From Eublepharis macularius (taxonomy: Eukaryota > Chordata > Lepidosauria > Squamata > Eublepharidae): a stretch of 64,000 bases of DNA. The notes under the pieces are model-generated. The model was not told the DNA's origin. It ran no database searches and saw only the letters and a program-made list of their open reading frames with translations. Of the stretch, positions 1-64,000 are shown piece by piece. The position numbers were made by a program, and so were the translations under genes. Positions within the stretch are counted from its first letter, which is position 1, and every line of letters begins with the position of its first letter. The DNA is taken from NCBI RefSeq assembly GCF_028583425.1, contig NC_072794.1, positions 26,719,232 through 26,783,231 on the forward strand, given 5' to 3'.

Positions 1-873
1 CTCACTCCTGCCTGGAAGATGGCTTACCTTGACATGGCCACCTGGATCCATGCTATGGTAACATTAAGGCTCGACTATTGTAATGCACTGTACATAGATC
101 TCCCATCCAAATTAACTCGGAGACTCCAATTGGTGCAAACTGCTGCAACGCAACTGCTATCAGGAGCGAGCAGGAACATGAGCATCATTCCTATTCTGCA
201 GTCTCTCCATTGGCTACCTGTCAGCCACTGAGCTCAGTTCAAGGTATTGGTTATCACATACAAAACTCTTCACGGCCTTGGCCTGGCATACCTTCCTGCC
301 TCCCTCCCTATGTTCCTCCACAGCAGCTTCACTCATCTGAACAGGGTCTGTAGGTGCCACCCTGCACATGGGCGAAATCAACAGCAGCCTGTACACGGGC
401 TTTCTCTGTGGTGGCCCCTACCCTGTGGAATGGCCTGCCTGATGAGATCAGGAGAGCCCCCCCCCTCTCCTAGATTTCTGCAAATGATGCAAAACCAAAT
501 TATTCAAAAAGGCTTTTGTATTGTAGGGAGGCGCTTCTCAGATGCTTCACTAATGAGTTAAGGACCATACACTTCATCACTATGCTGCCTTACGTACTAC
601 CTGTTTTCTTAAATAAGTGCTCCTACAAGCTACTTGTGCTTCATGTGGTCTAATGTCAGCCCTATAATTGCTTATGTTCTGTTTCAGCATCTCTTCAACT
701 CTGTACTGGATTCTTACTAATGCTATGTCTTTGCAAAATTGTGTTTATTTACCCTATGGCATCGTTTATGGAAATGTCGTTGAAATTGACTGTATTAATT
801 TCACACTGTGTAATCCACCTTGAGTCTCAGTGAGAAAGGCGGACTATAAATGACAAATAAATAAAATAAATAA
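1..873 (+). mobile_element. L2/CR1-group LINE, 3' part (cut by window edge)
   Basis: Frames from position 19 encode the end of a reverse transcriptase reading (LRLDYCNALYIDLPSKL, SLHWLPVSH, then in another frame VITYKTLHGLGLAYLP), the usual C-terminal pattern of L2-like LINEs. The frames are broken. The 3' end carries the tail with TGTAATCCACCTTGAGTCTC and AGAAAGGCGGACTATAAATG, then AATAAA repeats. Related tails recur near 44.7, 60.3 and 60.9 kb. Confidence 0.75.
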
Positions 874-1261
874 TACTCCAGATATTACTGTGGTTGAAAG
901 TAAGGTCAAACTGATCAATGTAGCAAGCCCAGATGACAAGTGAAAAAAAGAGATTGAAAAGGTAAGAAAATATCAAGCTGTAAGATGTTAAGTTCAGCAT
1001 TTCTGGGAGAAACATACAATGGTTATTCCAGTAGTGATAGGAACACTAAGTGCAATTCCAAAAGAACTAACTAAATATCTAGTCAATATCGGCATAGACA
1101 GGACAATAATTGAACAGTTGCGAACACACACAGTACTTGGAACATGGCACATACTAAGGTAATTCCTCACTGACTCCTAGATCTTGGATAAAGTCAGTCA
1201 GTGAAGGACCAAAAAATTCCAACCCAAACATCTGGTGGACTGTGATAATATCACATTACTT

Positions 1262-1465
1262 CAACAGTGTGCTTATATACAACTTTCTAGACAGATTAGC
1301 GCCCACTCAGAGCAGTGAGCAAAGTCACTGTTATTATTATCCTCACAATACAGCTGGGGAGAGATTTACCCAACGGAATGGGCTGAGCTCAAGGCAGTAG
1401 TAGGATTCAAACCAGCCAAGTGCTGACTTGCAAACCAAACCACAAAACCACTATGCTATATAGCA
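1262..1465 (-). repeat. Old tRNA-derived SINE (Sauria-type), degraded
   Basis: Read on the minus strand it keeps the order of the better copies: a split-promoter head region, a middle with CTGTATTGTGAGGATAATAA, and a tail with CACTGCTCTGAGTGGGCGC. It is strongly diverged. Flanking sequence 881-1261 and 1466-2218 shows no gene I can support. Confidence 0.5.
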
Positions 1466-2218
1466 GCTCAGCACCAGCACAGACCTGTAAGTCCATGTCT
1501 GCCTTTGCAGAAACCTAGCAGGCAAGGCCCCAGAAAAGAAGGCAGGTGACACGATCACAGGGCACTCATATTGCATTGGCAAGTCCTCAAAACCAGTGAA
1601 TTGGCAGTGAAATGCCGGCAGAATAAGCATATAATGGCCAAAAACTAATTTGATTGGACAGTGCCCTCATAAGACGTATTCTTACCTGCAATCTCTCACC
1701 CTATCCCATTTTTCCTACCTATCCTGCGTGTCACATAAATGAAACCAGTGATGTGCCAGAATAACTGAGAGATCAGATTTCCAGCTGCTTTTAAGTGTGG
1801 GGAGTAGTTTGGATTTGGAGGACTGAAGGTATTTACAAACAGGAACTGTTGAAATGGGAAAGTCCCAATTTCCCAAGTCTCAGCTGAGGAGATAGTAATG
1901 TTCAAAACAGCTTCTACTTAGCAATTTCAAAGAAATGTTGAGGGGAATTCCTTGTCTTGAAGTTCAAACCTTTTTTTGCTAACTCCCCTCTCCTGTAATA
2001 CAGTTACTTAATAACTCTTGGCAACCTTGGGATCCTGATATTAACCCCGATGACCAACCTGCCAAAGGAGCACCCTATGCTTTGGCTGATATTGCATCAT
2101 CTTGGACCCTCACTTGAGCAGGGGGCAGAGAAGGAAGAAAAACCCTCCTCTTGACATACCACTGTAAAGAAACAAGAGTTAGGGCTCCTTTGGCCAGACT
2201 ATATACATTGTGAGTGTA

Positions 2219-3960
2219 TTTGTTATGTGCTGTCAAGTCGCCTCCGACCTATGGCAACCCTATGAATGAAAGACCTCCAAAACATCCTATCATTAACAGA
2301 TTTGCTCAGATCTTGCAAACAGGAGGACGTAGCTTCTTTTATTGAGTTCAGCCATCTCGTTTTAGGTCTTCCTCTTTTCCTACTGCCTTCTACTTTTCCT
2401 AGAATTGAGTGATTCCGCACACGTTGGATAATGCACTTCCAATCCTCTTTATAGATCATTTGGAGCAGATTTTTTCGTGTGCGGAACAAAAAATCCACCT
2501 CAAACGATTGATAAAGTGCATTGAAAGTGCATTATCCAATGTATGCGGAATCAGCCATTATTGACTTTTCCAGAGAATCCTGTCTTCTCATAATGTGACC
2601 AAAGTATGATAGCCTCAGTTTTATCATTTTAGCTTCTAGGGAGAGTTAAGGCTTGATTTGATCTAGTATCCGCTTATTTATCTTTTTGGCTGTCCATGGT
2701 ATCCGCAGAACTCTCCTCCAGCACCACATTTCAAATGAATCAATTTTTTTCCTGTCAGATTTCTTTACTGTCCAACATTCACATCCATGGGTAATACCAT
2801 AATTTGGATTATCTTGATCTTGATACCCAGAGAGACATCTTTATCTTTAAGGATCTTATTTAGCTCTGTCACAGCTGCTATTCCAAGTCTCAATCTCCTT
2901 CTGATTTCCTTATTGCAGTCTCCCTGTTGGTTGATGATTGAGCCAAGGAATAGAAAATCTTGGACAATTTCAATTTCCTCATTGTCAACTTTAAAATTGT
3001 GTAACTCAATAGTCATTACTTTTGTCTTCTTGAGGTTCATATGTAATCCTGCTTTGGCGCTTTCTCCTTTCACCTTCAACAGTAGTTGTTTCAAGTCTTC
3101 ACTATTTTCTGCCAGTAATGTGGTATCATCTGCATATCTCCAATTGTCAATGTTCCTTCCGCCAATTTTTACTCCAGCTTCTTCTAGATCTAATCCTGCT
3201 TTCCTTATGATATGCTCTGCTGAACAGGTAGGGAGATAACATGCCTCCTTCTGACACTTTTGCCAATTGGAAACCATTCTGTTTCCCCATGTTCTGTCCT
3301 AACAGTAGCCTCTTGTCCAGAGTACAGATTGCACATCAAAACAATCAGATGTTGTGGCACCCCCATTTCTTTTAACACTATCCATAGCTTTCCATGATCC
3401 ACACAATCAAAAGCTTTAATCTATAAAGCTATAATCTATAAAGCGCAGGCTGATTTTCTTCCGAAATTACCTGATGCATTCCATTAGCCATTGCACATTT
3501 GCGATGTGATCTTTAGTGCCTCTTCCTTTCTTGAATCCAGCTTGAACATCTGACATTTCTTGTTCCATATATGGTAAGAGTCTTTGTTGTAGAATTTTGA
3601 GCACCACTTTGCTTGCATGGGAAATTAATGCAATAATCCAATAGTTGTTGCACTCTTTGGCATTCCACTTTTTTGGAATTGGAATGTAGACTGAGTATTT
3701 CCAGTCTGTGAGCCATTGCTTTGTTTTCCATATTTGTTGACAGATTCTTGTTAATATTTTGATGGGCTCCATTTCTGTAGCTTGAAATAGCTCTATTGGT
3801 ATTCCATCTACTCCATGTGCTTTGTTTCTCCCAATTGCTTTGAGTGCAGCTTTTACTTCACTTTCTAAGATTTCTGGTTCTTCATCAAAGGGCTCTTCTT
3901 CAAAAATATTTGTCATCCTTCCATCTCTTCTGTATAGTTCTTCAGTGTATTGTTTCCATC
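2219..3960 (-). mobile_element. RTE/BovB-type LINE, 5'-truncated and broken
   Basis: The minus-strand frames encode reverse transcriptase pieces: AALKAIGRNKAHGVDGIPIE, VQAGFKKGRGTKDHI, then the catalytic NWRYADDTTLLAENSEDLK, and the C-terminus GSRKRGRPKTRWLNSIKEAT...FWRSFIHRVA. This is the BovB pattern common in squamates and ruminants. The 3' end begins at TGTTATGTGCTGTCAAGTCG. The frame shifts several times, including one at about 3250, and a 144-bp MITE sits inside. It no longer encodes a working protein. Confidence 0.9.
2410..2553. mobile_element. 144-bp MITE nested in the BovB LINE
   Basis: Terminal inverted repeats of about 28 bp begin TGATTCCGCACACGTTGGAT and end ATCCAATGTATGCGGAATCA. 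Compared with the expected LINE reading (KSIMLGKVEG), the flanks hold TCAATAAT on one side and TCAATTCT on the other, which fits an imperfect 8-bp duplication. A hAT-like origin is an inference from that size. Confidence 0.7.
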
Positions 3961-5837
3961 TTTCCTTGTGTGAGTAAATATTATATTGAGAACATTTACC
4001 AAAAGCCTGCTTTGGAACACAGGTGCCACTAATGAGGTTGGGCAGGCAAGGCCTAAATGGCCTAGTTAGTTAAGCTTATCTAGCCCAGCTGTGATTCCCA
4101 GCAGAGTGGTATGTGTTCACTGCAGTCCTATGCAAGTTGATATAGCCACAAAATGTTGATTGTGAGTCATTGTCGGATACTGATTGGTCACTAAGACCTT
4201 CCCTTTGGGCATAGAATGGAAGAGTCAGGGATGGATGTTGCTCTTAGAACCTGCTTTTAGCCATGCCTTGTACTGCAGGTCCTATTTAAGTCCCCTTTTG
4301 GATTACAATTTGTCATGCTGCCTTGGACTCTGAAACTTGTTGCTAAGAATGCTGTGTCATAACTGCGAAGTATCATTATTACTTACACTAACAAAGATTC
4401 TGCCTGGGATGTATAAGTGTTAGGTCCCATTATATCTTTAGTGGTTTATCTGTCCTTTTGCACACTTTCCAAATATAATCATTTTATGCACAAATTTTAA
4501 TAATCAAAATATTCTTGTTATCTGTGTGATGTTTCCTATGTGATCTTTGCCTTCAGCCTAAACCAGTGACCAGGCCATATTTGGCTCAGCTACCTCTGTA
4601 ACCCTTTTGTGGAGATTTAGCAACACTTGAGTTTCAGATGAAGTCCAGTAAGACTGGCACATGCTTTTTCCCAGCCTCTGTGCCAGGGCTTAGTTGAGAA
4701 AAATGGGGGCAGCCTACTATCCACCCCCCACTGCGCTCAGGGGTGCTCTGTAGAATGGGGATATAGACACACACACACACCTGTTCTGTTGACTCCCCCT
4801 GGACCTGTGAGGCCCTGGGTTTTCTTTTCCTGTTCCCTCTACATCTACACTCTAACAATTCTTGCAGCTTATTAAAGACAACAGTGCTGAGTGGTAGCAT
4901 GTGGAACAAGCCCGTCGGGTAGGGCTGGGCAAGTCACTCTATGCTGAGGCCATAGAGCTGGAATCTGTGCGTCCATCAGCACTGGGGAAATCCTACACAT
5001 GGAGCAGAAAACTGGTGCTGGGAGAAGAAAGACAACACTGCACTAAGAATCCCGTGTGAGAAGCCATTCGAGGAGGTTCTGGTACTGAATGTCCAGCAAT
5101 GCTGAAGTGACTGCTTCTTTTGGTCACTGGGAGATGAGATACAGGCAGAAGGAGATGCTATCCCAGAGTAGAGCTGAGGTCGAAAAATATGATTTTTTGC
5201 TGCACTGTTTTAATGACATTACTACATCAGCTCAAGCCAAGGCCCCCCATTCCTACAGAGGCAAGAAACAAACTCCTGTGGTGCCAGTGGAAGGGGATCC
5301 ATTACACTCCTGTTCCTGACACAGAAGATATGCTTCTCATTTTTCATGGCTTAAAGCCATTTCCCCTGTTCATAATTCCAGTTCTGAATTCCTAGCTGGT
5401 TCTGTGTATCTATTAATGGCTCTGCCAAGACATTTCAGACCTATGTGAGAAGTAGCCTGAAGTGGTCTTTTGATAAATGCACCAAAAAACTCATTGGTCA
5501 GGTTTGTGCGTGTTTTAGAGGAGTCCCAGTGAATACCCAACATCTTAACACAGTTGGTATTTAAAAACCTAGTGCAAGCCACTTGACACAGCAAGACCAT
5601 GGTAACTTGTCAAAACCATCATTGTATTATATAAAAAACACAATGGTATTACAAGGAAAAAAAACACATGGGAAAAAAAAGCAAACATTCAGCACAACAC
5701 TTGGTCCATGGAGGAACTGGATTCTACATTATTATGAAGTCAAATTCTCACAGCTTCCAAGGACACAGGATTTTTGACCACCATCTCTATCAAAGCCACT
5801 GAAATGCTCTGAAAAGCATGTCGCTTCTCTTTGGTTT
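3961..5837. other. Stretch downstream of TDRD5, probable 3' UTR plus intergenic DNA
   Basis: No coding exon is supported here. The part nearest 5838 should hold the TDRD5 3' UTR. A short (CA)n run lies at about 4768-4782. The open frames are short and match nothing I recognise. Confidence 0.4.
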
Positions 5838-6082
5838 CTATCGATTCACCTGCCTCTGGCTGAGGGAGAAATACCCTCCAGATACGGCTAAGCGTGCAGA
5901 GGCCCCCAAAGCTGCAGAAGGGCTGTAAGGGATATGAAACCTGGGGGAGCTCTGAAGCCCAGCAGTGAACACCAAGGTGCTGTGACACATCACTCTCGGG
6001 ACAGAACAGTGGCAGGGAGAGGGCAAGGCAATAATTTGAGTGCTGGAGGCATCTTCCACTTTCTTCTGGGAAGGCGCTTCTT
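5838..6082 (-). CDS. TDRD5: TDRD5 last coding exon with stop codon
   Basis: The acceptor is ACTATGCAG before 6082. The exon joins in phase 1 to give [20 protein letters not shown] and ends [36 protein letters not shown] and the stop at 5840-5838. The ending matches the human C-terminus (LYIPRSTATAALGAAARLA), the most conserved part of the tail. The 3' UTR must lie below 5838. I could not find a convincing canonical AATAAA on the minus strand close by. Confidence 0.93.
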
Positions 6083-9000
6083 CTGCATAGTAAAAAAGAA
6101 AGAAAGAAGAGTACCCCAGTGGTTACACATTCCATCAGATCCAGATTCAACTCTGTCTTGGCTGTGGTTTGTCAGGATACTTAAGTTTGATTTACACATT
6201 TATAACAGGCATAGGACAGCTACATGTCAGAGTAAAAACCAGGGTGAATTATGATTACTTCCTACATGAATGCAGCTCCCCCATCCCAGACCAGACAATG
6301 CCCACACAAGAAAAAGCTAGGGTTGATGATTTGCTTGTCTATGTGGCCATACACATACACTGGACCTCTATATGCACAGCAGGATGCTCCGATAGAGTTG
6401 TAGCGTACCCTATGCATTCATTTAAAATATTTATACCCCAATCTTTTTTAAAAAAATATCAGTGTGATTACCAACAGGAACAAACATTGAAGATACTCAG
6501 GCTAATAAAAGTTTAAATTCTTATAGGTATCAGAAGGGTTTGCATGTGAATCAGAATCAACTAAGCCACCTCTTTGGTTCCCAGAACATGCAGATGACTA
6601 GGGGTGTGTGATTTGGGTTTTGGATTCGGGTAAAGTACCCAATTCAAACCCGATTCGCAATTATTTGGAAATCCTGAAACAAAGCTTCCCAAAGTGATTC
6701 GTACCACTTTGGGAAGCTTTGGGTCAAGGGGTTTAAATGCCTCTTTCCATGCCGCTACGAAGCAGCACAGAAAGGGGCATTTAAACCTGTGGATCAGCTG
6801 TTTGGCGGGGAGATCCCCGCCAAGCAGCTGATCCAGCCGGGGGATTTAAAAGTCCCTTTCCATGCTGCTGCTGCTCCCCCTCACTTCAGTATGCTCCGAA
6901 TTTTTACAGAGCATACCGAAGCGAGCTAAATACCAGAATCCTGAAGCGGCTTGCCGCTTTGATATTCTGGTAATTCCAGATTTTTTTCCTGCTTCGGGTA
7001 AACCTGAAGCGGGAAACCCTAATTTTGGGGGGGGGGGGGGGTGCACACCCCTACAGATGACTAACCAGTGTGCCTGGTGTGCAAGAACTTATTTTGAACA
7101 CCTATACTTAACAACCATCATGGCTCATCTTGTCACCTGTGCCATGTTGCATTTTTTAGGAGCAGCACGGCTGTAAACTCCAGAGTACTATTAGTTTCAC
7201 CACCTAGAAAGATACACCACAGACTGTTGGATGCTACTAGACTATCACTACAGTAGGATTCATATACTTTGGTTGTACAGGAATACAATTTTGTCATAAG
7301 CCCAAAAGTACCATTGCATTTGTCCACAGGAAAGGCAGGCAATTCTGGAAGAGGATGGAACTTGCCAGAAAGCAATCTGCTTGCATCCAGAGTAATCTGA
7401 TTTGGGTCTGCTGACTGCTGGGAATGAACAATGGCAATGTAGAACTCTTCCGGCATCCGTGACAAGGAATCAGTTGAACTTCCAAGAGAGGCAGTTGTCT
7501 GCAATCAAATGGAACAGAAAACACTGGATTTACCATGAGGGTTTTTTTCTCATCAGTGGCATGAAGATATCCAGAAGTGGGTTACACCCCCTAGCTACTC
7601 CACAGGCAGGGCTGCGCAAATCACTTTTGCATCTCTTCCACATGTGGCTAGGGGGAGAGCCCGTTTATGCTTGCTAAGCATCAAGTCAAAAAGAATTCTT
7701 TGGCTCTTTCACAAAAACCACACCTTTAAAAAGTCATACCTTTCCTGTCCCAGAAAATTCCTCCAATCACATGGGAAGAAATATCTTTGACGGAGAATTA
7801 ACTTGTGGCTGTGGTACAGGATGTCATCCTGGTGAAGAAAACCACTGTAGAGGGCATTAGTGGAGTCTGGCGCAACAAACAATGCTGATGCAAGATATCA
7901 TAATGCCTAGCACACATGCTAGGACCATGTTATTGGCAGAGACTGAACATGTGAGGGGTAGGAGAGCTTGCTGGATGTTGGATATTCTCTCTACTAGGAA
8001 GGAGATCCTGCTGCTGTTTATGTCTATGTGCCCAGGTGGATAACGAATTGGGCCAGTTAGCAAGCTCTTTGGTGACTGACCAGGAAACCATGTTTCATTA
8101 GCACATCAGATGTTGCTGCCACATGTCTGGTTGCTCTGTCTCTGGATGGGAATTGGATCAGAAGGTCATCTAGGTAGAGGAATAGGTTCTGTCCTGAGGT
8201 GGACTGCTGGAATGACCATCAGCTTGGTGAAGACATAAGATGAGGCTGATAGGCTGAATGGAAGTGCCCTGTACTGGAAGAACTTTTTACAATAAGCAAC
8301 ACAGGAACTTTCTGGACATGGGGTGGATAGGCACATGTATGTAAGCCTCCTTGAGATCTACTGATGCAAGGGCTCCACTATGGAATGGAGGATTTTCATG
8401 CAAGAATGTTGTTTACGGACCCTTTTGTTGAGATGTTTTAAGCTGGCTCTCCAGTCTTCATTTCTCTTGGGCACAACAAACAAGGCAGAATAAGTTCTGG
8501 AAAATTTTTGAGTCTCCAGGACAGGCTTTATCACCTGAATGTCCAAGACACGTCTTATGGCTTGTATCACCAGAGCATGTTTTTGATTGTTCTTGAATCA
8601 AGGGAAGGGGAGAAATTTGTGGAGAGTGTCCAGGCTGGGGCAGAGGTCTAGGAGTCTGAGCAGGTCAGTGGAAAACCCTCAAGTCCCCTTTGTTGTAGCA
8701 GATCAAGATGGGTAGCCATATTAAGTCTGTCTGTAGCACTGGAAAAGAGCAAGAGCCCAGTAGCACCTATAAGACTAACCAAGTTAGCGGTAGGGTATGA
8801 GTTTCGCTTCTAGTGAGTTGTGGCTCATGAAAGCTTATTAATTTCATTAGTCTTATAAGCGCTACTGGTCTCTTGCTCTTTTCCATTGTTGCAGGCAGAT
8901 TGTACGGTCTGAGGCAACTCCTTGGTAGAGAATTTCAGTCTCACAGGCACTCTGGCTAGGTGATGAGGAAAATCCTGTTGCAAGGCTGGTGCTGCAACGG

Positions 9001-12000
9001 AGGCCTCCCGACCACTCCCCTTTCTCTCTCAGACTGCAAGTTAGAGTCTGAGAGCCAAGCTACAAGTGACGTCTTACACAGGTTGGACACTAGTCAGCTT
9101 CCCTCAAGTTTTGATGGGAAATGTAGGCGCCCTGGTTTTACAGCTTGGCTCTCCATTACAGCTGCAAGACCAGGATGCCTACATTTCAGTGCTCCAATGA
9201 GGCATCCTCGCTGTGCACACTGGGGAGGTGCATGGATGGGCAGTGCCTCTCCAGGTGATTTTTGGGAGAGCTTTTGCATCCTGATGACCTTCATGCTTTG
9301 TGAGGGCTAAAATCTTGTTAGTGTCGTCTTTGCTTTCTAGGTTACGTTCACTTTTGAAATGCAGTTCAAATGCATCCAAAACGGAGTGAGGCAGGGCATG
9401 GACTGGGGCTTGCTCCCTATCTGGATGTGGAAGCGGTGCAAATGTAATTTGCAAAGCCCTGCCTGCGGATTGGGTAGGGGGGTAACCCACTTCTGGATAC
9501 CTTCCACCACTGAGAAACAGCCTTGTTCATTGCATGAAGAAACCTAAGGGCCAAGTCATATTGTGTATTCACCCAGACATTTATATCCAGTCCATTTCTC
9601 AAATCATTCAAGGCAGCTTGAAGTCTATAGACCAATATTGCACTAAAACATAGCAAAAAGAAGCCACTTCTTGCAATGGGAAACAATGAACATTTAGAAA
9701 CAATTGTTGCCAATCAGTACAAATATGGCAGCGCGCCTACAAACAACTCACATACTAGATGGAAACCAGGTCTGGCAAGCTATTTGCTTGAAGCAATATT
9801 TGCCTGAGATATGCTGCCCATTCCAAAATCTCTTAATTTAGCAGAATTTGAAATGTTTCAGAATTTGCAGCGTTCTCCTAGCGAAAGAACTTTGTTGAAT
9901 GAGAGTGGGAGCAAACAGGGTTAACATACAACAGTAACTAATGGCCTTGGGACTGGGACACAGCTATACAAGGACAGAAGACACACTTTAACATCATGGG
10001 AAGCCTCTAGAGGTCACCTGATGCTATTGACAGGTTTGGAATGATCCTAGAAGCCACAAGAGTTGCAGAGAAATGCACATGAACAGAAACTTACAGGAAC
10101 TTCAACAAACCATTATTTTGGCTGTGTAATTTTTAAATCAGGATGTTTAGTTTTATCAACTGCGATACTGGAAATATTGAAATGTCCACATTCTACCATA
10201 AATTATTTATGTTGCTTTTAAAAAGGGTGAAGTGATGCTGCTGGATAGACCACAAAACCCAGACAAGGGGCAATCTGAACGAAGTCCCTATCTTGGCAGA
10301 CAGAATGCTACTAAGGGCTACAGGACAGGGGCTCTCTCTCAGAGGAAGCAATCGGGAGTCTGATTAATTACATGAGATGCTAAGCGTGAGGTGAGTTGGG
10401 GGGAAAACCCCAACACAACTTGTGTTTAACATGTACTTGCGCTCACATCAAAAAGATGGAGGGCAGCGCTCCCAAATGCACATACGGAGCAAGATAGACT
10501 TCATCGGTCCCTGCTTTCCACCCAGCACACTTTTGCAGACAGAAAAGGTCCGGGGGGGGGGGGGGGGAGGCTGTTTCTCTTACTGCCCATCCCACGTGTC
10601 TGCTCAGGAGACGTCTTTGGCAATAAGATGAACAGTATGCCTCCGCATTGCCCTTTTCTGCAAAAGTGCATTTAGCATCTTGTGTAATTAAACCCTGGTT
10701 TGGTTCAGGTTTTTATGCCTTTACTAAGGCAGGCTGACCATTTAACTCACAGGGAAATTTTCTGGCGGACCACTGCCTAGAGGGCCACTGGTCTCCAGCA
10801 GCAAAAACAGCAAAGCCCAGCAGCTCTTGCTAATGCCTCAGGGGCCACTTAACGTCGGATCCTTCATCAGAGACTGTGTTTGGTGTCAGCTCACAAACTG
10901 TCTCCTCCCACTCTGCTGCCAATTTTTAGGGAGGAAGAACAAAGGTTGAATTAATGCCCATTGCTGGCACTGCTGAACTGAATGGCCCCAGCAATACTGA
11001 CTTGTAGCACTACAGAGGCCGCTCCGCTCCAGAGCAATTTTTCCTTCCTGGTCTAATCCTGGCCTTTTACCATTATCCTCATATTTACCATAGATTTAGA
11101 GCTATTTCCAGTTTGAGCCTTTGGAATAATGAAAGAGAGCCAGTTTGGTGTAGTGGTTAAGAATGTGGGACTCTAATCTAGAGAACCGGGTTTGATTCCC
11201 CACTCCTCCACTTGAAGCCAGTTGGGTGACCTTGGGTCAGTCACAGCTCTATCAGAGCTCTCTCAGCCCCACCCACCTCACAGGGTGATTGTTGGGATAA
11301 TAATGACGTACACTGTAAACTGCTCTGAGTGGGTGTCAAGTCATCCTGAAGGGCAGCATATAAATCAGTTATTATTATTGTTGTTATTAAAATAGAGATA
11401 AATGTATGTAAAAGGACAAGAACCATAACATCACCCAATAGTTCATTGCCCTCCCCTCCACAACCACCACCTGTTGTTCCGGTTCTTGGCTACGCGGGGC
11501 CTCATTATTGCTCCCTTTGTCACTCCGAGCCTGGCTGCAAAATTCTGCAACGCTAGAGCACAAATTATCACGAGAATCGTCTTTTTTTTCTTCTTCAACA
11601 CATAGGAGAGGTTTCCAGTCCTCATCCCAGATTTCTGGGCATAAATAGACAGGCTCCAGGTATGGCATCTCGGGGACAGAGTTCAGGCTGGATGTATCCT
11701 AGAAAACAAATCAAGACAAGGTTCCATTAGTATCTACTTTACAAAAGTAGCCAGAGTCCAGTAGCACCTATAAGACTAACAAAATTTGTGGTAAAGTATG
11801 AGCTTTTGTGAGTCACACGTCACTTCTTCAGAATGTGAGTTCATCTGTCCTTATATCTTGGTGAGCAGAGTGGTTTCAGATAGCGAATGACAACAGCAGT
11901 TAATTGACAGAAGCCAGTGAATGACAATAGCAGATGGGATTGGTCAGGGTGGGGTATGCAGAGGGGTGGTGGCTGTGGAGAAATCAGCATTGGTAATGAG

Positions 12001-15000
12001 ACAAGAAGCCTAGGTCTCGATTCAATCCAGGTGGTGGATTGTCCTGAGCTTCATTATCAGTTGCAATTCAGCAGTCTCTCTTTCTAATCTCTCTTTGAAG
12101 TATCTCTGCAGGATAAGTGCTACTTTTAGGTCAGCAACTGAATGTCCTGGAAGGTTAAAATGTTTCCCCGGTGCTTTTTTAATAATGTGGTTTTTGATGT
12201 TAGACTTATAAGAGTTAGTTAATTCAGTTGCAGAAATCAAGAATAATGATAACGTGATTCCCAACATTCTAAATGCCTTGGCAAGGACCATGATGATGAT
12301 AAAAAAAAAATCAGAAACTAGACCATGCAAGCACTGCCTTGCTGGATCAGATCGGGGCCCATACAATCCCACATTCTGTCTTCAACAGGGCACAGAGCCT
12401 TCCTTTAACTGTCCCCAGCATCTGGTTTTAAGGACGACTGAAAGAGGGGGAGGAAAGGACATCATATATGCTTTGGGATGAGGAGAAAGGAACAGTGACT
12501 GGCCACTGTACATGCAAGAGTAACTAGGGTTTGGTTTTCCAGAGAGGAACAACCAATTCCCTCAGAAGTGAACAAATAAATTGTGCTTGGGGACATGAAA
12601 TCATGTGCAATGCAAATCATACACAGGACTGAATTACACCCAACCAGCATCACCTTTTAAAAATCTCATTCTCATGTGCAAAGCTCCAGGTGCCGTTTTA
12701 GAACCAAGGTAACTTTATCAGAATGTTTGCAGTCCCATGCAGAGCTAAGCATCATAAGCAGATTGTTGACAACAAACCTCAAAGCCATGGCAGATCTCAC
12801 TCAATGGGCTTTCGATACTCAACACTAATGACAAAGCTGAGCCCTGTGGTACACCACAAGAAAGCTCTCAAAAAGGGGTCACTAGCATCGGCAGGGCTCA
12901 TTTCGAGGGGGAACGCATAGGAACACAGTTCCAGCAGTTCTCCAAAGAGGCCACATGTCAGGTCGGCCCCATCCACCTGACTTTCAGCCATTTGGGGCCC
13001 ATTTCAGCCTGGATTGGGGCCAAAACAGCCTGGATTGGATCGGTGCTGGGTGGGGAAACCCTCCCCTGCCCAGCACTGACCCAATCTGGGCTGTTTCGTC
13101 CCCAAACCAGGCCCAAAGGGGCCCAAAATGGTCACTTTCAGTCATTTAGGGTCCCTTTTTGCCATTTTGAGCCCAATTTTGGCCCTGAATGGCCAGGATT
13201 GGGTCCAAAACAGCCAGGATAGGTGATGTCAGGGGGTGTGGCACATGCAAATCAGTTATGCTAATGACACACTTCTGGTGATGTCAAGGGGTGTGGCATA
13301 TGCTAATGAGTTATGCTGATGAGCTCCTCCAGCTCTTTTTCTACGAAATGACCCCTGAGCATCGGTAAGGATATCACTTTAGCACAAACAAAAAAATTAA
13401 TGGAGTGATGATAAAGTGAGTCTTAATAGCCAAGTTAGTTAAGAACATTTCAGCATCCTGCTTTCCATAGCGGCCAACATGAAGCTTTTTGAAAAAAACA
13501 GAAGGAGGGCATGATGTCTCCATGTCTTCCTCCCCACTTATTGTCCTTTGTTCTAAGTTAGAGGAGCCCCAACTATTTCAGTCTTTCCCCCATTTATTTA
13601 CGTACTGCAGAATTTGAGGTCTTCAATAATGAGGAGTTTAGAAGGGTTGAGAAACCCTCTTCATCTTTGCAAGGTTCTGAATGTGCTGTTCTTGGGAGAT
13701 CCTGAAGCAATTCTTGCTGAAACAAGGAAGCATCTGCCTTTTCCAAACCAACCTGTTCCTCAGGACTGGGCTGCAGATATAAAGTGGAAGGATTCAACTC
13801 TCCAAATCGCTGTTAAGACAGGGAAAAAGGACAGTCAAGGAAATATTTTACATTTGTCAGGGGAAAAAAATCTGAGTGGTATTTCCAAACACTAAAAATC
13901 TGCTTCATAACAGAGACCAGGCATAGTGATCAAATATCTTCCAATTTACAGGTTCTTATTAAAATGCTATTACACACTGTAATGTCTGTCATAGTTGTTT
14001 TATCTTTTAAAACTTTTTTAACCTTTGCCTTTGGACCTTTAATCCAGCTCCTCCTTACTTTACCTTAAACTTGTACCTCAGGAGGGCTCCGGTCACAGCC
14101 AGCATTCCTTTTAGTTCTGCTCACACAGAGCTTCAGGTGTTCTGTATTTTACCCAAGCTTCTACCTCTAGAACATCTGTTTGTGTGACCTGTATATTACT
14201 GCCTTCCTGATTCCCTCAAAATGTTTTCACTGCCACCAAAAGCTTTCGCCTTAGACCTCCTTGGTTTAACTGGTAATATAGGAAGTCTTGTTATACCTGG
14301 TAGTTTGAAAGAATGGTCAGCACATGAGGGTAATTGTGTGGAGGAATATTTCTTGCTTAAACAAAATTACAATTGATAAGAACATGAGCATGATGGCTGC
14401 ATAGTTGTGATAAGCATATCAGTTTTGGAATAGTTCTTAAGTTGGTGGTTTCACAAGTAAGTATCTCTTCTTAAAGGTATAGCCACAGACTCAGTCACAC
14501 AGTAATTTTCCACACAGGTCTTCACTAATTGAATAAACTCTCATCTCATCCACACCGACAGATTCACTCAGGACTTTCCACACAGCTTGCCTGACCTAGA
14601 CTAGACATGGGCACGAACCATGAAAAAACTGAACCGTGCGGTTCGTGGCATTTTCACGAACCACAAACCACGAACTCCACAAACCAGGGGCAAGTTCACA
14701 AACTGGTTCATGGGGTTTAAATGCCCCTTTCCAGCCGCTTGGCAGCGGCAGGGAAAGGGGCATTTAAACTTGCCAATCAGCAGCTTGTCGGTGAGATCCC
14801 CGCCAAGCAGCTGATCATTTAAAGCTGATCATTGCAGTGGTAGGGAAAGGGGCATTAGTGTTTACAAACCAAATGAACCAGTAGACCAGTTCGTGGGAGT
14901 TTGCGGAAACAAGCTTCTATGAACCGCTGGTTCGCAAACCATGAACCAGACTGGTCCGTGGGGTTTTTTGGTTCGTATTCTGGTTCGTGCCCACCTCTAA

Positions 15001-18000
15001 TCTAGACAGATTAATCTCTCTCTCAGATACATACAAACTGATCTAGGCATGCACAGTTTGGCAACAGAATTAAGCTCTCAGACTTCCACGCACGTTGGGT
15101 GATTTAACCAGAATCTTCCAGCTGGTTAACTTTCTCTCAAAAACACAGAGACAGGTATGAAGAAGGGAGCTTTGACTCTTGAAAGCTTATACCGTGAAAA
15201 TCATGTTGGTCTCTAAGGTGCTACCGGACTCAAATCCTGCCACACAAAGAGCTAAGCTACAAGAGACGAATTACACAAGAACGCTCACGTGAAGGGAGTC
15301 GCAATTTAGCCAGAAAGCTGAGTTTTAAAAGAGATCGGAAGGCTTTGTCAATTTCCTCTTGCTACAAAACCACCACAGATGCTCCTCAGAGGGTTTATTT
15401 ATTTCCTGTTTGCCTCCTAGCAGGGGAGGTGACACTGACAGAGCCTTTGGAAGGAAGAGGAAATTAACAAACCCTCTGAGGAGGGATCTTTGCCTACTCT
15501 GTGGAGAAATTGACAAAGCCATCCAATCTCTTTTAAAACTCAGCTTCCCCGATAGCATTGCAACTCCCTTCACGTGCACGTCCTTGTGTAATTCATCTCT
15601 TGTAGCTTAGCTCAAAGACTCTCTTCTCAGGCTCCACACAGTTTGCCTGACTCAACTAGAATGAATACTTTCTCAGCTACACAGTAAAAAAACAGTAAAA
15701 AAAAATTAAAAACCACATCAGCAAGCAGAAATAAAATCCAAACAGTTTAGATGCAAAATGTTACTTGCTGAAACAAGGAAGCATTTTCCAAACCAACCTG
15801 TTCCTTGGGGTTGGGCTTCAGATATGAAGTGGAAGGATTCAACTCTCTGAAACCCTGTTGGACAGGAATAAAGGAGAGTTAAGGGAATATTTTACATTTA
15901 TCAGGAAAAAATCTGTTATTTACAAACAATAAAATTGTGCTCCATAACAGTGATCAGGCATAATGACCAAATGTCTTTCATTTTACTGATTCTCACAAAA
16001 ATGCTATTACACACATTACACTAAGAGGCTGGAACCTATACCAAAAGTGTTAAGAACAACTCCATATAAAATCATCTGTATTAAATCCATAGGCACCAAA
16101 ACTGAAAGGCAGACTGACCTAGGGAGACGTGGCAAGTAACTAGCCTGTCTATGAGCCCTTCTCACTGTGTGGTCCCTCATCATATTGATGTTTGCTGCAG
16201 TGAAAACATGGAGTGTATGCACATGTCACCAAAATGCTCAGGGTCATATATTAGGGTTTCACAACTGGAGGCAGATCTCTAATAGTTTCCATTGCACAGG
16301 TGGGCACTTTCAGATTCCCATATCCTCTTCATTCTCGGCATGTTTACAGCATCAGACATTGGCTACCAATGTGAAGTGGTTCTTTCTGTGGCCAATGAGC
16401 TCTTGCCCAAGTTCTCCTGACAAGTCACAATATTCTTAGCATTCCTACATCATAAGCCCACTCTGGTTTGAGATCTCTGGGATCTTGGACATGTGGATGA
16501 AGCTGAAGTTGGTTCCCAGTTCCTAATTTGCAGTCCCTTATTTACATATCCAAATACAAATATTAGGGAAAATTAAAAAGCTGTGTCTCAAAATAAGGTT
16601 TAGAGCAGCATGTATCATACACCCCCACATTTGGGGACTCTGCCCTCTAAGTCGGCCTATGATGGTTCCTCTCCAGTTCTTGAGCTAACCGCTTCAAAGC
16701 GTGCCACGTCTAGACAAAAGCACATGCAAAATCATGTGCCCCAAACAATCTTTGAACCTCCACAATTCATACACCTCACACTCTGGAAACTGTCCCCCAC
16801 AGGACAAATGGAATCTCTTCGAAAAATTTCAGTACTCTTGCCAATCGACCGTTCCGGGGGGGGGGGGGGGCGGGATCATGTGAGTTACTGATTATCTGCT
16901 GTGGTGGAGGTATGGCCTCCTCTGCAGTTTCATAAAATCAACACAATGGATCAAATAACCAAAGCAGATCAGTTGAAATCGTCCTGAGAGCCAGTTTGGT
17001 ATAGTGGTTAACAATGGCAGGACTCTAATCTGGAGAACCGGGTTTGATGCCCCGCTCCTCCACTTGAAGCCAGCTGGGTAGCCTTGGGTCAGTCACAGCT
17101 TCTCAGAGCTCTTTCAGCCCCACCCATCTCACAGGGAGATTGTTGTTGTGGGGATAATAATAACACTCTTTGGAAACCACTCTGAGCGGGTGTTAAGTTG
17201 TCCGGGCAGTATATAAATTGAATGTTGTTGTTGCTGTTGTTATTATTAAACCAAGAAAAAAATCAAATTTATATCAATTATTTATTGTTGAAAAAACATA
17301 CCAGCTAGTTGATATTAGCAAATTGCCTCTACGCAACAAGTAGCAATAATCTAGAATATGGAACATGGTCTAATCCACATGGTTTTTCAACTTCAGAGCT
17401 ATCAGCCTGGAGTCTAGGTAGTCAATAGTAAAATTAAAAAATATTTTGGATTGTCTCTGTCTGTACACCTGTAAAGCCAATAACCAATGCAAAATGCCAG
17501 AACCTTTCAAAACCATTAGTTGGTAGTTACTGATCAGAACGTGACAGAAAATGAAGGCTAAATTCAGCTACAGCTGTTAATTTCCCCATTCGTTTACATG
17601 GAAGGGTAAAGCACAAAACTCATTATCTCCCTCTGAAGTCAGTAAGTCTTAAAAGGGTTTTACTGTAGCTGATTTGGGCCCTGAATAACAATGCAGTTTA
17701 GTTAACTGTCATAACATCCCTAACTGGCCAGAACAGCACAGCAAAGGGAGCTGGCGGTGGTGAGAGGGAGCTGAGCAGACTAGATGAGACGCCTAGAGAA
17801 AGAACCTCTACCAGGGAGAAGAGGGATTCTCTCCCTCTTCTCCTTGGCAGAGGTTCTTTCTCATTACACTTCCCGTGGAACCTTGCAGGAAACTGACGTG
17901 TGTTCTCCATACGCCAGGCGTCTCGTCTGTTTTGGCTCTTTGAAACAAAAGTTTCTAGCTACATCCTTCCTCTCAGCAAGCTTCTGCCGTCAGACAGAAA

Positions 18001-21000
18001 CCCTTTTTTTGCTTTGGTTTAGTAGGGAGAGTTTTTTTTTCTTGGCTTAGGAAAGTTCACTACAAACCAGTACTGACCCTTGCTAAGGCAAGAGCCATGC
18101 CCTATTTATATACATATTAATTTCAATGATCCCCCCCACCCACAGACACACACAGGTAGCCTCTACAATAACTGTCTTTCTTTCACCTTGGAAGGAATGT
18201 TCTCGCTACTGATGACTGCGTGGCCTTCTATTCTCAGTACATTGTGAAAATAGACATCTTCTTCAGAGCTGGTGTCACAAAGGAAAAGATAAAGGACACC
18301 ATCTATGTACTCATCCACCACTCCTACCAGCAGCTTCAGCCCACACAGCCTTTGGAATTCGAGTATGGCGCCAGAAGTCCAATCCCCCTTGAACAAAAAA
18401 AAAAAGATAAGCACAAAGACAAGCAAAACAAACTCCCCCAAAGTCAGGGAGAAAAACTGGAAGAGACATTAATCACTGATTTATACAGAGGGCACCATTC
18501 CAGTGCAGACAACACAACCCACCATGTGAAGTCCCTGTGGTGAAGAAGCCAGGTTGTCACAGCGACTAGACTGGTGGGCTACCCAAATTGCCAATCAACC
18601 ATGATGCTCACACTGAGTAACCTGGACCAGTTTTGCTTTCCTAGCATGAACTGCTTCATAGGGTTGAGAAGATAAAATTTGGGGAATGAGGAACATATCA
18701 TCCTGACAGAGCTCATTGAATAAAGGGTATAATAAAAGATCTATTTCATTAAACACAAAGACAAATTACAGGTACATGTTCACTTGGGGATGGTAGTATC
18801 AAGTGGTGACTTGCACACGTGAACAAGCCATTACAGATCTAACCCCATCCACTGAAACATCTATCACCTCACCCCCACAAATGCTATGTTTTTCATGCAC
18901 ACAATGATGAGTTTGCAAGTCCTGGAAAGTTTAGTGATGTACCTGCAGTGACATACCAACTTCAAAATAATTCAGAGAGTGTCACAAGTAGTCTTTTAAA
19001 CAAATGGCTAACTCCTTATGAACAAATCACAGGCTGAGGCAGGCTAGGGGGAAATCTGGATATTTGGCTCCTTCACTTCTAACAAATGAGACTGCAGCTT
19101 CTATTTCAAACTCTGATGACAGATATGGTCAGGTCTGAGCAGAGATAGAAGAAACTCTAAGTGGACATTTCAGAGTGAAAAATACTGGCTATTACTTCTG
19201 CACATCAACTAAGCAAAAACTGTATGCAGAGAGGCAGTCTCAGTGCATATCCCACAACTAAACAGTATTGAAAGATTATTACTATGGCTGAACTTTCATG
19301 CTGCTTTGTTAAATGTCATTCTCTTTATATCTATGTATGTGTGAGAGATGAAGTGCTCTTAAGTTGTTACAAATAACTAAACTCTGAAACATATACATAC
19401 CATTGCAGGCTTCATCTGGGCTAAGGAACAAGGAATAGCCTGGGCAGGAAGGTTTGCATAGCAGTCCCTGAAACATGAATAAAGCAGTAAAGCATAAAAA
19501 CTGGAAAGCAACAACATATGGAATCTCATTCTGCCTGCTGACTGGGCGTTCCAACAGGCATCTTTACGCGTATCTGTTAATTTATTTTTTTTAAAAGTCA
19601 ACCCTCTAAACATGGAAATTAACACCGGTTATCAAAAATGATTATCAACACTAACAGTCTAATGCCACATTTAATTAACTATATCAGACTCTGCTGTCCT
19701 GTATGGGAAGAAAGTAGATTACTCCAGACCAGAAGGAGAAGTGGAATAAGAACAAAACAGTCAGGAGGATTTGAACAAAGAACTTTGGGAATAGATTAAT
19801 AAGGGATGATTGGTAAATAAAGGGGCCTCAAATTTATTTTGTAAAACTTTTAAAGAGAATTTCCTATAAAAATATGATGGTTTAAGCTTTTATACAGTTG
19901 TGAAAAGGATTAATGGTTTGTAAATTAAAGATTGGAAAGGGGAATAGAAGTATTACTCTATTACTTTGGGTGGTTAATGTGTATTATTTGAAACATTAAT
20001 TTTCAGTCTAGGCCAAGGGGTTTTATGCATTAGGAAATATGGACGGTGCAGGAGAGTAAGTTTTCTGTTTTTTAACGTTATGCGGGGAAACGCTGAAGTG
20101 GTTTGTCTGCTGACAGTGGAGGGATTGGACTGGAAAGATATGGGCTCTAACTGAAATTGCCAAACTTATAGTTACAAAGAGATATAAAATTACTGTTTCT
20201 ATACATAGAAAATTGGAAGCCCTTGATGATTCTCTGTGACTAGAGAAGAAAAATGAATTAATGATCACTCTATGTTAAAATGTGGTGCTGGGATGTTAAG
20301 GAGACAAGATATGCACACACACACACACCAATGAAAAAAGAAAATTAATTAGACCACAAGCTGATTGATGTGAATAGGATGAAGTGTCATAGGGGAAAAA
20401 CTGTAATGACTAATAATACAAGTTAGTTTTCTTTTTTTAGGACTCCTAGTGTAGGCCACTCTACGCCTTTATTAGTTATATGTATTTTTCTTTTCCTTTC
20501 TGTTCCTTCTTTTAACTTTTCTATAATAAAATAAAAATTAATCCGAAAAAGAGAACAATTTTGCCACTGATTCCCAAAACAGTCCACATCAGAAATAAAA
20601 TAAATCAGAGACTTTGTAAAATTCAACTATAGTCCTTTAACTTGCGCTTTCTAGAGAGAGGCTAATAGACAATTTACTTACTTGAGAAGCCTCAGATAAG
20701 ATTTCGGCACTATCTCCATGTTTCCAAAGTCTACGTAAAACACTTCCACTTGCTTGTTGCTGAGGACACGATGGATGATACCTCGGTACCACCACTTGTC
20801 TTCTGAGTTCCTTACACAACAAAGGTGGCCAGGCTTGACTGAGGCCTCGGGTATGATATAACGGTCAGCTACATTTTTACTACCATAGCATCGTCTGAAA
20901 GATACAAAACAAAAAAATTACTAAAAGACTAATTCCTACATGCCTGAGGTCACCAAGGAATTGTCGGGGGGGAGGCGGCGAGGGGGACAGGAGAATGACG

Positions 21001-24000
21001 GGGGCGGCGGCGAGGAGGGCAGGAGAATGACGGGGAAATTTTTCAGACCCATTATTTCTATCGCCAAGATACTGTACAGAGTTAAAGCAGACCTCTGCTC
21101 CCCATCCCAAAGAATACAGTTCTCAACACTAACGCCAATGAGCATGTCCACCCTTCATCAAGTAGTGGGGGTAGATTATAGTTCATAAACTAACATTTTC
21201 TTGTACAGCTAGAGAAAAATCACTCAAGTATGCAGAATCTCTGACCATAACAGTGAGTGGGGGCACCTTTTGTTGACCTTGTGGTAGAAACTTCAGGTGC
21301 TTATCAAGAGGAATAAGCTGAGGGGCCACAGATCTGGATGTTATTTCCCCCAAAATCTTCATCTCCAAAAATATCTCTAACAGTTCTCCTTAACTTCCAC
21401 TGGCTTTCCATGCTTCCTGGAGCACACTCAGGCCATTTCTCTTGTTCCCCAGATCCTCTTTGGTGAGTGCAAAGTCATGAGCCAAGTTTCATCCTATGAT
21501 GGAAATAAATGCTTTTGAATGGGTACTCTCTACAAGTGCAAAGGCAATGCCTTCTGAGCTTTTCTAAAGCACCACCAAAGAAGTATGAAAGCTGGGGCTC
21601 ATCTTGGTTTTGGCAGAAAAGTGCAATTTGGTTTCAATTTCCAAAGAAAGAGGAGGGCAAGCTCCCTGTACAGCCAAGACATTTTCAAGTACAGGGACAT
21701 TAAGAGGTCTGTGTATGGCCAGACCATGGGTTTATGGCTGTGATGTGCCTAGTGCCTATGTAGGCAGGAAGCTTAAGAAGACTCCTTGGATTTTACCCCC
21801 AAGACTTAAAAATTAGGCAGGCATCAGGAAACACACAGATGGCACAATGGTACTCCTAGGCACTCAGCTGGAGATCACTGTGCTAGGGCAGGGCCTCCTC
21901 GGTAGCCGGAGTAATTTGTTTTTATTCTACCAGCCTTTTGAAAGATGAGCCTTTCAATTCCTTGTACTTTAACTGAGCTGGATGACTGTCCTGCTGCTCT
22001 TTGCTTTTTAGAACTTTAAATAAATTGTTTAGTTGATTGTGTTCTTGAAGTTTTATTCTTACATTGAAAACCGCCTCGGAGGTCAGCATTGAAAGATAAC
22101 ATAAAAGTGCTCTAACCAAACTGACAAATGCAAGAGAGACTTCAAGCTGCAACTTGCAGTCACTGTTTCTGGATATTACCTGACAAACGGAAAGAGGTTT
22201 TTACGTATGGGTTTCAATCATAGGCAAACCTGCACAAAATTAAGGCAGCTACAGCAGGTTTCCTTTGCTCAGAAATTCTAGTCAATTTGTACACAAAGCC
22301 CAGACATCCTCAGAGACAACAACATCCTCACCTCATTTCAATCATCGTATCTTCCAGCTTCTCAGACGTTTCGGCACCATAGATTTGAACATAGAACTGA
22401 GAAGGAGAGACCACATACTCCACAGACAGCGCCACCAAAGCAGCACTGTCCAGCAGGGGAAGGCGATAGAGGCTCCTGTCCTGGACAGCATCCGGTGGGA
22501 TCTCTTCTTTCATTATCTCCTGCATTATGCGAGGTTCTTCCAGACCCAGGTACTACAATCAAGAGAGGATCTCACATACAGCCAAATAATTCAGCAGAAG
22601 CCCCCCAGGCTTATTTTTCAAACACCAGACAAGCTGCTCAGGTTGGAAAGTCTTTATAATCCAAAAGAGTTTTCCAGTCCTGCAAGCCTCCATCCCAATA
22701 CTATACCCAGCCCAATTTTCCCCAGCACTGGATAGAAGAACTACACAGTGCCACACAACCCACAGCCTGCCCTTCTCCAGCCTACTTTTAAAAAATTCTC
22801 CATGACAGCACCCTTGCTGAAGTATCCAAATCACAACAAGCTTCATTTATTTGGATCTACAAATGGTCCAAGACCATTAAGAACAAGAAAGCAGGTAAGA
22901 TGATATTCCCACACCTCATGTTACAACCACTCACTCTGCACACCTGATCAAAGTAATATTAAGGTCCTTACTGGGCCTGCCAAGCAGCTAGCAAAAAGAG
23001 TCAGCATTCCAGGCTCTATCAGTAAAAGGCAGGGGGAGGGGGCTGTTTTGGCCTTTGAGGGTGGCCAGGGCCAGAAGCAACCACCAGGTGACTTGATACC
23101 ACATAACTTGTATGACTCACCCAGGCCTGGCCATTTGTTACTGTTCAACAGCAACCCCGCACCAAAAAGCCAGTGTAGTGTAGTAGTTAGGGTTTGAGAG
23201 TAGGATGTGGGAGACTCAAGTTTAAATAACCTCTCCGCTGTGGAAGCTTACTGGGTGACTCTGATTCAGTCACACACTCTCAGCCTTTTCTCCTCTCAGA
23301 GTTGTTGTGAGGATAATATGGAGGCAAAGAGAATGACAAAAGCTGCTTTGTGGAGAAAGGCAGTATATAAATGAAGTAAATTAAGAAATATAGATGAAAA
23401 TGAGGGGGCAGATAAAAGGGTTGCTTAGGGGGTTTGAACGAGAGGAGGACATAAAGAAAGGTGAGCGTATGGAGGCCGCCAGGAAGAGGGAAAGAGGACA
23501 CAGTGTGGGGAAGGGGATACTGGAAAAAGCCCTTGCAAGTTCCCCACCACGCATATGAGCCGTGAGGGAGAAATGGCTGGGGGGGGGAACAGTGACGACA
23601 GGGGGGCAGACAAAAGTGGGTGAGGAGAGAAGGAAGCAAGAAAAGGGGGAGGGGCTATGGGAGCCAAGGAAGGGAATGAGTACATGGTGAAGACGGGGAA
23701 AATGAGATGTCCCCTTCAAGTCCTTGCGGGTCCCCATTTGTATGATTGTGTTTATCAAATTATTGCAATGTTATCCCACCCGTGTCTCCATCTTTGTTAC
23801 TACAGTAAACTTAGCTTCCAGATTCTTTGAATCCTCCGAAGGAAAATCCCAACAAGGCAGCTCATCCTTATCGGAAGTCTTCTCATGAGCCAATGAACGA
23901 GACAGGGAGGTATTCTGATTAGTCTCTTCATCTGTGGGAGCAACACACACACCAACAGTAAAGGCACATACACTACTTGGCACCATAAGTCAAAGTTGCT

Positions 24001-27000
24001 CATTCCATATAACATTAAGGAAAACAGCACCAAGAACTTCATATAATGGAGAGACGTCAACATTTGAGATTGCTGCTATGCACAACAACATTTGTAGGAA
24101 ATTAAATGTCTCTTGTTCATACAGGAAGATATGCTGGGGGCAGGTGGGGGGGACAGAAAAATTTTGACAAGGGTGGCCTATAGCTTCATAAACCAAGTGG
24201 ACAAAATATTTAAAGCACCATGCTTTAAACTACCAAACAGTTTAATGCTATCTCACTAGAACTGGAAAATCCACTGGCCTGCAAACAAAGAATAAACGTC
24301 ACAAAATGTGTGTGTACTGTGCTGTCTAAAGTTAGTGCATGCTGGAACCCAAGACACCAATGATTTCCATGAGAAGAATGGCTAACTGCTACAGTGCAAC
24401 TTTCCTTGACAGGCCTATGGAGGATCGTGTGTGACGAGGCAGAGTCAAAGAATTTTCACCATCTTCTTAGAACCAAATGGCAGCTAGGAATGATGGGCAA
24501 CTGCATTTTCCTTAGTGGATTGCACACTTAGTGGATTGCACACTTAGTGTGTGCAAATATAAGAAATGCAACCTTCTGATCAACTATAAAAATTGTATAG
24601 TAAACATTCATATTCTCTGAATGTACATCTATGTTACCAATTGGCAAGAAGGCAGGGGAGGAATTCTCTTGGATTTGGATCCTGCGCCTTTCTCTGCTCA
24701 TGCTAGCAGCACTTCTGCTTGTGTGAGATTTCCACCAGTTTCCTCCTCCCACTGCAGGCTCCCTTTGCTCCCACCGATCGTTAGAAGTAGGATTTCAAGA
24801 TGGACTGCATGCAGGCTTATAGGGCAGCTGTGAAATGCTCACGGTGCACAGCAGTCAGTCCTTAGTATTTGGTCCAACCCATCCTCATCTTCTTGGAAGC
24901 ACTGACCCATGTAGTGCCCTCTTACCATCTGCTAAGCACTGTGAGTCAATGTCAAAGATGCGCCAATCCTGTTCCCCTTCTTTGCACTCAATATGGAGAA
25001 CATCGCTGAGGGCGCCAACAAGTTCCATCAGAGTTAAGAAACCCAAATCTCTGACTGGCAGCGTTTCTTTAAAATGTGCCTGTTGGGAAGTCAAAAACTT
25101 GCATGTCAAAGCCCATGTGGGAGTGATCTGCAGCACACTCACACCTCTCCCCACTTGCAGGAACTACATTTAAGACCTCAGCTAGTATATTTCTACAATG
25201 ATTCGACTTATGTACTGGTGAAACTTACTGGTCCCAAGGAAAGGGGAGGGGGGAGCCCATAAAGCGTTTTCTTTCTAACTGGAGACCTGTACAAAAGTGT
25301 TCTGTGAAGACACTGTTATTATCCAAAGTATTTTTAAGATTTCAGATTTTTCTGCAAACCTGAAGTGCAAACTGCTCCATCTCCAAATTAAAGAATCTTC
25401 AGATTTGTCTGCGGTGACTATTAAAATATATGATGGTAGTCTAGGCAAAAGTATTTGGAGGGCCTCACTTGCCCAGGTTGGTAGCCCCTGGGTGCAGACA
25501 TCCACATCACTCTGCTGGGATGGGGTGCTTTTCCAAGGGACTGCCCCATCATCCAAGGCCTGCTAGCTGGGGTCGTGTCTGGTTTCTGGACTTCCACTTG
25601 AGGACAGAAGGGATGGAGGCCCAATGGGCAAATAGGTCTGAACCTCACTGCCAATCATCCCCAGGGTCTGGCAGAATTGAGGCCACAGAGACTGGAGGGG
25701 CATGGAACAAGGATGGGTTGACAAGGCTGCTTCATAGGTAAGGTTGCCAACCTTCGGGTAGTTCCAGGCATTCTCCTAGAACCATAACAATCTTCAGACT
25801 ACAGAGATCAGTTCTCCTGGAGGAAATGACAGCTTCAAAGGATGATCTTTATGGCATCACATCCTTGCTGAGCTACCTCTCCAGGTACCAGCCCTCAATC
25901 TCCAGGAATTTTCCAAGCCAGAGAGCCACCCTACTCACAAAGCTTCTAGGCCCTCTGTAAACACTGGGGAAATGCAACCAGGCAATGAGTGTAATTGGCT
26001 GGCCTGAACATAAATAGACCCCTATTCAAGGAAGCACTTGAATGATATAGTTTTACTTATGGATCCATACCTTTAATGCAACCCTTCTGCCCTGTAGCAT
26101 TCCCCTATGGACATTACAGAGGGATGTAATTTGTAGGATTTTTTTTTCTGAGATTACAGGATGTGACAGGCAGGTTAAGTTCTGACTCTCCCAAAAACAG
26201 ACAGCCAATGAGAGCTAAAAATGCTGAGGCTGGTGGTAGTTGAGATCTGTCAGAACAGTTAGCAAAGAAGAAGGGTTTTGGCTGCTGATGGGAGGCAAAA
26301 GAGAGAGCTGACTTAACAGTAAACACTCACTGTTATGAATGTGTGCATACAAATGTTTGAAGCACTGCCACCATTTAATCCTTCAGACATTTTGGCTGCG
26401 ACTAGATAGAAATGTGTGTTCGTGTGTGTGTGGTGTTTCCCTAAGCCAACAGCTTCAATCCAGCCCGGGTTAAAATAAAAACAATTAACTTTTATTTACA
26501 AGATGAACAATATGGGAGTGAGTGATTCTCTGATTCTAACAGCCCTGAGCATTTAGCTGCGTGAGGGGTAATGAACTAAGGGAACTGGAGGCCTGTCCGG
26601 TGAAGCCTTTGGGGAGAGATGGGACAGAGCTCTCTAGACAGGTAGAAAAGAGTCCAGTAGCACCTTTAAGACTAACCAACTTTACTGTAGCATAAGCTTT
26701 TGAGAACCAGTTCTCTTCGTCCTGCATCTGACAAAGAGAACTGCAGTTCTCGAAAGCTTATGCTACAGTAAAGTTGGTTAGTCTTAAAGGTGCTACTGGA
26801 CCTTTTACTATCTTGCTACTAGAGACTAACACAGCTAACGCCTCTGGATCTAGACAGGTGGAGTATTGTGATTGTTCTGAACTACTTGTAAAATTCAGAA
26901 GCTGAAAAGGGAGGTTTATAGTGGGTGGCAGTGGGACTGGGGAGTCAGAAAAAATTGTTGGTTCAGCAGTATGATACCAACTTCGATCTGTTGTGTTCCT

Positions 27001-30000
27001 GAAGTAACAAGCATGATTAAAGTAGAGAACACCAGTAATTGTGAGTGTGTGGGGAAAAGGAGCTGAGTGTGAGCCTAAAGCCCTTCTGAAGTAAAAATTG
27101 AAGTTAATTTAAGAAGGCACTGTGGAGAAGGTCACAGAGAGTTGAAAGGAGTGATTTAATAAAAAGGGTTATCCTCCTGGGATAAAAAAGTTTAAAGTAA
27201 CATAAGGAGGAGGAGTAATAAAGATCTCAGAGTGTTTAACGGAAACAGGAAAGATGAGGAAAAGAGCTGACGCGCCTGAGATAAAATAAAAAAGAGTAGC
27301 ATGCAGGGAGCTGTCAACAAAATGCCACCTAAGAAAATTAAGCCTGCAGTGCTGAAGGAATGATTAGTAGAGACAGTGAAGTTGAGAAAGACCAAGAATC
27401 TTTAGAAATGCAGAGAAGCAGGGAACAACTGGCAATAGCCAGACTAGCAACTCAAAAAGAAGAAAGGGGGGAAAGAGAAAGAACAGCATGAGGGGAAGAA
27501 ACAGAAAAAAACCTGAACTAGTCTAAATGGCACATGAACAATGGAGGAATGCAGAAGGGAACAAGAACTGGAAATAGATAAAGAATTGGAAAACATCAGA
27601 ATAGAAAAAGAAGCCACAACAGAAATGCACAAACTCAGGTTAAGGAGAATGGAGAGAGTTAATTCAGTTCCAAGATTACAGGAAAATGACAATATGAAGG
27701 TAAATATGAAGAGGACCCCTCCGTTCCAAAAGGAGGAGAATGTAAAGACTAACTTTGTGAATTTTGGAGAGCTTGCCAGTATTTTAATATCCCTGACGAC
27801 CAGAGACTGAACTACGTAAGATCTGAAATTTCTGGGAATCTAAGTGAAGTTTACAGTGAAATGGGGGGTGATGAAGTAAATGATTACGATGCATTTAAAA
27901 AACAAGCAAAATAAAAATTTGGAGTAACCCAGAACACAACAGGAAAGAGTTTAGAAGTCTAAAAAAGAAACTTGAGGAGACTTATGCTCAGGTAGCACAT
28001 AATCAGACTGGTTATTAAAACACTGACTGGAGAAAGCTGAGAGCTGCAAGGATGTTACCAATTTCATAGGACTGGAACAGTTTTACAAAATTTTACCTGC
28101 TGAATATTTCTGGCAGGTACAAAGATAAAGAGGCCAGGAATGGTAGTCAAAGCTGCTGTGATCATAGATAAACTGGTATTAATGAGGGGAGAGACAGGGA
28201 AGAAAAATTTCTCCTCAGAAAATTAATGTAAAAAGGGTAAACCACATAAAGAACCTCACCTCTCTGATAAAACCTACACAGGAGGTGGAAGGCTAGAGGA
28301 ACACCTCAGGGCAGAGATGAGAGATCACGGAAAATATTTTATCCGTAGGGTGAAACCAGACACTTGTGTTATAATTGCCCTCAAATGAATAAACAAACAG
28401 CCCCTATAATACCAAAACAAGTAAATGAAATTGAGCAAGAACTGCCTGCCATGCTGCCTTAACAGTTAACACCAACTGGCATAGAAGGCTTATAATGTTC
28501 AGAGACTCCTGTGGAGAGACAAACCCTAGAGAGATCATTTGCCATTTTAAGTTCAAGGTAGGACAGAGTGTGTGAGACACACACACCTGAGAAAGGCATA
28601 GATCCTGAGTATCCAGGATCCAGTGAACCTATCGTAGTGGAGAGATGCCAAGAGTTAGAATGGAGGGACTCGGAGCCAAGCTAAAAGTGACACCTAACAC
28701 AAGGAGGACACGTGTCAGTTTCCTGCAAGTTTTGACTGTTAGTGTAGGCGTCATGTCTGGCTTGTGGCTTGGCTCTAAGAGCTGATCTGGGTAGGGCTGA
28801 TAGAAGGAGTTGTTCACCAATCGCCTCCCTGCTCGCCCCGATGGCCCTCCTGTAGCTCGAGGGTTCTGCCAGAACGAGCTGCTGGGCCGTGCTGTCCAGA
28901 GGCAAGATGGAAAGCACCCCCACCCAAGAGAGGACCTGGCCACGCAGCCCTCTCAGCTCCCCAGCTCAGGTACCCAGGTCCTGGAGCACAGGCAGAGCCC
29001 CTCACTGCAGGGACCACCCCCCACCCCCATACACAACCACGGCCTTGCCCTGCCACTGCATCTTGGAGGCAACTGCCGAGGGAGTGCAGTCCCAGCCACA
29101 CTCCTGGCTCCTCTTGGCCCAGTAGGGTGAGGTGGCAGCCAGGAAAGCTCACCCTGCCAGCCTGGCCACAGCCTGGCCCTTTGCCCCAGCCAGATCAAGC
29201 GACTGCTAACCTCAGGTGGCTCCAGGAGAAGTGGAGTGCGACCAGCTCATTGGGCACAGCCCATCACCAGGCCACAGAAGGACAAGACAAATGCCCAGCG
29301 AGCCCACGACACCCGACTCAGGCCATGGCCTGACCCCGCATGGCTCCAGGAGAGGGTGGGGGTGGGGTGCAGCCCACCTGATTGCGCCCAGCCTGCTGCT
29401 GGGCCACAGGAGGAAGGAACGACCACCAGGTGAGCACACCCGGCCCAGGCCATAGCTCATCCCCCACCCACCAAAGGGCTGCGGAGCCAGTGTGTGCGCC
29501 GCTCAATGGCGCCACGGGCCGAGGTCGTCCCCACTCCCCGTTGCAGGCGTGGGGCCACAGGACAGGCATGGGCAACCAGGCATCTGGACTGACCGCCGCC
29601 CCCAGCCCCCAGTTGCTGGGAAGGAGCTGAGCTGGCAGTGGCAGTCAGACAGGCAGAACCCTCAAGCTGCAAGAGGGCCATCAGGGTGAGCGGCGAGCAG
29701 AGAGGTGATCAATGAACAACTCCTTCCATCAGTCCGACCCAGGTCAACTCTTAGAGTCAAGCAACAAATCAGACAGGACGCCTACACTGCCAGCCAAAAC
29801 TTGCAGGAAATTGACACGTGTCAGGCGTCACTTGTAGCTTCAAACCTCTCAGGGTCTGCAGTGAGTGTCATCAAACCCTACTTAGTGAAATCATAAAGCC
29901 TAGGAGGGGAGGAAAGCATCATAACTAAGGGTCTGGAAGCACCTGCTTTCCTATTACTGTGGCCAAAGTCAACTTACAATATAAAAGACTGAGGGCGGGG

Positions 30001-33000
30001 GATCTTTGGGAGGTAGGGTTGCTAGAAAAAAATCACTGCTCCCGTGATAACCAGGAATGACCTGGCCAAGCATCTGGGCATGGTCAATGTGACACAACTC
30101 ATTCAAAAATGAAAACCCAGCAAGGTGCAGCTCTCCAAGAACAAGCGTGATTCCAAGGGGAATTTATAGCAGAACAACAACTGGACAACACATTGTAATC
30201 CCTAAAGGATCTGGCAAATACCAACATTCCTGACCTGTTGCCTGAACAACCTGTGGGATTCATACACAGACAAGGTAGATTATACAGGGAGTCTCTAAAG
30301 AAAAGGGGACAAGTGCATCTGAACCACATCAGCAACTAGAGGTGCTGAGGAAATATAGGATGGACTTACTAAGGGTGGCTCATGCCAGTCCATTCTCAGG
30401 TCACGAGGAAGTCAACAGAACAAATCATAAGCTGACCCAAAATTTCTACTGGCCAAACATCAGCCGGAATATTGTTAAGACCTGTCACACATGTCAGGAG
30501 ACTGGAAAGGGAAGGTATGAATTTCAAGCCTTTTTACTGCCAATGCCCCTCACAGAGGAGCCATTTAGGCATTAACCTGGCGGGCCCAGAGCAACACAGA
30601 AGGGGAACAAATATATCCTCACTTAAAATGGCTTATGCCACCAAATATCCAGAGGCCGTGCCACTTGACAGCTTGGAACCATCTGCAAACTGAAACCAGG
30701 TTCTAAACTATATTAGCACAACCTAGAATTTGACAGGATGTCCAACTGAATGACTGCTATCGCCTTTGCGTGATGCAACTTCTGTTTCATTAAAAGTTCA
30801 AGTGGGTATGGAAATAAATAAAAACAAATTTTCATAATGACTCTTAGTAGGTGAGAAAAACTTACTTCAAATTCACTAGGTAACCTGGAAACAAACAAGC
30901 CTTCCGGGTACTGTGCTGCAATCTGAACAGAAAGTCCATCATTAGTTTCTACTTAAATTGTAAGCAAATCAAAGTGTTTGTGTGTGCGTGCATGCACACA
31001 AAATGAATTCAGGTATAACAACTTTATGTTTACAAAATGCCCCACTACCATCAAAATCAAACATTAGTAACAGAAATATATCCAGCCACAAGATTAAATA
31101 CATAAACTACGCCCCTATATCTCCATAGTTTCCCAAATAGATCGCAAGAGGTGAAATAGAGGAAGGATACAGTCAAATTTAAAGCTACTCAAGCATTTCC
31201 CTTCTAGATTTCTTTAGCTCAGTCTAGCAAGGAGTCGGTTTCAAATGTCTGCTAATGCAATCTCTATATTAAACTTACAAATAAGGTTTGCCAACAGCAA
31301 ATGAAGACTGGCTACAGAAAAACATAATTCACCTAATTCCTTTTTATTAGGAACTAATTCCTTTTATTAGGAATTAGTATTGAAACAGTGTGCAAGCTTT
31401 TGAGCTCACCAGGACTCATCACCAGGCCAGATGCTACAAAAAAAATAAGGGGAGGAACAAAAGCAGATTTTTCAGAATGACAGCTAAGAAAGTTTTTGTA
31501 ACCTGGAACAACCTCCACCCAATTGATAAGGCCTTCAAGTATCAAAAAGTGCCCATGAGAAGCATGGGCAGGCAGGTTAGAAAACATCTGACAGATAAGC
31601 ATATAAAGCATTAATAATAATCTATTTATGTTGCACTTCAATCATAAGTCACAATGCTTACTGTTTTGATTTTTTCTTTGAGTTCTGGGCTGACAGTTCC
31701 TCCAAGTCCTCTCTGGGCAAGTGCCATTTTCATTTGTTTCTGTAGCTTAAGGAACAAAACTGTAATTATTTTTTATTATTTCTGTATTTTTAATCAGTTT
31801 TTTTTGTCAGCCATTTTGACAGAATCACATCAAAAGGCTAGACAGAAATTCTCTAACTACATAGCAAAGATGAACAAGATCTCACTAACTGAGAGGGAAG
31901 GCTGAAATGTATTACATTTGCAATCATTTTGCAAAATTCTACATCTCAATTATGCTGTGAAATGGTTTATGGAATATTTATACTAGCACCTTCAGAACAA
32001 AGTCAAACCAGTTTGTAACCAAAGCACAAGTATTATTTAATATACATTAAATGCATAGCATGAGCACTACTATCTCAGACCAAGATGCCTAGCGAGATGG
32101 CTACCATACCACCTCTCAGTCTTCTCTTCTCCAGGCTAAACATACTCAGATTCTTCAACCTTTCCTCATAGGACTTGGTCTCCAGACCCCTCACCATCTT
32201 TGTTGTCCTCCTTTGGACACATTCTAACTTGTCAACATACTTTTTAAACTGCAGTGCCCAAAACTGAACACAGTACTTTAAGTGAGGTCTAACCAAAGCA
32301 GAGTCAAATGATACCATCATTTCACATGCCACCATACTTCTACTAATATAGCCCAAAATTGCATTTGCCTTTTTAGCTACCACACCATTTGCTGACTCAT
32401 GTTCAATGTATGATCTACTAAGGCCTCTAGATCCTTTTCACATGGACTACGGTCAAGACAAGTCTCCTTTCCATCCTATAATTATGCATTTGGTTTTTCC
32501 TACCAAAATGAATAACTACATTTATCTCTGTTGAAATTCATTGTTATTTTTAGCTCAGTTTTCCAGCTTGTCAAGATCATCTTGAATCTTGATTCTGTCT
32601 TCTATTGTATTTGTTACACCACGCAATTTAGTATCATCAGCAAATTTAATTAGCATCTTTTCTACTCCTTCATCCAAGTCATTTATAAAAAATATTGACC
32701 AACACAGGGCCCAGGACAGATCACTGAGGCACTCCACTTGTCTCTAGGGGTGGGCGCTTCGGGTTCCTGGTTTGGGGAAAAAACTCAAACCGGGCCCGAT
32801 TTGTAAAGATTCGGTATATCTGAATCGGGGCCAAAATGATGACATTGATTCGGAAATACTGAATCAAAGCTTCCCGAAGCAATTCAGATTGCTTTGGGAA
32901 GCTTCGGGGCCTTCAAGGGTGCCCGGCCTCCCGCCCTCCCACCACCACCCCACTTACCTGGGGCAGTCTTCTGGCGCCGGTGTTCACTGCCGCCCTGCCA

Positions 33001-36000
33001 GCCGCTGCTTTGGCCTCTGCAGCAGCACAGGCAGCGCCAGCATTCACTGCCGCCCTGTTGCTGGCCGCCGCTTCGGCCTCTGCAGAGGCCAAAGTGGCGG
33101 CGGTGTTTGCTGCCGCCTTGCTAGCCATCACAGAGACCTAAGCGGCAATGTCAGCGGCGCCAGCTGCAGCCTTCCCCACCGCCCTGCTGGCCGTGGTGGC
33201 AGCGACAGAAGGCCTGCTCCGGCCTTCAAGGTCAGTAGGGTTGGGAGAAGGGGGGCACAGGGGGGAGGTGGGAATCTGTCTTTGGTATGCTCCGAATCAT
33301 TTCGAAGCATACTGAAGCAATTTCCAAAAATCCGAACCTGAAGCAGCTTGCCACTTCAGGTTTTGGGTTATTCTGGATCGTTTTCCCACTTTGGGTAAAT
33401 CCGAAGCGGGAAACCTGAATCTTTTCCCCACTGCACACCCCTACTTGTCTCTACAAGAGAATGAAGAACTATTTACAAGCATTCTTTGGATGCAATCTGT
33501 CAACCAGTTACAAATTCGCCTAACAGTAATAAGATCCAAACGACATTTTAATCAACTTGTCAACAAGAATATCATGTGGAATTATCAAAAGCCTTACTGA
33601 AATCAAGATAAACTATGTCCACAGAATTTCTCTGATCCAGCAAAGTAGTAACTCTCTCAAAAAAGGTAAGGTTAGTCTGACATGACTTGTTCTTGAGGAA
33701 CCCATACTGGCTCTTAGTAATCACAGCTGTCTTTTCTAAATGCTCAAGGACTGATTGATTTGTTCTAAAACCTTTCCAGGTATGGACGTCAAGCGGACAG
33801 GTCCATAGTTACTTGGATCCCTTCTGGAAGATGCCAACAATTACCCCCCTCTAATATTCTGGGACCTCATCTGTTCTCCAAGAATTCTCAAAGATGGTAG
33901 ACACTGGGTTCGAAATTGCATCACCGAGGTCTTTTAGTGCCCTAGGATGCAATTCATCTGGCCCAGAGGACTTGATTTCATTTAAAGAAACTATATGATT
34001 AAGTACCACCACTATGCCTACTTTAGGCTGCAACTCCCTTCCTTCATCATGTGTTCTCTTTTTGCCAGATTGAGTGCAACTTTCCTTGCAAGAGAAGACC
34101 AAGGCAATGTAGGAATTGAGCAGCTCTTTATCACCTATTAAAATTCTACTTTTCTCTCCCCGAAGTGGGCATACCACTTCCTAGTTCTTTTTTTTCTGAC
34201 TATAACCAAAGAACTCTTTTTTGTTGTATTTAGTATCTTTTGTTAGTTTAAGCTCATATGGAGCTTTAGTCTTCCTGACACTGTCTACAAGCATGGACAA
34301 TTTGTTTATATTCATTCTTGTTTATATGGCTCTCCTTCCATTTCTTAAATGTGTCTCTTTTATTTTTAGATCTTTAGAAAGGTGTTTATGGAGCCACCCT
34401 GGTTCCTTTAGGTTCCTCCTATTTTTTTTTCTTATTGGAATAGTCGGCGATTGTGCCTTTAATCTCTCGCTCCACTCATATTGAATTCCATTCTCCCTGA
34501 TCATTGCTGATCAAAAGATTCTACCCAGCATAATTTTAAGCTTGTAGAAATTAGCTTTTCTAAAATCCAACCTATATGTCTCACTATGTTCAGCTTTCCC
34601 CTTCCCGAAAATCTTAAAATTCCAAAACTACATGATCACTACTACCCAGGGTGCCTACTACTTTCACCTAATCAACCAGTTCTCCCCTGTTGGTGAGAAT
34701 CAGGTCCAAGATAGCAGATCCCCTTGTTCCCTTTGTTATGCACAAACTTGTGCCTTAGGTGTCCCTCTCGCCAATCACAATAAGAGACACACACACCATG
34801 GAGTCCTGTAGAATGAAGCAATATATGATTGTTTAATTTAAACAATGGAGGAGCCCCTTTATCACAGGAGTAGGTGGTCTCCTTATGTCTGGAGCTCATC
34901 AAAATTACAATAGAAGCACAGGCAATTAATACTTTCAGATAATCATAACAATATTACAATATTCTAATATTTGATATCTTATTGGCTCATAACATATCTA
35001 GGGTCAGTTCTGATTTGAAGATGCAATTCTGGGCTGGCCCCTCTATTTGGGGGAATTCCAGTCTTCACAGTTTTTTTTTCCTCTGCCCTCATTTTGGAAG
35101 GACACTGTCTAACCTTTTACCTACTTTCTTCTTGGCATAATACTTTCAAGGGCGCCAATGAGTCTCACTCTGGTGGATAGGAAGGGATGTTTTCCTATTC
35201 GTGCCCTTTTCCCCAGTTTCTTCTCAGCTTTAAGGAAGATAATACCACAGGTGGCCAAAACCAGCTTGCTGGGTCAAATCAGTTTTCTACAAAAGGCTCT
35301 CTGGTACTGATTTCTACTGGAATCTATAGAATAATATAAGTGCAGCCCTAAAAGCAGTATATCAGTTCTTACAGAGTTTCAAGTCTTCTTGTTTCAAGTG
35401 TCAAATTCTTACAGGTTACATTACAAAGTACTACTTTGGCTCCTGAGCATAGAAAACGTGCAAAGCATGTAATACTGAAAAAGCATAGGTTTAGTATATA
35501 AAAATAAGTATATAAAAACCCTCCAAATCTATATCCATCACCTTCTCCACCTTCTGGAAGATGAAGTTGTTAGTAAGACAAGTCAGGAATTTATTAGACC
35601 TTACATTTTCAGTAGTTTTCCCAACAGCTATAAGGGTAATTGAAATCTCCTATGACCATGATGTATCATCTCTTTGAATTTTTAAAAATCTGGTCTACGA
35701 GTGTACCACCCAAATCCTCCCCCTTGCAGACGCCTACCATAATCTCACTATTATTTCTTTCTCTTTTTATTTTTACCCAGAGGCTCTTAGCTGACCTTGC
35801 ATTCATGTGTTTCCTCACAAGTATATACATCACTGACATATAATGCTACTCCTCCCCCTTTCCTTATTCATCTATTCCTTTTAAACAAGTTGTACCCCTT
35901 CAATCCTAATATTTCAACTGTGAGTCTTTACATGCCTGATATACAATTGCAAATCTTTTCCACAGTACCCTATAATAACACTTCAACACAGCTTAGTCTC

Positions 36001-39000
36001 TTGGCTGGTCCTCACTTAGCTCAACAGATAAACCGTCATAAAGGAAGTCAAGATACAACTGCTCCTACTTAGACTCCCAAGGTTCTGTAGAACAAATGTT
36101 TGATTTGGCCCACCCTTAGCACTAACAGAGAGAGGTAGTAGCAGTCACAGTTCCTCATTTCTCTGATGGATCACAACAAAAGGTAAAACCTCTGTAAATC
36201 ACACTGCGGGAGACGGACTTAAGGAGATGTCACATCTGCTGCTCAAGGACAATTCCAGAGGGGTAGCCATATTAGTCTACTGCAGCAAAATAAAACAGAA
36301 ACCCAGTGGAACTATAATGACAAACATTTATTCCAGCACAGGCTTTCATATGTCACTGCTCATTTCTTCAAATGCTCAAGGACAACAAGCTCTTTTTACA
36401 CGCATCCCTACAAGCATTTTCATTGCAGCTGATTAAAAGCACTAGAAGTCTGCAACTCAGCTCAGCAACAATTCACTGGGCCAGTCTCTTGGTTCTAGCC
36501 GTTGCCTCCCCATACTATCCTATATTTAAAATGTAGAGCAGGCCTGTCTTTCTGGACTGCTGTAATAACGGCTGAAATAAGAAAGCATTTTATATTAAGA
36601 AAATGCACTAAAAAAAATTCAGAGTAGTTGTGTGTCATCTACCTGTTAATTCCATGCAGAAAGCTACGTGCTCCTGTACTAATTAAGCAGGCTTTGGAAG
36701 ACCAATTAAGCAAAACACTAGTCTCCACAGAAAATTTGCTTCTCTTCTGCTACCCCTTTGCAGGGTCTTGTAAAATAACCCAAATCAGTTTAGTAAAACT
36801 CCTGAAATCCTTTGTTTTGCCATCTGGCTCACCACTAATATAAAATTAACCCAAGAAACTAGATGGCAATTCAGATGGAGGAAGGAAAAGATAAATCCCA
36901 CAGACCACCAGTTCTACAGCCTTCCCCCAAAGGGTTCATGAGGACTTGCTCCACCTTCCTTTTAGCTCCTCTGAGATTATACCTTCAAAGCATTGTTAGC
37001 CAAACTATTTGCAATTCTCTGTTCTCTCCTCTTAGATCACCTTCAGGCGATTTTTCTTTTTAAAAGGAGCATTTAGTAAAAACAACTAACGCAAAAATAC
37101 GTGCCTGTAACTATTCTCATAGTAACTGTCCAAACAAGGCTTCCCCACTTCAGACACTTCTAGAGAGCATGATTTCAGCTACTTACCTGCTTCATCTTAT
37201 CGGGTTTCCTCACTGGGTTTTCCTCTGGTTTTGACTGTTCTACCAAAGTGTTGGACTCCTGGCTTGGAGCCTGGTTTTGGTTCTGTGTAGGCAGGGGAGG
37301 TGCTGGAGAATGTGTATCTGCTGCAGGACCTGGTCCTGTAGGTGGCAGAGTCTGCTTCACAACATTCAGTAGAATCTCCTCTTTGGCTTTAACATGTAGA
37401 AAGAAAATTATTTCAGTCACAACATGGCATTATTTCCTATTTTCCCTAGAAAAACCACGCTGAAGAGTTCACACTCATCTCTAACTACACCCTCCCAAGA
37501 CGAATCTGCATTTAAAACTAAATATTTGATTCATCACTATATTGTTTTATCAGCTACAAAATAGTACATCTGTTACCAATACTGAACAATTCCAATTAAA
37601 TTGTGGCCAAAGGGGAGTCAGCAAAACCTTTGAAGGCCCACTGAAAGGCTCCTTATCAACCTGCCTGACTAGGGTTATCCCCAGACACCCGGCTGTACGT
37701 GCTCCCACACTGCATGGAATGCATGACCCCAAGGGACAGAGCCTCCTCTTGTCGTGACACCTAAATTTAGGAACTAGTCCAATTTTAAAAAATCTCTGGA
37801 GCAGGCGCTCAAAAATTATGCAGTTTTTTGTTAAGTTTGTGAAATCTGTCTGGCCAGTCCTCATCATTCTGAATTGCTCTGTGTTTTTATCATTTAGGCT
37901 CATTCTACATGGCACACTTTAAGCCCACAATGCTGAGTATTCGCGCTGATCAGCACTGAATCGGCTTGGGCTCCTAGTATTTTGCACTGCACTACCTCAA
38001 GGCAATTTGGTGTCTACTTTCTTATTCTATACGAGTTGAGAAGTGTCTGTTTCAAGCCACCTTTTGTGGGAGCTGGAGCTGACATCATTTAAAAAAAAAA
38101 TCAGAGCATGTGTAGAAACTTTGCCATGTCGGAGCAGTTTGTCCACCACCACCACCCTTCTCCCTGTTCCTGTATTAGCTGATTGGGCAGTCTCATATCC
38201 ACCAGTTTTCTTTTTTCGAACATGAGCCCTGGTTGTAAAGAAGTGGGGGGAACCCAAGTGATCAGTGGGAAATGTGGACTGCCATCAGGGAACGAGACAT
38301 GTATTGTGCTTAAAGGGGTACAATAAAACTCTTGCCTAGCTCCTGTTCTTCCTTTCATAGACAGTGCACTCTTCCTCAAGACCACAACCATCCCCTACAC
38401 AATTGCCACTCATCCTCAGCAGGGCAGTTCATTTCCTTCCTTTGTAACATTCTTAAAATTCCACTCCCTGGGGCCCTGGACCCAGTGTTTGAAAAGCTCA
38501 AGGTTAAGCCATTAATTGAAAGTAACAACAATACACACGTATGGCCAAATATTCTACTACGTGGGCTTCTCTGCAAAGCAGGTGAAGCAAATAAGGTGCT
38601 ATCTGAACTGTTCCTCCTCCATGAACCCAAGCAAATATCGTCTTACTCTCTGGTAGCTTTTCCAGTTGTTTGTTAAGTGAGGTGCTCTGTTTTAGAGTCA
38701 ACAAGGAGCCTGCTCTTGTCTGCACAACTGTGATAATATCAGAGGCTGCATTCAAAACCTCAGACATAGAGAAGAAGCCATAATGCACAAATTCAAAGGT
38801 CCGACCAAAGTGCTGAGCAAAGGTTTTGTTAAAATCTGACAACAGGACCGGGGAAGACTTCAACAGTTCTTTCAGCTGACTCTTCACTACAGCTGGTAGA
38901 GTAGGGGGGAACCGGCCACGCCGAGGTAAGCTTTGAGGCATCTGGTCCAGACAAGACAGTCCAGGGCGAGATGTGTATGCAGAAGAGAATTTTGTCCTCA

Positions 39001-42000
39001 GTCTGGGAAACTGTGAGTTAGATTTGCTCCTCTGTCTAGCAACCAAGCTTGCGATCCCCTTGGTGGACTCGTCTGCAATGGCTAAAAGGCAAAGAAAAAA
39101 AAGTTAAAGGTTATGTTGTTACACAATTACGAAACCACTTTGCAGTCTTTAAGTCACTGCTTTCCTTTGCCATCCTCCAACAACAGAATAATACTGTACA
39201 AGGAGATACTACTGGGGAGGAGCCGACTACAGCGCAGCGAAGTCAGCAGCTCCGAGGAGCTTGTCTCCGAAGGAGAGTCGAAACTCAAGAGGTCTGGGGG
39301 CTTGGGATTCCTAAGTTCTGGGGAGACCCTGCGGAGAGGGGACACTGAAGCAAGAGGCTTAACCGGGGATTCACTCTAGGCATTGGAGTTGGAATTCTGT
39401 GAGTTTGCCTCACAGCACAGACCGCTGTGGCCGCCATTTTACAGGCAACAAGCTGCGAGCACCAGACGGACAGATTACAAAGAGCGATATTCTTATAAAC
39501 AAGATAGCTCACTGAGAAACAAGCTGTAAGTCTACAAAATAAAAGAGAGCCGTGCATGACAACAGAAAGGAAACAAAGACTCGGCCCTTGAGAGGATTAA
39601 AAGAGAGGGACGGTGCGGTGGATTCCCTCCCCCACCACTCTTGAAGAAACAGCTTCCAAAGGGAGTTTCGAGCATGGGAGAGGCTTGTAAAGAGGAAGAT
39701 GAATGACCTGCTTGGAATTACAAAACTACAGAGGCGAAAGGAAAATTCCTGCTGAGTGAGTAAAGAAAATAAAGTCACTAAAGATATAAAGTTCACCAAA
39801 GACATAAGGGAAAGAGAAGCGAGCGGAGGAAAAGACTCACGGTGTGAAGCGACAGGAGAGACTTGGCCAAGAGCGGAAAACGAAAGTAGCTGAGGATAAA
39901 CTGAGTATACAAGGCAGTTTGGAGAGGAATTTGGGCAAAGTTTCTCCCCGCTCTGGAATTAAGAAAAGACAGAGACTGCCAACTGGATTAAAAGGGGAAG
40001 TGGCTGGACGTCCGTCTCACTTCTGAAAGAAAAAAGGGTGAAAGGGGGGGGGTCTGGGAAATTTAGGTAACTAATTCTGTTTACATGTGTTAAACTGTTA
40101 AACAAGAAAAGAGTTTGTCTTATAATTTCTATATAGTACAAGCGTCTGGTCTAAATCTTGTACTTGTTTCCATTAGTCTCTTCCAAATTGTATGATATTG
40201 TGGTGTTATTAATGTTAATATGATATAATTGTTGCTTAAGTGTGATAGACGGCTTGACAAGGTAACACAACAAGATAACATAAAAATAAGGAGGGTACAT
40301 TAGCTGTACAGACAAACTCAAAGGGTTAACAACAACAATATATACCACTAGAAGCTTCAAAATGAGCAAAATTACAAAACTAAAACCTTTTCCAGAGCAA
40401 GCAAAATCTATAGGGACGATGCTGATACAAGAAGCCTTAAAGGATCTTCAACAAAACTTACAACAGATGTTTGCAGTAAATATAGCACAGGTGCAGAATA
40501 GTATTGCACAGGTATCAGAACAAATTACAGAGCTAAGGGGAAAAGTGGATGAATCCCAGGAACAACTGAAAGAAAACAAACAAGACAAGCCCAATTTGGC
40601 ATGTTTAATCCCCAAAGTAGATGAAGGAATGGATACAATAAATCAAAAGGTGGAAAAGGTGGAGATTAGAGAGAGAACTTTAGAAGTCATAATGAAACAA
40701 AATATAACTGGAAATAAAGAGGAAGTACTGAGGGACATATCCTTTGAGGTGACCGCACCAATACTTACAAGGAGAAATGGAGAACTTGAAAAAAACCAGA
40801 CATTCCGTATAGAGTGAACCCAAACTCTAACAGGAAGATTAAATTGCTAAGAGGGGTACATGTGAAATTTACAAAGAGAAGAATAAGAGAAACAACATCA
40901 AGGGAAATGAGAGATAAATTTGCAAATACAAAAGGGAATGAGGTGAAGATATTCAAGGAGACACCTTGGAATACGAGGCAGAAAAGAAGAGAATATTACT
41001 TCCTCTCCTCATTATTGAACAACAATGCAATTACTTAAAAAAAAAGACAATTGGAAATGAAGGTGGACCCCATGCCACCCGACAGATGGATTGAATGGGA
41101 ATATAAAATAAGAATTTAAACATATTTAAGTAAGATAGGAATGAAAAGGAAACAAGTACTAAAACTAAATAAAGTAGGCTTATAGTAATAATAGGTTGAT
41201 AGTAATGAAAGGTGATTGAATGGTAGAGATGGACGGAAATATACCGCAGAAATATGTATTAATTTGTAAGATCTGATCGATCAGAGGCTAGATTAAGCTG
41301 GAATCAAAAGTAATAAATGTGTTAACTATGTAAGGTTTGATCGACCAGGTACTAGATTAAGCTGGAATTAAAATTAACAATATATACTGACACAACTGGA
41401 CACACTAACAGAACAAATAAAAGGGAAAAATAAAACAGACATAACTGGAAAGGAAGATGGATTCTGCTCTATAGATAGATGGAACAAAAATACAAAAGAA
41501 CTCAAGCAGGGCTCATTTCGAGGGGGAACGAGCCGGAACACAGTTCCGGCAGTTCCTCAAAGAGGTCACATGTCAGGTAGCCCTGCTCACCTGACTCTCG
41601 CCCATTTGGGGCCTGTTTTGGCCTGGATTGGGGCCGAAACAGCCCAAATTGGGCCTCTGACAGGTGGTGGATCACTCTCCCGCTCAGCAGTGGTCCAATC
41701 CTGACCATTTTAGGCCCCTTTTTGGCCATTTTCAGCCTTTTGCCATTTTGGGCCCAATTTCAGCCCTGAATTGCCAGGATTGGGTCCAAAACAGGCAGAA
41801 TAGGTGATGTCAGGGGGTGTGGCATATGCAAATCAGTTATGCTAATGACACATTTCCAGTGATATCAAGGGGTGTGGCATATGCTAATGAGCTATGCTAA
41901 TGAGCTATGTTAATGAGTTCCTCCAGCTCTTTTTCTATGAAATGACCCCTGAACTCAAGTATGACTTAGCAGGACACAAACTGATAGAATGAGAATGAGT

Positions 42001-43659
42001 ATTAGAACTAAATAAAGTAGACCTACAGTAATAATAGGAGGATAGCAGTGAAAGGAATACATAATTATGATTGTATAGAAGAGATGGACTGAAATGTATA
42101 GTATCTACATGTATCGTATGTAAATCTTGAGTAATCTGTTATTAGTCTAAGTTGGAATAAAACTAATTTTAAAAAAGTAGATACTACTAATTTTGAGATG
42201 AAATAAAAAGTTATTTAATAAGACATCTAGGATCTGTTATACCCCAGAGAAATTAAGAGATAGTACTCCTGTATGGTTGTACTCTATATAAAAACAATTC
42301 TCAATAAACATATAGTTTTTTCACTTAAAAAAAAATAATACTGTACAAGAGATAAAAATCATTATGCTAAACCCAACTTGCATTCTACAAGCACAACTAT
42401 TTTCCCAGCTGTCCAGACCACAAGAGCTTCCCTCCCCAATGTCAGATTTATTAATAACAACAACAACATTCGATTTATATACCGCCCTTCAGGACAACTT
42501 AATGCCCACTCAGAGCAGTTTACAAAGTACGTCATTATTATCCCCACAACAAAACACCCTGAGAGGTGGATGGGGCTGAGAGAGCTCCAGAGAACTGTGA
42601 CTAGCCCAAGGTCACCCAGCTGGCTTCAAATAGAGGAGTGGGGAATCAAACCCGGCTCTCCAGATTAGAGTCCCGCGCCCTTAACCACTACACCAAACTG
42701 GGTCTCAATTATTAAAGTGTATAAAGGGAAACTCCCATACTTCTGATGCTGCTACTTCCATACTAGCTGCTACGGTCAATCCTTTCCACCCTTCACTACC
42801 AGTGGCTGGTTCGTATGTACAAACCCCTCCCCCAACCCTCCATTCCATTGCACGTGTAGTTTAGCTTCTTCTGAAGGACCACTGATGGCTCTCAGGTAGC
42901 TGTCACGCCCCAAGTTTCAAATAAAATACACATAAATAATATTAACCACAAGGCTGATCAGGGTGCATACCAAGCCTCAACTTGTTTGCCAAAGAAAATA
43001 CCTTAATTCTGATACCCTGTGAAGCAAGGGCAAAGCTCATTACAGCCACCCAAAATTACATTAAACTATCCTCTTCGTTGCAGATCTTCACAATTCTAAA
43101 ACTGTGTTTAAGGAACGTGCCTCCAAAGAGGAACAGTACTACAGATGATTTGCAGCAACAGTGCAAGCAAATCACATATGGACAGTAAGTTCTTGAGAGC
43201 TTGTTCAGGGCCATACTCTCCCCCTCCTCAAGCAAAAAAAACTAATTCAGGAAGGCAGCCTTCAAAGTCTTGTGTCAAATTATGAGCCATAATTACAAGT
43301 CTTCATAGTGTCAAATATGTGTTATGTGCTGTCAAGTTGCTCCCAGCTTATAACATGTCACATATAGCTCAGAATTTATGGGCATTCCCAAGACAGCCCT
43401 CTTACTCCTGACTGGCCTTGAACTCACCTCTGAGGACAACACTGCCATCTCCACCACGGCATATATAAACAACATCAGGCATGTCCGCCACCAGTTCCAT
43501 GGTGGATTGGTAACCCAGTGCACGAAATGGAAGCCGTTGGCCTATCATGGACTTGTATTCTTGTTCTAATCTGACAAGGGTAAGACCACCCTGGACTGCT
43601 GTCAGCAACGACCTGATGTCCTTCTTCAACGAGCTCATCAAGCGTTCTTGATCTGACAT
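5838..43659 (-). CDS. TDRD5: TDRD5, Tudor domain-containing protein 5 (16 coding exons, whole coding region)
   Basis: Known role of the family: a germ-cell cytoplasmic granule protein needed for piRNA production, retrotransposon silencing and spermatid development. The coding exons, read on the minus strand, are 43659-43428, 39081-38647, 37386-37187, 31739-31662, 30922-30866, 25079-24926, 23931-23780, 22552-22332, 20894-20682, 19467-19401, 18387-18187, 15854-15765 (duplicate), 13809-13606, 11698-11471, 7498-7204 and 6082-5838. All have AG acceptors and GT donors, and every phase joins. The total is 1023 codons, or 993 without the 90-nt duplicate; human TDRD5 is about 981 residues. In order it encodes LOTUS-1 (residues 1-77), LOTUS-2 (about 130-205), LOTUS-3 (about 290-385), an extended Tudor domain (about 450-670) and a variable acidic tail ending in a conserved motif with [11 protein letters not shown]. 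The start matches the human N-terminus (MSDQERL here, MSEQERI in human). The neighbour NPHS2 is divergent, as in human. Exon joins are inferred without RNA data. Confidence 0.95.
6599..7053. mobile_element. hAT-like non-autonomous element, 455 bp, in the last TDRD5 intron
   Basis: The ends are TAGGGGTGTG and TGCACACCCCTA, flanked by a perfect 8-bp duplication CAGATGAC (6591-6598 and 7054-7061). The inside is made of nested palindromes, for example AAGCTTCCCAAAGTG with its complement and GGATCAGCTGTTTGGCGGGG with its complement, and ends in a run of 16 G. It has no coding capacity. The 8-bp duplication places it with hAT. Confidence 0.88.
7204..7498 (-). CDS. TDRD5: TDRD5 coding exon 14: serine-rich tail
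   Basis: This 295-nt exon begins [20 protein letters not shown] and continues [14 protein letters not shown], which aligns with human SSTLPKLEEFCTSLTQSEQSAD. It ends in phase 1 at a CTAG|GTGGTG donor. The tail is poorly conserved in the family and probably disordered. Confidence 0.88.
7690..8740 (-). mobile_element. DIRS-like (or gypsy-like) retroelement fossil
   Basis: The minus strand retains reverse transcriptase signatures: [10 protein letters not shown] with downstream LNKRVRK, then [15 protein letters not shown] and a FQYRALPF-like block. That wording is closest to tyrosine-recombinase (DIRS/Ngaro) elements of vertebrates. It is only a fragment with several breaks and no visible ends. 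It looks old. Confidence 0.6.
8742..8885. repeat. Foldback repeat, CCAGTAGCACC family (degraded copy)
   Basis: AAGAGCAAGAGCCCAGTAGC at the left and CGCTACTGGTCTCTTGCTCTT at the right form diverged inverted arms around a CATGAAAGCTT centre. The same family appears at 26.6, 52.8 and 60.7 kb in better shape. Confidence 0.6.
9050..9154. mobile_element. Short foldback element with GAGAGCCAAGCT ends
   Basis: The stretch starts GAGAGCCAAGCTACAAGTGA and ends CAGCTTGGCTCTC, so the ends are inverted repeats. The inner CAAGTTTTG and TGTAGGCG parts resemble the long-armed element at 28.7-29.8 kb, which suggests a deleted relative. Confidence 0.5.
9155..11134. other. TDRD5 intron, no recognised element
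   Basis: I see no exon or clear repeat here apart from a run of about 17 G near 10551-10567. The open frames are short and do not resemble known proteins. Confidence 0.4.
11135..11391 (+). repeat. Sauria-type tRNA-derived SINE
   Basis: It begins GAGAGCCAGTTTGGTGTAGT with a tRNA-like A box (TAGTGGTTAAG) and a B box (GGTTTGATTCC). A body with GACCTTGGGTCAGTCACAGC follows, then a tail with CTGAAGGGCAGCATATAAAT and TTATTATTG repeats. It ends 80 bp before the 3' edge of the TDRD5 exon at 11471. Confidence 0.85.
11471..11698 (-). CDS. TDRD5: TDRD5 coding exon 13: acidic tail with WDEDW motif
   Basis: These 76 codons in phase 0 begin [20 protein letters not shown] and contain [11 protein letters not shown], which matches human DDIWDENWLPL. 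A Lys/Asp/Glu-rich run and [20 protein letters not shown] follow. The acceptor is TTCTAG. The donor CAG|GTGGTG is reasonable but not ideal; a GT two codons later is possible. Confidence 0.87.
11756..12330 (-). mobile_element. Penelope-like element, GIY-YIG endonuclease remnant
   Basis: A minus-strand frame encodes [34 protein letters not shown] and [15 protein letters not shown]. This resembles the end of the GIY-YIG nuclease of Penelope-like retroelements (HFNxxGHS followed by R.E...I..L.T). The remaining downstream part is non-coding and contains CCAGTAGCACCTATAAGACT, shared with the foldback family. The reverse transcriptase part is missing. Confidence 0.6.
12892..13357. mobile_element. 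hAT-like MITE, CAGGG family, copy 1 (466 bp)
   Basis: The ends are CAGGGCTCATTTCGA and TACGAAATGACCCCTG, with a perfect 8-bp duplication AGCATCGG (12884-12891 and 13358-13365). The inside is rich in CATTTTGGGCCC-like blocks, then ATGCAAATCAGTTATGCTAA and related repeats. A second copy lies at 41507-41951. Confidence 0.9.
13606..13809 (-). CDS. TDRD5: TDRD5 coding exon 12b (second copy, full length)
   Basis: These 68 codons in phase 0 begin [20 protein letters not shown] and run through [18 protein letters not shown] to [11 protein letters not shown]. The acceptor is TTAACAG and the donor is GTACGT. The first 31 codons are duplicated at 15765-15854; the two copies differ by an in-frame 6-nt indel and several substitutions. 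The rest of the exon exists only here, so this copy is probably needed for a full tail. Confidence 0.82.
14602..14999. mobile_element. hAT-like element, 398 bp, between the two TDRD5 exon copies
   Basis: The ends are TAGACATGGGCACGAACC and GGTTCGTGCCCACCTCTA. The 8-bp flanks ACCTAGAC and ATCTAGAC differ at one base. The inside carries palindromes, including TTTAAATGCCCCTTTCC and its complement and GAGATCCCCGCCAAGCAGCT, which are shared with the 6599-7053 element. Confidence 0.82.
15249..15613. mobile_element. Foldback element with arms of about 180 bp
   Basis: The left end GAGCTAAGCTACAAGAGACG is the inverse of the right end CATCTCTTGTAGCTTAGCTC. Similarity continues inward almost to the centre (for example GCTGAGTTTTAAAAGAGATC, CCTCAGAGGGTTT, CCTCCTAGCAGGGGAGGTGA). 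No coding region. Its ends resemble the elements at 9050 and 28673. Confidence 0.8.
15765..15854 (-). CDS. TDRD5: TDRD5 duplicated exon copy (12a), 30 codons
   Basis: This is a second copy of the beginning of the exon at 13606-13809. It has a CAACAG acceptor, an open phase-0 frame starting [20 protein letters not shown], and a CAA|GTAACA donor exactly where its similarity to the other copy stops. Its first residues (GF.ELNP) match human TDRD5 better than the other copy does, so this acceptor half may be the original one. If included it adds 30 residues without changing frame. Inclusion versus skipping cannot be seen from DNA. Confidence 0.6.
16987..17248 (+). repeat. Sauria-type tRNA-derived SINE
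   Basis: This copy begins GAGAGCCAGTTTGGTATAGT and has a B box GGTTTGATGCC, a body with CCTTGGGTCAGTCACAGCTT and a GGGCAGTATATAAATTGAAT tail. It is close to the copy at 11135. Confidence 0.85.
17775..17960. repeat. Inverted-repeat fragment related to the long foldback family
   Basis: GAGAAAGAACCTCTACCAGG and GGCAGAGGTTCTTTCTC are inverted, and GACGCCTAG pairs with CCAGGCGTC. The right part on the minus strand, GACGCCTGGCG...CGTCAGTTTCCTGCAAG, resembles the arms of the element at 28673-29841. Confidence 0.5.
18187..18387 (-). CDS. TDRD5: TDRD5 coding exon 11: C-terminal half of the extended Tudor domain
   Basis: These 67 codons in phase 0 encode [40 protein letters not shown] and [19 protein letters not shown]. 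They closely follow human residues from HWTSKAILQFQKLCGLK onward. The acceptor follows a long T tract. The donor is GTGAAA, a non-consensus but usable GT site. Confidence 0.94.
19401..19467 (-). CDS. TDRD5: TDRD5 coding exon 10
   Basis: This 67-nt exon joins in phase 2 to give [20 protein letters not shown] and then PAM. It is nearly identical to human [16 protein letters not shown]. The LPxQAxxC motif follows the Tudor core in many Tudor-family proteins. The acceptor is TTTCAG and the donor is GTATGT. It ends in phase 0. Confidence 0.93.
19690..20560 (+). mobile_element. Probable L1-type LINE 3' remnant
   Basis: Broken plus-strand frames read like the end of a lizard L1 ORF2 ([20 protein letters not shown] and [15 protein letters not shown]). 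A pyrimidine-rich 3' UTR with TTTTTCTTTTCCTTTCTG and an A-rich end follows. The family call is tentative. Confidence 0.45.
20682..20894 (-). CDS. TDRD5: TDRD5 coding exon 9: Tudor core
   Basis: This 213-nt exon starts in phase 2 (joining as R-R-C-Y-G) and encodes [20 protein letters not shown] followed by [19 protein letters not shown]. Tudor cores bind symmetrically dimethylated arginine through an aromatic cage, and the WWYR, FYVDFGN pattern is the expected scaffold. The exon has no internal Met in this frame, so simple ORF scans miss it. The donor is GTAAGT. A C-rich tandem repeat lies 50-130 bp upstream of its acceptor. Confidence 0.94.
20960..21035. repeat. GC-rich tandem repeat of about 33 bp beside the TDRD5 Tudor exon
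   Basis: Two units share GGCGGCGAGG and GGGCAGGAGAATGACGGGG-like sequence. On the transcribed minus strand they form a C-rich tract about 70-140 nt upstream of the exon 9 acceptor. Confidence 0.6.
21036..22331. other. TDRD5 intron 8, no recognised element
   Basis: I see no coding exon or clear repeat between the GC-rich repeat and exon 8. Short frames here are not supported. Confidence 0.4.
22332..22552 (-). CDS. TDRD5: TDRD5 coding exon 8: N-terminal part of the extended Tudor domain
   Basis: This 221-nt exon begins in phase 0 with [20 protein letters not shown] and continues [15 protein letters not shown]. It ends [18 protein letters not shown] and LEDTMIEMR. The SPSQFY segment is the hallmark of the staphylococcal-nuclease-like half that flanks a Tudor core in germline Tudor proteins. 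The donor is GTGAGG and the exon ends in phase 2. Confidence 0.94.
23165..23390 (+). repeat. tRNA-derived SINE (Sauria/ACA-type)
   Basis: It starts AAAAGCCAGTGTAGTGTAGT and contains GAAGCTTACTGGGTGACTC and CAGAGTTGTTGTGAGGATAA. It ends GGAGAAAGGCAGTATATAAA. A purine-rich tract at 23400-23720 follows it. Confidence 0.8.
23780..23931 (-). CDS. TDRD5: TDRD5 coding exon 7: acidic linker
   Basis: This 152-nt exon starts in phase 1 after a CCCACAG acceptor. It encodes a linker with [20 protein letters not shown] that joins LOTUS-3 to the Tudor region. The chosen donor is CGG|GTGGGA, which leaves phase 0 and fits the next exon. GTAGTA 25 bases earlier is a weaker alternative donor, so the 3' edge is less certain than for other exons. 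Confidence 0.8.
24926..25079 (-). CDS. TDRD5: TDRD5 coding exon 6: LOTUS-3, third part
   Basis: This 154-nt exon encodes [20 protein letters not shown] followed by [19 protein letters not shown], the conserved second half of LOTUS-3 (human [20 protein letters not shown]). The acceptor is CCCAACAG and the donor is GTAAGA. It ends in phase 1. Confidence 0.93.
25739..25935 (+). repeat. GGTTGCCAACCTCCAGG MITE-like repeat
   Basis: It reads AAGGTTGCCAACCTTCGGGT, then CAGACTACAGAGATCAGTTC, as in other copies at 48.0, 52.7, 55.85 and 63.9 kb. The intact copy near 53.13 kb shows an inverted right end CCTGGAGGCTGGCAACCCT. Confidence 0.65.
26645..26853. repeat. Foldback repeat, CCAGTAGCACC family
   Basis: AGTCCAGTAGCACCTTTAAG plus CTAACCAACTTTACTGTAGC at the left is mirrored by GCTACAGTAAAGTTGGTTAG and CTTAAAGGTGCTACTGGAC at the right, around a centre of about 45 bp. 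It is followed by CTACTAGAGACTAACACAGC. Confidence 0.85.
27040..30720 (+). mobile_element. Ty3/gypsy LTR retrotransposon fossil
   Basis: Parts recognised in order are a Lys/Glu-rich gag with coiled-coil character (about 27300-27810), a later gag region near 28050-28380, a protease-like remnant near 29860-29990, and an integrase zinc-binding region at 30340-30600 ([30 protein letters not shown]). Reverse transcriptase and RNase H are not seen and no LTRs are recognised. A foldback element (28673-29841) is inserted in it. It is broken in many places and clearly dead. Confidence 0.7.
28673..29841. mobile_element. Long-armed GC-rich foldback element (about 1.17 kb)
   Basis: Arms of roughly 190 bp face each other: the left has GACACGTGTCAGTTTCCTGC and GTTGTTCACCAATCGCCTCC, and the right has GCAGGAAATTGACACGTGTC with the matching complement. 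The 0.8-kb centre is very GC-rich with overlapping open frames on both strands, which is expected from base composition. No transposase is recognised. Confidence 0.75.
30866..30922 (-). CDS. TDRD5: TDRD5 coding exon 5: LOTUS-3, second part
   Basis: This 57-nt, phase-0 microexon encodes [19 protein letters not shown], closely matching human FPEGLFISKLLGEFE. The acceptor is TGTTCAG and the donor is GTAAGT. It lies between a gypsy fossil (downstream in the gene) and exon 4. Confidence 0.9.
31662..31739 (-). CDS. TDRD5: TDRD5 coding exon 4: start of LOTUS-3
   Basis: This is a 26-codon, phase-0 exon encoding [20 protein letters not shown] and then KEKIKT. It matches the first helix of the third LOTUS domain (human IAQIGPGGTISSELKHKIK). 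The acceptor CTACAG and the donor GTAAGC are both clear. It is too short to stand out as an open reading frame. Confidence 0.9.
32745..33443. mobile_element. hAT-like element, TAGGGGTG family, 699 bp, inside CR1
   Basis: The ends are TAGGGGTGGGCGC and CTGCACACCCCTA, with a perfect 8-bp duplication CTTGTCTC (32737-32744 and 33444-33451). The outer parts resemble the 455-bp element at 6599 (AAGCTTCCCGAAGCAATTC with inverse, CCGAAGCGGGAAAC near the end). The middle is GC-rich with GCCGCCGCT-like repeats. Confidence 0.88.
34735..35512. mobile_element. Unclassified insertion in CR1, possibly a solo LTR fossil
   Basis: It separates two adjoining parts of the CR1 endonuclease. The minus-strand 3' part has an ATTAAA-type signal near an A/T palindrome and ends GTGCATAACA, which would suit an LTR. 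The other end and the target duplication are unclear. No coding region. Confidence 0.4.
36248..36392. repeat. Foldback-family fragment (CCAGAGGGGTAGCC start)
   Basis: CCAGAGGGGTAGCCATATTAG and the later CAGGCTTTCATATGTCACTG match the order of the CCAGTAGCACC repeats, but this copy is diverged and lacks the second arm. Confidence 0.5.
37187..37386 (-). CDS. TDRD5: TDRD5 coding exon 3: proline- and glutamine-rich linker
   Basis: This 200-nt exon runs from phase 1 to phase 0 and begins [16 protein letters not shown] low-complexity stretch rich in Pro, Gln, Asn and Glu follows and ends PDKMKQ before a GTAAGT donor. Phase and position fit the poorly conserved linker between LOTUS-2 and LOTUS-3. 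The residues are unlike human, so the call rests on frame, splice sites and order. Confidence 0.8.
38647..39081 (-). CDS. TDRD5: TDRD5 coding exon 2: linker and LOTUS-2
   Basis: This 435-nt exon starts in phase 1 and ends in phase 1. It opens with [19 protein letters not shown], which closely follows the human protein. It continues through a basic, serine-rich linker into LOTUS-2, with [31 protein letters not shown] and [14 protein letters not shown]. The acceptor is TTTTAG before 39081 and the donor is GTAAGA after 38647. An L1-type insertion ends its target duplication only about 105 bp upstream of the acceptor, at 39187. Confidence 0.93.
40362..41038 (+). pseudogene. L1 ORF1 remnant (coiled coil plus RNA-binding domain)
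   Basis: The first frame (40362-40817) starts [20 protein letters not shown] and holds heptad-like repeats. The second (40814-41038) continues with the C-terminal domain ending [15 protein letters not shown], the usual end of L1 ORF1. A frame break near 40800 and a missing middle part (the RRM is not evident) show it is not functional. Confidence 0.75.
41507..41951. mobile_element. hAT-like MITE, CAGGG family, copy 2 (445 bp)
   Basis: The ends are CAGGGCTCATTTCGA and TATGAAATGACCCCTG, with a perfect 8-bp duplication AACTCAAG (41499-41506 and 41952-41959). It is collinear with copy 1 at 12892, including the ATGCAAATCAGTTATGCTAA block, and it landed inside the L1 element, so it is younger than that insertion. 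Confidence 0.9.
42452..42703 (-). repeat. Sauria-type tRNA-derived SINE
   Basis: The reverse complement has CCAGTTTGGTGTAGTGGTTA, a B box GGTTTGATTCC and the CTGAAGGGCGGTATATAAAT tail. It is one of the better preserved copies and lies about 100 bp beyond the L1 target duplication. Confidence 0.85.
43320..43360 (-). repeat. BovB 3'-end fragment
   Basis: TGTTATGTGCTGTCAAGTTG matches the 3' terminus of the BovB LINE at 2219. Only about 40 bp remain, just downstream of TDRD5 coding exon 1. Confidence 0.55.
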
Positions 43660-43666
43660 GTTTTTA
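43428..43666 (-). CDS. TDRD5: TDRD5 coding exon 1: start codon and LOTUS-1
   Basis: The start codon is at 43659-43657, seven bases inside the exon. A pyrimidine-rich tract and AG acceptor lie just upstream, at 43667-43668, so at least one non-coding 5' exon precedes it. The 77 complete codons encode the first LOTUS/OST-HTH winged helix, including [25 protein letters not shown] and GDGSVVLR. The family uses LOTUS domains to contact RNA and, in extended forms, the Vasa helicase. The donor GTGAGT follows at 43427 and the exon ends in phase 1. A short BovB 3'-tail fragment lies about 70 bp downstream, at 43320-43360. Confidence 0.93.
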
Positions 43667-43885
43667 CTGAGAGAGAAAAATAGAAGGAACATTTTGTTTT
43701 TGATGGTAAGACAGTCCAGTAGCAAGATGCAATAGAAAAATTGTTTATTGAGCCTATCATATCCCAACGCATTTCACCAATGGCTTAATAAGGAGATCTA
43801 ACAGAACAGAATTAAAATTAATACAACATACACATTTCAAAAAACAATATAAAAATATTGTCGAAGGCTTTCACGGCTGGAGAAC

Positions 43886-43967
43886 GATGGTTGTTGTGGG
43901 TTTTCCGGGCTGTATTGCCGTGGTCTTGACCACGGCAATACAGCCTGGAAAACCCACAACAACCATC
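43886..43967. repeat. Near-perfect 40-bp inverted repeat with 2-base spacer
   Basis: The left arm starts GATGGTTGTTGTGGGTTTTC and the right arm ends GAAAACCCACAACAACCATC. 39 of 40 bases pair and the spacer is TT. The left arm belongs to a wider interspersed repeat that starts near 43862 (CGAAGGCTTTCACGGCTGG). It lies about 220 bp upstream of the TDRD5 exon 1 acceptor. Confidence 0.9.
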
Positions 43968-44329
43968 AATATAAAAATATTTAAAATCAATTTACAGTCA
44001 TTAAAATCCTTCCAAATAACATCATGAGTATGATATAGAGAAACATATATTTAGGCTAATGTTAAATAAAAGCTGTTATTAAATATAAAATATAAGAACA
44101 AGTTATAAAAGCAAAATACTGTATATTCATTCTAAACTCTTTATATGCAAAGTATAACATAACACAGGTTTAACACTTAGAAAAAGTCCCCAATAAGGAG
44201 ACACAGATTATATATTGTAGTTTGACCTGAAGACCCCAAAGCAAGTGGTGCTTTCTACCCCAAGCAGCTGGGATCTGGGTGTACTAAATGCATTCTAGCA
44301 GAGGACTTTCGTAAATTCAAAGTGAATCA

Positions 44330-44778
44330 TGCTCAGTGCCCCATCATCCTATTAGGAAGGCCCCATGCTTCTACTGTTCTGCAAAACAGAATTATTCAGA
44401 AGGGAATTCTAGAAGGAACAAAGCTGAGGTGTAATGAATCAGCTCAGGAGACAGCTTTTATTAGGAATAAAGTTGTTCCTGTACAGATGGTCCTGTCCCG
44501 TTGCCTTAAACAGGTATGTTTGTTTGCTTTATTCTTTCTCTTTTTCACGTTGTTCTATAATCCCAGCCCCACTATATTATTTTATCTTACTAGGAATCTT
44601 TGCTATTAGATTCAAATGTTGTCATTGTTTCTTGTAATTCTTCTTACTGAATGACTGATGTTATCATAGTTTGTAATCAGCTTACTATCTGACCAAAAGG
44701 TTTTTTATCACACTTGTAATCCACCTTGAGTCCCAGTGAGAAAGGCAGACTATGAATCAAAATAATTTTTTTTTAAAT
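44330..44778 (+). mobile_element. L2-like LINE 3' tail
   Basis: It shares AATTATTCAGAAGGG-type sequence and the end TGTAATCCACCTTGAGTCCC plus GAGAAAGGCAGACTATGAAT with the element at 1-873. No protein remains. Confidence 0.65.
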
Positions 44779-46026
44779 CTCACATGATTTGGAAAGGAAG
44801 ATTTTCAGAGACAGTTGCCACTTTGTGCTTGTCCTTCCCTATGCTTGATTTTAGAGGCATGTCAAAGATAACCTATCATAGTCCTTTTAATGACAGTACT
44901 TTAAAAGGTTGTTTTGTTTTGCAAGGGTACTTTTCTTCCTTACTATATTGCCTGTATTCAGTTCACTCTGCAATTTCTCTCACACCTCTCCTCTGCAACG
45001 TTGAAATTTTACTTGTCAGACCCTTTCAAAAATTAACAGCATGACCACAATCCAGGCACTCCCACTGAAATAAAAGAACATATAAATATTGATCAGGATT
45101 GTGTCCATATGTGCACTTAAAAGTAACTATGAAGATTGCAATCTGGGGACCAGGACTACGGGACAACAAAACCAGCCTGGCTAGGCAACACTTTGCATTT
45201 TGCCCATTCCAGGGGACTTTTGATAGAAAATAAAAGATTTTATTATCTATCCTATCTTAATATAGGTCATCAGGATTTTCGCGTATGTCCCTGAATGGGG
45301 AGGAGGGCATTTACAGGACAGTATCCTGTCCGGTGTTATTACTTTCCAACCATTATGAACCCCACTCTATAACAACTGCCATTAACCCAGCTTGTTGGCC
45401 CTTCAAGTTGACATCACGTGAATGTTCGGATATAAGAAATATGTAAAGCCAACTAAAGTTGTAGATTGTTAGTACAAAAGGTTGGAAACTGGAAGCTGGG
45501 CTGTTACAGGTAATTGAACTTTCTGTTAAGTCACCGCGAGGGCCATTTTCCAGACAAGAGTGGGCATATACTATCTCAAAAATAAAACCCAGCAATTCCT
45601 GCACAAAAGGCACTTTCCATGTAGGAACCCTCCGAAAGCTTACATGAAAAATGCCCTGTGTAATGAACCAATAGCTGTTTGGCTTTCACTATATTTGGTT
45701 CAGCACTTCTAATCCACAGACAGCAGCTAAATCTTTCGCATAAACATACTACACGTGCAACAGCTCACAAGCATTTTAAATGCTAATTTCTTCAAAGGAA
45801 TACTGCATAGGAAAAGCGGCTCAATTGCTAGCACCATCCGTTTCCCAACAGCTCAGGGCAACCACACCAGAACTGAGAAATCAAATCAATCAAGATTAAG
45901 CTACGAAACCACTGGATTCCAGCCCATACATACAAACACATGCCTTGTAATAGCAATCTCATTTCCCCACTTTAAAAAACCATCTAAGCCTACATCTCCA
46001 GGTGGTCACCGTGTGTGTGGACTAAA
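44779..46026. other. TDRD5 5'UTR intron, no recognised element
   Basis: I see no exon or repeat I can name. Frames are short. It separates the L2-like tail from a SINE near the promoter. Confidence 0.35.
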
Positions 46027-46205
46027 CTGGAAGAGACAACCAGAGTAGCGCAATGGCTAGAGATTTACACTAGTATTTGGGAAACCCAGGTTTGAACATC
46101 CACTCTGCCATGGAAACTCACTGGGTGACCTTGGGCCAGTCACTTTTTCTCTCAGCCAAATTTATTTCACAGGGTCGTTGGGAAAGGAGAGAATTATGTA
46201 AGACA
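46027..46205 (+). repeat. tRNA-derived SINE (short, diverged)
   Basis: AGAGTAGCGCAATGGCTAGA resembles an A box and CCCAGGTTTGAACATCC a B box. GAAACTCACTGGGTGACCTT and GGGCCAGTCACTTTTTCTCT follow. The tail is lost before a T and G run at 46220-46243. Confidence 0.7.
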
Positions 46206-46729
46206 AATTGGGTTCCCAATTTTTTTTTTTGGGGGGGGGGGGGAAGCAAGGGAATAAAGTTGGGTATTCAGATGTGAGAATGCTTTCATTGGACAAAAAA
46301 AAGGATTCCAGCCAGTTTCATTCTGCCCTTCCTCCAAGGAGTTCAGAGCAGCACACACGGTTCTCCCTTTCCTCATCTGACTCTCACCCAGCCCCCTGCA
46401 AGAGAAATGAGATGCAAACTGGGCTGAAAATAAGGGCCACAGAGATCTGGTACGCCCGCCTAAATCCTCGCGCGCTCATTCTGCAGCCCCCCCCCCCCCG
46501 CCCCAGCAATCTAAAACGGTTCAGCCCAGACACAGCTTAACCCCCTCAGCGAGGAACTAGACCACGAATGGAATCACTCCGCCTCCTAATTCGACAGTAA
46601 TAACGACACGGCTCTTCCCATCCCATCTTTGAAACTATTTGGCTTTTCCCACTTATTGTGATCACATGCTGCTCCCCCCAAATTCACAACCTCGTCCATT
46701 TTGTGCAGCCCCCCTCCCCATTCGGAATC

Positions 46730-47050
46730 CCCCCCCCCAGCCAGCCTCGCGCAGCATCAGCGCACCCACCACTCCCGCTCGACCCTCGCAGCCAATCACC
46801 CACAAAACACAACGCGGGTCAAGGCGCGCACGCGCAGAGCCTGGAGGCGCCCCGCTGCGCGTATAGGCGCACGTGCTCTTCTCCTCACCGCCGCTGAGGA
46901 GCTTGACGGAGGGTTGCTTCCGCCTCCAAGGCTGCCCCCTGCAGGTGAAAGGACGTGAAGCGTCCAGCTGTTCTTTGTGGGGCAGTTCTTTGCCTGAGGC
47001 GCGAACTTCAAAACGTCGCTTCCCTTTCCCCAGAAATCCTTGAAGGTTTT
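46730..47050. promoter_or_regulatory. CpG-rich probable TDRD5 promoter and non-coding first exon
   Basis: This is one of the few CpG-dense stretches in the window, with several GCGC, CGCG and CGCACG steps. It lies about 3 kb upstream of the first TDRD5 coding exon. On the minus strand GCGGCG|GTGAGG forms a good donor ending at 46889, so a 5'UTR exon could end there and splice to the acceptor at 43667. Transcription start and factor binding are inferred. Confidence 0.5.
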
Positions 47051-47364
47051 TTTAACCCCAGCGCCTGTCGCCCTTAGAAGTAGCTTCCGAGCAAATTAGA
47101 TTTATACTGGAATGAAACCTTGTTCATTAGTTTATTTTGATGGCAAGCAGATTAACATGCGTAGCCCCTCTTTATAGGGAATCTTGAGAAAGGCAGTTGC
47201 AAGAAGTACTAAGGGGTGAATTCTCAGGGCTTCACCAAACTACAATTCCCACTATTTCTGGAAAGCAATGACATTTAAACGAATAGGAAGTTTAAATCTC
47301 TAGTTGATCATCTGAAAAAAGAGAGTGTGTTAGAGATCAAATATCATCCAGTGTTGATTATCTA

Positions 47365-47424
<60 letters not shown>

Positions 47425-48000
47425 AGATGACTGCCGGCTGTTCTGCAAACCTTGTTTAGGCTATCCTTTGGTGGACTGAACCTGGAAACAGCCACACTGA
47501 TCCTTATTTACCAGAAAAGCTTTTATTGTTTTAGTGTGCACAGACTCTGGGAGTCTACAAACTGCAACACAGCCGTTTATGTACACAGGCAACAAAAGTG
47601 CTGGAACAGAGAACCAGTAGCAAACAAAGGCAGGAGCGGAGGTCCAATCGGAAATTTTCAACACGGCTTATCTTAAAATATGGAAAGTGGGGTGAGTGAA
47701 CATTACCCATAATATTGCTACTTTACCTAAGAGCCTGGCACATCTCCTAATATGGGATTGTTTGCTAATTTACCCAGGACCAAATGCTTGCAATTTACTT
47801 CTGCATTCAAGGCGCCACAAAATTCTCAGGACACTGTCTTGATCTTAAATAGATGCAAGTCTTTCTGATTTGCCACTGCCTTCTCTCCTCCAAAGCTGTC
47901 TTGGTTTTTAAATTTGTGCAGTGATCAGTCAAAAGGAGGATAGTTGAGGAGAAGCAGGCATATCCTTTATAGCAGAGTAGTCAACTCTGGATAAGGAAAT
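47051..48000. other. Intergenic DNA between the two genes, with (CTGT)n/(CTAT)n microsatellite
   Basis: A tetranucleotide array of CTGT units flanked by CTAT units runs at about 47361-47426, roughly 16 units. Nothing else is recognised in this stretch. Confidence 0.7.
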
Positions 48001-48178
48001 TCCTGCCGATTTTGGAGTGGAGCCCAGCCTGGGGAGGGCAGGCCTTCAGAGGGACACTTCAGCTAGTTATTATGCCATAAAGTCCATTCTCCAAAGCAGC
48101 CATATTCTCTAGGGGAACTGATCTCTGTAGTCTGGAGATCAGTTGTAGTTTGGGGAGATCTCCAGGCCCCGTTTGCAG
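48000..48178 (-). repeat. GGTTGCCAACCTCCAGG-family MITE-like repeat
   Basis: Read on the minus strand it has GGCCTGGAGATCTCCCCAAA, CAGATCTCCAGACTACAGAGATCAG-type sequence and GGCATAATAACTAGC. It matches the middle of other family copies. The ends are frayed. Confidence 0.6.
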
Positions 48179-48265
48179 AGAGGGTTACAAACAGAGCAGG
48201 AGCTCTGAAGATCATGTCCATCCAGAAGCTCATAGTTTTGGGAATGCAGGAGAGAAAGAGATAAA

Positions 48266-48353
48266 CAGTGAAATCCTAAGAAGACTTACTCCAGTCTAAG
48301 CCCACTGATTTCAATGGGATTAGACTGGAGTAACTCTTCTTAGGATTTCACTG
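48266..48353. repeat. 88-bp palindromic repeat (TTACTCCAGTCTAAGCCC type)
   Basis: The arms CAGTGAAATCCTAAGAAGAC and CTTCTTAGGATTTCACTG enclose matching TTACTCCAGTCTAAGCCCA and GGGATTAGACTGGAGTAA. Related, more decayed copies are at 54815-54885 and 61560-61655. It is probably a small foldback element. Confidence 0.8.
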
Positions 48354-49067
48354 AAAGGGTTTCTCTCTAGTCACTGGGGCACCACTATGGAAGGAAGCCT
48401 AAAAGGAGTGGGACATTCCCACCCCTCAGTTCACTGCCAATCATTCTTAAACCTTCCCATTGTTAGTTACTATTCCCCTAAAGAAGACAAGGTGATTAAT
48501 CAAGGCCTTCTTTCTTTTTTAAAAACTAGTTTATGCAAAGGAGGTAAGACTTAGCTCGTAAATGCTTACAACAGCCAAACTGGCAAAGATTTCTAATTAC
48601 GCAGGAATTCAAGAAGAAAACACAAGGTCGATCACCTCCCTTCGCCTTCTCATTTTTCACTCTCACCCACCAGCCTTTATGAAGGAGCGCAGCTAACCTG
48701 GCACTAATTAAAAGGGACCCTCGTCCCACGTACAGGCATATAATCCCAAGGAAAAATAAATGGGACATCACATACAAAAGTGCATGGATTTGTACTGGGG
48801 AACTGAACTGAGCATTCCTCCAAACCTTGGGAATTTATGCAGTGCTCATATGGGGGCTGTTGAATGGTATGGCTGAAGTACATTAAGTACAGAAGGGCTG
48901 TTTATTCTCTCCCTGCTGGTGTTAGTTTTGAAACCAGGTCTCATTGCTGGGACAGGTTGCAGCGTTGCTCTAGATCTCTGCCAACCAATCCTAGGAGCTC
49001 TATGAAATAGGATCCGTTTTGTATGACTCACCCAGGCTTGGCTACTTGCTACTGTTCAACAGCAGCT

Positions 49068-49580
49068 ATGCCATGAAAGCCAGTGTGGTATAGCACTTAG
49101 AATAGAGTTGCCAGGCCCCTGTGCCTCCCAGTGGGAGGGAGGGACCTGGCACTTAACAGGAGTCTCCTTCTTAAGCATGCACAAAGTGCAGGAGCATGCC
49201 TGCTGCCAACTTGATGATGTTACCTCCCGGAAGTGATGTCATTGCACCAGCAACGGGTGTTCTCCCATGCTTTGCACAGGGCCAATTCAGCCCAAATGGG
49301 GCCAAAATTGGTTCCTGAGAAGCACAGGACCATGCCCACAGCCAGGCATGATGACATCACTTTAGGGCAGGAGTGCCCACTGCGTACTTGCCCAGGAGGT
49401 TTCTTGCCCCCCAGGCCCGTCCCCCCCCCAGCCAGGTAAGTTGTGGCGGGTGTGTGGAGACTGAGAGCGGGGGATCCCCACCCCCACTGAGATCTAGGAA
49501 TGCCAGGTTTTAATCACCATTCTGCTATGGAAGTTCACCTGCTGTCCTTGGGCAGTCACACATTCCCAGCCTAACCCACC
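49068..49580 (+). repeat. Sauria-type SINE split by a GC-rich insertion
   Basis: The head GAAAGCCAGTGTGGTATAGC is at 49073. The remainder resumes at about 49490 with ATCTAGGAATGCCAGGTTTT and GGAAGTTCACCTGCTGTCCT. The insert between begins GAGTTGCCAGGCCCCTGTGC and is related to the repeat at 55197-55570. Confidence 0.65.
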
Positions 49581-50082
49581 TCACAGGGATAATAATAATA
49601 ACATTCAATTTATATACTGCCCTTCAGGACAACTTAATGCCCCCCCAACACACACACACACACACCTCTGCTCTTAGCAGGATAAAATAAATGTTTTCCC
49701 AATTTTAAAATGCTAAGAAGCAGGAAGCATGATTTCAAACAGCAAAACCTAGTGGAGATGGAAAAGTTCCCTTCTGTGCAATGTCCCAAGACCAATTGAG
49801 GCTGCTTGAACCTGTAGTATGTATTTTATAGATAGACTGCAATCTTTGCCTGTTTGGGTGGTGCCCCCAATCAAGTCTGCACTTGCTGTGAACCTTGGTT
49901 GACTGCTATGTGCTGCCCTGATGCTGACACCTAGAACCACAGAGATTACCATTGAAAGCGGATTCGCTTCCTTTCCGAATCCTCTCTGCCCTGTACTATC
50001 GAAAATATTACAATGTCACTGCATTTCAAGTTTCCCCACTCAGCTTCATTGGCTGTCATTTGATGTCACATTACTTGTTTTA

Positions 50083-50105
50083 ATTTACTAATTACTAATT
50101 ACTTC
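50083..50105 (+). promoter_or_regulatory. Paired TAATTA homeodomain sites upstream of NPHS2
   Basis: TAATTA occurs at 50089-50094 and again at 50096-50101, about 330 bp before the podocin start codon. In mammals LMX1B activates NPHS2 through A/T-rich FLAT elements, which makes these sites plausible. Short A/T motifs are common by chance, so this is only a candidate. Confidence 0.3.
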
Positions 50106-50427
50106 TGACATTGTCCCAGCCTAAGACAAATGTGGAAGGAACTTGGTCACAAATAGAAACGATTCATTACGAAGTCAAGCTGAACTCAGCCCGTGCCGTG
50201 CCATCCCCCCCATGCCATTAATCCAGCAACTTTCCACAGAAACTTTTAGCTGATTGTACCATCTAGAAATTGCATGTACAGAGATCCTCCCACAGGATAA
50301 TGCCTTTTGCTCTCTATTCCTCCCTTTAGGTCAGGATAAATTGCCAGAAATTACAACCTCCCACATTTTCCTGCAGAAGTTCTCTCCTAGTTGTGCTGTC
50401 CTCCTCAACACAGATCATCAAGCAAGA

Positions 50428-50704
50428 ATGGAAAAGAAGTCAAGGAGCTCTTCTAAGGAGCCCCGTGGGAGAAGCAGAGAGAAGGCAGCTGCAAGTGTGA
50501 AGAAGGAGAGGGCAGAACATAACCAGAAAGCTGGCAAAGAGAGGCAGGAGTCCGGCAGGAGGAAAAGAAAGAAGGAGACCAAAAGCAGCCCTGAGGCAGA
50601 CAATCAAGTCCACACTTCAACGGTGGTGGACGTGGATGATGTGATATCATTTGAAGAGGAAACTGAGGTGATGGCTCTTCTAGAAAGCGAGAAACTGGAG
50701 GACG
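50428..50704 (+). CDS. NPHS2: NPHS2 exon 1 (coding part): cytosolic N-terminal tail
   Basis: The exon begins [20 protein letters not shown], a strongly basic tail, and ends [20 protein letters not shown] and [10 protein letters not shown]. The ending is almost the same as human TVVDVDEV...TEVVALLESERPE. The donor is G|GTAAGG and the exon ends in phase 1. Confidence 0.96.
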
Positions 50705-53700
50705 GTAAGGGGATGTGTGGAGGCAGACAGCAGAATTTGTGCCCAGCTGAGGCTCAGCTGCCACATGTTGGCTCTCTTCCTGTTAACATTTAAAGACAAT
50801 GCATGGTGCTGCATCATGGCACATGAGTATCCCATCCCAACTGTGCAAGCAGATCAACAATCGGGGGGAAACCGTGGGGCACAAAGCTGTAAGAGAAGGT
50901 GCTCTCTTTAACTGAGACTTACCAGGAGGATGTGTGGGGGACAGAGGATGTGTGGGTTGGCAGAGGTTACATTTCCACACTGTAGGAATTACCATTCTAC
51001 AGTCATGAAAACAATTTCCATGGTAGTTTTGTTGAGGAAGGTGCTCAAAGGAGAGAGAGATTGAGATTGATTTATGGGAGGGTGGGGAATTAAGTAGATG
51101 CCTTTCTTTCATCTACATCTATCATCAGAGCAAATTGTTTCTGAATGGCAGATAAGTACCTTTCGGTGGAAGCGGTTAAATCCAGAGTGGGAGAAAAAAA
51201 TGTTATGCCAAGGACTACATCTTGGAATGGGTCTTGAACTACAGACTGGCAAGTCCAGATTGGTTCAACGCTTCTATGATCATTACGTTTAGTAAAACAT
51301 CACCAAGAATGGTCTGATCAGGGAAAAGATAACTTACATCACATTAATCTGAATTCCTTTATGTGCAGGTACGTAGCTGGCCATATTAATCCCAATTACA
51401 CAGGTTTATTCAGGAGCTTAAAAATCTATATGCATGCCACTATGTGGTGTCAGTTTTGTATATTCATTCATCAGGCTCTGTCTATGACTTCATAGCTATT
51501 TCAGCAAAGAATTATACCTCCTGCAGGGTTGAAGTCAGGGTGTGTATGCGTGCACGCACACACACTGTTTCTGCCCTTAGATTTGTTTCACAGTAATGTC
51601 AAATTCTATTCTTTGTGGCAGCATTTCCAGAACCAATGTTAAACAAGTTTCCAGAGGTATCTTAAAGACTAATGTGAGTTATTCCGGCATAAGCTTTCAA
51701 GAGCTCACTTCATCAGATGCTTTCAAGCATGAGCTGGAATAAAATATATTGGTCTTTAAGGTGCCCAGTGGACTCTGTAGCAGAGTAAACCAGCTACCCT
51801 TCTAGATCTTTGTGTATGGAACAGTTCTGTATATGGAACAGTTCACTTCTATATTATCTGTTTTGTCATTACTGCTGTTCTGTGTTTTTTCCAGTTTCTG
51901 TCTTTTTGTACTTCATGCCTGGGGTTGGGTTTTGACCTCTAGTGAAATACCAGCCTGTGCGGGGAGGGAGAAATATAAATCGAAAATATAAACAAACAAA
52001 CAAGGGTGAACAGAAGAGACTGTTGCATTAGTCCGCTTCCTCCAAAAATGAAAATGGTTAAAGCAGGCATTACTCCAAATCCAGGAATAGTTCACAGTTT
52101 TGGTTGAATGCTAGTCTCCAGGACAATGTACTGTAAACTTTTTTTTACCATTATGGATATGATTTGCCAGTTGTACATTTAAGTAGGGCTTCTACATGTG
52201 GTGGCTATGTGCCCCTGCCCATTCCGTTTGGAAAATGGTCTCCGAAGTAGTAGCAAAAAAGGTCAGGAATTAACATTATTAAATTATGTAGCGAGGGCCC
52301 CAAGTGATTTAGAGGTTAACATAACAGGAGCAGCTGGATTGATATGAGCTAAAACTGGAAACAAAATGTAATGCTAAGTAAGCAGGATTGGTTCAATAAA
52401 ATTCAAGCATAGTTTAATTAAGCTTACCACCTGATCACAATAAGGAATATTAGATACATTATGATATTCAGTACGTCATCATATGGAAATTACTGTAGTA
52501 AAACTGTTTTGTGTATCCAGAAACTATTAAGTGTACAGGCTTCAGTGTGTAATAACCTATAGCATTTTGTGTGTTCAGGTTAAACTGCTATGGTTATTAT
52601 TCCCTCTGTGCATTTATTCTTAGTACATCCTTACTGATTTAGAGAACGATAGGAAATATATGCCTAGTACCTCTCATTGTGTGTTAGAATGCAACAAAGG
52701 TGACCTTTAGGGTTTTAACTTTGGTTGGAAAATTCCTGGAGATTTGTGGGTGAAGTTTAAGGAGAGTGAGATTTAGGGAGAGGAGGGACTCAGCGGGGTA
52801 TAATGCTACAGAATCCACCCTCCAAAGCAGCTGTTTCCTCCAAGATCCAGAGGAGTTAGCCGTGTTAGTCTGTAGTAGCAAAAGCGAAAAGAGTCCAGTA
52901 GCAACTTTAAAACTAACCAACTTTACTGTAGCATAAGCTTTCAAGAATCACAGTTCTCTTCGCATCTGATGAAGAGAACTGTGATTCTCAAAAGCTTATG
53001 CTACAGTAAAGTTGGTTAGTCTTAAAGGTGCTACTGGACTCTCTTCGATTTCCTCCAAGGGAACTGATTTCTGTAATCTGGTGATCAGTTGTAAACCTGG
53101 GACGTATCCAGGCCCCACCTGGAGGCTGGCAACCCTAAATGCAAAGTCAGTTGGAAAATTGAATTATTCTGAAATTGCCAGAAGTAAAAAAGTTCCATAG
53201 TTTGGTGGAAGGCAGTGAGTGGGCTTCCTCTCAATGGGCAAATCCACATTACTCATTCTAAGTCGCATGTTCTCCGCATTCCCCACGCAATCCCGAGTGC
53301 CAGTCACATTACCTCATTAAGCAGACGCATTTCATTCGCATTTCTCCTGAATATGTGGTCACAGGTTTTCAACGGGAGTTTCACGGTGGCCGTGAACGGG
53401 CCAATTCACAATTTACGCGGTTTTTTAAAAACCACCCCCCTTCCTGTCTTTCCGGCCGTTCCGAGAGTTCCTATTGGCTGATTCAACTTGCAAGTGCTCC
53501 GTGGTCTGCAAAATAATGTTTTTGACTTCATAGCATTGGATTTATTGATTATGCTGTTTCTGAATCAAATCTGGTCGTTTGAAAAATCATTTTGGGGTGA
53601 ATCCATCCTGAGAACGGACTCGTGAAACTTCCTTTTTAACTGTTTTTTATTTTTTTTATTTTATATTACTGTAATATCAAAATTACGAAATATCGAAATA

Positions 53701-56700
53701 ATGACACTCCAAGGAAGTGAAACTTCAGTAAAATTCTGGCACTGAACTATCCTGCATAGGAAATGCCCACGAAAGCTTCCCACATGCTTCCAAATTTCCA
53801 AAAAAGAAACGGGAGAGAGCCATCAGTGCTGTCAGTGGGGGAAAGAGAGGCATCATTATCTTCAATGATGTTTCTTTATAAGGCAAGATCGAAATAATGG
53901 AAAAGTACGCTCAAAATTTTTTAAAAAAAATGGGCGGGGAAAAAGGTCCCGCCCAAAAAAGTGGTTTTCGAGCGGCCATGTGACCGGAGAGACGCACGAG
54001 AAAGACGGATTGGAAGCAGGAATGTGAACGAAGAGGGGAAAATCACGGATTGGAGGCAAACGGAAGATATCCGATAAACATGCGGGTAATGGGTGAATGT
54101 GGATTTGACCAATAAATCAGTGGCCTTCTCTCTATTCCTTTTTCTGTAGGTTTAAAGTCTACAGGCCTGGGCTTCTGTGAGTGGCTTCTTGTTCTCCTGT
54201 CTCTCTTTGTCATCCTAATCACATTTCCTATTTCCATCTGGTTTTGCATGAAGGTAAGAGCATGCTGAGAGGGAGAACCACTGTAGTGTTGATAGTTCAC
54301 ATACAACCCCAGTCTGTAGCTCCATTATGCAGAGCAAACTTTGTATACCTCTTTGCATAAGCAAGACTTACACAAAGACTCGGGATCTTCTCTTGCACAA
54401 ATGTGTATACAAAGAATAGTTATAGTGTGAATCAAGACAAATGCATTGGGGCAGGGCCATAATCCCCACCCAGGGACCTGCAAACTGGTTTCAAGAAACT
54501 TGCCTTTATAAAAGACTCTGGTATTTGAATTGTAAAGTTCAAGCATTCTCCTTTTTTCTTTTGTCACGTATATGATAATAACATTCACACAGGCAAATAA
54601 TAAGAAAAATAACTCTAATTTGCAAGTTTACTTGCATAACCCCTGATGGGGAGTGATTTCAATACACTTCAGAATAACATTAATCATTTTGGGTACCTTG
54701 GCTCTCCTTTTCCCCTCTCTACTTAAGTAGCTCAGAGAGCAAGTGGATGGCTCCCCCGCCCCCATCTCATAGAACTGGGGGAGTAAAGCCCAAATACTGA
54801 TGGTAAGTGAGGGTCAATTACAGTGCAATTCTAAGCAGAATTCAATGGACTTAGAAGGATGTGTAACTCTGCTTAGGATGGTAGTTAGCCTCCCATGCTA
54901 TTAAACAGAATGAACAGCCCAAATGAGCAACATAATATAAAATATAAAGCAACACGTTGCTATATATTTGCAGATGAAGGCAGTTTCTTTTCGTAGGCCT
55001 GCCTGCTGTTCTGAGTTGTGTCCTTAATGCTAAGCATTGGAATAAGGAAGCAGTGTATTTTCAAACAGGAGCATGGTTTAATATGTCATGTTCTTTCTCT
55101 GTATGGAGTTGTAGCGACAACAACTTCTTTTCTCCCTGTTTCTGTCTATACTATGTCCTGGAGTAGACTAAAGTAATCTAAAACACTGGCCTGGGTTAGA
55201 GTTGCCAGGTCCCTTGACTCTCCCAGTGGGAGACTGGGAGCCTGGCACCTACCTTGCTGCGCCCCCCAGTCTTTATTTTGCATCCGTGATGACATCACTC
55301 CCAGGAAGTGACATCATCCCATGGGTCAAAGGGCAGCCTGGGCACGCTCCCACGCTCAATCAGTCTGCTGCGGGGCATGATTCAGCCCCAAACGGTTCCA
55401 CTACGGGGCGCATTTCAGCCTGAATTGGGCTGCTGTGGGTGCAGGAGCACACTGCCGCCCAGGGGGGTTCCCTGCGGAGAGCCCCCCCCCCGGTCAGCCA
55501 AGTAAGTGGGCATGGGAGGATCGGTGGGAGCAGGGGATCCCCTGCTCCAGGCTGGGGAATGGCACCCCTAGCTTGGATTAAAGGAATAGAGTTGTCAAAA
55601 ACTCCTCAGGTACCAGACTCCATAGATTCCATCATTAATCTCAGTTTCCCTTGACAGATTGTGAGGGAATACGAGCGTGCCATTTTGTTTCGCTTTGGAC
55701 GCATCCTTCGTGGAAGGCCCCGAGGGCCTGGTGAGTATGGAGGAAAAACCCTTGTCCTTGCACACAGCAGCAAGTGGGATGCTGGTGGCATAAAATAAGG
55801 AACCCCCTCTCCTCAGAGTTCGACAGTGAGAAACACTGGCCTTCTCAATTAGCGTTGCCAACCTCCAGGTGAGGTCTGCAAATCCCCCAGAATTACATCT
55901 GATTTCCGGACTACAGAGATCAGTTCCTTTAGAAGTAGCCTTGCCAGGTTCCTGCCAATGGTGGCAATTCCTGCCTCTGCCTGTTGATTGACAGCTAATC
56001 AGTGGCAGGAGACACGCATGGGTGGAGGCAAACTGGGGAAATGGGCATGTGCGCATCTGTGGCCCCATTCATAACATCACATCTGGAGCAACTTGAAAGC
56101 AATGATGTTGCATCAGGGCTGATTCTTTAACAATCAGCCCAAAACGTAGCTATGTTTGGGTTTGACTGTTTAAAAAAAATTATCTCTAGTGTGCACCATT
56201 GTTTCTGGATCGCACCAGAAGTGATATCATCAACTGGGGCCACAAGCACACAGGTGCATAGAGAAAAGTGGTAAGTATCCCCCATCAGTTGCCAATGGGA
56301 ACTACACATCCATTTCACACCTGTTTCTGTTCACAGATTTTGAAAGGTTTTGGAGCAATTAAAAGGCCTAAAAGAGCTCTTGGGCCAGAGACAGCTGTGG
56401 GACAAAAGGTGTATGTTTTCTTACACCATGGACAATTATTCCTGTGATGTTCCACATTCTGCTCTTTCACAATGCTATTGCTTGTCTCCTGTCTTGTGTA
56501 AAAATCTGAATTTTCAGTCTGTACAACCTATTTATTACTTTGGCATAAAGAAGTATGATTGTATTTCACAGTATCCGGTTTTCATGTGCTGCTGTTCTCT
56601 TATCTACCTAAATAGGTTTGTTCTTTTTCCTTCCCTGCCTGGATACCTGCCACAAAATAGATCTTCGCCTCAAAACCTTAGAGATTCCTTTCTATGAGGT

Positions 56701-59700
56701 CAGTCCAGTCACAACCAACCTGTCCTATGAACACATTTGTGGGAAGTAAAAAGACAGGGAATCAGGAAACGTGATGTGATAGCTGGCTAGATATATACTG
56801 TGATTCTGAATTTCCATGAACCAAGAAGTCCCCAGCTGAACTGTCAGCCATGAACACACTAAGTTCTTGCATCATAAGATATACAACACCTTATAGAGTG
56901 TTGTAAGAATTTCTGGTGTACGTGAAACACTGAGCCTTCAAAAGTGCTATCTAAAAGCTAAAAGTCTCAAGCAAGATGGGGATCCATATATATTTACATC
57001 ACTCATATATGAACCAGAAGGGGTATACAGTTGTGGAAAAGGCCATTTTATGGTTAAGAGCATACCATTTAAGGTTAAGCTAGATATGATGGCTTCCCTG
57101 GGCTTATACTTATGTCCACTGACACCATTTTAATTGATTTGTAATTTTTTTAACACAGAGCCATGAGGCTCCATCCAGAACAGGCACACAGCAAGGCAGC
57201 CCTAGGTGCACAGGCTCACTGGTTGGCTGGCTTGCCCTAGAGGACTGACCTCTTCGTCTCACCTGGTGAACCAAGTGAGGAGAGGAATTGCCCTTCAGCC
57301 CTCTGCTTGGCTGCTGCTGCCTCCACTGGTTGTTTGTCTGGTTCCCCCCCCTCCCTCCTGCACTCCACATGGCAGCTCAGTGGCAACCATGCATTTGGGG
57401 GTGCAGGTAGTTGCATGCCACCGCTTTCCTCCTGCTCTCGCTTCCTTTTGCAGGAAGAAGATGTTTACTTAGCCAGTGATGCCAGGTGAAAACTGCAAGA
57501 AGATGGCAACAGGGCCATGTGGACTTGCTGGCCAGGTCACTGTCCTTGTCCTACAAAAGAAGGCAAGAGCAGGAGGGAAGCGGTGGCAGCAGCTCACAGA
57601 TGGCACACAATCCCTCTCCACCCCCCACTCAGCACTCCCAAGTCAATTGCATTCCTGTAATAGCAGAAGAAAAACATAGAAACTCAATCTAAATAATACT
57701 ATTCCCTGTTATAAGTGGCCAGTGAATCCAGCTGCATGTGAGTGGGAATATGGGTGTGCCTCTTGCACACTCTGTTGAAAGCATCCAGGCATGCTGAGTT
57801 GCTTCTATTCCAACAATTTCATCCATACTTGCTCACTGCCAGCCTCACGAACCCCCCTCCCCTCTCCATCATTCATCCACTGGATAATCACACACATCGT
57901 GTCCTGTTTGCCCTAGGTCATAACCAAAGACATGGCAAGTCTAGAAATAGATACTGTGTGCTACTACCGAATGGAAAACGCTGCACTTCTCGTGACTACC
58001 CTTGCCAGCCTCTCAAGCGCAGTCCAACTACTGGTGCAGACTATCGCCAAGCGTTCACTGGTGCATCGATCCCTCACAGAGATCCTCATGGAAAGAAAGA
58101 GCATTGGCCAGGAAATAAAGGTGGGCAGGGGAGGGCTGCCGAGCGGAGGGGACCAGCGGACAAAGTTTCTCTGTTTTCTCTGAGACCTGGAAAGCTGGAC
58201 AAGGTGCCTCTAGTGTGTGGCTATAAGTTCAACTTCTCCTGTATTTAGGGGAAGGGAAGAAAAAAAAGTAGAAAGATAAGGTATAAAAAACCTGTAATGG
58301 AGGTTTCCCCAATTGTTGGGAGGTAGGAACTAGATGAAATGGGGATAATGAATTGTTACTTTCTTTTCCCCACTTTATGTCCCAGTTGCCCGAGAAAACT
58401 GATAGCCTTATGAAGTGATTTAAATAAAGAGCACCAGGCTGTTTTTGTTTCCTAAAGTATTTCAAATGATTTCACAACATACAGTTTCATAGTAAGTGGC
58501 TCGCTTAGTCAGGCGAAAGGTTTAACTAATGCAACGTTGTGATTCCAGCATCAGCCAAAGACCTCTGGAGAGCACACCTCCATTTGTCCACACCGTCTGG
58601 TAGTCTCTGAACACAGAACAACCAGCTAACCAGAAAAATTTGACTGTGCCTTTAACAGAAGCTTAATCTGCAAAAATCAGCAGGTTAAGATTTTCGAGGT
58701 TTGGACATACAAAGTCACTATAGTTCAGGGAGCTGCCAAAGAGCACTGCTACAGAGTCCAGTTTAGAAGATGACATCCCTATCTGAACATGGAGGTTCAG
58801 TTTACATCCTCTGTGAATTTTTTAAACCCTTTTTTAAAAGCTATTTAAACTAGGAGTTGTCATCTTATCTTGCAGTTGCAAGTTCCTTATGTTGTGGTGT
58901 ATGCAGTGGGATTTCCTTTTGCCTGGCTTGAACTCATTGCCCATCAGCTTTTTAAAGAAAGCTGGTCCGGCAAGAGGCAGAAATAATTCTCTCTAGGCAC
59001 TTTTTCTATTAAGGGAACATACATTTTCAACATTTATGAGTCACTTTGCCACTCAAGAGCATCCAAGTCAATAACATTTCTTTTAAAAATAGAGCTATTG
59101 AAAAAGCACCCACCACAAAACAAACTATACAGGAATATTATCTGTAGCCTACGGAGTTGTCAATATGCTGTTTGACAACAGTAGGATAACGCAAGGATCC
59201 AGAAGAGAAGGGATGGGAGTCTAGGTCACACACTTGACTCCCTCCTCAAGGAAATAAATCTTTCTGGATTGTGATGGCTGTTATGGCTAGGGAAAAATGG
59301 AGTAGGAGAAGAATGTCTTGTCACACATCTCCCAAAGGCCCTTACCTGGCCCAGGTGATGGGAAGGAAGAGCACACATGTGCCTTTCCTCCTTCCTACAT
59401 CATACTATTCTGTAGGTTCCCACCAACCTTCCTCATCCTATTTTTTCTTTTTCCTCCAGCCTCTAATTAATTCAGCCTGTAAAAGTTCCCCTGCCACTGT
59501 GATGGAGGAGAAGCCAGACTTGGTGTACCTTCTGATGCGGGGGGGGGGGGGGAGAGCCAGATCTGGTGAAGTTCTATCTTCTGTGAGACTTTTTTAAAGG
59601 CACAGAGGCTATTTCTAGGTCTGCAGTTGGCAACCTTCACTCTCGCAAAGAGCTCCACCAAAAAGAATGAATCAGCCGTACAGCCCCCAAAAGAATGAAT

Positions 59701-62322
59701 CAGCCGTACAGCCCTTACTCATTGCTTTAGACTCACTATGCTAAAATCAGTGGTGCAAACTAAGATATATGTAGGCTGCATTGAAACACACTGCTACTCA
59801 GCCCACTGCCTACTAGACCCTTGACCTCCAGCTTTCAACTCCCCTACCTTTAACTCATCCAACCTGTTGGGGAGAAATCCTTTGAAGTATACAACACATA
59901 CACCTCAAAGGGATACCAGGTGATCTGGTTTAAGAGAGGGAATGGTGGGAGCACTTCTGATTGGCCCCAATCCAGGAGGTCACAGCCAAGTCACTTTTTA
60001 GTTCAAGCACAGATCCACCTAGCATTTTCAGTTTTACCCAAGCAGCTGAAAAAAGAGTTTGTGCGTAGATCAAGTTTAACTGGCCAGACTCATAAAACTA
60101 TGCTAACCTTGAAATCTCCATCCACAGGTTGCTTTTTAGTTCAAAAGAAAGAGCATATACTGATGAGGTTCTCAACAGGTTGCTTCTTTCTGGTCCACAA
60201 GGGATTAAAGTCTATTCACTAGTGCTACTTAAAGAGCCAGGTTGGATAGGGTTGACTGGAGAAATATGTCCTGTCCCTTTAACAGAGACTTACTGTAGTA
60301 ATCTCACACTGTTGAGTCTCAGTGAGAAAGGTGGGCTATAAATGACAAAAATAAATAATATAAATAAATCATTGGCAGCTGAAGCTTTTCATGCCATGAA
60401 GGTAAATAACATTACCTCCTAAACAACATACTATTTGCCCTCTGTTAAAGGGATGAGACATTTTTTTCCCTCCAGGAAGCTGGCAAATCTATGAGCCAGA
60501 AATAGAGTATTTATATAATCAGCCATGTGTTTAGTATGTACTATCTGTTTGCTGTATGTATTATCCTGCTCTCACTGCATTGATTTATACTTACATAATA
60601 CCATTACCTGTATTGTATAACATATCATGTCTAATACTTTATGCTTTGTTTCAGATTTCTAGTAAAGAATCCAGTAGCACCTTTAAGACTAACCAACTTT
60701 ACTGTAGCATAAGCTTTCGAGAACCACAGTTCTCTTCAACAGATGCATCTGACAAAGGTGCTACTGGACTCTACTATTTTGCTACTACAGACCAACATGG
60801 CTAACTCCTCCGGCTTTCAGATTTCTGTAATCTTAGTCCTATTACACTTCTTTTTAGATGTTTCAACCTATTGATGGCATTAATTTACACTATGTAATCT
60901 GTCTTGCATCTCAGAGAGAAAGGCAAACTACAAAGTAAATAAAAAAAATAAAACAGATGCATTCCATCTTGTATAACCCAATACTAAATGTTTCAGAATA
61001 CTATTACAGCAAAGGTTGCCTGAAAATTCAGCCTTTCACTGAACGTGTCAAATAAAGCTTATATTCTATTTTTAAATTCCTTGCTCCATCATCCAAGGGT
61101 GTGATAATTAATAAACCTCCACTTTTGCAGGTGGCTGTGGATGCTGTTACCTGCCAGTGGGGGATCAAGGTGGAACGGACAGAAATGTAGGTATGAAATG
61201 CATTGGTGTGCAGAAATAGTAAAAAGTAAAAGAAAAGTTAAAAAAATGTCTGGGAAGAAAGGGGAATAGAGGGTTTTTTAAAAAAAAGATTCTACCTTCT
61301 TAAATACCCTCTTCTGCTTTTTGTCTTCAATTTCTCCATCTGGATGGGCACTTCTCTGGATAGAAGAACACACACTAGTTTTGGAGAGCCTCTTTCTTCT
61401 ACCACAGGTTCCCAAGTACATTCCTTCTTTGACTATGATAGGTCTGTAAGTGGAAACAGGTGATTCATAGCCAGGAGCACTTGCTTAAAATCTCTGGTTT
61501 AAACCAACTTCAACATACTATCACCTGTACCATAATCAACTAGGTCTCCTTCCACTGAGTTTTTAATAGTGGAGTCTTAGGTATATTTACTTCAATCTAT
61601 GCCCATTTATTTCAGTGGTCGTGGACTGGAATAATTCTGCCTAGGATTGTGCAATAAGCTGCTTATACCTTCAGACAGCTCAAAGTGTAATACAAAAGCA
61701 TCTGAGCTGCCATCTTTGACTGGCCAAGTGTCTTTTGGTCTCAGATCCCCTCTGTCCAATGAAGAAGTGAATGCCATGGTCATTTACTCACCACTGTCCT
61801 AACTGAAAGATAGTTCTGGCTGCGACCTGAAAGTGTCTTTTACCTTGTGACTGAGCATGATATGGGGTGAGGGAATTGGTAGAAGCAACTCAAATCTTTC
61901 AGCACTGCATGTGCTAACCGATGCAAGAATTTAGGTGCTTTTCCTCTGGAGAGCTCAAGAAGACACAGAGTTCCCAGACACACTACCGTCTAGGCAGTAT
62001 TGTCAGCTCTCTGCCTCCCTGTAATCTTTCCCATAAGAATAATCCCCAGTATGGTTTTTCTTTACATATCTATCTAAAGAAGTGAGCTGTGGCTCACAAA
62101 AGCGCTTATTGAAATAAACGTTAGTCTTTCAGGTGCTGCTAAACTTGTGTTTTATTACTGTTTGGAAAGACAAGAGTGACCCTGCAGCTCACTGCCATGA
62201 GGGACTGCAGTCTGTGTCACCAGGATGCCTATTTCTATTTCAGAAAAGATGTTCGATTGCCAGCTGAGCTTCAGGAGTCTCTGGCTGTACAAGCAGAAGC
62301 CCAACGCCAGGCCAGAGTGAAG
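50428..62322 (+). CDS. NPHS2: NPHS2, podocin (coding exons 1-7; last exon outside the window)
   Basis: Podocin is a membrane scaffold of kidney podocytes. It is a stomatin/prohibitin (PHB)-family hairpin protein that recruits nephrin to the slit diaphragm. The exons are 50428-50704, 54150-54253, 55658-55730, 56616-56698, 57917-58120, 61131-61186 and 62244-62322, giving 292 codons with all phases joining. Exons 2-7 (104, 73, 83, 204, 56 and 79 nt) have the same lengths as I recall for human NPHS2; exon 1 is 3 nt longer. In order: a charged N-terminal tail (1-92), one hydrophobic hairpin segment with a conserved Pro (about 101-124), then the PHB domain. The start is chosen from similarity to human MERRARSSSRESRGR. 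An in-frame upstream ATG at 50254 is rejected. No frame breaks are seen. Confidence 0.97.
51640..51810. repeat. Foldback-family repeat (degraded)
   Basis: TTTCCAGAGGTATCTTAAAG and GGCATAAGCTTTCAAGAGC at the left pair loosely with GGTCTTTAAGGTGCCCAGTG at the right, and TAAACCAGCTACCCTTCTAG follows. It is in NPHS2 intron 1. Confidence 0.55.
52705..53140. repeat. Nested pair: foldback repeat inside a GGTTGCCAACC MITE
   Basis: The outer repeat runs from GGTTTTAACTTTGGTTGGAA to CCTGGAGGCTGGCAACCCT. Inside it, about 52844-53054, sits a CCAGTAGCACC foldback copy with arms of roughly 70 bp. The flank TTTCCTCCAAG repeats on both sides of the inner copy (near 52831 and 53049), which fits a target duplication. 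Confidence 0.75.
53236..54110. mobile_element. 875-bp DNA transposon, probably Harbinger-like, just before NPHS2 exon 2
   Basis: The ends are GGGCAAATCCACATTACTCA and TGGGTGAATGTGGATTTGACC; the inverted similarity continues inward (CGCATGTTCTCCG with CGGATA...ACATGCG). AAT flanks both sides (53233-53235 and 54111-54113), which fits the 3-bp duplications of PIF/Harbinger elements. No transposase is visible. Confidence 0.6.
54150..54253 (+). CDS. NPHS2: NPHS2 exon 2: membrane hairpin
   Basis: The exon encodes [20 protein letters not shown] followed by [14 protein letters not shown]. This is the single hydrophobic segment that dips into the inner leaflet. The Pro in TFPISIWFC corresponds to human Pro118, which disease alleles alter. 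A Cys sits at the segment edge, where the family is palmitoylated. The acceptor follows a T/C-rich tract, and a DNA transposon ends 39 bp upstream. Confidence 0.96.
54815..54885. repeat. Decayed palindromic repeat (CTAAGCAGA type)
   Basis: GTGCAATTCTAAGCAGAATTC pairs with GTAACTCTGCTTAGGATGG. It is the same family as 48266-48353 with a deleted centre. Confidence 0.6.
55197..55570. repeat. GC-rich AGAGTTGCCAGGTCCC repeat
   Basis: It begins AGAGTTGCCAGGTCCCTTGA and ends GGGGAATGGCACCCCTAG, roughly inverse ends. It contains GATGACATCACTCCCAGGAA. The same kind of sequence splits the SINE at 49.1 kb. It lies about 90 bp before NPHS2 exon 3. Confidence 0.55.
55658..55730 (+). CDS. NPHS2: NPHS2 exon 3: start of PHB domain
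   Basis: The exon encodes [20 protein letters not shown] then PRGPG, matching human [25 protein letters not shown]. The FR of ILFRFG corresponds to human Arg138. The acceptor is TTGACAG and the donor is GTGAGT. Confidence 0.95.
55850..55945 (+). repeat. GGTTGCCAACCTCCAGG repeat fragment
   Basis: GCGTTGCCAACCTCCAGGTG and GGACTACAGAGATCAGTTCC match the family. It stops at about 55945, next to a further TTGCCAGGTTCC motif. Confidence 0.6.
56616..56698 (+). CDS. NPHS2: NPHS2 exon 4: PHB domain
   Basis: The exon encodes [20 protein letters not shown] then LEIPFYE after an AATAG acceptor, with a GTCAGT donor. It differs from human [27 protein letters not shown] at only a few positions. The true frame differs from the long open frame that overlaps it. 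Confidence 0.95.
56750..57916. other. NPHS2 intron 4, no recognised element
   Basis: The middle (57130-57680) is somewhat GC-rich with short frames on both strands that do not resemble known proteins. No exon is supported. Confidence 0.35.
57917..58120 (+). CDS. NPHS2: NPHS2 exon 5: PHB domain
   Basis: These 68 codons in phase 0 begin [20 protein letters not shown] and continue through [20 protein letters not shown] to [19 protein letters not shown]. The [12 protein letters not shown] and ERKSI motifs are conserved in podocin. The acceptor is CCCTAG and the donor is GTGGGC. Confidence 0.96.
58121..60220. other. NPHS2 intron 5, mostly unannotated
   Basis: It holds a run of about 15 G at 59538-59552 and a tandem duplication of AAAGAATGAATCAGCCGTAC-type sequence (about 27 bp, 59661-59716). 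No exon is supported. Confidence 0.4.
60225..60368 (+). repeat. L2-like LINE 3' tail fragment
   Basis: CTTTAACAGAGACTTACTGT, then GAGTCTCAGTGAGAAAGGTG and GGGCTATAAATGACAAAAAT with AATAAATAAT repeats. It matches the ends at 873 and 44778. Confidence 0.65.
60662..60815. repeat. Foldback repeat, CCAGTAGCACC family (one arm shortened)
   Basis: AATCCAGTAGCACCTTTAAG with CTAACCAACTTTACTGTAGC is followed directly by GACAAAGGTGCTACTGGACT and ACAGACCAACATGGCTAACT. Most of the second arm has been deleted. It is inserted in an L2-like tail that resumes at about 60820. Confidence 0.75.
60836..60955 (+). repeat. L2-like LINE 3' tail fragment
   Basis: ACTATGTAATCTGTCTTGCA and TCTCAGAGAGAAAGGCAAAC with an A-rich end. 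Together with 60540-60660 it forms one element split by the foldback repeat. Confidence 0.6.
61131..61186 (+). CDS. NPHS2: NPHS2 exon 6: PHB domain
   Basis: The exon encodes [18 protein letters not shown] and splits the next codon after AT. It matches human VALDSVTCIWGIKVERIE. The acceptor is TTTTGCAG and the donor is GTAGGT. Confidence 0.95.
61560..61655. repeat. Decayed palindromic repeat (CTTAGG type)
   Basis: GTGGAGTCTTAGGTATATTT and CTGCCTAGGATTGTGCAAT at the ends with TGCCCATTTATTTCAGTGG at the centre match the family of 48266-48353. Confidence 0.5.
62244..62322 (+). CDS. NPHS2: NPHS2 exon 7: end of PHB domain
   Basis: The exon completes the split Ile codon and encodes [20 protein letters not shown] then RQARVK, matching human [26 protein letters not shown]. 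The acceptor is TTTCAG and the donor is GTAAGA. The final exon (human MIAAEAEKAAS onward) is not found before 64000, so the gene continues to the right. Confidence 0.95.
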
Positions 62323-63113
62323 GTAAGAGCACGCTCATGCCCTGTATGTTCATGACTGGAGACCTTTCATACAGGCCTTCTCCAGTTCAGGTCACTGTTT
62401 AAATCACAGTGTTCAGTGGTAGAGATCTGTTTGGCGTGCAGAAGGTCCCAGGTTCAATTCTTGGCAAGTGCTCAGTGCTAAATGTATATACACACACCAG
62501 TGCTGGGTTTATAATCTGAGAGACTATTATAATTCAAATACTCCCTTGCTCCTCCTCTCCAGCATGATGTGTGCTAGAGCAAAGCAATTGGCAGTTTGAA
62601 TACTCAATACAAAACACTGCTTTATTGTAACAGTAAGCCAATTCACATTTTAAAAAGTCTACATGACCTCCGTGAAGACTTTTGATCAGAGATATGCTGC
62701 AACTTCCATGCTCAGAAATCGGATCCCAGGCATGGGGCAGTTATTTGTCCTATTGAGGAAACATGTATATACTGAAGACTCCATGTAAGTTTCTCCAGTG
62801 GAGCAAATGGTGGTCCTTGGGGCAGTAAAAAAGGCTGAGAAAATGATGTGAGGAGAGGGTCGTGCCCCCAGTCCCCACATGCCATGGGTCTCTAAGAACA
62901 GAGCTCCAGGTGTGAAACACATAACACAAGTCTAATCAAAAGATTTGTACTTTCTCCTATGAAAGCGAACACACACACACATGGCTATTTACCTTCTCCC
63001 TTTCCCATATGAATAGCAATGTAGAACCCTTTCCAACAGCCAGTGTGCTGTTAGGACCCTGGCTCTATCTACTGAGCATATTTCATCCTGCCCTTCCTCT
63101 AGTGAGTCTAAGC

Positions 63114-63697
63114 CAGTGGTTCTTAACCTTTTTTGTGCAATGAATCCCTTTGGCAATCTGGTGAAGCCTACGGACCCTTTCTTAGAATAACATTTTTAAA
63201 TGTATAAAATAAAATAAGATTACAGAGGAAGTCAATTATATTGAAATAGGGTCAAGCACCGAGTCATTTCTGACCCATGGGGGGACGTCGCATCATGACG
63301 TTTTCTTGGCAGACTTTTTGTTACGGGGTGGTTTGCCATTGCCTTCCCCAGTCATCTACACTTTACCCCCAGGAAACTGGGTACTCGTTCTACCGACCTC
63401 GGAAGGATGGAAGGCTGAGTCAACCTTGAGCCGGCTACCTGAACCTGGCTTCCACCAGGATCAAACTCAGGTCGTGAGCAGAGCTAGGGCTGCAGTACTG
63501 CAGCTTACCACTCTGCGCCACAGGGCTCTTACAAATTGAAATACAGTTATCAAAATACTAAAAAAACGCAAATCTGTGATATAGTAATATACGTGCTTCT
63601 TTATTGAGGCATTAAATAACAAGATGTAATTTTTTTTCCTGTCCAAATTCACGGGCACCCTGAAATCTATCCACAAACTCCAGGTTAAGATGCCCTG
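63114..63697. mobile_element. hAT-like element remnant containing a SINE
   Basis: It starts CAGTGGTTCTTAACCTTTTT and ends CAGGTTAAGATGCCCTG, inverse ends typical of old hAT elements. The 8-bp flanks GTCTAAGC and GCCTAGGG share 5 bases, consistent with age. The SINE at 63249-63534 is nested inside. Confidence 0.65.
63249..63534 (-). repeat. tRNA-derived SINE with ATTGAAATA target duplication
   Basis: The minus strand has GAGCCCTGTGGCGCAGAGTG (A-box region), GAGTTTGATCCTGGTGG (B-box region), and a body with GGGGAAGGCAATGGCAAACC and GTCAGAAATGACTCGGTGCT. The 9-bp duplication ATTGAAATA is at 63240-63248 and 63535-63543. This SINE type differs from the Sauria-type copies elsewhere in the window. 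Confidence 0.8.
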
Positions 63698-63889
63698 GCC
63701 TAGGGCATCACAAAAGGTTCTTGCTCTCCCACTTTGTCCTCACAACAACTTGTTAAGGAAGGTCAGGCTGTGAGACAAGGACTGTCCCTATATCATCCAG
63801 TGAACTTCAAGGATGAGTAGGGAGTTGAAGCCAAGTCTTCTTGTCTGTCACTCAAACCCCTTCTCTGTTCTCCTGAAGCACATTGGGTA

Positions 63890-64000
63890 AGGTTGCCAGC
63901 CTGGAGATCTCCTGGAATTACAATTGATCTCTAGACCACTGCAATTAGTTCCTCTGGAGAAAATGGCTGCTTTGGAATGGTGGACTTTATGGCTTTATAC
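63890..64000 (+). repeat. GGTTGCCAGCCTGGAG repeat, cut by the window edge
   Basis: GTAAGGTTGCCAGCCTGGAG, AATTACAATTGATCTCTAGA and GAAAATGGCTGCTTTGGAAT are the left and middle of this family. The right end is outside the window. Confidence 0.65.

Follow-up and report, generated by a model that had tools for sequence, protein, structure and literature searches.

Aberrant proviruses of HIV and of avian vectors, in the cases described in PMC5041404, have one normal end, another end that is often truncated, and duplications of host DNA that run to hundreds or thousands of base pairs. Two further phenomena are relevant here, namely, tandem exon duplications and substitution events involving duplicated exons, which in the examples given in PMC9013439 and PMC9741552 leave neighboring, homologous, frame-neutral exon copies in one gene, and exonization, in which mobile elements contribute splice sites.

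The locus described here lies in the germline gene TDRD5 of Eublepharis macularius, within a stretch of 64,000 nucleotides that we refer to as the window. As in the aberrant integrations of PMC5041404, one junction of a mobile element is normal, the other is slightly truncated, and a long duplication of host DNA stands in place of the 5-bp one; unlike the cases presented there, this is an old germline event, and the element, only putatively retroviral, stands alone without a provirus. As in the exon duplications of PMC9013439 and PMC9741552, homologous and frame-neutral exon copies are neighbors within one gene, but unlike the cases in those papers, the TDRD5 copy comprises only the 5′ part of an exon, and a mobile element intervenes whose edge gives the donor. 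As in exonization, a base of the element participates in a potential splice site, whereas the body of the exon is a copy of a host exon and only the candidate donor is at the element edge. A literature search found no work combining an endogenous retrovirus, exon duplication, and target site duplication, and none joining TDRD5 with “exon duplication.”

TDRD5 and its duplicated segment

The exons translated from the minus strand contain three matches to LOTUS domains (OST-HTH, 6.4e-13 and 4.6e-9, with a third, partial match at 9.9e-7) and a single Tudor domain (9e-23), the same pattern that PMC5760656 gives in its account of TDRD5 architecture. The predicted protein thus fits TDRD5, the identity proposed in the earlier note, and the gene is present at one locus: a genome search with the protein from the Tudor domain to the tail returned 19 matches from 33 candidates, of which 7, including all of the near-identical ones, are at the TDRD5 locus and the remaining 12 are Tudor-type stretches elsewhere (29 to 44% identity; contigs C1 and C6). 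No TDRD5 retrocopy that would reveal splicing was seen among these 19 matches, and viral contigs, scanned for DNA resembling TDRD5, gave three pattern matches and no relatives. The tail that follows the Tudor domain is covered by no reported match in Pfam or in solved structures. With exon ends predicted from sequence, the features of the region are as follows.

18187..18387, minus strand: exon T4, upstream, closing the extended Tudor region and ending in phase 0
15765..15854, minus strand: candidate exon A, 90 nt, 30 codons, phase 0-0, open, with donor CAA/GTAACA (slash at the exon end) on the element edge
13606..13809, minus strand: exon B, 204 nt, 68 codons, phase 0-0, 3′ end predicted
11471..11698, minus strand: exon C, downstream, 228 nt, starting in phase 0
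15764..16014, minus strand: copy A of the duplicated segment (segment U), with intron end, acceptor, and first 30 codons, from direct repeat alignment and genome search
13713..13977, minus strand: copy B of segment U, with intron end, acceptor, and first 32 codons, from the same two sources

An alignment of the two copies of segment U has 265 columns, 14 of them gap positions, and 81.5% identity, and the repeat scores 284 against a best score of 29 in 200 single-base shuffles. Within the window, each copy matches only the other, and a search of the genome (2.24 Gb) with copy B gave two first-look candidates, both of them at TDRD5; since segment U occurs in exactly two places in the genome, it is not a dispersed repeat. 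Besides the acceptor and some 160 bp of the intron before it, each copy takes in no more than the 5′ part of the exon, and because just 30 (copy A) or 32 (copy B) of the 68 codons of exon B were copied, the duplication is a partial one.

The earlier note had reported a repeat of about 260 bp covering part of a TDRD5 exon, its acceptor, and upstream intron, with both exon copies open in phase 0, a 6-nt in-frame indel between them, and a 30-codon exon in the copy near 15.8 kb, whose donor falls at the end of similarity; all of this is borne out. Its description of a tandem duplicated coding exon holds in that homologous exon copies are adjacent in one gene; copy A, however, stops inside the exon if exon B ends at 13606, so that the whole exon with both splice sites was not copied, and what separates the copies is not a plain repeat unit (see below). 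That the duplication is an artifact of assembly is hardly credible: it was seen in one assembly only, but of 251 columns compared between its copies 34 differ, and there are indels besides, which is far above read error or allelic difference.

The junctions of T4, A, B, and C are all in phase 0, and the inclusion of A, of B, of both, or of neither would therefore remain in frame. We considered and rejected mutual exclusion of A and B imposed by the reading frame, as every combination stays in frame.

The element between the copies

The spacer between the copies of segment U, about 1.8 kb long, is made up as follows (none of these features is assigned a strand).

13978..15764: dispersed element, a solo LTR or other TGTAATG...CATTACA element, with nested repeats, from genome matches and comparison of ends
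13978-14604, 14997-15153, and 15614-15764: the element’s own pieces, from genome matches
14605..14996: nested palindromic repeat, its edges being the gap between element pieces
about 15158-15239: further nested repeat inside the spacer element
15249..15613: nested fold-back repeat, dispersed in the genome, from genome matches

The main piece of the spacer (13973-14605) resembles at least 37 other places in the genome at 76 to 80% identity, with smaller matches among those listed at 14997-15153 and 15613-15764, and at least three genome matches stop at 15764, the edge of copy A. These counts are a lower bound, as 40 of 16,292 candidates were scored in the search with the whole region. The pieces keep the same order within single copies elsewhere, and, dispersed repeats aside, the spacer shows no similarity to other parts of the region, for which reason a larger tandem unit was rejected. 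Nor is the region a plain 2.05-kb tandem unit, since a dispersed element interrupted by nested repeats fills the spacer.

Element ends, read in 27 copies, are TGTAATG...CATTACA, with inverted repeats matching at up to 12 of 13 bases. The TG...CA termini with short inverted repeats are as in a solo LTR, and the 4- to 6-bp target duplication of a solo LTR is found, at 5 bp, in other copies and is absent at the copy in the window. No second element copy was found near any of nine copies for which about 10 kb on each side was searched, which leaves a solo LTR or a nonautonomous inverted-repeat element, and no pairs with shared flanks occurred among 49 element flanks. We regard the element as of an integrase type of about 1 kb, either a solo LTR or a related element with terminal inverted repeats.

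Other repeats in the window were recorded in passing. The fold-back repeat at 15249-15613 has long complementary arms and reaches 87% identity with copies elsewhere in the genome, and the palindromic repeat at 14704-14816, nested in the spacer element, is 84% like window positions 6720-6833. Positions 26992-27117 match, in the opposite orientation, 5 of the 27 element stretches that were retrieved, and possibly belong to the same family. A remnant of a reverse transcriptase (RVT_1, 4.2e-8) is present at 2768-3298, beside a short inverted-repeat insertion near 2410-2560 recognized by eye, and a weak reverse transcriptase match at 33575-33808 (4.5e-4) falls under the curated cutoff.

Origin of the duplication

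The element adjoins both copies of segment U, starting at 13978 against copy B and ending at 15764 against copy A, and these positions coincide with the ends read in other element copies. At copy A, the last one or two bases of the element are missing, and one base is common to the element and segment U. The 5-bp flanks of the window element differ, as judged by eye. Among 22 other copies, the 5-bp flanks are alike at 4 or 5 of 5 positions in 11 (0.64 expected by shuffling) and identical in 4 (0.22 expected), from which it follows that this family makes 5-bp target duplications. This count leaves out the 5 of 27 fetched copies that have no recognizable right end (L005, L010, L013, L014, and L021); end motifs were accepted with up to 4 mismatches (of 11 bases on the left and 15 on the right), such that some of the 22 are doubtful, and one has only 656 bases between its ends. 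None of the 22 has a long flank-to-flank repeat (scores of 14 to 26, versus 284 here).

Divergence places the element and segment U at similar ages. The element differs from its 27 relatives by a K2P distance of 0.193, or about 0.097 per lineage if the relationships are star-like, and the relatives differ from one another by 0.195 (150 of 351 pairs); the intron part of segment U gives 0.169, or about 0.085 per lineage. At a neutral rate near 1e-9 per site and year, the insertion and duplication would perhaps date to the order of 100 million years ago.

One event is favored by the agreement in age, the exact abutment, and the lack of a target duplication, and a long host duplication without the short one is what aberrant one-ended integration leaves. 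We therefore prefer, at a rough probability of 0.55, a reading in which a single aberrant one-ended integration duplicated some 260 bp of host DNA and T4 is still spliced to B in the main mRNA, A being no more than a minor cassette. An element of about 1 kb, of the integrase type, would have entered TDRD5 with one end joined normally, in the intron, while host repair would have attached the other, slightly truncated, to a point in the exon about 260 bp distant. The intervening host DNA (intron end, acceptor, and first 32 or so codons) would thereby have come to flank the element on either side. The downstream copy would have retained the whole exon, and the upstream copy would have become a 30-codon candidate exon with the donor GTAACA on the element edge. 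The presence of segment U at two places in the genome, the dispersed nature of the spacer, the coincidence of the element ends with 13978 and 15764, the agreement in age, and the lack here of a 5-bp duplication that is made elsewhere all speak for this one-event integration; against it, the searches around other copies turned up no member with two LTRs, and the element is truncated by just one or two bases, which could be later slippage. The copies, the abutment, the absent 5-bp target duplication, the similar ages, and the frame-neutral phases are observed; the single-event mechanism is inferred, and so is a main mRNA in which T4 is joined to B, with A as a minor in-frame cassette at most.

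Its main rival, which we think distinctly unlikely, is a staggered double-strand break whose overhangs of about 260 bases were filled in and joined, capturing element DNA without integrase. Such a break would yield the same arrangement of element between two copies of segment U and would explain the absent 5-bp duplication, and fill-in at broken ends has been proposed for small tandem duplications in the material presented in PMC8355091; one end of the element is complete, however, and the other is short by only one or two bases, and captured fragments need not have ends so nearly complete. Improbable, too, is an origin in two element insertions about 260 bp apart, carried by different chromosomes within a population, followed by unequal recombination. 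This would account for both the exact abutment and the differing 5-bp flanks, but it requires that two members of the family landed in the same orientation no more than 260 bp from each other and that a coding exon received one of them, and there is no trace of a second element copy beside segment U. Tandem duplication of segment U alone, with the element inserted later between the copies by the ordinary route, is a common kind of event that calls for no unusual integration. We set it aside as quite improbable because ordinary insertion leaves a 5-bp duplication, which is absent here; the insertion would also have had to strike the junction exactly, and the ages are similar.

Splice sites and candidate exon A

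In the orientation of the gene, the junction reads CAA/GTAACA and the element end TGTAATG, such that the T of the donor is the element’s and the G is shared with segment U. The donor coincides with the end of similarity because it lies on the element edge. Splice sites were scored with a matrix and by pairing with the U1 5′ end. By U1 pairing, donor A is weak (duplex of −3.0 kcal/mol; 35.7% of 3,578 GT sites are as strong), as is the predicted donor of exon B at 13606 (−3.0); the matrix is kinder, giving donor A a middling 3.5 (12.8% as strong), with seven other predicted donors at 2.8 to 10.4. The acceptor of A scores better than that of B (8.7 versus 7.0). Both copies also contain a stronger in-frame donor-like site, as follows.

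15793..15800, minus strand: CAG/GTTGGT in copy A, with the same site in copy B (last exon base 13753)

This site (15798 and 13753; −8.0 kcal/mol; 2.2% as strong) would, if used, give an exon of 19 codons, and its presence inside both copies means that exon B itself may end at either 13606 or 13753. If exon B really ended at 13753, copy A would be a whole exon with its own donor, and the whole exon with both splice sites would have been duplicated.

The earlier note had allowed that the gene might include both copies, choose one, or skip one. A frame-neutral second copy makes this possible in principle, while the weak element-edge donor, the stronger internal donor, and an open frame expected by chance weigh against reading it as a sign of use. 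Within the one-event integration, exon A would be expected from these sites to be skipped or to be a minor in-frame cassette. Skipping is deduced from the weak donor, yet the donor of B is as weak and the acceptor of A better; further, the exon part of segment U is less divergent by one measure, and its substitution-free end may reflect constraint.

A tentative alternative, which we consider somewhat unlikely, is that duplicated exon A, however it arose, is functional and is spliced in alongside B or instead of it. Candidate exon A is open and frame neutral, with a good acceptor, and the 6-nt indel between A and B is in frame. A comparison of synonymous and nonsynonymous differences, which the earlier note had proposed, gives a dN/dS of 0.46 between the exon copies, on only 4 synonymous and 7 nonsynonymous changes. 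The exon K2P distance is lower than that of the intron (0.077 over 83 columns versus 0.169), but the difference in divergence is not significant (11 of 90 versus 24 of 160; Fisher P = 0.58); the placement of the 6-nt gap makes the number of exon substitutions 10 by nucleotide alignment and 11 by codon alignment. The last 42 aligned columns of segment U (13713-13760 and 15764-15805) have no substitutions, versus 34 in the other 209 (permutation P = 0.044), possibly through constraint or later conversion. Besides the weakness of the edge donor, an open frame of 30 codons survives 52 to 82% of random-substitution trials (substitutions only), so that chance suffices to explain it.

Overall, the earlier observation was right, and its interpretation, which is partly supported, was incomplete. 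The locus is best read as a partial exon duplication that a mobile element caused or accompanied, with the edge of that element supplying the donor. A bolder proposal, which we hold to be unlikely, is that a misfired integration made a frame-neutral coding exon in one step, copying the host acceptor and 30 codons and taking the donor from the element edge, and that in this lineage the exon serves to diversify the TDRD5 tail, the protein itself acting in the pathway by which mobile elements of this kind are silenced. Membership of the gene in the piRNA pathway is attractive in this respect and proves nothing about function. The locus also carries a warning, in that a donor positioned exactly where two copies cease to be alike may simply come from the edge of an element and need not point to selection. 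If the one-event integration is right, the TDRD5 locus would preserve in the germline, as a natural fossil, a failure of integration known from retroviral infections in the laboratory. It would also show how a partial exon duplication can arise in one step and bring a donor with it.
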